The position numbers and the translations under genes are program-made. Of a stretch of 53,703 nt of DNA, positions 1 to 53,703 are shown piece after piece. Under the pieces are notes generated by a model. That model saw nothing but the letters and a program-made list of their open reading frames with translations. It did not search any database and was not told the DNA's origin. The DNA is taken from positions 1 to 53,703 of the forward strand of contig JAFQED010000054.1 of the NCBI GenBank assembly GCA_017415765.1, written 5' to 3'. Within the stretch, counting starts at the first letter, position 1. Every line of letters begins with the position of its first letter. The DNA comes from Desulfovibrio sp. Its GTDB lineage: Bacteria > Desulfobacterota > Desulfovibrionia > Desulfovibrionales > Desulfovibrionaceae.

Positions 1-6
1 AGTGAC

Positions 7-71
7 CTCCTTTTGATTTGTTTGTAGTGCAGTTGCCAGACCGCACATCCCTTGTAACAAATCAAAAGGAG
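7..71. repeat. 16-bp perfect inverted repeat with 33-nt spacer
   Basis: The arm CTCCTTTTGATTTGTT at 7-22 is the exact reverse complement of 56-71. The spacer holds a second small pairing (GTGC/GCAC). A GC-rich terminator follows at 108. No start codon is suitably placed after the AAGGAG in the right arm, so it does not look like a sequestered ribosome site. It may be the 3' part of a structured RNA or an element end whose remainder lies outside the window. Function unknown. Confidence 0.6.
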
Positions 72-107
72 TTTTATAACATTTGCAAAGCTATAAGCTC
101 TACTGAA

Positions 108-130
108 CCCCGCGCCTAGCGCGGGGTTTT
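108..130 (+). terminator. Rho-independent terminator
   Basis: Seven-bp stem CCCCGCG/CGCGGGG with a five-base loop, followed by TTTT. It would end a plus-strand transcript entering from the left, possibly the one carrying the inverted repeat at 7-71. Confidence 0.7.
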
Positions 131-142
131 CTACATACCAAT

Positions 143-168
143 AAAGCCCGACCAAATGGTCGGGCTTT
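143..168 (-). terminator. Terminator downstream of glmS
   Basis: Twelve-bp perfect stem AAAGCCCGACCA/TGGTCGGGCTTT with a two-base loop, about 90 bp beyond the glmS stop. Read on the minus strand it ends in TTTATT. It could work in both directions. Confidence 0.75.
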
Positions 169-256
169 GGCTATAATTTTTGGCAAACTTACAGTTTGCC
201 ATTTTATCCTGCCAACTTCAAGTATCGGTAAACCAGGCTCAGTAGGTACATATTCC

Positions 257-2095
257 CTACTCCACCGTCACACTCTTGGCGAGGTTGCGCGGCTGGTCCA
301 CGTCCTTGCCCAGATAATCGGCCATTTCATAGCTGAAAAGCTGCAAGGCGGGCAGGGCCACAAAGCCGGCCAGGGGGGCAGGCAGGGGGGGCACCAGCCA
401 GAGGTCGTCCACCGAGAGATCCATACCCGGATTGCTCAGGGCAATGACCTTGCCCTGGCGGGCCTGTACTTCCACGATATTGGAACGCACCTTGGGGAAA
501 AGAGTATCATCCAGTGCCAGCGTAAAAGTGGGGAAATCCGGGTCGATCAGGGCTATGGGCCCGTGCTTCATCTCGCCTGCGGCGTAGCCTTCGGCATGGA
601 TGTAGGAAAGCTCCTTGAGCTTGAGTGCCCCTTCCAGCGCAAGGGGGAAGCAATGCCCCCGGCCCAGATAAAAGAAGCTGTCTGCCTGCGCGTATTTGCG
701 GGCCAGTTGCCGCGCTGTGGCGTGCATATCCGGCAGGGCAGCGTCCAGCAGGGCGGGCAGGCTTTCCAGTTGGGACAGACGGGCCTGACGGGCTTGGCTG
801 TCCATGCTCCCCCGGCGTTGTGCCCAGTACAGGGCCATCAGGGCCAGCATCAGCATCTGGCTGCACATGGCCTTGGTGGAGGCCACGCTGATTTCCGGCC
901 CGGCCTGGGTATAGATGACAGCCGATGCCTCCCGCGCAATGGACGAGCCTACCACATTGCACAGGCCCAGGGTCTGCACACCGCGCTCCCGCGCAATACG
1001 CAGGGCTGCAAGGGTGTCCGCTGTCTCACCGCTCTGGCTGATGACCAGCACCATGTCCTTTTGCCCCAGGGCAAGGCCCTCGCGATAGCGAAATTCCGAG
1101 GCTATTTCCACCTGCACGGGCAGTCCGGCCCATTCCTCCAGCAAATGCCGCCCCCACAGGCCCGAATGGTACGAGGTGCCACAGGCCACGATGTGCAGCC
1201 GCTCCGGCACGGGTAAATCATCCAGCTCCGGCAGCAGAACGCTGCAAGCCTGTTGTCCCCCGGCGTTGTCCAGACGACCGGCCAGGCCATCGGTGATGAC
1301 ACGGGGCTGCTCAAAGATCTCCTTGAGCATGAAGTGCCGATAGCCGCCCTTTTGCGCGGCCTGCATATCCCATTGGATGGTCTGCGCCTCACGCTGTACC
1401 GGGCTGAGGTCGGCAAGGCGCAAAATTTCATAGCCATTGGCCGTGGCGCGCACGATTTCGCCATCTTCCAGAAAGATGACCTGACGGGTGTAGGGCAAAA
1501 AGGCCGGAATATCCGAAGCCACAAAGTTTTCCCCCGTGCCCAGCCCGAACAGGAGGGGGGCAGACATGCGCGCCGCCAGGATACTGCCCGGCGCGTCCGT
1601 GTCCATCAGACAGACGGCATAGGCCCCGTGCGCCTCCCGCAGGGCAGCGGCAAAGGCCTCCAGCAGGCTGGGTGCGGTTTTGCGCTTTTCGGCAATCAGG
1701 TTGACCAGCACTTCGGTATCTGTTTCGGAATGGAAGACATAGCCCGCAGCAGTAAGGCGGGACTTGATTTCCTGATAATTTTCTATGATGCCATTGTGGA
1801 CAAGGGCAAGGCGGCCATCATTGCTTGTGTGCGGGTGGGCATTGCGCTCGGCCGGTACACCGTGGGTCGCCCATCGGGTATGGCCCATGGCGCAGGTGGC
1901 TGTGGTGATGACTTCCCCTGCCAGTCTTTCCTCCAGGGCGGCCAGCTTGCCCTTGGCCCGCAGTACATGCAGACCATCATGGCCGGCAAAGGCCACACCT
2001 GCGGAATCATAGCCCCGGTATTCCAGACGGCGCAGCCCCTCTACCACCACAGGCACGGCAGGCCTGTGACCCGCATAACCGATAATCCCGCACAT
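257..2095 (-). CDS. glmS: Glutamine--fructose-6-phosphate aminotransferase (isomerizing)
   Basis: Makes glucosamine-6-phosphate from fructose-6-phosphate and glutamine, the first committed step toward UDP-GlcNAc, peptidoglycan and LPS. The 612-residue protein starts MCGIIGYAG, with Cys2 as the class II amidotransferase nucleophile after Met removal. HTRWATHG (about 72-79) and HNGIIENY (about 100) belong to the glutaminase domain. Two SIS sugar-isomerase domains follow, with ACGTSYHSG and SQSGETADT, and the end DQPRNLAKSVTVE is the classic GlmS C-terminus. I chose the ATG at 2095 because the frame upstream adds 18 unrelated residues, while AGGAGG sits five bases before this ATG and Cys must be residue 2. 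A terminator lies downstream at 143-168. Confidence 0.97.
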   Translation of the reverse strand: MCGIIGYAGHRPAVPVVVEGLRRLEYRGYDSAGVAFAGHDGLHVLRAKGKLAALEERLAGEVITTATCAMGHTRWATHGVPAERNAHPHTSNDGRLALVHNGIIENYQEIKSRLTAAGYVFHSETDTEVLVNLIAEKRKTAPSLLEAFAAALREAHGAYAVCLMDTDAPGSILAARMSAPLLFGLGTGENFVASDIPAFLPYTRQVIFLEDGEIVRATANGYEILRLADLSPVQREAQTIQWDMQAAQKGGYRHFMLKEIFEQPRVITDGLAGRLDNAGGQQACSVLLPELDDLPVPERLHIVACGTSYHSGLWGRHLLEEWAGLPVQVEIASEFRYREGLALGQKDMVLVISQSGETADTLAALRIARERGVQTLGLCNVVGSSIAREASAVIYTQAGPEISVASTKAMCSQMLMLALMALYWAQRRGSMDSQARQARLSQLESLPALLDAALPDMHATARQLARKYAQADSFFYLGRGHCFPLALEGALKLKELSYIHAEGYAAGEMKHGPIALIDPDFPTFTLALDDTLFPKVRSNIVEVQARQGKVIALSNPGMDLSVDDLWLVPPLPAPLAGFVALPALQLFSYEMADYLGKDVDQPRNLAKSVTVE

Positions 2096-2155
2096 AGTCC
2101 CTCCTGCCGTTGCCGTTGTTGCTGAGGCCCTATCCCCAAAACCTATCAAGATAAA

Positions 2156-2183
2156 GGCCGGACAGGCTGTGGCCCATCCGGCC
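2156..2183 (-). terminator. Terminator downstream of the ppiD-like gene
   Basis: Stem GGCCGGA/TCCGGCC with an inner GC-rich loop, 34 bp after the stop of the minus-strand folding-factor gene. On the minus strand it is followed by TTTATCTT. Confidence 0.55.
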
Positions 2184-2216
2184 CAAAGCGGTTTTGATCC
2201 TGCTCAGCCCGGTGAT

Positions 2217-4154
2217 CTACATATTTACCCTGTCCACCTGATCAGGATTGAGTACTTCCACTCTGGCGCGGGCAAAGACATCCTGTATGAAAAGCCGGGT
2301 CAGACCTTCGGCCCGCTCGCTTTCCACCGCCTTTGTCATCAGGTCACGCACCATGTCCCACTGTTCACTGTCCGAAGGCAGGATGGCGGCCACCCGGCAC
2401 AGCAACGCGCCCTGAGCTGCTTTCTGCCCATCCTTCTGCATGGTCACGGCATAGGCCACGGGCAGCCAGGTTTGCGGCCTGGCCGTAAAAATGGCCCTGG
2501 ACAAGGCGGCGTCGGGCAAAAAGTCCCCCAGCGGGGCTTCACGTTCCACGCTGGGCACACTCTTGATGCCCCATTTTGCCATGCTGCCGTCAGGCAGGGG
2601 GCCGTCCTGCAAATCCTTGCGGATGTCGGCAGCCTTCTGCATGGCGGCCTTGAGGCTGGCCTCGGCCACAAGACGCCTGACGATTTCGTCCCTGACAGCT
2701 TCCAGCGGCCTGACGCTGGCGGCTTCCATCTTGCTGACCCGTACCACCAGGTAGCTTTCGCCACTTTCCAGGGCAGTGTCGATGGGGCTTTCACCCGCTG
2801 CCAGCACAGCCGCCGCACCTTCAGGCTTGAGCCCAAGTTTTTCCACCAGTTCCTGCTCGCTCAACAGGCCACTCTGGCTGGCTGCAAGCCCAAAGCGGGT
2901 CGCACTGGCGGCCAGCGGCTTGCCCATGATGTTGTCGGCTATCAGGGCATCAAGGGCATCCTGCAATTTCTCGCTGCCCTGTTCCTCGGCAAGCTGGTGG
3001 CGCACCTTGTCTTCAACCTCTGCAAGAGGCTTTGTGCCTTCTTCCCGGATCTCTTCCACCTTGATGATATGCAGACCAAACTGGCTGCGCACAGGCTCTG
3101 AAATTTGCCCGGCAGCAAGGGCAAAGGCCGCCTTTTCAAACGGCTCCACGGTCATGCCCGGTTCCACCCAGCCCAGCTCGCCGCCCGGCCCGGCGGCATT
3201 TGGCCCATTATGGGCATCGGCCACGCTGGCAAAGTCCTTACCAGCCTTCAACTCGGCCTGGATGGCAGCCATCGCCTCGCGGGCTTTGGCTTCCTCCTCT
3301 GCAGAGGCATTTTCTGCCAGAGGCACCAGGATATGCGCGGCCTTCACAGCTCTGGGCACCTGATAACGGGCCTTGTCTGCCTCATAGCGGGCCTTGACAG
3401 CGGCAGGGTCGATGCTTTCGGGTTTTACCAGGGCCAGCGGGCTGATGCGGACATATTCCAAATCCACCCTGGCGGGTACGGCAAATTCCTGCTGATGTCC
3501 TTCGTACCACGTTTTCACGTCTGCTTCCGGGATGGAAACATCCTTGCTGAAGTCTGCGGCAGGTACAAAGATATAGTCCACGGCGCGGCGTTCCCGCAAA
3601 AAGTCATGCCGGATGCGGGCTTCCCCCGGTTCTACCCAGGCTGGCCCGGCAAGGACAGCAAAGAGCTTGTCCTGCAAAAGCTGCTGCGACAAATCCCGCT
3701 CAAACTGGGCCGGGGTCAGGCGTTGTGCTTCCAGCACACGTTTGTAGGCCGCAGCGTCAAACTTGCCGCTGGCATCCTGAAAGGCAGGCATTTGCTGCAC
3801 GGCAAGGCGCAATTCCTGCGGGCTGACGCTGAAGCCAAGTCGCTTGGCCTCCTGCCGAAGCAGACTTTGCAGCACAAGGTCACGCAAGACCTGCTGTCCC
3901 AGCAATTTTTTCTGGCTTTCCAGTGCCTCGCGGGTCAGGCCGGGATTGGAACGCAAAATACGTTCCTCGGCATTGTAGTAGGCCTGCTCAAACTGCTGGG
4001 CTGAAATACCCTCTCCGTTGACGCGGGCCACCAGATTGGCCGGGGCAGTGTCTGTGAAGCTGCCCACTCCCCAGAAGACAAAGACAAGGATTATCAGGCC
4101 AAAGGCCAGTTTAACGCCAAAGGACTGCGCATTGGAGCGGATATAGTCGAGCAT
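2217..4154 (-). CDS. ppiD: PpiD/SurA-type membrane-anchored peptidyl-prolyl isomerase
   Basis: A 645-residue periplasmic folding factor anchored by one N-terminal membrane segment (about residues 13-33), the topology of E. coli PpiD. A SurA_N-like chaperone region follows (about 40-170). A parvulin rotamase domain (about 272-375) carries AAHILV, GPGGELGWVEPG and FGLHIIKVEEI. The long helical C-terminal half matches the PpiD layout and overall length (about 620). I chose MLDYIRS (4154) over the ATG four codons upstream because GGGAGA lies at proper distance before it. Family knowledge: PpiD works near the SecYEG exit on emerging outer-membrane and periplasmic proteins. It is single-gene; the neighbours on both sides are unrelated in function. 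Confidence 0.88.
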   Translation of the reverse strand: MLDYIRSNAQSFGVKLAFGLIILVFVFWGVGSFTDTAPANLVARVNGEGISAQQFEQAYYNAEERILRSNPGLTREALESQKKLLGQQVLRDLVLQSLLRQEAKRLGFSVSPQELRLAVQQMPAFQDASGKFDAAAYKRVLEAQRLTPAQFERDLSQQLLQDKLFAVLAGPAWVEPGEARIRHDFLRERRAVDYIFVPAADFSKDVSIPEADVKTWYEGHQQEFAVPARVDLEYVRISPLALVKPESIDPAAVKARYEADKARYQVPRAVKAAHILVPLAENASAEEEAKAREAMAAIQAELKAGKDFASVADAHNGPNAAGPGGELGWVEPGMTVEPFEKAAFALAAGQISEPVRSQFGLHIIKVEEIREEGTKPLAEVEDKVRHQLAEEQGSEKLQDALDALIADNIMGKPLAASATRFGLAASQSGLLSEQELVEKLGLKPEGAAAVLAAGESPIDTALESGESYLVVRVSKMEAASVRPLEAVRDEIVRRLVAEASLKAAMQKAADIRKDLQDGPLPDGSMAKWGIKSVPSVEREAPLGDFLPDAALSRAIFTARPQTWLPVAYAVTMQKDGQKAAQGALLCRVAAILPSDSEQWDMVRDLMTKAVESERAEGLTRLFIQDVFARARVEVLNPDQVDRVNM

Positions 4155-4335
4155 CTGTTCTCCCATGCCGCTGAATTGCCCCGGAAAACCCGGCGGCGCG
4201 GCGTGTACAAGGGGTCAGGATAGCCACAAACAGCAAGAAATTCAAGAAAGGAACAGAAGCAGAACAGGGTAAGGACGCACGAAGGTTTTGGACGTTAGCC
4301 CACGTACAGATACGGATGTCTCAACTCAAAAACTT

Positions 4336-5814
4336 CTAGTCTACAGCAAGACCCAACGCCCTGTATTCATTGAGCTTATTACGAAGTGTCCGCACAGAGA
4401 TACCCAGAAGTTCCGCTGCCTGTGTGCGGTTGCCGGATGTCACTTCCAAACCCTTGATGATCATGATGCGTTCCATCTCGTGCAGCGGGATAACTGCCCC
4501 GGCAAAGCTGTCTCCCGCCTGAGCTGGCGGACTTTCTCCCCCACTTCCGGCGGCTGTCCCTGCCACAGCAGGAGTTTCGGCAGTGTTCCCGCCCTGGGCA
4601 ACAGCAGTGCCTGTGTCCTCTGCGCTTTCCTCAAACAGGGGCCAGGCATCGCCTTCCAGCAAAAAGTGGCACGGCTCTACCGGCCGCCCGTTGGCCAGCA
4701 GCACGGCGCGTTCCATAAGGTTTTGCAATTCCCGCACATTGCCGGGAAAGTCATACCGCCTCAGCCAGTCCACGGCAGCCGGGGCAAGCCCGCCAGAGGC
4801 AAGGCCGTATTCCCGCACATACATGTCCATGAAAAATCGGGCCAGTTCCAGCACATCCTCCCCACGCTCACGCAGTGAGGGCAGACGCAAGGGGATAACA
4901 TTGAGCCGGAAATACAGATCCTGCCGGAACTTGCCCTGCTTGACCCAGTCATCCAGATCACGGTTGGTGGTGGCCAGCACGCGCACATCCACCCTGATCG
5001 TTTCGGAACCACCCACCCTGTCTATTTCGCCTTCCTGCAGGACGCGCAGCAGTTTGGCTTGCAGGGCCAGATCCATTTCGGAAATTTCGTCCAGCAGGAG
5101 TGTGCCGCCGTTGGCCAGTTCAAACTTGCCCAGCTTGCGGGCAATGGCCCCGGTAAAAGCTCCCTTTTCATGCCCGAACAGCTCGCTTTCCAGCAGGTGT
5201 TCCGGCAGGGCCGCGCAGTTGACCGCCACGAACGGCCCTCGCACGCGTTTGCTCATGGCGTGCAGATAGCGCGAAAACATTTCCTTGCCGGTGCCGGATT
5301 CGCCGGTTATCAGCACAGTGGCCTTGGAACCAGCCACCTGCCGCGCCAGCTGCAAGACTCGCGCTATTGCCGGATGCCTGCCCACGATATTGGGCCCCCC
5401 TGCCGCAACACCGGGCTTGCGCCCTCCCAGGGTGCTCGTTTCCGGCGCGGGAGCGGCCTTGCGCGGTTCACGAGCCAGGGCTATGATGCGCTCGGCATCA
5501 AGGGGCTCCAGCCAGTAATCACGGGCCCCCAGGCTGAGCAGCCGTTGGGCCTCTTCGGCATCGCCCTTGTCGGTAATGACGATGACAGGAGGAAAATTGG
5601 GGTCATCGGCACTGACGGCCAAAAGGTCTTCTACCTTAAAGCCGGGCAAGGTCGGCCGGGCAAGAATGACGCCCGGGCCGGACTTGCGGATAAAGATGGC
5701 CGCACCCTTGAGGTTTTCGGCAATGCCCAGCTCAAAACCGGCATCCCGCAAGGCAGGGAATACCGCAGTAACTGCCGGAGCAGGGGCAAGGAAAAGGATA
5801 CGGTGACTGGACAT
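4336..5814 (-). CDS. Sigma-54-dependent activator with degenerate receiver domain
   Basis: A 492-residue NtrC-type activator: receiver-like fold (1-118), AAA+ domain with Walker A GESGTGKE (171-178), GAFTGA sigma-54 contact loop (218-223) and Walker B TLLLDE (238-243), then a C-terminal Fis helix-turn-helix (NRTQAAELLGISVRTLRNKL). The receiver aligns with NtrC but lacks the phosphorylation chemistry: the acidic pocket reads LFLAPAP, the phospho-acceptor Asp position is Arg53 (GVILARPTLPG), and the switch Lys is Glu103 (YWLEPL). It is therefore probably not switched on by phosphorylation. The reading frame stays open upstream across dctM in another frame. I start at ATG 5814 because the receiver homology begins there and there is no other start nearby; the Shine-Dalgarno is weak. 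No partner kinase is adjacent. Targets unknown; the TRAP operon next door is one candidate. Confidence 0.9.
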   Translation of the reverse strand: MSSHRILFLAPAPAVTAVFPALRDAGFELGIAENLKGAAIFIRKSGPGVILARPTLPGFKVEDLLAVSADDPNFPPVIVITDKGDAEEAQRLLSLGARDYWLEPLDAERIIALAREPRKAAPAPETSTLGGRKPGVAAGGPNIVGRHPAIARVLQLARQVAGSKATVLITGESGTGKEMFSRYLHAMSKRVRGPFVAVNCAALPEHLLESELFGHEKGAFTGAIARKLGKFELANGGTLLLDEISEMDLALQAKLLRVLQEGEIDRVGGSETIRVDVRVLATTNRDLDDWVKQGKFRQDLYFRLNVIPLRLPSLRERGEDVLELARFFMDMYVREYGLASGGLAPAAVDWLRRYDFPGNVRELQNLMERAVLLANGRPVEPCHFLLEGDAWPLFEESAEDTGTAVAQGGNTAETPAVAGTAAGSGGESPPAQAGDSFAGAVIPLHEMERIMIIKGLEVTSGNRTQAAELLGISVRTLRNKLNEYRALGLAVD

Positions 5815-5881
5815 TTGCTGACTTGTAACGTGTAGCGGCGGATATTGCAACAGCGCGGCAAGAGCAGACGGGCGAAATGGG

Positions 5882-5911
5882 CTGGAAGGCCCGTACAAAC
5901 GGGCCTTCCAG
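5882..5911 (-). terminator. Terminator downstream of dctM
   Basis: Perfect 13-bp stem CTGGAAGGCCCGT/ACGGGCCTTCCAG with a four-base loop, 11 bp after the dctM stop. No clear T-run on the minus side. It separates the TRAP operon from the sigma-54 activator gene. Confidence 0.65.
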
Positions 5912-5921
5912 TCTCGCGCTC

Positions 5922-7199
5922 TCAGCGCAACATTTCGGGCAGGAAGGTGATGATGGACGGGAAGTAGGTCAGGATAACAAGGTCCACCAGCAGCATGATC
6001 AGATAGGGCATGACCTTTGCCGTGACCTTGTCTATGGAAATGCCCGTGATGGAAGACACCACAAAGAGATCCAGACCCACAGGCGGCGTGATGCAGCCAA
6101 TGGCCAGGTTCACGACCATCAGCACACCGAAGAACGTGGGATCGATACCCAGGCCCAGGGCCACGGGCAGCAGGATGGGCGTAAGGATGACCACGGCCGC
6201 CGAAGCATTGATCAATGTGCCGATAAAGAGCAGCAGCACGTTCACCAGCATCAGGAAGACCAGCGGGCTGCTGGTGAAGGAGGCAAAGCTCTCGGCCAGC
6301 ATGTGCGGCACCTGTGCATTGGTCAGTATCCAGCCAAAGAGATTGGCCGCGCCCACCACGAACATGATCATGGTGGTATTGAAGGCCGCGCTCAGCAATG
6401 TCTTGGGCAGGTGGGCAAGGGTAAGCTCCTTGTAGATGAAAAAGCCGACAAACGCGCCATATACCGCTGCCACGGCAGCAGCCTCGGTGGGCGTGAAGAT
6501 ACCCGAATAGATACCACCCAGGATGATGACAGGCATCATCAACGCCCAGAAGCAATCCACAAAGGAACGCAGGACTTTTCTGACAGAGAACGTCCCTTCT
6601 CCCTTGTAGCCGTGCTTCTTGGAAATGACCCAGCTCACCACGCACATGGTCACACCCATGAGTATGCCCGGTGCGAAGCCCGCAAGAAAAAGATCCGCGA
6701 TGGAAGTATTGGCGATGGCACCATAGACCACCATGGTGATGGAGGGCGGGATGACGATGCCCACCGTCCCGGCACTGGCCACCACCGCTGCCGCAAAGGA
6801 ACGCGGATAGCCCCGCCGTTCCATCTCATCGATCATGGAAGCACCGATGGCCGCCGTTGTGGCGGCAGAAGAACCCGAAAGCGCGGCAAAAAACATGCCC
6901 GCCACGGCCACCACAAGTGCCAGGCCACCAGCAAGCGCGCCCACCAGCGACATGGAAAAATCCACGATCCGCCGCGTCACGCCGCCATCTGACATGAAAG
7001 CCCCGGCCAGCATGAAGAAGGGCACAGCCATGAAGGAAAAGGAATCCACGGAGGTGAACATGCGCTGCACCACAACGACAAGCGGCATGTCCAGGACAGC
7101 ATAGAGGACAATGGCCGAGGACAGACCCAGTGCCACGCCAATGGATGCCCCTGTGGCAAGGATCGCCACAAAGGAAATCATGATTACCCAAAGCGTCAT
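5922..7199 (-). CDS. dctM: TRAP transporter large permease, DctM subunit
   Basis: A 425-residue, very hydrophobic inner-membrane protein, the channel subunit of a tripartite ATP-independent periplasmic transporter. These use a sodium or proton gradient plus a binding protein to take up organic acids. The sequence is hydrophobic from end to end, with family patterns such as GSSAATTAAIGASMIDEMERRGY and GCITPPVGLDLFVVSSITG (read here in two parts), and fits the usual DctM length of about 425. AGGAGG is six bases before the ATG. The gene follows dctQ by nine bases in a dctP-dctQ-dctM operon. The substrate cannot be told from sequence alone. Confidence 0.93.
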   Translation of the reverse strand: MTLWVIMISFVAILATGASIGVALGLSSAIVLYAVLDMPLVVVVQRMFTSVDSFSFMAVPFFMLAGAFMSDGGVTRRIVDFSMSLVGALAGGLALVVAVAGMFFAALSGSSAATTAAIGASMIDEMERRGYPRSFAAAVVASAGTVGIVIPPSITMVVYGAIANTSIADLFLAGFAPGILMGVTMCVVSWVISKKHGYKGEGTFSVRKVLRSFVDCFWALMMPVIILGGIYSGIFTPTEAAAVAAVYGAFVGFFIYKELTLAHLPKTLLSAAFNTTMIMFVVGAANLFGWILTNAQVPHMLAESFASFTSSPLVFLMLVNVLLLFIGTLINASAAVVILTPILLPVALGLGIDPTFFGVLMVVNLAIGCITPPVGLDLFVVSSITGISIDKVTAKVMPYLIMLLVDLVILTYFPSIITFLPEMLR

Positions 7200-7208
7200 G
7201 GCAACCTC

Positions 7209-7688
7209 CTATCCCAGTTCAGCCGCAGGCGTTTTCAGCACGCGGACAAGATTGTCCAGCACATAGAGCAGCATGACAGCGCAACCGAAGGGAATGACCG
7301 CATAGACCCATGACATGGGGATCTGCATGGCGGGGGAAGTCTGGAAGTTGGCCAGCATGACCATGCGGATACCGCACCAGACCATGATGGTCAGAAAGGC
7401 CATGGAAAAAATGTCTGCCAGAATATTCAGGGTTTTCAGGGTCTTGCCTGTGACACGGCTTGTCAGTGTTTCTATGCACATATGGCCGCCGGTGCGGGCA
7501 ACCAGCGGCAGGGACAGAAACACGACCCAGACAAAGAGATAACGCGCCAGCTCCTCACCAAAATGCGGTGTCCAGCCGAACACATAACGGGTGATGACCT
7601 GCCCGAACACCAGCAGGAGCATCAGCCCGTTTGACACGATAACCAGTATTTTCAGCACTTTTTCAAGTGCTGCCAGAACAGCGGCCAT
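7209..7688 (-). CDS. dctQ: TRAP transporter small permease, DctQ subunit
   Basis: A 159-residue membrane protein with four predicted hydrophobic helices and the family motif FGEELARYLFVWVVFLS. It joins DctM to form the membrane part of the TRAP importer. The open frame runs 15 codons further upstream, but that part is the stem-loop at 7705-7736. The ATG at 7688 (MAAVLAALEK) has GGAGG six bases upstream, so I start there. Second gene of the dctPQM operon. Confidence 0.9.
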   Translation of the reverse strand: MAAVLAALEKVLKILVIVSNGLMLLLVFGQVITRYVFGWTPHFGEELARYLFVWVVFLSLPLVARTGGHMCIETLTSRVTGKTLKTLNILADIFSMAFLTIMVWCGIRMVMLANFQTSPAMQIPMSWVYAVIPFGCAVMLLYVLDNLVRVLKTPAAELG

Positions 7689-7704
7689 GATCGCCTCCGC
7701 GTAG

Positions 7705-7736
7705 CATATGGGCGGGACTTGTGCCCCGCCCATATG
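7705..7736 (-). promoter_or_regulatory. Intercistronic hairpin between dctP and dctQ
   Basis: A 12-bp perfect stem CATATGGGCGGG/CCCGCCCATATG with an eight-base loop. It starts eight bp past the dctP stop and precedes the dctQ ribosome site. There is no T-run on the minus strand. Such hairpins commonly protect the binding-protein mRNA or attenuate downstream reading, so that the binding protein is made in excess of the permeases; that role is inferred here. Confidence 0.6.
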
Positions 7737-7743
7737 TCAGATG

Positions 7744-8712
7744 CTATTGGATGGCCTGGATGGCCTTGATGCTGGAGTCGCCGAAACGCTTGATATAGAT
7801 GTCCCACACGCCGCGTGTGGCTTCGGCAAAGGCAGCCTTGTCCACATCCGCGTTGACCTCACTCTTGCCACTGTCAAGGATGGTCTGCATGAACTTGCCT
7901 TCCAGATCGCGGCAGAGCTGACGCTGCCAGTCGCGCGTATCTTCGGCGGCCTTGCGGAGTATCTCCTGCTGGGCCGGGGTGAGCTTCTTCCATGCAATGG
8001 TGCTGATGAGCACAGGTTCTGCCGCATAGGTATGCCCGGAAAGGGAGATGTGCTTCTGCACTTCGTAGAAACGCTTGGTGGCAATGTGCGCCAGCGGATT
8101 TTCCTGCCCGTCGATGACGCCCTTCTGCAAGGCCGTATAGAGTTCGCTCATAGCCATGGGCGTGGGGCTTGCGCCCAGAGAGCGCATCATTTCGATATAG
8201 ACAGGCTGTTCCATGACGCGGAACTTGAGCCCCTTCATATCTTCGGGCTTACGGATGGGGCGGGCGTTATTGGTCATGTGGCGCACGCCGTTTTCCCAGA
8301 TAGCCAGCGTTATCATGCCACGGGCTTCACCCTTCTTGCACAGCTCCATGCCCACGGTGTCCAGAGCCTTGTAGGCATGCTGCACATCGCGGAAGATAAA
8401 GGGCAGGTCAAATACAGCCACTTCAGGAACAAAATTACCCATGACCGCTGTGCCGGTCAGGGTCATATCCACCGTGCCGAAGGTCAGACCTTCCACCAGA
8501 TCGCGCTGGTTGCCGAGCTGGCTGGAAGGATAGACCTTGATCTCGACTTCGCCATTGGTCCGTTCTTTGACCAGTTTGGCAAAATAGTCAGCCCCCTGCC
8601 CATACGGGTTTTCAGGCTCGGCGATATGTCCGAGTTTCAGGGTCAGAGGCGCGGCAAAACAGAGCGATGCGCTCAACAACACAAGAGCCAGCGATGATAG
8701 GATCCGAACCAT
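7744..8712 (-). CDS. dctP: TRAP transporter periplasmic solute-binding protein, DctP family
   Basis: A 322-residue extracytoplasmic binding protein that delivers substrate to DctQM. Signal peptide MVRILSSLALVLLSASLCFA followed by APLTLKLGH. Family features include EVEIKVYPSSQLGNQRDLVEGL, FDLPFIF and GVIDGQENPLAHI. The frame extends 40 codons upstream, but ATG 8712 has GGGGG six bases before it and begins a clean signal peptide; the ATG two codons earlier is too close to that site. The 226 bp upstream hold no gene and should carry the operon promoter; I could not identify a convincing one. Confidence 0.93.
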   Translation of the reverse strand: MVRILSSLALVLLSASLCFAAPLTLKLGHIAEPENPYGQGADYFAKLVKERTNGEVEIKVYPSSQLGNQRDLVEGLTFGTVDMTLTGTAVMGNFVPEVAVFDLPFIFRDVQHAYKALDTVGMELCKKGEARGMITLAIWENGVRHMTNNARPIRKPEDMKGLKFRVMEQPVYIEMMRSLGASPTPMAMSELYTALQKGVIDGQENPLAHIATKRFYEVQKHISLSGHTYAAEPVLISTIAWKKLTPAQQEILRKAAEDTRDWQRQLCRDLEGKFMQTILDSGKSEVNADVDKAAFAEATRGVWDIYIKRFGDSSIKAIQAIQ

Positions 8713-8938
8713 TGACATCCCCCTACGTTTAAGATGGCAACAGGGCAGCCCCTTCGTCAGATCCATCCCACGGTTGAAGGGCAGCAACTCCCCTGTTTTT
8801 TCCTTTCTATCCGAGCTTTTTTCCCCACGCAAGTATCAGGAACAGTATCCGGTATGGTTTATCCCGGAAGGTACAAGGCGATGCAAAAAGTGGGTGGAAT
8901 GATTGAAAAACGCGCTTTACAGGAATGGACAGGACAGC

Positions 8939-10300
8939 TTACTTCTTTCCGGCTGTGTGGCTTGCTGCGCTATAGGCGGTCAAGGGCTTCTTGCCGTCAA
9001 GCCAGGCCTGGCACTCTGCCATGACAGCCCTGAAGTCGGCCATATCCTGTTTGGCCACGGGCTTGCTACGCGGGTTTATGGCCTTGGTGGGATCGATGAA
9101 CTTGCCGTTCTGCCGCAGACGAAAATCCAGATGTGGCCCGGTGGAAAGCCCTGTACTGCCCACAAAGCCTATGACCTGCCCCTGCCGCACCCGATTGCCC
9201 TTTTTCAGACCGCGCGCATAGCCGGATAAATGGGCGTACATGGATTCCAGCCCGGCATCGTGCCTGATGGTGATCTGATTGCCATAGCCACCCGCCCAGC
9301 CGCGCCGGGTCACCACGCCATCGCCCACAGCCTTGACCGGGGTCCCTGTGGGCGCGGCATAGTCCACCCCCAGATGGGGTCGCCGAATACCCAGCACGGG
9401 ATGCTTGCGGCTGTAGGAAAAACGCGAACTCAGGCGGGTAAAGGCCAGCGGTGCCTGCAGGAGGGTTTTGCGCAAGTTTTCTCCACGCTGATTGTAGTAG
9501 CCAGATCTTCCCTTGCCATCGCGGAAAAAATAGCCTTCAAAGGTCTTGCCCCGGTTGGTGAAGCGTGCCGCCAGCAGCCGACCATAGCCCTTGTATTCGC
9601 CTTCGCGATAGCGTTTTTCCACCAGGGCCGTGAAGGAGTCGCCTTCCTGGATATGCCGGATAAAATTGATTTCCGAGCCAAACATCTCGGCCAGTTGCAA
9701 AGCCAGTTGTGGACTTTCCCCCACATCAGCCACAGCCATGAACAGGCTGTCGTTGATGGTGGCTTCCACACGATCCAGCAATATGGTGTACTCAATGGCC
9801 TCCACGCGGGCTACGGGGTCTTCTGCCCCTTCCACCACCAGCCGACGGCTTTGGTCTATCTCATACTCAAAACGCTTGATGCGCCCTGTGGCGGTATCTG
9901 TCACGATCAGGTAGGGCTGCCCAGCCCGGAAGGAACGCAGGGAAAAAACCTGCTGTGCCGCGCTTACATAGTCATGCGTGCCACCGCTGCCCTTTTCCTG
10001 CAAGAGTTGAGCAATGGTATCGCCCTTTTCCACTGTGCCCTTGTGTACGGCCTCAGCGGCCTCCGTAGCGGACGTGTCTGCCGTCGAAGCTGATGCGGGG
10101 GCTGGGGTGTCAGTCTGCCCATCTGTGACGGCAGGGGTCTGCCCTGTCTGCTCCACAGACGAAGCAGCCATACCACCAGCCGGGACATCTGTACCTTCTG
10201 TTTGCAGATCCTGCTGCGTACCGTGCTGCCCAAGTTCCCCTGTCAGAAGGAGGGGTACAGCCAGCAGTGCGACAACAAGCAGCAGCCAAAAACCTTTCAT
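8939..10300 (-). CDS. M23-family peptidoglycan endopeptidase (MepM/YebA-like)
   Basis: A 453-residue envelope protein: N-terminal membrane/signal segment (1-20), low-complexity Thr/Ala/Gln-rich linker (25-85), LysM/OapA-like region (about 86-150), and a C-terminal M23 zinc peptidase (about 295-400). The usual ligand signature HxxxD is HLGVD (309-313), with a further catalytic His in MYAHLSG (357). The closing HxH motif reads HLD (390-392), so Asp replaces the usual third zinc ligand His. Such enzymes cut stem-peptide cross-links to let the sacculus expand. GGAG stands six bases before the ATG. It is divergent from dnaA across the presumed origin. Confidence 0.88.
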   Translation of the reverse strand: MKGFWLLLVVALLAVPLLLTGELGQHGTQQDLQTEGTDVPAGGMAASSVEQTGQTPAVTDGQTDTPAPASASTADTSATEAAEAVHKGTVEKGDTIAQLLQEKGSGGTHDYVSAAQQVFSLRSFRAGQPYLIVTDTATGRIKRFEYEIDQSRRLVVEGAEDPVARVEAIEYTILLDRVEATINDSLFMAVADVGESPQLALQLAEMFGSEINFIRHIQEGDSFTALVEKRYREGEYKGYGRLLAARFTNRGKTFEGYFFRDGKGRSGYYNQRGENLRKTLLQAPLAFTRLSSRFSYSRKHPVLGIRRPHLGVDYAAPTGTPVKAVGDGVVTRRGWAGGYGNQITIRHDAGLESMYAHLSGYARGLKKGNRVRQGQVIGFVGSTGLSTGPHLDFRLRQNGKFIDPTKAINPRSKPVAKQDMADFRAVMAECQAWLDGKKPLTAYSAASHTAGKK

Positions 10301-10386
10301 CCTTTACTCCATACTGTACTATATCTGCCCTCTATCCTCTTGTCCAGCCATGTGCTGACAGGCGCAGGGAGAACAGATCCAAGGTT

Positions 10387-10395
10387 TTTTCCACA
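10387..10395 (+). promoter_or_regulatory. DnaA-box-like site
   Basis: TTTTCCACA fits the relaxed DnaA box TTWTNCACA at every position. It lies 228 bp before the dnaA start. Confidence 0.45.
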
Positions 10396-10561
10396 GCGTT
10401 TTCCGCATCCTGTCTGCACTCTCGCCCCTTGCTGCCCTTTTGCTCCTTCTTCTGCCTCTGGCCCGGCCAGCAGCCGGAGAGACACGGCAGGGCTTGTTTC
10501 TGACGGGATTATATGGTATCTTTTTATGTTGTTTCAGGTTGCCATACGGTTCTTACAAGGG

Positions 10562-10570
10562 CTTTCCACA
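10562..10570 (+). promoter_or_regulatory. Second DnaA-box-like site
   Basis: CTTTCCACA differs from TTWTNCACA only at the first base. It sits in the loop of the hairpin AGGGCTT/AAGCCCT, 53 bp before the dnaA start, and might serve initiation or dnaA autoregulation. Confidence 0.35.
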
Positions 10571-10622
10571 AGCCCTGCTGGCTGTTCCCGGTGGCCTGTC
10601 CGAAAAGGGTAGTCCTCACACC

Positions 10623-11996
10623 ATGCTGAAAACCACCTTGCGGCAATACTTGCCCACAGACAGCGATCACAGGGAACAAAGCTGGTTTGACAGTCTTGGC
10701 CTCTGTCTGGAAGGTGACACCGTTACTGTCACCTTTCCGCACAGATATTTTGCGGTCTGGTTTTCGCAGCACAAGCGCGTCCTGTTTGAAGAAGCCCTCA
10801 AACGCTCTTTCAAGGACAAGCCCCCGCGCATCTGCTATCAGGCCCGACAACAGGAGGGGCATATCCTGCCGGGATCTCCCGCAGCTGTCACCTCCGATAC
10901 ATGTTGCGGATTTTCTCTGCCGGCTACGGCAGACGGGCAGGACAGTGCAGCTCGGCACAGACAGGCACACGTCACAGAACCGCAGGACGGGCTTTTTGCC
11001 AGTTTTCTGACCAATGACAAGAATGCCTTTCCGCTGGAAGCAGCTAGGAATATGGCAGTACAGGAAGCGGGCAGCCTGTACAATCCCCTCGTACTGTGCG
11101 GGCGCAGTGGTACCGGCAAGAGCCATCTTTTGCGGGCTGTGGAAAACTGCTTTGCCGCCCGTTACGGGCAGGGCCGTGTCATACGGCAAAAAGCCTTGCG
11201 CTTTTGCCGTGAGCGCAGTGCCCTGCTTTCCCGTCCCGAATTTTTCTGGCAAAGCTGCACTGTCCTCATCCTGGACGACATGCAGGAGCTGGCAGGGCAC
11301 GACTTGTGGCAGCAGCAGCTTGCGGCCCTGATGGACGCCTGCCCGACGCCAGCCCGCAGTAGCGGACATTTTGCTGAAGGTTTTTCCGGACAGATGGTCT
11401 TTGCCCATGCCGGGCCTTCGCAAGACCTGAAACACCTTGACGAACGGCTGCACAGCAGGCTGGAAAGCGGCCTTGTGCTGGAACTGCTGGAACCTGACCT
11501 TGACATCCGTGTGCGCTACCTGCAACAGCTCTGCAAGGAGCGGCAGGTCTCTCTCAAGCGGGAGCAGCTGCTCTATCTGGCCCAGCGATGTTCGCAATTT
11601 CGACTTCTGCAGGGCCTGTCCCTGAAGCTGGAAGCCTTTGTCAGTATGCGCGGCAGGGAGATCAGCCCTACGGATCTGGAAAATATCGTCCGCACGGGCG
11701 GGGTGGAACGTCTGCCCGGCTGCCGGGACATTTTAAGCACTGTGGCCGGCAGTCTCAATCTGCGGCCAGAGGATATCCTGGGCAACAAACGCCGCGCAGA
11801 CCTTGTCTTTGCCCGGCAAATGGCCATGTACCTCTGTCGGCAGCGACTGGGCCTTTCCTATCCTGAACTGGGGCGGGCCTTTGGTGGCAAGGATCACAGC
11901 ACTGTCATCCATGCCATTAAAAAAATTAAGAAATTGATGGAAATCGACAAAACTGTCTACAGACTGGTGACAGAACTGGAAAACAGGGCCATATAA
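10623..11996 (+). CDS. dnaA: Chromosomal replication initiator DnaA (divergent)
   Basis: The AAA+ initiator that binds DnaA boxes and melts the origin. At 457 residues it is of normal length. It has a short N-terminal domain I, a variable linker (about 70-120), Walker A GRSGTGKS (160-167), Walker B LILDD (215-219), the box DERLHSRLESGLVLEL matching the conserved ERLxSRFxWGL region, and domain IV ending with GGKDHSTVIHAIKKI (421-435), the DnaA-box reader. Several usually invariant stretches are altered: the front of the AAA+ domain (LFASFLTNDKNAF) and Walker B LILDDMQEL for LLIDDIQFL. I start at ATG 10623 because the open frame before it is not DnaA-like, although the Shine-Dalgarno is poor. 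It heads dnaA-dnaN-gyrB-gyrA. Confidence 0.93.
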   Translation: MLKTTLRQYLPTDSDHREQSWFDSLGLCLEGDTVTVTFPHRYFAVWFSQHKRVLFEEALKRSFKDKPPRICYQARQQEGHILPGSPAAVTSDTCCGFSLPATADGQDSAARHRQAHVTEPQDGLFASFLTNDKNAFPLEAARNMAVQEAGSLYNPLVLCGRSGTGKSHLLRAVENCFAARYGQGRVIRQKALRFCRERSALLSRPEFFWQSCTVLILDDMQELAGHDLWQQQLAALMDACPTPARSSGHFAEGFSGQMVFAHAGPSQDLKHLDERLHSRLESGLVLELLEPDLDIRVRYLQQLCKERQVSLKREQLLYLAQRCSQFRLLQGLSLKLEAFVSMRGREISPTDLENIVRTGGVERLPGCRDILSTVAGSLNLRPEDILGNKRRADLVFARQMAMYLCRQRLGLSYPELGRAFGGKDHSTVIHAIKKIKKLMEIDKTVYRLVTELENRAI

Positions 11997-12054
11997 ATCG
12001 CCCAAAGCGCGGTCAGGCTTTGCCAAGTGGCCCGACCTGCCCAGGATGGCTAAA

Positions 12055-12093
12055 GTAACCGACATCAAAAAATATGTATTTTCAACAGGTTAC
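12055..12093. promoter_or_regulatory. Nested inverted repeat in the dnaA-dnaN spacer
   Basis: GTAACC (12055-12060) is mirrored by GGTTAC (12088-12093), and between them lies the AT-rich palindrome AAAATA-TG-TATTTT (12069-12082). GTTACCGACA follows at 12098, echoing AACCGACA at 12057. It lies 63 bp before the dnaN start, so it could be an operator, an attenuator or part of an origin unwinding element. No known consensus recognised. Confidence 0.45.
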
Positions 12094-12155
12094 AAGAGTT
12101 ACCGACAAAAACCGAGTACTAATAAAAATAACAAGGAATGTATAAAGGAACTACT

Positions 12156-15745
<3,590 letters not shown>

Positions 15746-15748
<3 letters not shown>

Positions 15749-15770
15749 AGCGAAATGCCATTGAAAATGG
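15746..15770 (+). repeat. Dispersed 25-bp repeat, copy A (after gyrB stop)
   Basis: A 25-base block beginning TAGAGCGAAATGCC is identical to 47982-48006. Here its first three bases are the gyrB stop codon. It contains the hairpin TGCCATT-GAA-AATGGCA. The outer arm found in copy B is missing. No T-run follows, so it is not a classical terminator. Confidence 0.7.
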
Positions 15771-15805
15771 CAGGCTTTGCCGGGCCATGTCGAGACCCCT
15801 TTGTA

Positions 15806-15821
15806 CGTTCCACATGAAACA
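15806..15821. promoter_or_regulatory. parS-like site between gyrB and gyrA
   Basis: CGTTCCACATGAAACA differs at two positions from the site upstream of parA (30179) and at three from the general parS consensus TGTTTCACGTGAAACA. It is intergenic, about 5 kb from the presumed origin, where ParB sites usually cluster. Confidence 0.5.
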
Positions 15822-15843
15822 TGGAGCAGTGGCAGGTAAACCA

Positions 15844-16161
15844 ATGCAAAAAAATCAAGCAACGCTTCCTTCTGTCAAACAGCAACTGCTGATGGGTGGG
15901 GGCATGGCCATTGCGGGCTGGTTTATCTGTGCCAGCTTCTGCCTCTGGCTGACCATCAGTCTGGAGGCCTGGCCCGCTGCCTATGATTTGGCCCTACCCG
16001 CGATTTTAGCGGTTTTGTTCAGTAATCTGGCCGTCTTCGTCTTTGTGCCCATGCGCCTGAAGCATGACCTCAAAGGACTGGCCACTGCCGTGATCCGCAT
16101 TTGCCTGACCGAGGGGCTGCTTTTGCTGGGCCTGTACTATGCAGCGCGGCATTGGGCCTGA
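15844..16161 (+). CDS. Small inner-membrane protein of unknown function
   Basis: I do not recognise this 105-residue protein. It has three strongly hydrophobic stretches (about 15-40, 47-67 and 80-100), separated by the basic loop PMRLKHDLKG. That resembles AtpI-type ATP synthase accessory proteins in size and layout, but I see no diagnostic motif. The frame is open upstream to about 15787; I chose ATG 15844 (MQKNQATLPSV) because AGGT precedes it and the upstream residues cover the parS-like site. It sits between gyrB and gyrA on the same strand, 47 bp before gyrA. Confidence 0.6.
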   Translation: MQKNQATLPSVKQQLLMGGGMAIAGWFICASFCLWLTISLEAWPAAYDLALPAILAVLFSNLAVFVFVPMRLKHDLKGLATAVIRICLTEGLLLLGLYYAARHWA

Positions 16162-16208
16162 GCAGTCTGGATCTGCACCATACAAGCTAAACTACCCGTG
16201 AGGCCGAT

Positions 16209-18722
16209 GTGTCTGAAGAACAACAAGCCCAACATCCGCAAATCAATATAGAAACAGAACTGCGCCAGTCCTATCTGGAATACAGTCTGTCAGTCATCAT
16301 CGGCCGTGCCATCCCGGATGCCCGCGACGGTCTGAAACCCGTACACAGGCGCATCATGTTTGCCCAGTACGAACTGGCCAACAACTACAATCGTCCGCAC
16401 AAGAAGTCGGCCCGTATTGTGGGTGACGTTATCGGTAAATATCACCCTCACGGTGATTCTGCTGTGTATGACGCGCTGGTGCGTATGGCACAGGATTTTT
16501 CCATGCGCGACCCGCTGGTGGACGGTCAGGGCAACTTTGGTTCCATTGACGGGGACTCTGCAGCGGCCATGCGCTACACCGAAGTGCGGATGTCACGTCT
16601 GGCGCAGGAATTCTTGGGCGATCTGGACAAGGATACCGTTGATTTCAGACCCAACTACGACAATACCCTGCAGGAACCTTCGGTCATGCCCACCAAGGTT
16701 CCCAATCTCTTGCTCAACGGTTCATCAGGTATTGCGGTGGGCATGGCTACCAACATCCCGCCGCACAATCTGGGGGAGCTGTGTGATGCCATCCAGCTTT
16801 TGCTGGACGACCCCCAATGCAGCGTTGACGACCTGATGGAGTTGGTCAAGGGGCCGGACTTCCCCACCGCCGGCTACGTCTATGCGGGCAAGGGCCTGTA
16901 CGATGCCTACCATACCGGGCGCGGTACGGTGAAGATGCGTGGCCGTGTGGAGCTGGAGGAACGCAAGAAAGGGCTCCAATCCGTGGTCATCCGGGAAATA
17001 CCCTTTGGCCTGAACAAATCCAGCCTGGTGGAAAAGATCGCCGCCCTGGTAAATGACCGCAAGATAGACGGTATTGCGGACTTGCGCGATGAGTCAGACC
17101 GCAAGGGCATCCGCATCGTCATTGATCTGAAACGCGGGGTCATCCCGGATATCGTGACCAATGCCCTGTACAAGTACACACCTCTGGAATCCAGTTTTGG
17201 TATCAATATGCTGGCGGTGGTGGACAACAGGCCCATGCTGCTCAACCTCAAGTCGGCCCTTTCCTGCTTTGTGGATCACCGGCGGGAGGTGGTCATACGC
17301 CGCACCCGGCATGATCTGGAAAAAGCCGAGGCCCGCGCCCATATCCTTGAGGGATTGCGGATAGCCATTGACAATATCGACAGGGTAGTGGCCCTGATCC
17401 GCGTTTCGGCCAATCCAGAGGAAGCCCGGCAGGGCCTTATGGAAACATTTGACCTGACCGAAGTGCAGGCCCGTGCTATCCTTGAAATGCGCCTGCAACG
17501 CCTGACCGGTCTGCAACGTGAAGAACTGCTGGCCGAGTATCGGGATCTGCTGCAAAAAATCGAATTCTACAAGTCTATCCTTGGCAATGCCGAAGTGTTG
17601 CGCGGCGAGATGAAGCGCGAGATACGCGAACTGCGCGAGACCTTTGCCACTCCCCGGCGTACGGAAGTGCTGACCGAAGCCCTTACGGGCATCGATATCG
17701 AGGATCTTATCCCCGATGACGAAGTGGTCATCACCTTGTCGCGGCGTGGTTACATGAAGCGGACAAATCTGGAAAATTACCAGCAGCAGAAGCGCGGCGG
17801 CAAGGGGATAGCTGCTCTGCACACGGCAGAAGACGACTATGTGCAGGAATTTTTGACCACCAGCAATCACCAGTATCTCTGCCTCTTTACCAACAAGGGC
17901 CGCATGCACCAGCTCAAGGTGCATCAGGTGCCAGAAGGCAGCCGTACTGCCAAGGGAGTCCATATCAACAACCTCCTGCCGCTGGAGGAAGGCGAATGGG
18001 TGACCACGGTACTGGCCCTGCGCGAATTTGCCGAAGACAAGTATTTTCTCTTTGTTACCCGGCGCGGCATGGTCAAGCGTTCCTCGGCCTCACTCTATGC
18101 GCGTTGCCGCAAGACCGGACTTATGGCTGTGGGGCTGCGAGAAGATGATGAGCTGGTGGTGGTACGTCCCATCCGGGAGGACAGCCATATCGTGCTGGCC
18201 ACGGCAGACGGTTTCGCCATCCGTTTTTCCTGCGCGGACATCCGTCCCATGGGTCGTGTGGCCACAGGGGTCAAGGGTGTGGCCCTGCGTCGGCAGGACA
18301 GCGTGGTGGCCGGGGTCATCATCAAGGATGTGGACCAGACCACAGAAATCATGTCCATATCTGCCAATGGCTATGGCAAGCGCACCAGCGTGGACTTGTA
18401 CCGCCTGCAATCCCGTGGCGGCAAGGGCATCATCAACTTCAAGGTAACGGCCAAAACAGGGCCGGTGGTAGGAGCCATGCCAGTACACGATACGGACGGC
18501 CTGATCCTGCTGACCTCGGCCAACAAGGTGGTGCGTATCAGCGTGGACGAGGTACGCAGCAAGGGCCGCGCCACCATGGGCGTTATGCTGGTACGCCTGG
18601 ACGAAGGTGCGCGCGTCGTGGGCTTTGACCGCGTGGATGAAGCTGGCGTGAGCGAGCGTGGAGCCGACGACCCTGAGGTAACTGAACTACCTGAGAACAC
18701 GACTTCTCCTGACAGCGAGTAG
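16209..18722 (+). CDS. gyrA: DNA gyrase subunit A
   Basis: The DNA-cutting and rejoining subunit of gyrase. The 837-residue protein has the breakage-reunion domain with catalytic Tyr123 in [11 protein letters not shown], and a C-terminal beta-pinwheel with GyrA-box sequence QQKRGGKGI and repeated GxGxRxxxxDYR-like blades. The quinolone-determining positions read Ser84 and Asp88 ([15 protein letters not shown]), the ordinary susceptible residues. It starts with GTG at 16209, with GAGG eight bases upstream. The TPR-lipoprotein gene follows within two bases. Confidence 0.97.
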
Positions 18723-18730
18723 TCGTGCGT

Positions 18731-19570
18731 ATGACCGACATGGGCAGGGTGTTGTACAGCAAGACAGGGGGCAAGTTCGTAGCCTCCTTCTGTCTCTGTC
18801 TTGCGCTTTGCAGTGGCTGTGACAGTCTGCCCACACGGGCAGTCCTTGGGGATGATCTGGAGACCGCCCGACAGGCCGTGGAAGAGCATAATTGGCCTCT
18901 GGCCGAGCGTCTTCTGGAGCGCGTGCTGCGTAACGAGCACGACAGTGCCCGCCGCTGGGAAGCCTGGACAGCCCTTTTGTCGGTCGTCAATGCCATCAGC
19001 CCGGAACCGCGCACGACACTGGATTATCTGGAAGCCATGCGCGACGAATTTGCCGATGACGACCAGCGCAGCAAGCTGATCCTGGAGCAAATGGGCTTGC
19101 TGGCGGGCCAGTTGCGCCAGAATGAGCGCGCCGCAGAGATTTGGGGCAATTATGTGGGCTTGGGCTGGCTTGACGCAGAGGATATGGTCAGAGGCTATCG
19201 CAACCTTGCTGCCGCCCAGTTTCGCCTCCGTAACTTTGAGGCAATGGAAGAGACCCTGCAACAATGCCTGGCCCTGCCCATAGCTGACGGCGACAAGATC
19301 ATGTGTATGTATGACCTTGCCGAACAGAACCTGGCTCAGGAGCACTGGCAGGAGGCGGCAGACCTCTGCCAGCAGATACTGGAAAACCTTGACGGGAAGG
19401 ATAACAAGGGTTTACAGGGACTTGCCCATTTTCTCAGGGGCGATGCCCTTGAACAGTTGGGACAGACAGGAGAAGCCCTGCGCCAGTTTGAGCTGGCCCG
19501 CGCATCCTACCCCAATCCGGCTGTGGTGGAAAACCGCATAATGCACTTGCGAAAACCAAAGAAGAAGTGA
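18731..19570 (+). CDS. TPR-repeat lipoprotein
   Basis: A probable 279-residue envelope lipoprotein. A basic start (GRVLYSKTGGK), a hydrophobic stretch and the lipobox LCSGC place a lipidated Cys near residue 31. The rest is helical and fits tetratricopeptide-like repeats (ARQAVEEHNWPLAERLLERV; YRNLAAAQFRLRNFEAMEE; FLRGDALEQLGQTGEALRQF). TPR lipoproteins usually scaffold envelope complexes; the partner is unknown. The start is uncertain: GTG 18725, ATG 18731 and ATG 18740 are all in frame, with no strong ribosome site. It follows gyrA almost directly and precedes purF by three bases, so it is probably cotranscribed. Confidence 0.75.
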   Translation: MTDMGRVLYSKTGGKFVASFCLCLALCSGCDSLPTRAVLGDDLETARQAVEEHNWPLAERLLERVLRNEHDSARRWEAWTALLSVVNAISPEPRTTLDYLEAMRDEFADDDQRSKLILEQMGLLAGQLRQNERAAEIWGNYVGLGWLDAEDMVRGYRNLAAAQFRLRNFEAMEETLQQCLALPIADGDKIMCMYDLAEQNLAQEHWQEAADLCQQILENLDGKDNKGLQGLAHFLRGDALEQLGQTGEALRQFELARASYPNPAVVENRIMHLRKPKKK

Positions 19571-19573
19571 GCC

Positions 19574-20965
19574 ATGATCCGACACGAATGCGGCCTTTTT
19601 GGCATTTATGAACATAAGGATGCGGCCCGTCTGGCCTATTTTGGTCTGTATGCCCAGCAGCACCGAGGGCAGGAGAGTGCCGGTATCGTCAGTATGGACA
19701 CGGACGGTATGCACGAACACAAGGGCATGGGCCTTGTCCCGGATGTGTTCAGTGAGGCGCATCTGCAAAAACTGGCGGGCAAGACTGCCATCGGCCATGT
19801 GCGTTATTCCACCACCGGGCGTTCCTCCTTCAGCAATGCCCAGCCCTTTGTGGCGCATTACAAGGGCATGGATATTGCCCTTGCCCACAACGGCAATCTG
19901 GTCAACTGCACAGAACTGCGCGAAATGCTGGAAAATCGCGGGGCCATTTTTTCTACCGGCAATGATACGGAAGTCATCATGCACCTTCTGGTGCGTGCCC
20001 TGCGTGAAAAGGAGCTGCCCGAAGCCGTGCGCGAGGTCTGTTCACAGATACGCGGGGCCTATTGTCTTCTGTTCATGGTGGGCAATACCCTGATCGCCGT
20101 GCGTGACCCGCACGGTTTCCACCCTCTGGCACTGGGTCGTCTGGACGGTTGCCCTGTCTTTGCTTCCGAGACCTGCGCCTTTGACCTGCTGGAAGCCGAG
20201 TACGAGCGTTCCATCGAAGCCGGAGAAATGGTCATTGTGGATGCCAACGGCGAACGCAGCGAAAAGCTGCGCGAACCCCTGCCGCAAAAGCCCAGCCAGT
20301 GCATTTTTGAACTGGTCTATTTTGCCCGGCCTGATTCCTATGTTTTCAATGAGCAGGTCTATGTCTGCCGCAAGCAGATGGGTTGGCAACTGGCCCACGA
20401 GTCCACACCGGATGTGGACTTTATCCTGCCCTTCCCGGATTCGGGCGTCTATGCCGCTGTGGGTTTTGCCCAGTGCGCCGAACTGCCTTACGAGCATGCC
20501 AATATCCGTAACCACTATGTAGGGCGTACCTTTATCCAGCCCACACAGAGCATGCGCAATTTTGGCGTGCGGGTAAAGATCAACCCGGTGCGGGCCATGA
20601 TCGAAGGCAAGAAGATCTGCATCGTGGATGATTCCATCGTGCGCGGCACCACCATGATGACCCGTGTCAAAAAGCTGCGGGAACTGGGTGCCAAAGAGGT
20701 ACACATCCGTATTTCCTGCCCGCCGGTCAAATTTCCCTGCCGCTATGGCATAGATTTTTCCTCGCGTGGAGAGCTGATCGCAGCCCGGCATGATGTGGAT
20801 GCGATCGCCCGGCAACTGGATGTGGATTCTTTGCACTATCTGAGCATTGAAGGGCTGTTGCGCTCGGTCATGCACTCGGACAGTTACTGTCTTGCCTGTT
20901 TCAACGGTGACTATCCGGTGCCCTGTGCCGAACAGCAGGGCAAATGCTGTCTGGGCAAGGGGTAG
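19574..20965 (+). CDS. purF: Amidophosphoribosyltransferase
   Basis: First enzyme of de novo purine synthesis: PRPP plus glutamine to 5-phosphoribosylamine. The 463-residue protein begins MIRHECGLFGIY. The nucleophile Cys6 would be exposed by removal of a five-residue propeptide, as in the Bacillus-type enzyme. Glutaminase motifs HVRYSTTG and AHNGNLVN are followed by the PRPP loop VDDSIVRGTT. Cysteines in FPCRYG and YCLACFNGDYPVPC suit the 4Fe-4S cluster of that enzyme class, which is oxygen-sensitive and fits an anaerobe. The hisS start is four bases beyond its stop. Confidence 0.96.
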   Translation: MIRHECGLFGIYEHKDAARLAYFGLYAQQHRGQESAGIVSMDTDGMHEHKGMGLVPDVFSEAHLQKLAGKTAIGHVRYSTTGRSSFSNAQPFVAHYKGMDIALAHNGNLVNCTELREMLENRGAIFSTGNDTEVIMHLLVRALREKELPEAVREVCSQIRGAYCLLFMVGNTLIAVRDPHGFHPLALGRLDGCPVFASETCAFDLLEAEYERSIEAGEMVIVDANGERSEKLREPLPQKPSQCIFELVYFARPDSYVFNEQVYVCRKQMGWQLAHESTPDVDFILPFPDSGVYAAVGFAQCAELPYEHANIRNHYVGRTFIQPTQSMRNFGVRVKINPVRAMIEGKKICIVDDSIVRGTTMMTRVKKLRELGAKEVHIRISCPPVKFPCRYGIDFSSRGELIAARHDVDAIARQLDVDSLHYLSIEGLLRSVMHSDSYCLACFNGDYPVPCAEQQGKCCLGKG

Positions 20966-20968
20966 GAC

Positions 20969-22231
20969 ATGGGCAAGGCATACAAACGTATCAAGGGCTT
21001 TGCGGATATGTTCCCGCCGCAAAGCGATCACTTTACCCGCATGGAAGCCTGTGCGCGTGAGATTTTCGGGCGTTACGGTTTTGTGGAATTGCGTACGCCC
21101 CTGCTGGAATTTACCGAACTGTTCCAGCGTTCCATTGGCGAACAGACGGACGTGGTGCAGAAGGAAATGTACACCTTTCCTGACCGCAAGGGGCGTATGC
21201 TGACCCTGCGGCCCGAGGCCACGGCAGGGGTGATGCGGGCCTATATCGAAGCTGGCCTCGTGAACAGGGAAGCCGTGAGCCGTCTCTTCACCACAGGGCC
21301 CATGTTTCGCTACGAACGGCCACAAACCGGCCGGATGCGGCAGTTTCACCAGATAAATTGTGAATGTCTCGGTTCACCATCGCCCCTGGCCGATGCCGAA
21401 CTGATCATCATGCTGATGCGCTTCCTGCGTGCCCTGGGACTGGAAGAGCCTTCCCTGAAAATCAATTCTCTGGGTTGCAGCCAGTGCCGTCCGCAATTCC
21501 GCAAGGCTCTGCTGGATTTTTTGTCTGGCATCGACAGATCTGCCCTCTGCGAGGACTGCGCCCGGAGGGTGGAGAGCAATCCCCTGCGGGTGTTGGACTG
21601 CAAGCAGCCGACATGCCGTGAACTGACGCAAAATGCCCCTGTTCTGCTTGAGCACAACTGCCCGGACTGCAAGGCCCATTTCCAGACCGTGCTGGACTGC
21701 CTTGCGGCAGAGGGCATACCGCTGGAGCTGGATCATCGTCTGGTGCGCGGTCTGGATTACTATTGCCGTACCACCTTCGAGGTGGTCAGTGGCAGGATAG
21801 GCGCGCAAACAGCCATTGCCGGTGGTGGGCGTTATGATGGGCTTGTGCAGAGTCTCGGTGGGCCGGACGTACCTGGTGTGGGTTTTGCTTGTGGCATGGA
21901 GCGGTTGGCCCTGCTTTTGGGCGAAGCCCGGACCGACCTGACCGACTTTTATCTTTTTGCACCTGACGAAGCCGGGCAGGCACAGGCGTTTGCCCTGGCC
22001 CAGCAACTGCGGATGGCTGGCCTGGGCGGTGAGCTGAATTACAGCCGGGCCAGTTTCAAGAGCCTGATGCGTCAGGCAGGCAAGTCCGGGGCACGCTATT
22101 GCCTGATACTTGGGCAGGATGAGGCCCAGGCAGCCAGTGTTACCGTAAAGCACCTGGAAAGAGGCCAGCAGCAGACCATACCCCAGGCTGAGGCCATTAC
22201 CTATCTCACAACGGAAAAGAACGATGATTGA
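20969..22231 (+). CDS. hisS: Histidyl-tRNA synthetase
   Basis: A 420-residue class II synthetase charging tRNA-His. The opening [12 protein letters not shown] is the family N-terminus. Motif 2 is [16 protein letters not shown], the histidine-binding loop is [14 protein letters not shown], and GGGRYDGL and [12 protein letters not shown] form the HisA and motif 3 blocks. A C-terminal anticodon-binding domain follows. The central insertion holds paired Cys (CSQC, CEDC, CPDC) that look zinc-binding, a variant seen in some HisRS. It overlaps the aspS start by eight bases, so the two are translationally coupled. Confidence 0.96.
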
Positions 22232-24095
22232 GCAAATTCAGGATCTCCAGCAGGAACACCAGAAATATCTGGCTGATCTGGCAGGTTGGCATCGCAGCCA
22301 TTCCTGTGGTCAACTGACCCTTGCCAATGACGGCGAGGAAGTCTGCCTGATGGGGTGGGTGCAGTATCGCCGCGACCACGGCGGTCTGATTTTTGTTGAC
22401 CTGCGCGACCGTGACGGTCTGACACAGGTAGTCTTCAGCCCGGACATGGCCCCTGCCGCCCATGAAAACGCACACATCCTGCGTTCCGAATACGTGCTGG
22501 CTGTGCGCGGCAAGGTGCGCCCGCGCCCTGAAGGCATGGTCAATGCCAATATGGTGACTGGTGCCATTGAAGTGGTCGCGCTGGAATGGAAGCTGCTCAA
22601 TACCTCCAAAACACCGCCCTTCCCCATTGAGGATCGCTGCGATGCCGGGGAGAACCTGCGCCTGAGCTGGCGGTATCTGGATCTGCGCCGCCCCCGTATG
22701 CAGGGCAATCTTATGTTGCGCCACAAGGTAAGCCAGACCATCCGCCGCTATCTGGATGATGCGGGCTTCATTGAAATCGAAACGCCCATCCTGACCAAGT
22801 CCACACCGGAAGGGGCGCGGGACTTCCTGGTGCCCAGCCGCCTGAACAATGGCGAATTTTACGCCCTACCGCAGTCGCCCCAGCTTTTCAAGCAGATGCT
22901 GATGGTCTCCGGTTTTGACAGGTATTTTCAGGTGGTGCGCTGCTTCCGCGATGAAGACTTGCGTGCCGACCGTCAGCCTGAGTTTACGCAGGTCGACATG
23001 GAAATGAGCTTTGTGGACGAAGAGCAGGTCATGCAGATGGCCGAGGGGCTGATGGCCAGCGTCTTCAAGGCTGTCAAGGGACAGGAGCTTGCCCTGCCCT
23101 TCCCGCGCATGACGTGGGCCGAGGCCATGTCCCGCTACGGGGTGGACAAGCCTGATACCCGTTTTGGGCTTGAGCTGAAAGATCTTACCCATATCGTGCG
23201 CGGCTCTGGTTTCAAGCTGTTTGCCCAGGCACGGCTGGTCAAGGGGCTGAAAGTCCCCGGTGGGGAAAAGCTCACCCGCAAGGAAATCGATGCCTTCACG
23301 GAATTTGTAAAAATTTACGGGGCGCAGGGCCTTGCCTGGATCAAGGTCAAGGCAGACGAATGGCAGTCGCCCATAGCCAAGTTCCTTTCCGATGAGGAAC
23401 GCAAGGGCATTGCGGATGCGCTGGAACTGGAAGTGGGTGATATTGCCTTCTTCCAGGCTGGTGAACCGGACATGGTCAATGCTGCCTTGGGCAATTTGCG
23501 TGTGCATCTGGCCGAACATCTTGGCCTGATTCCCGAAGACAGCTTCAACTTCCTCTGGGTGACGGATTTCCCGCTGTATGAATATGATGCCGAGGCCAAC
23601 CGCCATGTGGCGCGTCACCATCCCTTTACCGCACCTGCGCCCGGGCATCTGGAGCGCATGGTCAGCGAGCCGGATACTGTGCTTGCCCGTGCCTATGACA
23701 TGGTGCTCAACGGCAATGAGGTTGGCGGCGGCTCCATCCGTATCCACAGTGAGTCTGTACAGCGCAGGATGTTTGAGGCCCTTGGCTTCAGTCAGGCAGA
23801 AGCTGAGGAGCAGTTTGGCTTTTTGCTCCAGGCTCTGGCCCAGGGCGCACCGCCGCACGGTGGCTTGGCGTTTGGCCTTGACCGTCTGGTGATGCTGCTT
23901 TCGGGCAGTTCCAGCATCCGTGATGTCATTGCCTTCCCCAAGACGCAAAAGGCCACCTGTCTGCTGACCCAGGCACCTTCCCCGGTGGCAGCCAGCCAGT
24001 TACGAGAGCTGGGGCTGCGGCTGCGCGAAAAGGCAGCAGAAGCTGCGCAGAAGGATGCTGCCGCGCAGGACACCGGCAAGCAGGAGAACGCATGA
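22224..24095 (+). CDS. aspS: Aspartyl-tRNA synthetase
   Basis: A 623-residue bacterial-type class IIb synthetase. It has an N-terminal OB-fold anticodon domain ([20 protein letters not shown]), motif 2 ([18 protein letters not shown]), the bacterial GAD insertion in the middle, and motif 3 ([15 protein letters not shown]). It is somewhat longer than the usual 590, with an N-terminal extension of about 20 residues and an Ala/Lys-rich tail ([12 protein letters not shown]). Whether it charges only tRNA-Asp or also tRNA-Asn cannot be read here. It starts inside the end of hisS, and its stop overlaps the def start (ATGA). Confidence 0.96.
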
Positions 24096-24610
24096 TTCTG
24101 GACATTGTCAGCTATCCTGACCCCCGGCTGAAAGAGCCTTGTCAGCCCATAGCCGAAATCACAGACGAGATACGCCAACTGGCCGCAGACATGCTCGAAA
24201 CCATGTACGCGGCCCCTGGCGTGGGTCTGGCCGCACCGCAGGTGGGCCGCAATATCCGACTGCTGGTCATGGACCCTGCCGCAAAGGACGAAGAACCGCG
24301 ACCACGGGTACTGGTCAACCCGGAGCTGGAGCTTCTGGGGGAAGAGGTGTGCAGCGAAAAGGAAGGCTGCCTCTCCGTACCGCTTGGTTATCGCGCCAAT
24401 GTCAGCCGCAGCAGCCGTGTGCGCTTGCGGGCCACAGACCTTGACGGAAAACCCATTGACGAGGAATTGGAGGACTTCCCGGCCATCGTGGTGCAGCACG
24501 AATATGACCACCTTGAGGGGGTTCTTTTCATCGACAGGATAAGCCGTCTGCGTCGCGGTCTCTATGACAGCAAGGTCAAAAAATGGCTCAAGCGCAAAAC
24601 TGCCGCATAG
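24092..24610 (+). CDS. def: Peptide deformylase
   Basis: Removes the formyl group from the N-terminal Met of new proteins. The 172-residue metalloenzyme carries the three family motifs: [10 protein letters not shown] (about 44-53), EGCLSVP with the metal-ligand Cys, and QHEYDHLEG with two metal-ligand His and the catalytic Glu. It begins inside the last codons of aspS and runs 28 bases into fmt. The def-fmt pairing is the common arrangement, coupling addition and removal of the formyl group. Confidence 0.96.
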
Positions 24611-25584
24611 TCTTCATGGGTACGCCGGACTTTGCGGCGTGTATCCTCGGCGCATTGGCCCGCTGGCCAGTCGGGCAGATCGTTGCGGTCTATACCCAGC
24701 CTGACAGACCGGCTGGGCGCGGGCACAAGCTGACACCCTCTCCTGTAAAGGTATTGGCTACAGAATTGGGGCTGTCTGTGCGGCAACCCCCTGACTTTCG
24801 CAATGCGGAGGATGTGCAGGCTTTGGCAGACCTGCGGCCGGATGTACTGGTGGTGGCTGCCTACGGCCTGATCTTGCCGCAAGCCGTGCTGGATACACCC
24901 CGTCTGGCCCCGCTCAATGTGCATGCCTCGCTGCTGCCGCGCTATCGTGGAGCTGCGCCCATCCAGCGCGCCATTATGGAAAACTGGCAGCCAGACGCTG
25001 TGAGTGGTGTTTCCATCATGCACATGGTACGGGAGCTGGATGCCGGGCCTGTCTATGCCATGCGCAGTGTAGCCTTGGCCGGGCATACAGCGGGCAGTCT
25101 GCACGATGTCCTGGCCGCCCTTGGTGGCGAGGCCATCATATCCGTTTTGCGGGGATTGCTGGACGGTACTGCCGTTTGCGTGGAACAATCGGCTGATGGT
25201 ATCAGCTATGCCGCCAAGATGCAGAAATCTGACGGCATGGTGGACTGGTCTTTGCCTGTGGCAGCGGTGGATGCCCAGATCCGTGGTGTGACGCCATGGC
25301 CCGGTGCCCGCGCCCGTTTTCACTTTACGGGTATGGATGAAGCCTGTGAGCTTATGTTGTTGCCCGGTAGCCTTGGCCTGGAGCAACCAGGGTACACTGT
25401 CAGTCCAGGCGAGATCTTGCTGGATGCGCAGGGTTTGGCTGTTGCCTGTGCCGATGGTGTCTACCGTCTGGGAGAGGTAAAGCCGCAAGGCCGCAAGTTC
25501 ATGCGCGTACAGGAGTTTTGCAACGGGTATCTGCGTGGCGTGTCCCAGGGGCTTTGCGGTCACGCTCTTGAGTTTGGACGGTAG
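24583..25584 (+). CDS. fmt: Methionyl-tRNA formyltransferase
   Basis: Formylates initiator Met-tRNA with 10-formyl-tetrahydrofolate. The 333-residue protein has [11 protein letters not shown] at the start, the active-site block NVHASLLPRYRGAAPIQ (Asn, His) and the C-terminal tRNA-binding domain (VTPWPGARARF; GEILL; KPQGRKFMR). It overlaps def by 28 bases, an unusually long overlap, and I accept the ATG 24583 because the family start RIVFMGTP follows within eight residues. The DUF116 gene begins seven bases after its stop. Confidence 0.95.
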   Translation: MAQAQNCRIVFMGTPDFAACILGALARWPVGQIVAVYTQPDRPAGRGHKLTPSPVKVLATELGLSVRQPPDFRNAEDVQALADLRPDVLVVAAYGLILPQAVLDTPRLAPLNVHASLLPRYRGAAPIQRAIMENWQPDAVSGVSIMHMVRELDAGPVYAMRSVALAGHTAGSLHDVLAALGGEAIISVLRGLLDGTAVCVEQSADGISYAAKMQKSDGMVDWSLPVAAVDAQIRGVTPWPGARARFHFTGMDEACELMLLPGSLGLEQPGYTVSPGEILLDAQGLAVACADGVYRLGEVKPQGRKFMRVQEFCNGYLRGVSQGLCGHALEFGR

Positions 25585-25590
25585 TTTGCT

Positions 25591-26478
25591 ATGTTGCAGA
25601 AGTCACCCCATTCTTTGCCTTCTTCAGAGTATGGGGGGGCGCGCAAGCGGCTTTTCCTTGGCCTGATGGGCGGAAGCTGCCTTATACTCTGTCTGGCTCT
25701 CTTTGTCTTTCTGATCCTGCCCTGGCTCGGTTTTGCTGCTGTGGCCTGGTGGTTGCCGCGCCTGTCCATCGGTCTGGGGCTTTGCGCCATCGCGCTCCTG
25801 TGCTGGATCTCTCTGGCCCTGATCATCCATATCTACACCGGGCGTTCCTTTCCTGGTGTACACGCCTTGCGGCATCTGACCATTCGCCTTTTCTTTCCCC
25901 TGATGGAATTGCTGGCAAAACTTGTGGGCGTGGAGCGGGACAAGGTGCGGCGTTCCTTCATCAAGGTCAACAATGAACTCATGCTGGCCACATTTCGGCC
26001 TGTCAGCCCGCACAAACTGCTTCTGCTTTTGCCGCATTGCGTTCAGTCCAGCCGTTGCCCGCATCGCCTGAGCCATGCTGTGGACAATTGCACACGGTGC
26101 GGCTTCTGCCCCATCGCTTCCCTGCTCCGTCTGCGTGACCGTTATGGTTTCGGCTTTGCCATAGCTTCTGGTGGTACCATTGCCCGCCGCATCGTGGTGC
26201 AGAGGCGACCTGCGCTCATCCTAGCGGTGGCCTGTGAGCGTGATCTGGTTTCGGGCATACAGGACAGTTATCCGCTGGCAGTCTATGGCTTGCTCAATGA
26301 ACGCCCGCACGGCCCCTGCATGGATACGCTTGTGCCGCTTGCCAAACTGGAAGCCCTTATCCGACAGTTTCTGGGCCTCCCTCCGCTTTCTGCAATAGGT
26401 GACGGCATGCAGGAGGGCACAGCCCCGACCAGGCAGGGGGACACGGGAGAGCCGATGCACGGGGAGGCTTCCGCCTGA
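25591..26478 (+). CDS. DUF116 family membrane protein
   Basis: A 295-residue protein: two hydrophobic segments near the N-terminus (about 20-45 and 50-75), then a cytoplasmic part with the DUF116 cysteine cluster. The cluster includes CVQSSRCP, NCTRCGFCPI and a later single Cys (VACERDL), spacing that could hold an iron-sulfur cluster. Function is unknown for the family. The conserved-looking placement between fmt and rsmB suggests a link to translation or rRNA modification, but only by neighbourhood. The C-terminal 35 residues are low-complexity. The stop overlaps the rsmB ATG. Confidence 0.8.
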   Translation: MLQKSPHSLPSSEYGGARKRLFLGLMGGSCLILCLALFVFLILPWLGFAAVAWWLPRLSIGLGLCAIALLCWISLALIIHIYTGRSFPGVHALRHLTIRLFFPLMELLAKLVGVERDKVRRSFIKVNNELMLATFRPVSPHKLLLLLPHCVQSSRCPHRLSHAVDNCTRCGFCPIASLLRLRDRYGFGFAIASGGTIARRIVVQRRPALILAVACERDLVSGIQDSYPLAVYGLLNERPHGPCMDTLVPLAKLEALIRQFLGLPPLSAIGDGMQEGTAPTRQGDTGEPMHGEASA

Positions 26479-27854
26479 TGGCTGCCCTTACCCGTACCCT
26501 GCACAAGACAGCCCGCTTGCCGCGCACGGCCCGTGCGGCTGCCTTGCATGCCCTGCTGCTGGTAGAGGCAGGGGACACTGCCCAGGCAGCTCTGGCGCGA
26601 ACTCTTGCGACTCCATCGGACACAGCCCTGTCCGCACAGGATCGCCACCTTTGCTCGGAGCTGGTCTATGGCAGCTTGCGTCATGAATTGCGCCTTGGCT
26701 TTCTGCTCCGCAAGCTCCTGCCCCGTCCTGCTGGCTTGCCACCTGAGATCCTTGTGATTTTACGTTTTTCACTCCATTCTCTGCTATTTCTGCACACACC
26801 ACATCATGCCGTTGTGCACAGCGCAGTAGAGTTGGCCCGTGCGCTGGCTGGTCAGGCCATGGCAAGGCTGGTGAATGCGGTTTTGCGCTCTGTGCAACGT
26901 CTGGGTGATGCCGTCCTGCAGGAGGATTTCTATCTCCTGCAGGGGCAGAAGGGCCTAGCGCGGCTGGCTGCCTATTACAGTCTGCCAGCGTGTGTATGCA
27001 CATTGTGGGAGAATGCCTACGGCGAAAGCGCAGCCCTCGCGCTCATGCGCCGATCCTTGTCCCGTCCGTGGACGGGTGTACGCCTGAATTCGTCTGCCAG
27101 CGCGGCCGCATGGCAGGGGCATGACCTTACGGACTTGCGGCAGGAGTTTATACGGCTTGCAGGGCCGGAGGATAGCGTACCTGTGGGGCGCAGCGGGCTT
27201 GCCGTGGCTCCGGGCAGGATGCCGCAAGTCATCTTGGGCAGGGATGTGGCATCCTGGCAGCAGACAGGTCTCCTCAGTATGCAGTCCGCAGCTTCTCAGC
27301 TTGTGCTGGAAGCCCTGGGCTGTCTGGACTGGACTGGGCCTGTCTGGGATGCCTGTGCTGGCTATGGTGGCAAAAGCCACTGTCTGCTGGAATCTGGTCG
27401 GAACGTAGCCCTTGCAACTGATGTCAGCCGGGAGCGTTTAGCGCAACTGCCGCGCCAGTGCCATCGCCTTGCTGTGCCCAGCCCTCTTCTGGCTCTTTCT
27501 GACGCTTCACGTCCCTGTATCCGTCATTGGCACGGGCATATCCTTGCGGATGTTCCCTGCTCCGGGCTGGGGGTGCTGGCACGCAGGCCGGATTTGCGAA
27601 AACGTCTTGACCGCAAGAACATTGCTGCCAACCTTGCCAGCCAGCGGGCCATCCTTGACGGGCTTGCAGACCTGCTCAAACCGGGTAGGGAGCTGGCCTA
27701 TATCACCTGTACCCTCAACCCTGCCGAAAATGAGGATCGTGTACAGGCTTTTCTGGCCCGTCACAAGGGCTTCAGCCTTGTACGCCAGTGGCAGACCCCG
27801 CACGAGCATCCCTGGCTTGAGGGCATGTACGGGGCTGTCCTGCGCAAGGACTGA
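26478..27854 (+). CDS. rsmB: 16S rRNA (cytosine-967-C5)-methyltransferase
   Basis: A SAM-dependent m5C methyltransferase of the RsmB/Sun family acting on 16S rRNA. The 458-residue protein has an N-terminal NusB-like helical domain (RTARAAALHALLLVE; HAVVHSAVELAR) and a C-terminal Rossmann methyltransferase. Catalytic cysteines lie in DVPCSGLGVLARRPDL (the PC motif) and YITCTLNPAEN (the TC motif). The usual SAM motif CAAPGGK is altered to CAGYGGKSH. Last gene of the rightward block; its end lies only six bases from the convergent parB stop, with no terminator between. Confidence 0.92.
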   Translation: MAALTRTLHKTARLPRTARAAALHALLLVEAGDTAQAALARTLATPSDTALSAQDRHLCSELVYGSLRHELRLGFLLRKLLPRPAGLPPEILVILRFSLHSLLFLHTPHHAVVHSAVELARALAGQAMARLVNAVLRSVQRLGDAVLQEDFYLLQGQKGLARLAAYYSLPACVCTLWENAYGESAALALMRRSLSRPWTGVRLNSSASAAAWQGHDLTDLRQEFIRLAGPEDSVPVGRSGLAVAPGRMPQVILGRDVASWQQTGLLSMQSAASQLVLEALGCLDWTGPVWDACAGYGGKSHCLLESGRNVALATDVSRERLAQLPRQCHRLAVPSPLLALSDASRPCIRHWHGHILADVPCSGLGVLARRPDLRKRLDRKNIAANLASQRAILDGLADLLKPGRELAYITCTLNPAENEDRVQAFLARHKGFSLVRQWQTPHEHPWLEGMYGAVLRKD

Positions 27855-27860
27855 TACGCT

Positions 27861-28781
27861 CTAGCCCTCTGGTGGTTCCAGCCCAAACATCCGCAATATA
27901 TTGCACAATTCATCACGACTGGTATAGGCAAGGGTGATTTTGCCACAGTCAAGATTGCCCCGTACCTGTGCCGCACAAGCTGCACTTTGGCGTATGCCCA
28001 TCTCCATTGCCTTGAGGGCGGGGTCTTTCTTGCGGCGGCCTTGCGGACGTGCAGGGGCTGGTACTACCCTTTGCTGCACTTCGGTGTTGTCCGCAAGTTG
28101 CCCGGGCAGACGGCCTTCCGCTTTCCAGAAGGCAAGGGCGTCTTCTGCTTCGCGCACGGTCAGTCCCTGTGTGATGATGGCCTCGCGTAGCGTCTCGGCG
28201 GCTGTACTGTCAGCAATACCCAGCAGACAGCGGGCATGGCCTGCAGTCAGCCGCCCCTGTTCAAGGTCTCTTTGTGCTTCCGGGCTGAGCTGGAGCAGCC
28301 GCAGTGCGTTGGTGATGGCCGGACGGCTTTTGCCCAGGCGGGCGGCCAGCTCCTCCTGCGTGAGTTGCAGCATTTCCTTGAGGGAGTGCAGAGCCTGGGC
28401 TTCTTCCAGCGGGTTAAGGTCTTCGCGTTGCAGATTTTCTATCAGGGCTGCGGCCATCACGTCCTGTTCGCCCATCTGCCGAACATACACAGGCACTTCC
28501 TTCAGTCCGGCAAGACGGGCTGCACGCCAGCGGCGTTCTCCCGCCACTATCTGATATTTTCCCCCGGACACGGGCCGTACCAGCAAGGGCTGGATGATCC
28601 CCTGCGCACTGATGGAAGCGGCCAGTTCTGCCAGTGCTTCCTTGTCAAAAAACCTGCGGGGCTGGTATGGATTGGGACTGAGCAGATCGATTGCCAGCAT
28701 CGTGCCTGAATCGTCATTTGCAACAATTGTTTCGCTTCCCCCAAACAGGGCATCCAGCCCCCGGCCAAGTCCCTTGCTCAT
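27861..28781 (-). CDS. parB: Chromosome-partitioning protein ParB
   Basis: A parS-binding CTPase clamp that loads chromosome-segregation and SMC machinery near the origin. The 306-residue protein has the ParA-interacting N-terminus SKGLGRGLDALFG, the ParB nuclease-like domain with NPYQPRRFF and the CTP motif GERRWRAARLA, the helix-turn-helix TQEELAARLGKSRPAITNALRL, and a C-terminal dimerisation part. The frame extends 13 codons upstream from a TTG, but ATG 28781 has GGGAGA before it and starts the conserved tail. Unusually, parA is not directly upstream: an opposite-strand gene lies between. Confidence 0.94.
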   Translation of the reverse strand: MSKGLGRGLDALFGGSETIVANDDSGTMLAIDLLSPNPYQPRRFFDKEALAELAASISAQGIIQPLLVRPVSGGKYQIVAGERRWRAARLAGLKEVPVYVRQMGEQDVMAAALIENLQREDLNPLEEAQALHSLKEMLQLTQEELAARLGKSRPAITNALRLLQLSPEAQRDLEQGRLTAGHARCLLGIADSTAAETLREAIITQGLTVREAEDALAFWKAEGRLPGQLADNTEVQQRVVPAPARPQGRRKKDPALKAMEMGIRQSAACAAQVRGNLDCGKITLAYTSRDELCNILRMFGLEPPEG

Positions 28782-28915
28782 GCCTATATCTCCCGTCTTC
28801 ACTTCTGGCGGAGTTGACAAGCGACCCGCATAAGGGCAGCTTGTTAAAAATCAACCTTCAACCCTGGTTGGCCGTACAAGCCTGTTTTTGTATCTGCCAA
28901 CAGCAAAGGCAAGCC

Positions 28916-29311
28916 ATGTCTGCAAAAAACGCATTGCGCTATCTGACGGACACAGAAGGTAACATCCTTGCGGTGCAGCTGCCCTGGGATGTTTGGAAAA
29001 AACTTGAACCCGCTGCCGCTGCCCTGCTTGGCACTGCTGATAGCCGCCCTGCCCTGCCGCCAGAACCGCTCTCTGCCTTTGAAGAGTTCTTGCAGTTCTG
29101 GGATTTCCGTTATGCCTATGACCCGGCAGTACGTTGTCCGCATTGCGGTGTTGCCTGCGAGGACTGGCGTACTGCTGAGGGCCATCCCTTCCACCTGACC
29201 AACGCTAATGTGGGGGGATTGCTGGTTTTTCGCTGCAAGGCCTGTGGCTGTACTATCAGGCAAAAGCATTTCAGGGATCATGTGGCCCACGAACATACCC
29301 CGCCCGCGTGA
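28916..29311 (+). CDS. Small zinc-ribbon protein of unknown function
   Basis: A 131-residue protein. Two cysteine pairs, CPHC (74-77) and CKAC (107-110), fit a split zinc ribbon, and the His-rich tail (HFRDHVAHEH) might add metal binding. The N-terminal half is predicted globular with no known motif. I do not recognise the family. AAAGG stands six bases before ATG 28916. It is encoded opposite to both parA and parB and lies exactly between them, so it breaks the usual parAB operon. A terminator follows at 29330. Confidence 0.7.
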   Translation: MSAKNALRYLTDTEGNILAVQLPWDVWKKLEPAAAALLGTADSRPALPPEPLSAFEEFLQFWDFRYAYDPAVRCPHCGVACEDWRTAEGHPFHLTNANVGGLLVFRCKACGCTIRQKHFRDHVAHEHTPPA

Positions 29312-29329
29312 TACCCTGCCATTATCCCT

Positions 29330-29360
29330 GGGGCTGCCTACTGCAGGACAGCCCCTTTTT
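29330..29360 (+). terminator. Terminator after the zinc-ribbon gene
   Basis: Stem GGGGCTG/CAGCCCC with a 12-base loop and TTTTT on the plus strand. It overlaps the last codons of the convergent parA gene. Confidence 0.75.
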
Positions 29361-30126
29361 CTGGTGGGCGTCGCAAGACTATTTCCTTGGCAAGACCAAG
29401 ATAGGCTTCGGCACCTCTTGATTTTATGTCGTAGTGTATGACGGACTTGCCGTGGCTTGGTGCTTCTGACAGGCGCACGTTGCGCGGGATGACTGTTTCA
29501 AACAGATGATCCGGGAAGCAGCGGCGGACTTCATTCTTGACCTCACGGGTCAGACGATTGCGCGTGTCATACATGGTAAGGACGACGCCGAGCAAGGCCA
29601 GCTTATTGTTGAGCCGCTTTCGGATCTGGTCAAAGGTTTGCAGCAGCTTGACTATCCCTTCCAGTGCAAAAAACTCGCATTGCAGCGGGATGAGCAGTTC
29701 TCGTGCGGCGCAAAGGGCATTGAGTGTGAGCAAGCCCAGTGACGGCGGGCAGTCCATGATGATATAGTCGTAGTTGCCTTCTACCTGCTTCAGACATTCA
29801 TCCAAAAAAAATTCTCGCGCCATCTTGTCCACCAGTTCCAGTTCCACGGCCACAAGGTTGGTGCTGGCTGGCAAAATATCCAAAAATGGTGTTCTGGTTT
29901 TGCAAATGCTCTGAGCTGTTTTTTCTGGGGTATAGATAGTCGTGTAGAGGTCATTTTCCAGCTCCGCCTGATTGACACCTATACCGCTGGTGCTGTTGGC
30001 CTGTGGGTCACAATCCACTAGGAGCACCTTTTTTTCCATGACAGCCAGTGCTGCCGCAAGGTTGATGGCCGTGGTGGTTTTACCCACTCCGCCCTTTTGG
30101 TTTGCGATTGCAATGATCCTGGCCAT
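29338..30126 (-). CDS. parA: Chromosome-partitioning ATPase ParA (Soj)
   Basis: A 262-residue Walker-type ATPase that binds DNA as an ATP dimer and moves ParB-parS complexes apart. The deviant Walker [10 protein letters not shown] (11-19), Walker A' [11 protein letters not shown] and Walker B DCPPSLG are all intact. The small size without an N-terminal helix-turn-helix matches chromosomal ParA/Soj rather than plasmid types. GGAGG lies four bases before ATG 30126. A parS site is 53 bp upstream, so ParB may autoregulate it. Confidence 0.96.
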
Positions 30127-30178
30127 CCTTCCTCCGGGCTGCCGTCATTGGTGATAGGGTTTCTTGCAGACTGGCATA

Positions 30179-30194
30179 TGTTTCACATGAAACA
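30179..30194. promoter_or_regulatory. parS: parS centromere site
   Basis: TGTTTCACATGAAACA matches the bacterial parS consensus TGTTTCACGTGAAACA at 15 of 16 bases. The arms are perfectly complementary and extend one base further on each side. It lies upstream of parA, about 20 kb from the presumed origin. Confidence 0.85.
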
Positions 30195-30260
30195 TAGTGA
30201 GCCGCGCACAACCTGCAAACATGTTTGATGTAAAAAATGAACCCTTTCGCGTCAAGGCAA

Positions 30261-30291
30261 ATTTGCCATACGCTGAAAACGTATGGCAAAT
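30261..30291. promoter_or_regulatory. Perfect 12-bp inverted repeat upstream of the DsbA-like gene
   Basis: ATTTGCCATACG and CGTATGGCAAAT flank the loop CTGAAAA. There is no T-run after it, so it may be an operator or a 5'-leader hairpin. A weaker stem ACTCC/GGAGT with TTTTT follows at about 30340-30363, which would suit attenuation. The stretch 30127-30417 contains no gene. Confidence 0.5.
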
Positions 30292-30417
30292 AGCTTGCAG
30301 CAAAAAGGGCCAGAAGGCCGAGAACAAGACTTACCCCTCACTCCTTGCAACAGGGAGTTTTTCGGGCTAAGAAGTGTATGTCCTATGGGAAAAGCAATTT
30401 GCAAACATGAGGTAGAT

Positions 30418-31212
30418 ATGAATAACATGTTTAAATCATTGATAATAATGGCAGCCATAACACTGTTCTACTGGGGGCAGCCCACACAGGCAAACGCCCA
30501 GGGGCTGACGGAACGTGATTTGCCAGCCGTGCTGGAAAAGATCCTGCAAGAGCATCCTGAGCTTGTTTTGGATGTGCTGCGGCAAAACAGCGAAGCTGTA
30601 CTGGATATTGCCCAGCAGGGTTCCAATGTGCGCCGCAAACGCAACCTTGAAGCCCAGTGGAAACAGGATATGAAAACGCCGAAAAAGGTTGCCCTGGAGG
30701 ACAGGCCGGTACTGGGCAATGCGGGAGCCAAGGTAAGGATAGTCGCATTTTCTGATTTTACCTGCCATTTTTGCCGTCAGGCCTCGCAATCCCTCACAGG
30801 CTTGCTGAACCAGTATGGCAAGGATGTCAGCCTTGTTTTCAAGCATTTCCCCATGGATGAGGATGGCATCTCTGCCAGGGCCTCACGCTACTTTATTGCC
30901 ATTGGTATGCAGGACGCAGCCAAGGCCTGGCAGTTCCATGACATTCTTTTTGCCCAGCGGGATGCCCTGCTTGGCCAGGGGGATGCCTTTCTCAAGAAAA
31001 CTGCCGAGGGCCTTGGCGTGGACATGAAGCGTCTGAACAAGGATCTGCGCAGCAGAAAGGTAAGCACCATCCTTGCAGAGGACATCAAGGATGCCCAGGC
31101 CCTTGGCGTGGAAGGCACACCGCATTTTCTGGTCAACGACCTCGTTGTGCGTGGAGCCTTGCCAGCGGACTTGTTCAAGGCTGCCATAGATATGGCTCGC
31201 AAGGGCAAATAG
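30418..31212 (+). CDS. Periplasmic DsbA-like thiol-disulfide oxidoreductase
   Basis: A 264-residue exported thioredoxin-fold protein of the DsbA/Com1 group. The signal peptide ends about PTQANA (27). A helical N-terminal region (30-95) precedes the thioredoxin-like domain. The active site CHFC (116-119) sits in FSDFTCHFCRQA, and the cis-Pro loop is GTPHFLVN. It probably forms or isomerises disulfides in periplasmic proteins; with many c-type cytochromes nearby, a role in heme-site Cys handling is possible but unproven. The frame is open 45 codons upstream; GAGGT just before ATG 30418 decides the start. A strong terminator follows. Confidence 0.88.
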   Translation: MNNMFKSLIIMAAITLFYWGQPTQANAQGLTERDLPAVLEKILQEHPELVLDVLRQNSEAVLDIAQQGSNVRRKRNLEAQWKQDMKTPKKVALEDRPVLGNAGAKVRIVAFSDFTCHFCRQASQSLTGLLNQYGKDVSLVFKHFPMDEDGISARASRYFIAIGMQDAAKAWQFHDILFAQRDALLGQGDAFLKKTAEGLGVDMKRLNKDLRSRKVSTILAEDIKDAQALGVEGTPHFLVNDLVVRGALPADLFKAAIDMARKGK

Positions 31213-31236
31213 CTGTTTTGAGCATACAGCAAGAAA

Positions 31237-31262
31237 GGGGTATCCAGAGGATACCCCTTTTT
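31237..31262. terminator. Bidirectional terminator
   Basis: Perfect nine-bp stem GGGGTATCC/GGATACCCC with a three-base loop, TTTTT on the plus side and TTTCTT on the minus side. It sits between the convergent DsbA-like and MerR-like genes. Confidence 0.85.
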
Positions 31263-31300
31263 ACTGCTGTGTCGTGCTGACAAAATTATAGATAAACCCT

Positions 31301-31906
31301 CTACTCCCCGCCTGCTGTCAACCGCTGTTGCACTAGCCGGCCCATCCATTGACGCAGTTGTTCAAGGTCGGCTTGCTGGGTCTTTTCGGCGGAATCAAGC
31401 AAAATCTTCAGGTTGTCCAGGTCCTTGCGCATTTTTTGCTGTTCTGCATCCAAAGCCGCTGGGGGCAGCTCTGCTCTGTCCTGTGCGGGCAAGGCTTGAA
31501 GCCTTTCAGCCATCAGGCCCATAACGTGGGCGATGTTCTCCATGGCACGGGTCTGGCGTTCCATGAACTGCAGGGCTGCTGCGGATAAAGCACTGCCCAC
31601 GGCATCGGTTTGGGCTGGTTCGACCGGGTGGGCCTCTGCCAGGGCAACGGCATTGCTGGGGAAACGCTCCTGCAGGGCTTCCTCTACCGCAGAAGCAGTG
31701 CGGGACTTTTCCATGTGTTCCAGAATGGTGCTGATGACATCAAGGGTCTCTCGCCGGTAGCGTTTGCGCCGTCCATCCCCTACACTGGGGATATACAGGG
31801 AAAAACGCTTGCAGTAATACCGCGTGGTGGATTCAGGCAAAGAAAAATGACGCGAAATATCCGCAATGCTCAAAAGGCCTTCCGGATTGGGGGCTGCCTT
31901 GCTCAT
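31301..31906 (-). CDS. MerR-type DNA-binding regulator with coiled-coil tail
   Basis: A 201-residue protein. The first 75 residues form a MerR-like winged helix (LLSIADISRHFSLPESTTRYYCKRF, then GRRKRYRRETLDVISTI). The C-terminal third (about 145-195) is a long charged coiled coil, after a predicted linker. There is no effector-binding Cys cluster as in metal-sensing MerR. It resembles the small MerR-like regulators common in this group whose targets are unknown. AGGT stands before the ATG. The neighbours give no strong hint. Confidence 0.7.
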   Translation of the reverse strand: MSKAAPNPEGLLSIADISRHFSLPESTTRYYCKRFSLYIPSVGDGRRKRYRRETLDVISTILEHMEKSRTASAVEEALQERFPSNAVALAEAHPVEPAQTDAVGSALSAAALQFMERQTRAMENIAHVMGLMAERLQALPAQDRAELPPAALDAEQQKMRKDLDNLKILLDSAEKTQQADLEQLRQWMGRLVQQRLTAGGE

Positions 31907-32012
31907 ACATTACCTGTGCCGTGCTGAATTTACGCTGGAGCTTTGCACAGCATTACTTGAAAGGACACAGCAAGGCAAGCGCGGATTTGCGGAAAATGGG
32001 CGAAATGTGACA

Positions 32013-32039
32013 AAAGATCCCGGCAGAACCGGGATCTTT
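32013..32039 (-). terminator. Terminator downstream of the NlpC/P60 gene
   Basis: Perfect 11-bp stem AAAGATCCCGG/CCGGGATCTTT with a five-base loop; the minus side reads TTTTGT after the stem. Confidence 0.8.
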
Positions 32040-32064
32040 ACAAAAGCATCGTTGTGAGGGGATG

Positions 32065-32568
32065 TCAGCGTATGATGCGCCGTGCCGTGATCAGCTTGCT
32101 TTTCCAGTACTTGATCTCCAGGCTTTCCTTGCGTACACGCTGCCCGGCACGCGGGCTGTGGATGAAGGTACCATCTCCGGCATAAATACCCGTGTGCAGA
32201 CCACGGGGACTGCGACTGGTACGGAAGACCACAATATCCCCGGGGCGTAGCTGATTGCGAGATACCGCCCGGCCGGCACGAGCCTGATCTTTTGTTACAC
32301 GGGGGACTTTGAAGCCGTTTTTCTGGTATGCCCAGTACACCAGCCCGGAACAGTCAAAGCCCTTGCTGGGCGAAGCTCCCCCCAGGCGATATTTTTTACC
32401 CATCTGACTGGAAGCTGTTTTGACGACACGTTGCGCCTGGGCTGGTGTAGGCCCGCTGCTCTCCTGGTGCATAAGAAAGCCGCAGCCAGAAAGAGAAAGC
32501 ACAAGTCCTACAGCAAACAGCAAAACCACGCATGAGGACAGTCGGGAAGAAGTTCTGGAATACATCAT
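32065..32568 (-). CDS. NlpC/P60 family cell-wall hydrolase lipoprotein
   Basis: A 167-residue envelope lipoprotein: a hydrophobic start with lipobox LSGC (lipidated Cys29), then one NlpC/P60 domain with the catalytic Cys73 in FDCSGLVYWAY, His125 in LHTGIY and His137 in FIHSP. These enzymes cut between D-Glu and diaminopimelate-type residues in peptidoglycan stem peptides, like E. coli Spr/MepS. The ATG ATG start has GAGAG upstream. It is a single gene with its own terminator. Confidence 0.9.
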   Translation of the reverse strand: MMYSRTSSRLSSCVVLLFAVGLVLSLSGCGFLMHQESSGPTPAQAQRVVKTASSQMGKKYRLGGASPSKGFDCSGLVYWAYQKNGFKVPRVTKDQARAGRAVSRNQLRPGDIVVFRTSRSPRGLHTGIYAGDGTFIHSPRAGQRVRKESLEIKYWKSKLITARRIIR

Positions 32569-32751
32569 CGCTCTCGAGAAAGTTTAGAGATTGTCTAATA
32601 TATCTTTATACCTTCCCTGTAACTATTATCTATCATGATTTTCTGATCAGATCTCAGTATAAAACCTGTAGTTGCTTTGCATATAAGAACCTCCTCTCAT
32701 ATCCAAGGGCAAAAAGCAATAGATCATCCCACCGAAGGCTGAAAAATACAC

Positions 32752-32782
32752 AAAAAAAAGCCCCTGCATGTTGCAGGGGCTT
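32752..32782 (-). terminator. Terminator downstream of nrfA
   Basis: Perfect 11-bp stem AAGCCCCTGCA/TGCAGGGGCTT with a three-base loop, followed on the minus strand by a run of eight T. It ends the nrfHA operon. The rest of the 237-bp gap up to 32568 is AT-rich and holds the start region of the NlpC/P60 gene. Confidence 0.9.
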
Positions 32783-32805
32783 GGCAGTCGTGATGCAAAG
32801 AGCGG

Positions 32806-34371
32806 CTACTTGGCAGAGGTCAGGCGTTCCTGACCATCCCAAACCTGATCAGCCTTGGGCAGCACAGGCAGCAGCTTCGTCCACGGGTTTTGCTGGAGGA
32901 AGTCTGCATCCTGTTGCAGCTTGCGGCTCATCTCGAGGATGGGCGGCACGATCTGCTTGATGTCACCGGCAAGGGCCGGGGCAATGCCGTAATTGGTAGC
33001 CTGTTCGGCAAGGTCAACAGCCTTCTGGCTGAACTCGGCAGAGCTCATCAGGGTGTCCAGAGCCTTGGCAGGATTGTGGAAGCCCACGCTGTTTTCGGCA
33101 GACACATAGTCCCAGAACAACTGGCCCTTGCGTACCATCTGGCGGGCTTCGGCCATCAGCTTGTCGTATTCGGGGCTGCGGTCGCCTTGCCAGGCATTGG
33201 CAAGCCGCACGGCTTCGTGCGCCTTGACGGACATATCCTGAGCCTTCAGCAGCTGGTCAAAGGTCTTCTTCTGGGTGTAGAGCACGCGCTCACGCAGGAA
33301 TTCCGGGCTCTTGTCGGCATGGCACTGACGGCAGGCGCGCATTTCCTTGTCCTTGAGGGGCGAGGTCATCCAGTGGCTGGACATCTTCTTGCCGTCCACA
33401 CGCTGGTACTGCATATGGCAGTCTGCGCAGGAGACACCGGCAGCACCGTGCGGCCCGTCGATCCAGGTTTCGTATTCGGGATGCTGCATCTTGATCATGG
33501 GGACCTTGGAAGCGGCGTGTACCCAGTCCACAAACTGGCCGGGCTTGCCGTCAGCACCCTTGGCACCGTGGCTGGTGTAGTACTGGTACATGTCTTCAGG
33601 GCTCATGCCCTTATCCCAGGGGAAGACGGGCTTGGCAGCCGGGCCGTTGTCCTTGTGGGTAAAGTAGTATTCCACATGGCACTGGGCACAGACAAGGCTG
33701 CGCTTTTCGTTGCGCGACAGCTTGTTCCAGTCCTTGCCGCTGCGGGCCAGCCAGTCCTTGAGCGGTTCGGAATAGAGGCGCAGTTCCATGTTCTGGGGAT
33801 CATGGCAGTTGGCACACCCGATAGTGTGGTCATCAGCATGGATCTTGTCCTTGCCCCGGAAGGCATTGACATCCATTGACCAGAACTTGTCGCCGTACTG
33901 GCCGACCCATTCCATCATCTTGGGGGTCTTGCAGTTCCAGCAGGTGGCGGGCAGAACACCCTTTTCGGCATAGCGGTTGATACGGTCGATATTGACAAAG
34001 TCCTTGACCGCATAGGTATGCCCGCGAGCTTCATTGTACTCGTACATGAAGGGATAGCCCAGCCAGAGGTTCTTGAGGTAGGGCTGGGCATGCTTGTAGC
34101 CCTTGGGCAGCGGATTCACATTATCATGCTTGCGAAATTCCACCGAGCCCTTGTACTCGGTCATGACTTCGCTTTCATTGTTTTTCATATACGAGTTATA
34201 CTGGTCAGGGAAGTCGGCCTTGAAGGCGGACATTTTCAACTCGTCCTGCTTGAGTCCGCTCTTGTAGGTCGGGGGCTTCAGTTCCGTGCTGACATCGTTG
34301 CAGCCGCATAAAAATGCCGCTGCCAGCAACGCCGATACCGCAAGGGTCATGCTGCGAAGTTGCTTATTCAT
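32806..34371 (-). CDS. nrfA: Ammonia-forming cytochrome c nitrite reductase NrfA
   Basis: Reduces nitrite to ammonium with six electrons; it also acts on NO and hydroxylamine in known relatives. The 521-residue protein carries the diagnostic active-site heme motif CWNCK (145-149), with Lys as the heme ligand, and four CxxCH hemes (CANCH 187, CAQCH 229, CADCH 316, CRQCH 348). The signal ends in lipobox LCGC (Cys24), so it is a lipoprotein, as described for Desulfovibrio NrfA. It is transcribed after nrfH with an eight-base overlap, and a strong terminator follows. NrfH docks it to the membrane quinol pool. Confidence 0.97.
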   Translation of the reverse strand: MNKQLRSMTLAVSALLAAAFLCGCNDVSTELKPPTYKSGLKQDELKMSAFKADFPDQYNSYMKNNESEVMTEYKGSVEFRKHDNVNPLPKGYKHAQPYLKNLWLGYPFMYEYNEARGHTYAVKDFVNIDRINRYAEKGVLPATCWNCKTPKMMEWVGQYGDKFWSMDVNAFRGKDKIHADDHTIGCANCHDPQNMELRLYSEPLKDWLARSGKDWNKLSRNEKRSLVCAQCHVEYYFTHKDNGPAAKPVFPWDKGMSPEDMYQYYTSHGAKGADGKPGQFVDWVHAASKVPMIKMQHPEYETWIDGPHGAAGVSCADCHMQYQRVDGKKMSSHWMTSPLKDKEMRACRQCHADKSPEFLRERVLYTQKKTFDQLLKAQDMSVKAHEAVRLANAWQGDRSPEYDKLMAEARQMVRKGQLFWDYVSAENSVGFHNPAKALDTLMSSAEFSQKAVDLAEQATNYGIAPALAGDIKQIVPPILEMSRKLQQDADFLQQNPWTKLLPVLPKADQVWDGQERLTSAK

Positions 34372-34831
34372 AGGCTACCGTCCTTGTGCTGATGGGCTTC
34401 TTGCGCATGTGCGCCACGTTGCGGTGGCAGTCAACGCAATACGTCTTGGTGTTCATGCTGGCAACATTGACGTTGGTCTGGGTATGACAGGCAATGCAGT
34501 TGGCGTTGACCACATCGCGCGTTTCCAGACTGGCGGGATGCGGTACGTCCTTGCCGGACATATTGGCCATAACGTCCTTCAAGCCAGCCTTTGCCTTGTA
34601 CGGCAGCTTGGCCAGCAGATTGTGCGGGGCGTGACATTCATTGCAGGCCCTGTCGGCATGTGTGCCCATCTTGTGGGTCACAGCCGCTTCCTGCATGATA
34701 TGACAACTGGCGCAGAAAGGCCGCTGGTCTGTTACCGTCATGGCATAGGCCAGCACACCGACAAGCACCACGCCCGCCGCAACGCCACCCAAAAACAATT
34801 TGAGCCAGGGTCCATTGCGGGGTGTACCCAT
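34364..34831 (-). CDS. nrfH: NrfH, tetraheme quinol dehydrogenase subunit of nitrite reductase
   Basis: A NapC/NirT-type cytochrome that passes electrons from menaquinol to NrfA. The 155-residue protein has one N-terminal membrane helix (about 10-32) and four hemes: CASCH (40-44), CNECH (63-67), CIACH (112-116) and CVDCH (132-136). The frame extends 26 codons upstream, but ATG 34831 has GGAGG five bases before it. First gene of nrfHA. A CRP/FNR-type palindrome lies 105 bp upstream, and a heme-motif sensor kinase is divergent. Confidence 0.97.
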   Translation of the reverse strand: MGTPRNGPWLKLFLGGVAAGVVLVGVLAYAMTVTDQRPFCASCHIMQEAAVTHKMGTHADRACNECHAPHNLLAKLPYKAKAGLKDVMANMSGKDVPHPASLETRDVVNANCIACHTQTNVNVASMNTKTYCVDCHRNVAHMRKKPISTRTVAYE

Positions 34832-34935
34832 AAGAGCCTCCTTCATAGCTCCCCTCGCGGCTGTCCCCATGACAGCCACCAAAGCAGTAGTTTGTGAATC
34901 AAAAAACATGCCAAGATTGGTTACAGCAAAAAAAC

Positions 34936-34951
34936 AGTGATACCAGTCACA
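34936..34951. promoter_or_regulatory. CRP/FNR-family operator candidate in the nrfH-kinase spacer
   Basis: AGTGATACCAGTCACA is a GTGA-N6-TCAC palindrome, the core of CRP/FNR-superfamily sites. It lies in the 219-bp divergent spacer, 105 bp from nrfH and 100 bp from the kinase gene. An HcpR-type nitrosative-stress regulator would be a fitting owner in this group; that is inference. The rest of the spacer is A/T-rich, with no clear sigma-54 promoter. Confidence 0.5.
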
Positions 34952-35050
34952 AAATGCCGTATCTGGTAGCCATGGCAGAGTTAGGGCTTGCCTTTTTCCG
35001 AAAAAAAGGACAAAAAATCATAAAAAAATGACATTTTGTGCGGGGAAGGC

Positions 35051-37411
35051 ATGACAAAACCGACACATTGGCGCGGCGTCCGCATCTGGGGCTTGCCGGC
35101 ACTGGCCTGTATCCTCTGGCTGGGCTTTGTGGCTGCCCTTTATGGCAATGCGGCAGAACTGGCCGTGGCGCATCGGCTGGAGCTGGAACACACCCGCCTT
35201 TCCACAGTGGCGCGGCAGACCATGGATGCCCGTAACTGGAATGCCGCACACGGTGGCGTTTTTGTGCTGCAAAGTGAATACGGCCAGCCCAACCCCTGGC
35301 TGCCGGAGGCAGAACGCACCGTCACCACCACGGATGGGCTGACCCTGGTGCGGATGAACCCTGCCTATATGAGCCGTCAACTGGCAGAACGCTCTTCCTG
35401 GCCGGGTGTGCGTATCGCCATTATCAGCAAGCAGCCCCTGCGACAGAACAATCACTCCGACCTGTGGGAAACACGCGCCCTGGATGACTGCATGCTGGGA
35501 GCGCAGGAAGTCTTCAGCCCGCCAGAGCAAACGGACGACAACAGTCTGCGCTTACTGTCCGTACTTGTTGCCCAGCCCTCCTGTCTGCGTTGCCATACGG
35601 GAAGCAGGGAGGGCGATGTGCTGGGCGGCATCAGCATCAGTCAGGACGCCACCGGCTTTACACTGGACATAGAACGCCACCTTGCCAACCTGCGCATGTT
35701 CCACGGCCTGTTGGGGCTGACCGGCGTGCTGGCCGTTGGCGGGCTGACCCTCAACCTCAGCCGCCGCCGCTGGAAGGCCGAGGAGACCAGCCGCATGAAA
35801 AGTGCCTTCATGGCACGGCTCAGTCACGATATGCGGACGCCGCTCATGGCCATCAACGGCATGGGCGAGTTGCTGCGTGACGGACAGTGCAGCCCGGAAG
35901 AAAGAGACCGCGCCCTACGCTACCTGCTGCACGCGGGCGATACCCTGCTGGAAATGGTCAACGACATCACTGACCACGGCTCGCTGGAACAGGGCAGTAT
36001 CCAGCTTCGGGAGCGGGATTTCAGCCTGGGCCAGTGTATCAGCCAGTGTATGGAGATCTACCAGCCAGCCATTACAGCCAAGGAGCTGGATTTCGGCCTC
36101 GTCATCGCGCCGGATGCCGTGGACAGTCTGCACGGGGATGATTTTCGCCTGCGCCAGGCCCTGGGTAACCTTGTCAGCAATGCGGTGAAGTTTACGGACA
36201 GGGGCGGCATTGCGGTCAGGGCCGCCACCCGGCCCTGCAAGCTGCCCCGTCCCGGCCGTCTGGAACTGAGCATCACCGTGGAGGACAGCGGGCCGGGCCT
36301 GGAACCGGGCGAGATCCGGCACATTTTCGACAGCTTCGAGCGGGGCGCACAGGCTGTGCGTCAGCCCGGCACAGGCCTGGGCCTGAATATCGCCCGTACC
36401 ATTGCCCGTCGGATGGGCGGGGATGTGCGCGTGCAGCCCCGTGAGGGCGGCGGTTCTGTCTTTGTTCTGACAGTCCTCGTGCGCGAGGGGCAGGACGGCA
36501 CAGCTGCAACGGGCAGCCCACAGGGCAAGGCCAGCCCCCACACCGCCAGCCAGCTGCACGGCAAACGTATCCTCATTGCGGAAGACAATGCCGCCAGCCG
36601 TTACTATCTGGCACAGGCTCTGCGCAAGGCGGGCTGCAAGACCCTGCTGCTGGAAGATGGCCGGGCAGCCCTGACAGCCATGCGCGAACAGCAGCACAGC
36701 CACCAGTGGGATCTTGTCCTGCTGGATGTCAATATGCCGCACGGCAGCGGGCTGGATGTCCTGCGGGAGATACGCCACGGCAGGACGCTTTTGCCTGCTG
36801 ACCAGAAAGTGGCCCTGTACACTGCGGCACTGGACGAGGATGCGCGGCTGGCCTGCAAGGGATTGCAGCCGGATGCCGTCATCATCAAACCACTGGATTT
36901 TGCCAGCCTCAGCCAGCGTCTGGCCCTGCTGATGGATACCAGCACCGGCAACGCGCCGGACACTGCCACAGCTGATGCGCCAAGCCAGACGGCACAGGAG
37001 CTGCCTATGCCGCCAAAGCCCGATGCCCTGCCTGTCTGGGATGTGTCAGCCGCTCTGGCGGCCATGGACGGGGACAGGGAGATTTTTGTACGATTGCTTG
37101 CGGTCTTACAGCAGGATCTGCTGCGGATGCGGGAGGAGCTGGCGACTGCCCTCGCGCCTGCAGGCGGGCCGGATGCTACAGGCAGCGTGCGCCGACTGGC
37201 CCATGCCTGCAAGAATTCTGCTGGCACCATGCGGCTGGATCGTCTGCACGCCGTGGCTGCCCTTGCTGAAAAGGCAGAGCAGCAACATCTGCCACAGGCC
37301 GGGCAGGAACTGCTGGCCGCCATCACGCAAGCCTTAGACCTACTTGCAGAACATACAGAGGGGACGCCCCGGCCAGAAGGAGGGACTGATGGCACGGATC
37401 CTGGTCATTGA
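35051..37411 (+). CDS. Hybrid histidine kinase with periplasmic heme-binding-type sensor
   Basis: A 786-residue membrane sensor. Order: membrane helix 1 (about 12-33); periplasmic domain ending in a CxxCH heme motif, CLRCH (178-182), resembling the DUF3365/Tll0287-like heme sensor; helix 2 (about 216-236); HisKA with His259 (RLSHDMRTPL); HATPase (NAVKFTD, DSGPG, GTGLGLNIA); receiver with Asp559 (LVLLDVNMPHG); and a C-terminal Hpt domain with His718 (LAHACKNSAGT). It is thus a complete phosphorelay in one chain. It sits divergent from nrfHA and overlaps the response-regulator gene by 23 bases, so sensing nitrite, NO or redox state for nrf control is likely but inferred. ATG 35051 is chosen over an upstream TTG. 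Confidence 0.9.
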   Translation: MTKPTHWRGVRIWGLPALACILWLGFVAALYGNAAELAVAHRLELEHTRLSTVARQTMDARNWNAAHGGVFVLQSEYGQPNPWLPEAERTVTTTDGLTLVRMNPAYMSRQLAERSSWPGVRIAIISKQPLRQNNHSDLWETRALDDCMLGAQEVFSPPEQTDDNSLRLLSVLVAQPSCLRCHTGSREGDVLGGISISQDATGFTLDIERHLANLRMFHGLLGLTGVLAVGGLTLNLSRRRWKAEETSRMKSAFMARLSHDMRTPLMAINGMGELLRDGQCSPEERDRALRYLLHAGDTLLEMVNDITDHGSLEQGSIQLRERDFSLGQCISQCMEIYQPAITAKELDFGLVIAPDAVDSLHGDDFRLRQALGNLVSNAVKFTDRGGIAVRAATRPCKLPRPGRLELSITVEDSGPGLEPGEIRHIFDSFERGAQAVRQPGTGLGLNIARTIARRMGGDVRVQPREGGGSVFVLTVLVREGQDGTAATGSPQGKASPHTASQLHGKRILIAEDNAASRYYLAQALRKAGCKTLLLEDGRAALTAMREQQHSHQWDLVLLDVNMPHGSGLDVLREIRHGRTLLPADQKVALYTAALDEDARLACKGLQPDAVIIKPLDFASLSQRLALLMDTSTGNAPDTATADAPSQTAQELPMPPKPDALPVWDVSAALAAMDGDREIFVRLLAVLQQDLLRMREELATALAPAGGPDATGSVRRLAHACKNSAGTMRLDRLHAVAALAEKAEQQHLPQAGQELLAAITQALDLLAEHTEGTPRPEGGTDGTDPGH

Positions 37412-38801
37412 TGATGAAGGCCTGATGCGGACGATGGTGGAGGTGGTCTGCAACCGCATGGGGCATCAGCCCCTGTGTGCTGCAAATCTGGCTGACGGGA
37501 TGCGCCTGGCCAGGACCGGTGTGGACGTGGTTTTGCTGGATGTTTGTCTGCCGGACGGCAATGGGCTGGAACATCAGCGCGAGTTTGCGGAACTGCCCTC
37601 GGAACCGGATATGGTCATCATCACCGGCCACGGCGATGGCGACACGGCCGAGGCCGCATTGCGCTCTGGCGCGTGGGAGTTCCTCACCAAGCCCCTGCAG
37701 ATCCGCGATGTGGAGCAATGTCTGCGCCATGTGCTGGCCTATCGGCATGAGCGGCAGCGCAACACGGCCCGGCTTACGGTGGACAGCGGGCATATCCTTG
37801 GCACAGGGCCAGCCATGTCGCAGGTGCTGAAACTTCTGGCACAGGCGGCGCAGAGTGAGGTCAATGTCCTGCTGCTGGGCGAGACCGGCGTGGGCAAGGA
37901 GCTTTTTGCCAAGGCACTCTACCGCAACAGCAGCCGTGCAGCCCAGCCCTTTGTGACCGTGGACTGCGCTTCCCTGCCGGAAAATCTGGTGGAAAGCCAT
38001 TTGTTCGGGCACAGCCGTGGGGCCTTCACCGGGGCAGACAGGGCACGCGAAGGCTTGTTGCTGGCCGCCCACAGGGGGACGCTCTTTCTGGATGAAGTGG
38101 GCGATCTGCCCCTGCCCATGCAGGGGGCTTTCTTGCGCGCGCTGGAGCTGCGGCGTTTTCGGCCCGTGGGTGAAGTGCGGGAGCTGGACAGCGATTTTCG
38201 GCTTGTGGCAGCAACCAACCGTGACCTTGAGGAAATGGTGCAGCAGGAGAGGTTTCGGGGAGACCTGCTCTACCGCCTGCAGGGCATCACCATCACCATC
38301 CCCCCCCTGCGCCAGCGACAGGATGAGATCGCCCCCATTGCCCAGCAGACCATTGCTCGTTATTGCCTCCAGCACGCCCTGCCCCGCAAGTCCCTGAGCG
38401 ATACCGCCCTGGAAATGCTGCAAACCTACGCCTGGCCCGGCAATGTGCGGGAACTTGTCCATGCCATGGAACGGGCCTGTCTGGCCGCAGGTCATGCCGA
38501 GATCCTTTTGCCGGCGCACCTGCCCACCCAGATGCGCGTGAGTGTGGCCCGCCACCGCGTGGGACAGGGACGGGAGCAGACAGTCTTTTCTGCTGCCTTG
38601 CCGGAACAGGGCAACCTTGACAGGCAGGACAGCGAGAATGCCCTGCCCGGTCTGCGGGAATGGAAGGCCCGCGCCGAGGCTGACTATGTGCGGCGGGTCA
38701 TGCACGAGAGCGGGGGGGATGCCCGACAGGCCGCCAGCATTGCGGGGATCTCTCGCGGGCATTGGTATGAGCTGCTCAAGCGGCACGATATGGTGCCATA
38801 G
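37389..38801 (+). CDS. Sigma-54-dependent response regulator, partner of the heme kinase
   Basis: A 470-residue NtrC-type regulator with an intact receiver: acidic Asp8-Asp9, phospho-acceptor Asp51 in VVLLDVCLPDG, switch Lys in FLTKPL. The AAA+ domain has Walker A GETGVGKE, GAFTGA in RGAFTGAD and Walker B TLFLDEVGDL. A Fis-like helix-turn-helix closes the protein (DARQAASIAGISRGHWYELLKRH). AAGGAGG stands before ATG 37389, which lies within the end of the kinase gene, so the two are coupled. Likely target: the nrfHA operon, by neighbourhood; I found no clean TGGCAC-N5-TTGC site there. Confidence 0.93.
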   Translation: MARILVIDDEGLMRTMVEVVCNRMGHQPLCAANLADGMRLARTGVDVVLLDVCLPDGNGLEHQREFAELPSEPDMVIITGHGDGDTAEAALRSGAWEFLTKPLQIRDVEQCLRHVLAYRHERQRNTARLTVDSGHILGTGPAMSQVLKLLAQAAQSEVNVLLLGETGVGKELFAKALYRNSSRAAQPFVTVDCASLPENLVESHLFGHSRGAFTGADRAREGLLLAAHRGTLFLDEVGDLPLPMQGAFLRALELRRFRPVGEVRELDSDFRLVAATNRDLEEMVQQERFRGDLLYRLQGITITIPPLRQRQDEIAPIAQQTIARYCLQHALPRKSLSDTALEMLQTYAWPGNVRELVHAMERACLAAGHAEILLPAHLPTQMRVSVARHRVGQGREQTVFSAALPEQGNLDRQDSENALPGLREWKARAEADYVRRVMHESGGDARQAASIAGISRGHWYELLKRHDMVP

Positions 38802-38831
38802 CCGGGACGAGACCTGCAAGAGGTGGACGCC

Positions 38832-39104
38832 ATGTTGGAAGAACGTGCCGCTCAGTGGAAAGACGATTATATCCGGCAAGGGGTGCTGATTGGAGAAACC
38901 AGAGGAGAAGCCAGAGGGGAAATAAGGGGGATTGCCCTGGCCTTGCAGGATTTGCTGGAAGCCCGTTTCGGTCTCCTTCCCCCATCCGTTACTTCGTGTA
39001 TTGCCAGCTCTTCAGACGCAACAGCCCTGCGAAAATTGACGCTTGCTGCATACCATGCAGAGACATTGCAGGACTTCATGGATCAGATGCAAAAAAGGCA
39101 ATGA
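38832..39104 (+). pseudogene. C-terminal fragment of an Rpn/PD-(D/E)XK transposase-like nuclease
   Basis: Ninety residues that match only the tail of the Rpn-family (recombination-promoting nuclease) proteins: the charged start WKDDYIRQG, the GETRGEARGEIRG repeat, then LQDLLEARFGLLPPSV and a helical end (LAAYHAETLQDFM). The catalytic nuclease domain is absent. A ribosome site (AGAGGTGG) stands before the ATG, so a short product could still be made. It lies 30 bp after the response-regulator gene and is read here as a remnant. Confidence 0.6.
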
Positions 39105-39114
39105 TCATTCTTGC

Positions 39115-39699
39115 ATGGATGTTGACCTGATACTGACCCTGCTGCCCTTTGCCTGTATTGCCTCATTCACACCCGGCCCCAACAACATCCTGGTGATGAC
39201 ACAGGGCATCAGGCAGGGGCTCCGCTCTACTCTTGGCTACCAGCTTGGGGCGGGGCTGGCCTGTTTTGCCATTCCGATGGTCTTTTTCCTCTTGGGTGCA
39301 TGGCTGCAAAACCTGCTCCCCAGCCTTGTTTCTACCATGAAATACATTGGCTGCACCTATCTGCTGTGGTTGGCCTGGCAGGTCGTTACGGCCAGGCCCG
39401 GCAGGGCCGCTGGCACGATACACTCTGCATCCTTCATGACCGGCTTTGTGCTGCAATTTGTCAATCCCAAATACTATCTCTATGTAGCAACGCTAACGTC
39501 TGTTCTGATCGCAGCAGCGGGAAGTATCGTGGCTATGCTGGGATATTCCTTTATCTTTGCTGTACTGGCGGTAGCCGGGATGTTTACCTGGGCTGCTGCC
39601 GGGGCTGCGCTGCAAAATTTTTTCCTGCGCTGGCATGGTTTGGTCAATGCCATCATGGGCCTGGCCCTGGTCTGGAGCGCGTGGTCGGTTTTTTTGTAA
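39115..39699 (+). CDS. LysE/RhtB-family amino-acid exporter
   Basis: A 194-residue membrane protein with about six hydrophobic helices and the family signature FTPGPNNILVMTQGIRQG near the N-terminus, followed by the GYQLGAG stretch. These proteins export amino acids such as homoserine, threonine or lysine; the substrate is not predictable here. The frame is open 24 codons upstream; ATG 39115 begins the first helix, though it has no good Shine-Dalgarno. Its stop codon touches the start of the Fic remnant, and it is flanked by two gene fragments, suggesting an insertion into degraded DNA. Confidence 0.85.
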   Translation: MDVDLILTLLPFACIASFTPGPNNILVMTQGIRQGLRSTLGYQLGAGLACFAIPMVFFLLGAWLQNLLPSLVSTMKYIGCTYLLWLAWQVVTARPGRAAGTIHSASFMTGFVLQFVNPKYYLYVATLTSVLIAAAGSIVAMLGYSFIFAVLAVAGMFTWAAAGAALQNFFLRWHGLVNAIMGLALVWSAWSVFL

Positions 39700-40053
39700 A
39701 AGGAAAGCCCCGCACTGGGGCTTGCTGACCAGCAGGGAGACGCTTCTCCCTTTATTGAATTCATGCTTGCCACCCTTCAGGATGCAGTGGAGAGATTGCG
39801 GAGCGACCAAGAAAACGATCAAGCCAGCAATCAAGTTCCCCGTCTTTTGGGAGCCTTGCTTGGGAGAGATAAAAGTGCCACCGAACTTATGGCGGCATTG
39901 TCCCTGCGTCATACCCCGACATTCCGTAAAAACTATCTGAATCCCGCTCTGGAAAACGGACTTGTCATGCGAACCTTGCCGGGTACACCGCGCAGCCCCG
40001 TCCAACTCTATCGGCTGTCCGCAAAGGGCAGATGTCGGGTACAGATAGGATGA
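39700..40053 (+). pseudogene. C-terminal remnant of a Fic-family protein
   Basis: The frame stays open from 39700 to the stop at 40053. It reads the end of the Fic core (LADQQGDASPFIEFMLATL), a linker, and the C-terminal winged helix common in such proteins (ELMAALSLRHTPTFRKNYL, then NPALENGLVMRTLPGTPRSP and YRLSAKGR). The catalytic HPFxxGNG motif and everything before it are missing. The break coincides with the stop of the LysE gene. An internal ATG at 39763 could give a 96-residue winged-helix peptide. Confidence 0.7.
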
Positions 40054-40182
40054 GCAAACTGTAATCGCTGTGGCGTAAAACCAGACTGCTGCGCAATCGT
40101 TTCCGTCTCCTCCGTGTGCATGATAACGTGGCTGGCATCCCTGTCCAGATTCCCCTGCTGCCAGAATTGCAGCCGCGCCGTT

Positions 40183-40240
40183 GGTTATTCAGGGGGGGCC
40201 AGCCCCGCCGGGGCTAATAAGGGGAGGGGCAGGAATAACC
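40183..40240. repeat. Nested inverted repeat between the Fic remnant and tpsA
   Basis: The outer arms GGTTATTC (40183-40190) and GAATAACC (40233-40240) enclose a GC-rich core with the inner hairpin AGCCCC-GCC-GGGGCT (40201-40215). It lies 24 bp beyond the tpsA stop and could act as its terminator or mark an element end. The rest of the gap 40054-40263 shows no convincing gene. Confidence 0.5.
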
Positions 40241-40263
40241 TTTAAAGATATAGTGATTCTTGT

Positions 40264-43200
40264 TTATAATGCTAGTTCTAATTTTTTTATCATCTTATTT
40301 ATCGGTGCAAGCCGTTCATCTATTTTGTCTTGAACTTCTTGAGGGAATAATACAATATCTGTCCATCCGAAAAAATTCTCCCCGAACTCTATCGTATCAT
40401 CCCATTTACTTACCACATTATATAAGCTAGCAAGAATTGCTCCGCTGACTGATAAATCACCAAGATCATCAAATGCAAATGCATCAACGGCTATAGAACT
40501 AGCATTATATATAACAGAACCTATAAATCCATACTTTTCTTTTATTTGTAAATCTTTATCAATGCTGTCACATGCTTCTCCTGAAAGATATTGCGCTCCT
40601 ATACTATAGGCAATTGACAGTTTATAAATCTCAAGCATTTTTATAGTATTTTCTATGCTGTAGTTTTGTTGTGAATTATATAATGTAATAAACTCATTAT
40701 AAGCTTGCTTTGACTTTTCAAAATATGTATTTGCCATTACTGCAGAAAAAATACCTGCATTTGTTGAATAATCTAAAGTATTGTCAATAATAATTTTTGC
40801 AGCACCAATTGCCCCGCTAAAAGGATCCGATGTTATTAGTTCAATAGCAGACCCTAGAAAAGTAGCCACACCATTTTTGAAGCGTTCTGCATGAAGATAT
40901 GTTGTATTTATATCTGAAAAGCTATCATTGAGACTAATAAGTGCAGGTCCAGTGTGTTCTATTATAAAACCACCCAATGCATTGTGAATATTGATAACAG
41001 CATCTTCTGATAGTATTGTATTTGTATTTAATAAATTATCAGAATTTATGTCTGGGTATGATCTGATCATATTTATATTATTATTCTTATCAAGGTAAAT
41101 TGTATCATAAGCATCTGCATATATTTTATTGCTAATGATATTAAATTTGTCTCTATTGGTGCTGGATGTAGCCCCTATAGAGCCTCCCCCTATACCAGAA
41201 GCATCCCCCGCAGGTGGAACCGGAATTTCAGGAGCGACTGTAGTAAAAATTTTGAGTTTTGGATAAGATTTTCCCTCATCAATAGTCCATGTATTTGTAA
41301 AATCCCACCCTGTATAATTTGATGCTTGCATCATTTGACTTGTTGTTCGGGCAAGAGCACCACCTACGCTATAGTTTGAGTTTGCTGCATACTTGTCAAA
41401 GAAGCAATTCTCAAAACCTCTTACTGCAATACCTTTGTCAACACAAAATCCAGCTTCATTGGTTCTTGATGGGACACGCCCAACACTATATGAATTGACA
41501 ATCCGCGGAGCGCTAGTGCCATCTACTAATGCCGTAAAACTTCCTAAGTACTCTGAGTCAGAATATAATTTTGTTATATCAACATCTGCAAAGCAATTAA
41601 CAATTGAATTTGTCCAGGCACTATCATTGCTGTTACCACCATATACCCTGCCAACAAATCCACCAGAGTATCTATGTGCTGTAAGGTTCCCGGTTACATA
41701 ACAATTTTTTATTTCTGCTGTATATGCACATCCCACCAATCCACCGGCTTGTGAATATCCGACAAAAGATACATTATTCAAGCCCAGATTGCTGATGCGA
41801 GCCCCGCTCCGCGTTATGCCAAACAGCCCTACATGGTCTTCCGTGGGTCTGTTTATCGTAAGATTATTTATAACATGGCCTAAACCATTGAATACACCAG
41901 CAAAATATACGCCTCTGCCCGAGACGATCCTGTCAAAATATCCCCCCAAGGGACAAAATCCCTTTCCATCATTCCAATTTTTTGTATCAGTGGCATCTAT
42001 ATCTGAGCCAAGTGCATAATATCCATTTAACTTCCACTCATCTGTAGATTTATCAATAGCAGATTTATTTATATCCTGAAGCTGTTCTATGGTGTTGATA
42101 ACAGTATATTTCTTTCCATCCATGACCAGGGTTGGATTTTCCCCGGACAAGGTAATTTTTGCCCGAAAATTTATATCTCCATTTTTCGCGTTCAGCCATA
42201 ATCCAGCGTTATCATGGGTAGCTGTGATTGTTTTATTTATATCTATATTCTTATAGGCATTTAAGGTAAGTGTTGCCGCAGATGTCCAAATAATATCATC
42301 ATTTACATATACGCTGCCGCCATCACTGGTAAAAACCATATTGTTCTCTGCAAGCAATGTAGAAATAACATCACCGGTGACATTGCCGCCGCTTTCCGCT
42401 ATGACAAAATCCACCGGGTCAAGCAGCCATTCCCCAAACAGGCCCTTGGGCGCAAGAGTACTCACCCGCGCAGTATCGCCAATCTTCAGGCTTTTGCCGG
42501 AGGTTTCCACCTGCCCGCCGTTGCCGCCCTCGCTGCCACCCTTGGCGGTAACTGTTCCGTCAAAGGTCGTTGTTTCGTCACTCCACACAACGACCTGACC
42601 GCCGTCCCCCTTTACTTTGGCATCGGCATGGATGACAGCCCGTTTTTCCACATTGGTTGTCCGGGCATTACGTTCCGGCCCCTTGCCAAGGGCATTGCCG
42701 CCCACAAGTACTGTGCCGCCGCCGCTATTGCCGGAGGCGTCAATTTTAGCACCATCCTTCAGGGCTATATCCCTGCCCGTCAGCGTCACCTTACCGCCTT
42801 TCTTCCCGCCAGTAGCTGTAATGGAGCCGGAGGAGCTTACTTTACCGTCCGTGTCCATACGCACGCTGCCAGCATCGGCAACGGCAGATGACACATCCAG
42901 CATACCAGTGTTGCTGATGTCCACCCCGGAACCCTGGCCCTTAAAGGTAATCATGCCGCCCGCAATTTCTGCAGAAGCAGCGGAAACCTCCCCACTGTTG
43001 ACCACAGAACCCACAATGCCATCCAGCTGCGCGGCAGTCAGCACCACCACGCCGCCTTCGGCCTTGATGGAGCCGTTGTTGGCAACACTGGCAAGGGGTT
43101 TGCCATCGGCCCCGTGCAGGCTGTTGACGGCCTTCTCATCCAGCGTAAAGGTAATCAGGTCATCCCCGTGCATATCCAGCGACCATGCGGCATCAGCCGA

Positions 43201-43773
43201 AGCCAGGGCTACCTTGCCAAGTTTGGCCGCAATCAGACCTTCATTACGCACAGAAGGGGCCACGAGTGCAGCAAGGCCGCTTTCCCTGACCGTGATCTCG
43301 CCCTGATTGATGACTTGGGCACCAGCAAGCCCTGGCTTGTCAAAGACCATCTTGCCGTTCATAAAATTGCTGTTGCTGATGTCCCGGCTTGTGGCCACAA
43401 AGCCATTGGTATCGATCCGCGCCCCCTTGTGGATGACCACACCAGCAGGATTGACCAGATAGATATTGCCATTGGATTGCAGTAACCCTTCAATCTGGCT
43501 GGCACCACCACCGCCCACCACGCGGTGCAGGGCTGCGGAACTTGAGGAAGGCATATTGTGCCGGACGGCTTCATGTTTGGCGATGTCAAAAGAGTGCCAG
43601 TTGATGACTGCCCGGTCGCTACTCTGATTGATGGTGGTATTTGCGCCGGACTGTTGGATGCTGGCACTGCCCCCCACCACCTTGCCACCCTGTGGAGCTG
43701 CCCAAACTATGGAAGGAGCAAAAATCAGGCTAAGGCAAAGACTCAACACAAGGGATTCTCTGATGCTGTTCAT
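40264..43773 (-). CDS. Two-partner secretion exoprotein (TpsA), filamentous-haemagglutinin-like adhesin
   Basis: A 1169-residue secreted beta-helix protein. Signal peptide to about residue 26 (APSIVWA); TPS domain (27-250) with QSSDRAVINWHSFDI, a conserved NPAG (108-111) and GARID; then beta-helix repeats and WLLDPVDFVI (about 450). A GLUG-repeat region follows (about 610-770; GVFNGLGHVINNLTI, GGLVGCAYTAEIKNCYVTG, GGFVGRVYGG). The last 380 residues are not beta-helical and unrecognised, with alternating hydrophobic helices. Base composition changes sharply: DNA for about residues 1-465 is GC-rich like the genome, the rest is strikingly AT-rich, suggesting a mosaic. tpsB lies upstream by 48 bp on the same strand, and TpsB exports TpsA. 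No immunity-like gene follows, so a contact-toxin role is unsupported. Confidence 0.9.
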   Translation of the reverse strand: MNSIRESLVLSLCLSLIFAPSIVWAAPQGGKVVGGSASIQQSGANTTINQSSDRAVINWHSFDIAKHEAVRHNMPSSSSAALHRVVGGGGASQIEGLLQSNGNIYLVNPAGVVIHKGARIDTNGFVATSRDISNSNFMNGKMVFDKPGLAGAQVINQGEITVRESGLAALVAPSVRNEGLIAAKLGKVALASADAAWSLDMHGDDLITFTLDEKAVNSLHGADGKPLASVANNGSIKAEGGVVVLTAAQLDGIVGSVVNSGEVSAASAEIAGGMITFKGQGSGVDISNTGMLDVSSAVADAGSVRMDTDGKVSSSGSITATGGKKGGKVTLTGRDIALKDGAKIDASGNSGGGTVLVGGNALGKGPERNARTTNVEKRAVIHADAKVKGDGGQVVVWSDETTTFDGTVTAKGGSEGGNGGQVETSGKSLKIGDTARVSTLAPKGLFGEWLLDPVDFVIAESGGNVTGDVISTLLAENNMVFTSDGGSVYVNDDIIWTSAATLTLNAYKNIDINKTITATHDNAGLWLNAKNGDINFRAKITLSGENPTLVMDGKKYTVINTIEQLQDINKSAIDKSTDEWKLNGYYALGSDIDATDTKNWNDGKGFCPLGGYFDRIVSGRGVYFAGVFNGLGHVINNLTINRPTEDHVGLFGITRSGARISNLGLNNVSFVGYSQAGGLVGCAYTAEIKNCYVTGNLTAHRYSGGFVGRVYGGNSNDSAWTNSIVNCFADVDITKLYSDSEYLGSFTALVDGTSAPRIVNSYSVGRVPSRTNEAGFCVDKGIAVRGFENCFFDKYAANSNYSVGGALARTTSQMMQASNYTGWDFTNTWTIDEGKSYPKLKIFTTVAPEIPVPPAGDASGIGGGSIGATSSTNRDKFNIISNKIYADAYDTIYLDKNNNINMIRSYPDINSDNLLNTNTILSEDAVINIHNALGGFIIEHTGPALISLNDSFSDINTTYLHAERFKNGVATFLGSAIELITSDPFSGAIGAAKIIIDNTLDYSTNAGIFSAVMANTYFEKSKQAYNEFITLYNSQQNYSIENTIKMLEIYKLSIAYSIGAQYLSGEACDSIDKDLQIKEKYGFIGSVIYNASSIAVDAFAFDDLGDLSVSGAILASLYNVVSKWDDTIEFGENFFGWTDIVLFPQEVQDKIDERLAPINKMIKKLELAL

Positions 43774-43821
43774 ACTGCAACTCTCTTGTAACAGAGGTTC
43801 TATGCTCTACCCGGCAAGGGG

Positions 43822-45525
43822 CTAAAAAAACACGCCAAACTGCACGACAAAGCGGGGGCTGTCCCCAGCGTTATCACCAGCCCGTTCCAGGGGCTGGCCG
43901 ACAAAAGCCGTTATGTTAAAATCGGGGAAGCGTTCATCGCCCAGATGCCCCCACAGGCGGACACCACCGCCCACAGACGAGGCATCCTGCGTATCAGGCA
44001 CTCCCCATACACTTCTGCTTGTCCAGACGGTTCCCCAGTCCACAAAGGCAAACAGTTGCACTGCCGCCTTATCTGTCAGGTAATGCGTCCAACGTGGTTC
44101 AAGAGTGGCGGCAAAACCGTTGTCACCTTCGATGATACCGGGTTCATAACCGCGCCCGAAACGTGAGCCGCCCAGAAAAAATTTGTTGTACGAGGCCAGG
44201 GACTTGTCCGCAAACTGTGCTTCTGCTGCCGTGAACAGACTGAATTTATGCGGCAGTTGCTGATCACGCGAAGCATAGATGCCAAACTTCCAGAATTCGG
44301 CAGGAGCCAGAGAGTTGGAGGCAGTAAAATCCTTGTCCGTAGCGTCAAAAACCTTCAGGCCTCGTGACAGGGTGGGAATAACTTGCGTTACCCCGCCCAG
44401 ACTGTCGGAAAAGTCAAAATTTGCATGGGTGCTCAGCGTTCGCAGCCTGTCCTTGGTGAACCGTTCAGCAAAAATATAGGAATCACTGTTCCTGTGCTCG
44501 TAGTTCAGCCCCAAACTCAAATTTATATCGCGGCTTCGGATGACCGGGTAGGAGGCCCCCAGATTAAAGGTATTGCTTTTGGTCGTATAGTCAAAAAGCC
44601 GGGCAAATTCCGTATCCATTTCCGGGCTGTCACTGTAGGCGTAGGAGGCACTGAAACTCAGGCCATTCCACATCTGGTAGCTTTGGGAGATTTGCAACGA
44701 CCAGTATTCCTGATGCTGGTTGGCCTGTGAATAGTTGAGTGTTGTTCTGGCACCAATTACCGGGAGTGTGTTGAGCCCCAGACTGGCAGAAGCGATGCCG
44801 GGGCCGGAAGCCTCTGTGCCGGTATTGCCCCAACCAAGGCTGGCATCCGCAAAATCGCCCTGCACATCCAGCACAAGAATGGATGCCCCTGCTGCCGTAC
44901 CCTTTTGAAAGCGGGAGGCTACCTCTATGCCCGGCACATCCTGCATCAGGAGCATACAGCGTTCAAAAAGGCCGTGCCGGAGCGGCTTTTTGCCCACAAG
45001 CCGCTTTTCCATCGGAGCAAAATAGTTTTTGAAGCGTTCAAGGATGCGGCTGTCACCCGTGTACTGGATGGATTCAATAAAACCCTCCACCACCAGCAAA
45101 CGAATGCTCGCCCCTGCCTGTTCCACCTGCTGCTCAGGAATGATGACGCGGGAAAGCAGGTATCCGGCATCCCGATATTTTTTGGTCAGCTCCGCTGTGA
45201 TGGCATAAAGCTGTGCCAGACTGATACGCTGACCAAACTGGTTGTTGTAAGGGGCCAGCAGTTCTTCTTCCGAAAATGCTGTCGCGCCGACAATGTGGAG
45301 CGAGCGAAGGGTAAATTGCGCTGCCGCTCCTGCACCAGTAGGTGCGCCGTCCTCACTAATACGGATTTTGGGTTGGGAGCGAGGTGCAGGCAGACTTTGG
45401 TCGCGCTGCCTGTCCAGAATATCCAAGGTGCTGGCAGCAAAAGCAAAGCCTTGCGGAAAAATCACAACTACCGTAAATATAAGGAGAATATAAATCAGAA
45501 AGCCTGATCCTGCTAATACTCTCAT
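43822..45525 (-). CDS. Two-partner secretion outer-membrane transporter (TpsB, ShlB/FhaC family)
   Basis: A 567-residue Omp85-superfamily barrel that secretes its TpsA partner. Signal peptide (1-30, ending FAFAAS); POTRA domains (about 70-215; FTLRSLHIVGATAFSEEEL, RDAGYLLSRVIIPEQQV); then a 16-strand barrel. The conserved loop-6 tip motif (V/F)RGY appears as RFGRGYEPG (about residue 453). It ends in VVQFGVFF with the terminal aromatic expected of barrel proteins. It is transcribed first in tpsB-tpsA, so partner order is the normal one. The start at ATG 45525 precedes a plausible signal peptide. The 757-bp spacer upstream should hold its promoter. Confidence 0.93.
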   Translation of the reverse strand: MRVLAGSGFLIYILLIFTVVVIFPQGFAFAASTLDILDRQRDQSLPAPRSQPKIRISEDGAPTGAGAAAQFTLRSLHIVGATAFSEEELLAPYNNQFGQRISLAQLYAITAELTKKYRDAGYLLSRVIIPEQQVEQAGASIRLLVVEGFIESIQYTGDSRILERFKNYFAPMEKRLVGKKPLRHGLFERCMLLMQDVPGIEVASRFQKGTAAGASILVLDVQGDFADASLGWGNTGTEASGPGIASASLGLNTLPVIGARTTLNYSQANQHQEYWSLQISQSYQMWNGLSFSASYAYSDSPEMDTEFARLFDYTTKSNTFNLGASYPVIRSRDINLSLGLNYEHRNSDSYIFAERFTKDRLRTLSTHANFDFSDSLGGVTQVIPTLSRGLKVFDATDKDFTASNSLAPAEFWKFGIYASRDQQLPHKFSLFTAAEAQFADKSLASYNKFFLGGSRFGRGYEPGIIEGDNGFAATLEPRWTHYLTDKAAVQLFAFVDWGTVWTSRSVWGVPDTQDASSVGGGVRLWGHLGDERFPDFNITAFVGQPLERAGDNAGDSPRFVVQFGVFF

Positions 45526-45570
45526 ATCTGACTCACAACGATGCAGAACGGGCTATTCTGCGGATCACAA

Positions 45571-45746
45571 CATCGACAGACGTACATTCAATAAGTCTTT
45601 GTTTTTCAATAACCCCAAAGGCTATATTTTGACAATATGTCGCCACAAAAATTTCTTATTTCTTCCTCTCAAAATAAAACTACAAACAATTCAAGCTAGT
45701 TATCGTTGTGTAGTCCCCTGTTTCACTGACAGTACGTCTGTCGATG
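45571..45746. repeat. 176-bp segment bounded by a 15-bp perfect inverted repeat
   Basis: CATCGACAGACGTAC (45571-45585) recurs in reverse complement at 45732-45746. The 146 bp between are AT-rich without a reading frame of interest. It could be a small mobile element relic (MITE-like), or paired operators upstream of tpsB, 46 bp away. No target-site duplication is evident. Confidence 0.55.
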
Positions 45747-45993
45747 ACATTCTGTCATTTCAACATGTTAGCAACACATTATCACTGCCTTGAAAATTCC
45801 GTAAAGCGGGGAGATATGGCGGCTATCTCTCTGGCTGGGAATCTCCGATAGTACAGTCAGTAACAGTATCGGCAAGCTCCCTGTTGTCCCTGTATTTCTT
45901 GTTGAAAAAAGATTTTGTTTCTACTGTGAGTCGCAGCACTTGCCGCCGCATAGCATGCGAGGGAATTTAGTGGCAGCGTCTGCAGTAAGCAGT

Positions 45994-46209
45994 CAGGGCA
46001 ATCGCATGAAATCAAAGGGCAGGAGTAGCTGCCAGAACGGAGAGCAGGAAGTTGTCATCCCAGCCTGTCTCGGGTCAGGCAGTTCTGCAGAAAAGTCCAT
46101 AGCCGCAATTGATGTGTGTGCTTCCATTGGCTCCCTCCGCGAGAAGGGAATACCCTATTTTAGAAAATATCTAAATTTTTAATGCCTCCTCTTTCATGTG
46201 ATTGCCCTG
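45994..46209. repeat. 216-bp segment bounded by a 17-bp inverted repeat (16 of 17)
   Basis: CAGGGCAATCGCATGAA (45994-46010) returns inverted at 46193-46209 with one difference. A third copy stands at 53564-53580. The segment between shows no gene. It is suggestive of a short non-autonomous element, but no flanking duplication is seen. Confidence 0.5.
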
Positions 46210-46282
46210 GCCCTGCCGGCAGGGGTAATTGCCTGCAAGCACGTTTCATGGCATCTTGCACACAGCCCTGTTGTGAGGTCGT

Positions 46283-47347
46283 GTGCGCGTGAACATATCC
46301 CCCCAGCTTCATCCCCCCACCCTGTCTGAGGATGGCATCCTTGCCTGCATAGGCCGCCATTTTCCGCTGGCCCATCCCTCGCTTTTGCTGGGGCGCGGTG
46401 ACGACTGTACCATCCTCAAGGCCGGGCAGCCCCTCTGCATGAGCAGCGACCTCTTTCTGGAGGACATCCACTTTCGCCGGGCCTATTTCAGCCCGGCCGA
46501 CACGGGCTACAAGGCTCTGGCCGTCAATGTCAGCGATATTGCGGCCTGCGGCGGGCGGCCCCTGGCCTTCTGCCTTGGTCTCGGCCTGCCCGACTGGGCA
46601 GATATGCCCTGGCTGGAAGATTTTTTTGGCGGTATGGCCAGCCTGGCCCGACGCTATCGCCTTGCCCTGGCCGGTGGTGACCTGGCCCGCAGCCCACACC
46701 TGCATATAAGCATCACCATTTGGGGGGAATGCCCGGATACGGGTACGTTTCTGGTGCGCGGTGGCAGTATGCCCGGTGATACCATCTTTGTGGTGGGCAC
46801 GTTGGGGCTGGCCCGTGTGGGGCTGCACGAGCTGGAGGCGCACGGGCCTGATGCGGCCACGCTCTGGCCCTTTGCCTGTGCTGCCCATCTGCGCCCCGAA
46901 CCACAGGTGGAGGCGGGTATGCTACTGGGCCGCGCGGCCCGCAATGCCCGGCCCCCGGCCCTGATGGATATATCTGACGGGCTGATCCGCGACCTGCCGC
47001 GTCTGCTTGGCCAAAACGGGGAGCTGGCCGCACCGGCAGCCATAGGGCAGCGTTTGGGGGCCAGCCTTGTGCTGCCGCACCACCTGCTCCACCCGGAAGT
47101 CATCCGCCATGCCCTGACCCAGGATCTGGATCCGGTGCAGGAGGCCCTGCGCGGTGGGGAGGACTACGCTCTGCTGGGCTCCTGTGCGCCGGATATGCTG
47201 CCTGTGCTGCATGCGGCCATCCCCGCCCTGTACAGTATCGGCACGGTCACGGATGACGGCGTACTGTCCTGCAACAATGCGCCCCTGACAGGCCTGTGTG
47301 GTTTTGACCATTTTGCAACGGAGGAAAACGGTGCTGACAACAGCTGA
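46283..47347 (+). CDS. thiL: Thiamine-monophosphate kinase
   Basis: Phosphorylates thiamine monophosphate to the cofactor thiamine diphosphate. The 354-residue AIR-synthase-fold protein has the family start LSEDGILACI, GRGDDCTIL (metal and ATP site), SSDLFLEDIHFR, ALAVNVSDIAACGG, GGDLARSP and the late ISDGLIRDL. It starts with GTG at 46283 (GAGG close upstream); a second GTG two codons later is possible. It overlaps the following aldolase gene by 17 bases. The upstream spacer carries the inverted repeats but no recognisable TPP riboswitch. Confidence 0.93.
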   Translation: MRVNISPQLHPPTLSEDGILACIGRHFPLAHPSLLLGRGDDCTILKAGQPLCMSSDLFLEDIHFRRAYFSPADTGYKALAVNVSDIAACGGRPLAFCLGLGLPDWADMPWLEDFFGGMASLARRYRLALAGGDLARSPHLHISITIWGECPDTGTFLVRGGSMPGDTIFVVGTLGLARVGLHELEAHGPDAATLWPFACAAHLRPEPQVEAGMLLGRAARNARPPALMDISDGLIRDLPRLLGQNGELAAPAAIGQRLGASLVLPHHLLHPEVIRHALTQDLDPVQEALRGGEDYALLGSCAPDMLPVLHAAIPALYSIGTVTDDGVLSCNNAPLTGLCGFDHFATEENGADNS

Positions 47348-47981
47348 CGCTCTTGCCATCCATCAAGGCCCGCTCTTTGCGGCCAGTGCCGGAGAGCTGG
47401 CCCGTGTCTGCCGGGAGGCATGGCAACAGCATCTGGTCTCTGGCTGCAACAGCAATGCCAGTTGCCGTTTGCCTGCGCCACACGCAGGGCTGTTGTGCGT
47501 TACTGCCAGCGGCTCGGCCAAGGGCCGCCTTACTCCTGCCCACTGCTGTCTGGTGGAGGCTGACAGCGGCTGCCATCTGGCCGGTGCCAAACCGTCCAGC
47601 GAGCTGGGGCTGCACCTTGCCCTCTATGCTGCTCTGCCACACTGCGCGGCGGTGCTGCATACCCATCCCCGTCACCTGCTGGCCCTGAGCCTCACACTGT
47701 GCGAAGAGGCGGATTTTTTGCGCCTGCCCTTGTTTGAGGCGGACGTCTGGCGCGCCAAACTGGCCTTTGTCCCGGCCCTGCCTCCCGGCGGGCAGGAGCT
47801 GGCCCAGGCGTGTGCCACGGCTGCCCTGAGTTTGCCAGGCACTGATGCGGGTGCTGTCTGGCTGGCCGGGCACGGCCTGTGCTGCTTTGGGCCAGATGTG
47901 GATACGGCCCTCTGCATGAGCGAGGAGTTGGAACACTTGGCGGCAGTGCAGCTTTTGGCTGCGGGGGCAAAGTCCCACTGA
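47331..47981 (+). CDS. Class II aldolase/adducin-domain protein
   Basis: A 216-residue zinc enzyme of the FucA/AraD/MtnB superfamily. Metal-ligand His are visible in VLHTHPRHLLAL and in LAGHGL near the end, and the phosphate-binding Ser/Gly start (SGCNSNASCRL; TASGSAKG) is in place. Members act as sugar-phosphate aldolases, epimerases or methylthioribulose-phosphate dehydratase; the substrate cannot be told. GGAGG lies six bases before a GTG start at 47331, inside the end of thiL. Translational coupling to thiL suggests joint expression, although no pathway link is known to me. A dispersed repeat follows the stop directly. Confidence 0.85.
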   Translation: MLTTADALAIHQGPLFAASAGELARVCREAWQQHLVSGCNSNASCRLPAPHAGLLCVTASGSAKGRLTPAHCCLVEADSGCHLAGAKPSSELGLHLALYAALPHCAAVLHTHPRHLLALSLTLCEEADFLRLPLFEADVWRAKLAFVPALPPGGQELAQACATAALSLPGTDAGAVWLAGHGLCCFGPDVDTALCMSEELEHLAAVQLLAAGAKSH

Positions 47982-48016
47982 TAGAGCGAAATGCCATTGA
48001 AAATGGTAGTCGCTCT
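47982..48016 (+). repeat. Dispersed repeat, copy B, full palindromic form
   Basis: The first 25 bases are identical to 15746-15770. Here the outer arm AGAGCGA (47983) is answered by TCGCTCT (48010-48016), enclosing the inner stem CCATT-GAA-AATGG, so the whole unit is a REP-like palindrome. It begins directly after the aldolase stop, in the spacer to the convergent slyX. Confidence 0.7.
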
Positions 48017-48056
48017 GGTATCTGCACTGCTTTCGGCTGTATTATCCCCAAACAGC

Positions 48057-48287
48057 TCAATAGCGTTCGGGCATAAAGTGGGGTGGCAGGCTGTTTTCCG
48101 GCTTGTTGGATTCGTCCAGCCTGTCTCGCAGAAGGCGCAGCAGGTTTACGGCATCGGCAAGCTGGGCTTCCAGCCTGTCCAACTGTGCCTGCTGGGAGAC
48201 AAGGGCCGCATCCAGCTCTCTGAGGCGTTCTTCCTGAAAGAACTGACCTTCCTCAAGTCGGGCCAGACGCTCTTCAATATCCCGCAC
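48057..48287 (-). CDS. slyX: SlyX family protein
   Basis: A 76-residue coiled-coil protein: IEERLARLEEGQFFQEERL, then further heptads to LLRDRLDE and the family-typical tail SLPPHF. The function of SlyX is unknown. The frame is open 27 codons further upstream, inside ygiQ. The GTG at 48287 has AGGAGG upstream and gives the usual SlyX length, so I choose it. It overlaps the ygiQ stop by 14 bases; the two are presumably cotranscribed. Confidence 0.8.
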   Translation of the reverse strand: MRDIEERLARLEEGQFFQEERLRELDAALVSQQAQLDRLEAQLADAVNLLRLLRDRLDESNKPENSLPPHFMPERY

Positions 48288-50271
48288 GGCTCCTATCCTC
48301 CTGTGGCATGAGGATGCGGTGCTGCCGCAGTCGTTCAGCATCGCTGCGGGCCACGTAGATCTGCTCACCAGCTTCGTTCTTGCCGCAATAGAACATGGCT
48401 GTGGCTATGGTGCCCGGCGTGGGGATAAAGCATTGCGTCTGGCGCGGCTGCCAATGGCGTTGCCGTAACCAGCGGGCCAGGGCGCGCATATCGTCATCGG
48501 TGCAGCCGGGAAAGGCACTCATCAGATAGGGAACCACAAACTGCTCCCGCCCCATTTGCCGACTTTGCCGCGTAAAACTGGCCAAAAACTCCTCAAACAC
48601 CTCCAGTGAGGGCTTGCGCATCAGATCCAGCACTGTGGGGGCGCAGTGTTCCGGGGCCAGTTTGAGCTGCCCGCCGGTAAATTCTCCCGTATAGGCGGCC
48701 AGGGCGTGTGGCTCACGTCGGGCCAGATCTGCCCGGATGCCGCTGGCCACGCGCACCTGTTTGATGCCCGGCAGCCCGGCCACGCAGCGCAATAAGGCCA
48801 CATGCTCCTGCTGGGGGGTCAAAAAGGCCTTGCATACATCAGGATAGCAGCAGGAAGCCCGCGTACAGCCGTGCCGCGTACCACTGCCCGCGCAGCTTTC
48901 CGCATCTTCCCTGCCGTGCTTGTCCTGTTTGTTGCGCAGGGCACAACTGCCCTGCCACATATTGGCTGTGGGGCCTCCCACGTCTGAAATGGCAATGCCT
49001 TCCTTGCTGCGGCGTCCCCGCCCCAACAGACGCGGTAAGGCAGCAGCCTCGGCCACGATGGAATCCTGCGACCGCGAGCTTATGGCCCGCCCCTGATGCA
49101 GGGCCAGCGAGCAAAACGAACAGCCCCCGCCGCAGCCCCGGTGGCTGGTGATGCTGGTACGCAGCATCTCGGCAGCGGGCACGGGCTTGCGGTAGGAAGG
49201 GTGTGCTTCGCGAGTAAAGGGCAGGGAGTAGAGGGCATCCATCTCCGCTGAGGTCAGCGGTGGGGCAGGTGGGGCCAGCACCAGGGCACGGCCTTCCACC
49301 GGCTGGAAGGCCCAGTCCACACCCTGATGGACTTGCTCCTCAAGCTGCCGGGTCAGATGGAGCAGAGAAAACGGTTCGGCCAGTATTTCCTGATGCGAGG
49401 GCAGGCGCACACCGGGCTGGTTACGCAAATTTTTGGGCAAATTGGCCGGTTCTCCGTTGGCGTCCAGCCTGTCCAGCCAGGCCGTACCGGGGATACCCGC
49501 CAAGGCTGTGCGCTCTGCACCCGCAGCAAGCCTGCGGGCACATTCCAGCACAGCGTGTTCGCCCATACCCCAGACCAGCAGATCGGCCTTGGCGTCCATA
49601 AGGATAGGACGGCGCAGACTGTCTGACCAGAAATCATAGTGGCTGACCCGCCGTAGCGAAGCCTCGATGCCACCCAGCACCAGCGGCAGACCGGGGAAGG
49701 CCCGGCGAACCAGATTGGCATAGACCAGACAGGCCCGATTGGGGCGCGCACCTGCCTTGCCGCCGGGGGTATAGGCGTCATCCCGCCGCTTCTTGCGGAA
49801 GGCCGTATAGTGGGCCAGCAGGGAATCTACCGCTCCGGCACTGATACCGGCAAACAGGCGCGGCCTGCCCATGACCAGGACATCATCGGGCCTGTCCCAG
49901 CGCGGCTGGGGCACCAGCCCGACCCGAAAACCGTGCGCTATCAGCCAGCGCGCCAGAAGCACACAGCCAAAGGAAGCGTGATCTACATAGGCATCGCCGC
50001 TCACAAAGAGCACATCCAGTTCATCCCAGCCCAGGGCCGTCATCTCCCGGCGGCTCATGGGCAGAAAGCGCGGCTGTGGCAAAGCCTGTGGAAAGGAAGC
50101 GGCAGAGGGCGGAGGGGCAGGCTGTTTACTTGCAGCCCCATCCCCCCCGCAAGCATGGGCCGAGCCGGGTCGCGTGCCCCGGCTACAGGGATGCGCAGCA
50201 CCATCCATGCGCCCATCACGCATGACGGGCGCATGTGGTGGAAAAGGATCGCGCGCTGTTTGCTTGCCCAT
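48274..50271 (-). CDS. ygiQ: YgiQ family radical SAM protein
   Basis: A 665-residue radical-SAM protein of the UPF0313/YgiQ family, function unknown. Family N-terminus LPMSRREMTALGWDELDVLFVSGDAYVDH (read as two blocks, from about residue 70); radical-SAM cluster motif CGGGCSFC (Cys-x3-Cys-x2-Cys) in SHRGCGGGCSFCSLA; and LPGIKQVRVASGIRADL with FTGGQLKLAPEH. The first 65 residues are low-complexity and unlike the family, and the ATG at 50271 lacks a Shine-Dalgarno, so the true start may be internal. It begins 12 bp after the EF-hand gene stop. Confidence 0.9.
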   Translation of the reverse strand: MGKQTARDPFPPHAPVMRDGRMDGAAHPCSRGTRPGSAHACGGDGAASKQPAPPPSAASFPQALPQPRFLPMSRREMTALGWDELDVLFVSGDAYVDHASFGCVLLARWLIAHGFRVGLVPQPRWDRPDDVLVMGRPRLFAGISAGAVDSLLAHYTAFRKKRRDDAYTPGGKAGARPNRACLVYANLVRRAFPGLPLVLGGIEASLRRVSHYDFWSDSLRRPILMDAKADLLVWGMGEHAVLECARRLAAGAERTALAGIPGTAWLDRLDANGEPANLPKNLRNQPGVRLPSHQEILAEPFSLLHLTRQLEEQVHQGVDWAFQPVEGRALVLAPPAPPLTSAEMDALYSLPFTREAHPSYRKPVPAAEMLRTSITSHRGCGGGCSFCSLALHQGRAISSRSQDSIVAEAAALPRLLGRGRRSKEGIAISDVGGPTANMWQGSCALRNKQDKHGREDAESCAGSGTRHGCTRASCCYPDVCKAFLTPQQEHVALLRCVAGLPGIKQVRVASGIRADLARREPHALAAYTGEFTGGQLKLAPEHCAPTVLDLMRKPSLEVFEEFLASFTRQSRQMGREQFVVPYLMSAFPGCTDDDMRALARWLRQRHWQPRQTQCFIPTPGTIATAMFYCGKNEAGEQIYVARSDAERLRQHRILMPQEDRSRAGY

Positions 50272-50283
50272 GCAAGGACAGCA

Positions 50284-50673
50284 TTATTTGCCGCTGGGCG
50301 GCGTTATCAGGGGCAGGTCAGCATTACCGGGCTGGGGCATATTGGGGCTGCCCCCCACGTTGTTGGGGTTTTGCCCCCCCATATGGCCGACCTTTTTCCG
50401 ATCCTTCATGTCGGCCCCGTGGTTTTTGACAAAAACTGCCCATTCTTCCTGCCCGATGACCTTGTCTCCATTGCTGTCAATGGCGGCGAAGGCGGCTTCA
50501 CGCATGTTGGGGAAGGCAATGGTAAACTCTTCCAGGACGATTTGATCGTCCTTGTTTGTATCCATACGTTTGAAGGATGCAGCAGCGTGATCGGGCTTGG
50601 CCTGGACAGCCGTAGGCAGGGCCAGTAAACCGGACAATACGAGCAATGTGGCAAAACGCAGTTGACGCGTCAT
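50284..50673 (-). CDS. Exported EF-hand calcium-binding protein
   Basis: A 129-residue secreted protein. Signal peptide to about residue 25 (LVLSGLLALPTAVQA). Two EF-hand loops are visible: DTNKDDQIVLEEF and DSNGDKVIGQEEW, both with acidic residues at calcium-ligand positions 1, 3, 5 and 12. A Gly/Asn/Pro-rich tail follows. It is presumably a periplasmic calcium-binding or calcium-sensing protein; the partner is unknown. AAGGAG stands before ATG 50673. An imperfect hairpin CCCGCC/GGCGGG lies about 22 bp upstream. Confidence 0.85.
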   Translation of the reverse strand: MTRQLRFATLLVLSGLLALPTAVQAKPDHAAASFKRMDTNKDDQIVLEEFTIAFPNMREAAFAAIDSNGDKVIGQEEWAVFVKNHGADMKDRKKVGHMGGQNPNNVGGSPNMPQPGNADLPLITPPSGK

Positions 50674-50788
50674 GATGTTCTCCTTGGTTAGATCCCCGCC
50701 GCAAGCACGCTGGCGGGATGCAGCCAAGTTAAGCCCCTTTCCCGTTTTGTCCAGTGCTTGCCCCTGCTAAGCCCCGAAACGCTTACCA

Positions 50789-51199
50789 CTACCCGCTAAA
50801 GTCCTGCCCCTGTTCGGCCATGCGCTCGATGCAGAGCTGGAGATTATCAGGCTGGCCGGGCTGGTGGTCATCCGGGTACAGTAGGGCCGACATGTAAAAA
50901 ATGGAACCAAGCCGCAGCCCCATGCTGGCACTGCGTGAAAATTTTTCCAGTGCCGCAGTAAGGGCAAAACGCCAGGGGCCCGGCAGCCCTTCCAGATGGG
51001 GGCGGGCATCCTCACACATACTGGCCACAAGTTCGGCCTTGCGCTGCATATGGCTGCGGTGGGCGGCAGTGTCTCCGCTTTCCAGCAGGCGCAGGGCCTC
51101 GGCCTCGGCTGCCATGACAGTGGCATGACGCTCTCGCAGCCATGTCAGGAAGGCAGAAAAAATTTGCTGTTCGTTCTGTTCGGCTCGTTGGTTGGGCAT
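50789..51199 (-). CDS. Small helical protein of unknown function
   Basis: I do not recognise this 136-residue protein. It is acidic-to-neutral and largely helical (FSAFLTWLRERHATVMAAEAEALRLL), with two cysteines and no membrane segment or signal. GGAGG stands before ATG 51199. It lies 83 bp downstream of the cytochrome peroxidase gene, past a terminator, and 115 bp upstream of the EF-hand gene on the same strand. It may have its own promoter or be read through at a low level. Confidence 0.6.
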   Translation of the reverse strand: MPNQRAEQNEQQIFSAFLTWLRERHATVMAAEAEALRLLESGDTAAHRSHMQRKAELVASMCEDARPHLEGLPGPWRFALTAALEKFSRSASMGLRLGSIFYMSALLYPDDHQPGQPDNLQLCIERMAEQGQDFSG

Positions 51200-51220
51200 T
51201 GCTTCCTCCGTGCAGAAAAA

Positions 51221-51244
51221 GCGGGACTTCAAGGGAAGTCCCGC
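51221..51244 (-). terminator. Terminator downstream of the cytochrome peroxidase gene
   Basis: Perfect ten-bp stem GCGGGACTTC/GAAGTCCCGC with a four-base loop, followed on the minus strand by TTTTTC. Confidence 0.88.
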
Positions 51245-51282
51245 CATGGATGGCATCTTGTCGCGCCTGTGCGCGTCCTCCC

Positions 51283-52647
51283 CTACTTGGCGACAGCCTT
51301 GCCCGCCAGCATGGGATGCTCACCGGTCAGGCTGCGCATGAAGGCCACGATAAGGTCACGGTCGCCCTGAGGCACATCAAGGCCGGCGCAGTAGATGCCC
51401 ATGATGCGCACGGCTTCATCCAGCGTGTCCACCGTACCGTCGTGCAGATAGGGGGCAGTCAGCTCCACGTTGCGCAGGTTGGGCACCTTGAAGCGGTGCA
51501 TGTCCACATCCTTCTTGGTGAAGTTGTAGCGGCCCTTGTCAGAGCCAAGTGCTTCACCGCCACGATCGGCAAAGTAGTCCTTCTTCAGATCCATGTATTC
51601 ATAGGACTGTCCACCCACGCTCTTGCCCACATGGCAGGAGGCGCAGCGATAGGCCTTGAAGCGTTCATAGCCCTGCTTTTCCTTGTCGCTGATGGCCTTG
51701 TCGTCACCGCGCAGCCACTTGTCAAAGCGGCTGTTGGGGGTGATCAGGGTCTTTTCGTATTCGGCAATGGCGTTGGTGATATTGTCACCAGACCAGCCAT
51801 CAGGATAGACAGCCTTGAATTCAGCAGTCAGAGCCTCATCCTTGGACAGACGTCCGATGATCTCTTCCCAGTTCTTGCTGCCCATTTCGATGGGGTTCAT
51901 GGGCGGGCCACCGGCCTGTTCCTGAAGGTCGGCAGCGCGCCCATCCCAGAACTGGGCAAAGTTGAAGACCGCATTATAGGTGCTGGGCGGGTTGATATCG
52001 CCAAACTGCTTGCGGATGCCTTCGGAGAAACGCTGGTTGTCAGTACCGCCACGGTCATAGAAGTGGCAGCCAGCGCAGGAAAGCGTACTGTCCGTGGAGA
52101 GACGCTTGTCGTTGAAGAGCTTGTCGCCCACAGCGGCCTTGGCTTCATCGACCTTGATGGACAGCGGGATGGGCTGGATAGGCTCGTTGGCGTGTTTGGG
52201 GGCGGCATCCGTAGCGTAGTGGGCCTTGCGCGAGCTCTTTACCCACTCAAGGATGTCCTTCTTTTCCTGGTCGGACAGACGGCTGCCCCAATGCACAAGG
52301 GCAAACTTGGCTGGCGGCATACTGTCGTTCAGCACCACCCATTCCATCTTGGCCAGCACGGTTTCCCCAATGGGTTTGCCCTTGGCCTGCAACATTTCGG
52401 TGTTAAGATCCATGGCGCGCAGCCCATCGCGATAATCCTTTTCGATGATCTCGCGGATGCCGGGCACCTTGGAATAGAACGGCAGGTCATAGCCCTGCGT
52501 GTGACAGGCCATGCACTTGTCCTGCACGGTTTTGGAAACCTTGGCAAATTTTTCCATAGCGGGGGGCATCCCGCCGGAAGCCTGGACAGGCCCACCAAGC
52601 ATGACGACCATGCCCAGTGCAGCCAGTGCGACACAGGAACGCTTCAT
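51283..52647 (-). CDS. Three-heme cytochrome c peroxidase (CcpA/MauG type)
   Basis: Periplasmic peroxidase reducing hydrogen peroxide with cytochrome electrons. A 454-residue protein with signal peptide (1-23, ending PVQA). An N-terminal haem_bd-like domain carries CMACH (45-49) and the paired motif DSMPPAKFALVHWG (108-121). The two-heme CcpA/MauG core has CAGCH (191-195) and CASCH (335-339). The additional heme domain makes it a tri-heme enzyme, a layout also known in YhjA-type peroxidases, though built differently. AGGGAGG lies before ATG 52647. Its own terminator follows. It suits peroxide defence in an anaerobe exposed to oxygen. Confidence 0.92.
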   Translation of the reverse strand: MKRSCVALAALGMVVMLGGPVQASGGMPPAMEKFAKVSKTVQDKCMACHTQGYDLPFYSKVPGIREIIEKDYRDGLRAMDLNTEMLQAKGKPIGETVLAKMEWVVLNDSMPPAKFALVHWGSRLSDQEKKDILEWVKSSRKAHYATDAAPKHANEPIQPIPLSIKVDEAKAAVGDKLFNDKRLSTDSTLSCAGCHFYDRGGTDNQRFSEGIRKQFGDINPPSTYNAVFNFAQFWDGRAADLQEQAGGPPMNPIEMGSKNWEEIIGRLSKDEALTAEFKAVYPDGWSGDNITNAIAEYEKTLITPNSRFDKWLRGDDKAISDKEKQGYERFKAYRCASCHVGKSVGGQSYEYMDLKKDYFADRGGEALGSDKGRYNFTKKDVDMHRFKVPNLRNVELTAPYLHDGTVDTLDEAVRIMGIYCAGLDVPQGDRDLIVAFMRSLTGEHPMLAGKAVAK

Positions 52648-52881
52648 ACCACGTCCTCCCTTGTGGTTGGTTTGTCCCTTTTTTCACACAGAGGACATGA
52701 TCTGTCAAGAAATGCTCCAAGAGGAGACATTCACTTTACTGATGATTTTGGTAAAATTTCTATTGGTATTTCAATGAGTTGCAGACTACTTTTCATTCAA
52801 AAAGTGAAACTCTCAGGATTCTATCCCCCTTGACGCAATGTAATACAAACAAATACACTGTATCCTTCCAAGGAGGGTATC

Positions 52882-53124
52882 ATGTCTTCTCTCGTTTCCA
52901 TCCGCACCGATGACGACCTGCTCGGCCAGTTTTCCTTGCTGGCCGAAGCCACGGGCCGCAGCCGCAGTTTTCTTATCAATCAGGCCATGCGCGAATTTAT
53001 TGAACGTGAGGCGTGGCAGATAGCCGCTATCCAAAAAGCCCTTGAAGAAGCCGATGCCGGTGATTTTGCCACTGATGAAGAAATAGCCGCTCTGGATGCC
53101 AAGTGGGGCTATCATGCAGGTTAG
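52882..53124 (+). CDS. Ribbon-helix-helix antitoxin (RelB/ParD-type)
   Basis: An 80-residue antitoxin. The N-terminal ribbon-helix-helix (SLVSIRTDDDLLGQFSLLAEATGRSRS, then FLINQAMREFIERE) binds DNA; the acidic C-terminal part (EEADAGDFATDEEIAALDAKWG) is expected to wrap the toxin. AAGGAGG stands seven bases before the ATG. It overlaps the toxin gene by 11 bases. A weak TTGACG promoter element is visible at 52832; antitoxins usually repress their own operon. Confidence 0.9.
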   Translation: MSSLVSIRTDDDLLGQFSLLAEATGRSRSFLINQAMREFIEREAWQIAAIQKALEEADAGDFATDEEIAALDAKWGYHAG

Positions 53125-53398
53125 ATGGCTTCGTGCTGCCCTGCGTGACCTTGATGCCGAAGTGGCCTGCATCGCAGAACAAAATCAGGAAGCCGCTGTG
53201 CGCTTGTACACGCTTGCGCGTGAGCGGACGACACTCCTTGCCCGGTTCCCTGACCTTGGCAGACCCGGTCGGGTGTTCGGTACCAGAGAGCTGGTGCTGG
53301 AACGCTATCCCTATATCATTCCGTATCGCGTAAAAAACAATGTCGTGGAAATCCTCCGTCTGTTCCATACCAGTCGCGAACAGCCTTCCCAATGGTAG
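53114..53398 (+). CDS. RelE/ParE-superfamily toxin
   Basis: A 94-residue toxin of the RelE/ParE fold. The N-terminal helix (RWLRAALRDLDAEVACIAEQN) and the strand block GRVFGTRELVLERYPYIIPYRV plus VEILRLFHTSREQP are typical of ParE-type members. RelE types cut ribosome-bound mRNA and ParE types block gyrase; the sequence fits either, with ParE somewhat more likely. The start is ATG 53114, inside the antitoxin end, so the two are coupled. Together they form an intact module. Confidence 0.88.
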   Translation: MQVRWLRAALRDLDAEVACIAEQNQEAAVRLYTLARERTTLLARFPDLGRPGRVFGTRELVLERYPYIIPYRVKNNVVEILRLFHTSREQPSQW

Positions 53399-53563
53399 GC
53401 CAGCTTTGATGCAAGGTAGCACCTATGCCTGAGACCGAAAAAGCTACATGTTCTGAAACAGTATTGCACTGAGTAAGCACTTACCGCAGCCCCGGTACAG
53501 CGCGTACATGATGGACAGCTCCTTCTGGCTGGCAGAGCTTGTAAAGGCAATCAGCTCCAGCCG

Positions 53564-53580
53564 CAGGGCAATCGCGTGAA
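53564..53580 (+). repeat. Third copy of the 17-bp dispersed repeat
   Basis: CAGGGCAATCGCGTGAA differs at one base from 45994-46010. A partner copy could lie beyond the window edge. The rest of 53399-53703 shows no gene that I can support. Confidence 0.5.
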
Positions 53581-53703
53581 GGGCAATTACTCTTTACAGA
53601 CAGTGGATTTTGTTTGATTGGCAGACTTGGGAAATGCTGTTTTGGCTTTGGTAGTCTTGATATTGTCACAAGTCTCCGTCAAAAACAGCCTTTTCCGCGC
53701 TGG

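Follow-up and report, generated by a model that had tools for sequence, protein, structure and literature searches.

A NrfSR-type phosphorelay with a predicted heme-c Cache sensor lies divergent from nrfHA in a Desulfovibrio genome

What does the sensor kinase encoded opposite the nitrite reductase genes of Desulfovibrio detect, and which operons does it govern? In D. vulgaris, the NrfSR pair is described as activating nrfHA under nitrite stress (PMC5701242, PMC6456213, PMC3333781, PMC12285233). A 2017 paper called the signal of NrfS as yet unrevealed and suggested nitrite (PMC5701242), and a 2025 review lists nitrite as that signal (PMC12285233). We analysed a candidate pair in a 53,703-nucleotide stretch of DNA (the window) from a 2.10-Mb Desulfovibrio sp. 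genome of 74 contigs that is 91% complete.

A preliminary description had placed a periplasmic sensor with CxxCH, HisKA, receiver and Hpt domains in one chain, its gene overlapping that of a sigma-54 regulator and facing the nitrite reductase operon. Open reading frames and Pfam matches bear out each of these points (Table 1). In the Pfam scan, which numbered the kinase from an upstream TTG (five additional residues), E-values were 2.1e-13 for HisKA, 2.9e-25 for HATPase, 2.1e-16 for the receiver and 8.7e-6 for Hpt. The HATPase domain and a known sensor family are additions to the earlier domain list. The regulator ATG lies before the kinase stop codon, and the two genes therefore overlap by 23 bp. 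By Pfam the regulator has a receiver and a sigma-54 activator domain (PF00158, E 5.5e-63), and its sequence contains GAFTGA, as expected of an NtrC-type sigma-54 activator. The open reading frame list puts nrfHA on the minus strand, divergent from both genes. NrfH scores 100.5 bits against TIGR03153, under the cut-off of 134.2, and the NCBIfam NrfA models match NrfA below their cut-offs. The best PDB match of NrfA is 1oah, followed by 2vr0/2j7a, which we take to be the enzymes of D. desulfuricans 27774 and D. vulgaris.

Table 1. Positions of genes, domains and putative regulatory sites in the window
Feature	Position	Strand	Details
NrfS-type hybrid sensor kinase	35051..37411	+	ATG 35051, TGA 37411, 786 aa
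Periplasmic Tll0287-like (sCache_heme) sensor	35144..35695	+	about residues 32-215
CLRCH heme-c attachment motif (predicted)	35582..35596	+	residues 178-182, within periplasmic domain
HisKA + HATPase, phospho-acceptor His259 (35825-35827)	35795..36478	+	Pfam; His in 28/28 kinases
Receiver domain, Asp559	36569..36922	+	Pfam; Asp in 27/28 kinases, the 28th ends at contig edge
Hpt domain, His718	37094..37345	+	Pfam, 26.3 bits vs cut-off 24.6; His in 27/28, the 28th cut
NrfR-type sigma-54-dependent response regulator	37389..38801	+	470 aa, ORF from ATG 37389; REC + AAA+ with GAFTGA
nrfH, tetraheme quinol dehydrogenase	34831 (ATG) to 34364	-	PF03264, E 6.1e-17
nrfA, nitrite reductase	34371-32806	-	4 CxxCH + CxxCK; PF02335, E 8e-124, above Pfam cut-off
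Sigma-54 -24/-12-like element, TGGCATGTTTTTTGAT	34898..34913	-	toward nrfH, 66 bp before ATG
NrfR-like operator 1, TGTCATTTTTTTATGA	35018..35033	-	operator matrix + genome pattern search
NrfR-like operator 2, TGTCCTTTTTTTCGGA	34997..35012	-	21 bp from operator 1

The -24/-12-like element of the window has 10 of 12 consensus letters, a score reached by 4 of 200 shuffled sequences. Loci with a divergent kinase form a set of 21, comprising 20 of 80 fetched nrfA loci plus the window, and in every one such an element points toward nrfH with 9 to 12 of the 12 letters, although the scores are individually weak (at any one locus, between 0 and 15 of 200 shuffled sequences do as well). These loci also carry TGTC-N9-TGA operator-like sites upstream of nrfH, usually two and 19-21 bp apart. 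The sigma-54-like element and the operator occur together at 21/21 loci with nrfSR, as opposed to 0/46 without; the 46 comprise 3 that reach the sigma-54 threshold and 2 that reach the operator threshold (L058, 14.6; L086, 18.4). The L086 genome carries such a kinase and regulator on a different contig (L269). Of 81 loci, the window among them and the other 80 fetched, 14 were dropped (L034, L099-L111) because they lacked either an NrfH of 100 bits or 420 bp of upstream sequence; the rest give 67 readable nrfHA promoters.

The 21 loci themselves served to train the operator matrix, which makes held-out and added loci the fairer tests. A matrix trained on the window's genus only finds a site in 6/6 loci of other genera; none of 500 shuffles reaches the score in five of them and one of 500 does so in L085, where the top site is not the canonical one. 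The full matrix scores at least 20.1 in 6/6 added loci, and the sigma-54 score there is at least 9 in four and 8 in two (L118, L119). By eye, the window sites (GTC-N10-GA(C) type) resemble the LurR sites printed in PMC6456213, a comparison confined to those sites rather than the NrfR consensus; the same source describes LurR sites as also bound by NrfR. Judged by architecture, position, operators and promoter, the pair is NrfSR. The novelty with which it was initially presented does not hold, since NrfSR is a known activator of nrfHA in D. vulgaris.

To follow the linkage among relatives, a profile of 18 NrfS sensors was run over 297 Desulfovibrionales genomes at E 1e-60 or better, a limit set post hoc, after a phylum-wide search, that keeps the stronger matches only. 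It yielded 55 places in 54 genomes. Thirty-five, with sensor scores of 289 bits or more, are divergent from nrfHA, within about 3 kb of an nrfA place; 21 of these were read, the window included, and 14 judged from coordinates alone, the adjacent regulator being read in neither the 14 nor L077, where the contig ends first. At nine places the kinase-regulator pair is divergent from an operon of a NapC-like tetraheme gene and an octaheme (HAO-like) gene. Three lie beside nap: one is divergent from napCMA, and two lie 1.7 and 3.9 kb downstream of napA, in the same orientation. One (L269) is on a contig with no upstream sequence to read. At the remaining seven, the 10-18 kb read shows neither an adjacent sigma-54 regulator nor any gene for NrfA, NapA or an octaheme protein nearby. 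Conservation of the kinase-nrf linkage, raised in the preliminary description, is thus real in relatives (35 of 55 sensor places) and not universal, 46 of 67 readable nrfHA promoters having no adjacent nrfSR.

A further idea, that nitrogen-oxide genes accompany every Tll0287 kinase, was rejected because none of the seven close matches without a regulator has such neighbours. Thirty other Tll0287 loci gave no NrfA, NrfH or NapA match, a weak control as these loci span only about 3.5 kb. Among 80 named sensor relatives, NrfA matches occur in 8 loci, all within the NrfS group; NapA-type matches outside that group are L146 (383 bits), L184 (162), L155 (105) and L162 (47). D. piger ATCC 29098 (L117) and Desulfovibrio sp. 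A2 (L121) are among the named loci linked to nrf, and D. cuneatus (L120, by its length the same contig as L265) and L118 are linked to nap. Some named loci apparently repeat fetched ones (L113/L049, L115/L056, L116/L038, L117/L042, L122/L085, L123/L269).

The sensor is flanked by two membrane helices (about residues 12-31 and 216-234) and matches the Tll0287-like family PF11845 with E 7.9e-10 and 39.8 bits against a curated cut-off of 24.1, a partial match covering profile positions 32-110 of 144. Its structural model has a Cache-type fold with a CxxCH insert, and GSU0935 and GSU0582 are among the fold matches. It scores 364.4 bits against the NrfS profile, of which it is itself a part. Two alignments were used: A1, whose 18 rows are the window and 17 of the 20 NrfS sensors fetched, and A2, whose 79 rows are the window and 78 of 80 named loci. 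C178, C181 and H182 are invariant in A2, where no other Cys is invariant or nearly so. CxxCH is kept in 28/28 kinases, and exactly one is present in 42/42 of a second, overlapping set, so the motif is hardly there by chance. Family, fold and motif conservation together make a covalent c-type heme, as originally predicted, the best reading of this domain. A phmmer search of the PDB with the single window sensor gave no match; the 79-row profile matched Tll0287 at E 0.00052, plus one NrfA at chance level. Sensor-profile matches occur in 181 of 395 genomes of the phylum, and the family is common in other settings, so that the presence of an sCache_heme domain is not by itself a sign of nitrogen oxides.

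The relay residues are conserved as well. Besides the conservation given in Table 1, all 13 kinases with an adjacent regulator in a further set (window included) keep His259, Asp559 and His718. The receiver Asp and Walker Lys are present in 38/38 aligned regulators, of which 32 have an exact GAFTGA. Among the seven kinases of that further set without an adjacent regulator, the Asp is kept in two and the Hpt His in one. We count as new here the invariance of heme and relay residues in readable regulator-paired kinases.

Might NrfR act beyond nrfHA? The pattern TGTCWNNTTTTTNTGA has two exact matches in the window's genome, in the nrfH promoter and in that of a napC-napM-napA cluster, where it is followed by a second site and TGGTACAAGAATTGCT. 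One-mismatch matches look like background (9 genome-wide vs 6 for the reversed pattern). On these operator sites, nap is a predicted second NrfR target in this genome, as it is in D. desulfuricans, in which nrfHA is called divergent (PMC5701242, PMC3333781, PMC6456213). Operators learned from nrf recur before most nap operons examined; the L276 nap promoter has no good one (8.7, reached by 3 of 200 shuffles).

The same matrix finds operator-like sites in 9/9 octaheme promoters, with scores of 14.7-25.3 that none of 200 shuffles reaches, and all nine also carry a sigma-54-like element toward the operon. The weakest operator is that of L276 (14.7), the other eight scoring 18.2-25.3; the nine loci come from two genera only and are not independent. 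A tenth kinase-octaheme pair, in the named locus L133 (Pseudodesulfovibrio), has both elements as well. 'HAO-like' is a loose family label, as the four octaheme proteins scanned all match PF13447 and the best NCBIfam match of the L133 protein, hydrazine dehydrogenase, reaches 74.7 bits where 900 are required. This census of sensor linkage, and the nrf-learned operators before octaheme and most nap operons, are new here.

A midpoint-rooted tree was built from 42 kinases, of which 23 are labelled nrf, 10 hao, 4 nap and 5 none (L114, L120, L123, L125, L269, L279, L280 and named duplicates left out). Its partner labels need 6 changes where 3 is the minimum possible (nrf 4, hao 2, nap 3, none 1). 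It therefore looks as if the kinases swapped partner operons and yet each retained exactly one CxxCH.

The sequence itself shows the order of the domains, the heme motif, the relay residues, sites resembling operators, an element resembling a promoter, and the conserved linkage. On this basis we consider it probable that NrfSR is a phosphorelay in which a heme-c Cache sensor is switched by a nitrogen oxide and which drives nrfHA through NrfR and sigma-54. NrfS would sit in the inner membrane, with a single heme c covalently bound at CLRCH in its periplasmic Cache domain. Either NO, or nitrite at the heme, would alter the heme state and turn the kinase on, and phosphate would pass from His259 through Asp559 and His718 to Asp51 of NrfR. 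NrfR on two tandem operators would then open the nrfHA promoter with sigma-54; the nap promoter in this genome is very probably opened likewise. We infer the attachment of the heme, NO or nitrite as its ligand, the direction of the response and the route of the phosphate.

The choice of signal deserves closer weighing. That one heme sensor module stands before three unrelated nitrogen-oxide reductases favors a shared nitrite or NO signal. Nitrite and NO are plausibly common to the nrf, nap and octaheme settings despite their different substrates: NO is described as a by-product of nitrite reduction (PMC5701242), and the substrate of the octaheme enzyme is a presumption. A nitrogen-oxide signal is therefore favored over an enzyme-specific one. 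NrfS might instead be a redox sensor, with nitrite oxidizing the periplasmic cytochrome pool and the reduction state of the heme, with Met107 on or off the iron, setting the kinase. Met107, invariant in the 79 sensors of A2, could be the distal ligand, which would fit redox sensing, and GSU0582 and GSU0935 have been called spin-state sensors linked to redox, Met60 being the distal ligand in GSU0935 (PMC8396549). However, both proteins also bind NO according to the same source, and the regulator-paired kinase tracks nitrogen-oxide reductases. Nor can sequence place the distal ligand, or Met107 relative to the heme, because the alignment to Tll0287 spans only the C-terminal part of that protein, GSU0935 is not matched by the sensor sequence search of the PDB, and the model contains no heme. 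We regard redox sensing as somewhat unlikely.

Direct binding of nitrite or nitrate as an anion in the Cache pocket, with the heme structural or secondary, appears less likely still. Cache domains generally bind small ligands (PMC12889525), the NarX/NarQ sensor domains bind nitrate or nitrite (PMC12285233), and Arg61 and Trp63 are invariant in A2, as is Asn64 in the 18 NrfS-type sensors of A1, although an anion site there would be a guess. This reading sits poorly with a heme motif in 42/42 kinases and, in another set, in 7/7 not linked to nitrogen oxides. A CxxCH without heme, as a relic or a metal or disulfide site, is very improbable: the motif is strictly conserved, maturation-type genes are present, and heme c has been measured in proteins of the family (PMC12889525, PMC8396549). 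Within the favored nitrogen-oxide reading, the preference for NO over nitrite or redox state is an analogy drawn entirely from family biochemistry. A wider proposal, that NrfS and its relatives are periplasmic heme-c NO sensors whose module moved repeatedly among NrfA, Nap and an octaheme HAO-like enzyme, is one we hold tentatively and give slightly short of an even chance. If true, respiration and detoxification of nitrogen oxides in Desulfovibrionales would share periplasmic NO as their signal.

Joining NrfS to heme-c Cache chemistry yields a specific, testable nitrite/NO sensor in Desulfovibrionales, D. piger included, and predicts a similar mode of control for an octaheme HAO-like operon. 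The sensor identity and the target range make the open question of the NrfS signal directly testable. Among the literature matches listed, none joins NrfS with the sCache_heme domain or NrfR with an octaheme target.

The system had been set apart from NarXL/NarQP, and it does follow another logic, with a hybrid phosphorelay and a sigma-54 output. NarX and NarQ are defined by a PilJ-type sensor and HAMP, and a Pfam scan of the window kinase at E 0.01 found neither. To our knowledge, NarX-NarL and NarQ-NarP have a different sensor, no heme, no hybrid relay and no sigma-54 output. What they share with NrfSR is control of nrf and nap by a membrane kinase, exerted there upon nitrate or nitrite (PMC12285233).

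With the sCache_heme / DUF3365 / Tll0287-like family (PF11845), the window sensor shares fold, CxxCH, periplasmic position and fusion to signalling modules. Tll0287 itself has an axial Cys (Cys/His heme ligation), whereas the 79 sensors of A2 lack a conserved one. A 2026 preprint on the family describes covalent heme c and, in a signalling member, slow NO release (PMC12889525); the words Nrf, nitrite and Desulfovibrio are absent from its text. GSU0935/GSU0582 and DcrA are likewise periplasmic heme-c sensors, but they are chemoreceptors rather than kinases and are discussed as redox or oxygen sensors (PMC8396549).

The closest counterpart is NrfS-NrfR of D. vulgaris Hildenborough (NrfR = DVU0621, nrfHA = DVU0624-0625), a genome not recovered through NrfA in searches of 8 and 288 genomes (best match 79% identity). 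DVU0621 is listed as a GAFTGA regulator of DVU0624-0625 (PMC4641369). There, as in the window, a sigma-54 regulator lies near nrfHA, with 16-bp operators upstream of nrfHA (PMC5701242, PMC3333781, PMC6456213), and the cited passages show no difference between the two pairs and give no description of the NrfS sensor domain. The window system is a member of the known NrfSR, real and well conserved.

The nrfHA promoter of one relative (locus L086) has no adjoining nrfSR, yet carries a good operator-like site, with a score of 18.4 against a matrix of NrfR-like operators trained on nrfSR-linked nrfHA promoters. The same genome (G267) encodes the kinase and regulator on a different contig (locus L269), and it is possible that this pair controls the L086 nrfHA genes at a distance.

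Some of the genes around nrfSR and nrfHA in the window are listed below. A Pfam scan of the 93-aa open frame returned no matches; the frame looks like the end portion of a PD-(D/E)XK transposase-like protein. In the secretion pair, a ShlB/FhaC-type transporter accompanies an exoprotein of 1169 aa that contains both a TPS domain and a GLUG motif. On the nrfA side, the DsbA/thioredoxin-family protein might be of use to periplasmic cytochromes.

Genes flanking the nrf region in the window
Feature	Position	Strand	Location
DsbA/thioredoxin-family protein	30283-31212	+	~1.6 kb from nrfA end
ORF, 93 aa	38823-39104	+	directly 3' of nrfR
Two-partner secretion pair	40264-45525	-	near nrfR

The window's genome contains a further Tll0287-like domain (G000:C59:7044-7532, locus L202), which lies within a 1060-aa open frame.

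The contig of L118 is named Betaproteobacteria, but in a tree of 42 kinases its kinase nests among those of Desulfovibrionaceae; the probable explanation is transfer or mis-binning of the contig. In G087:C8, G097:C1 and G112, the open frame of nrfS or nrfA is either short or interrupted, reflecting decay or assembly error.

An NrfSR-type kinase-regulator pair adjoins nap genes at five loci (L265, L266, L270, L276 and L277); at the last two, it is flanked by an octaheme operon (NapC-like/HAO-like genes) on one side and a nap operon on the other.
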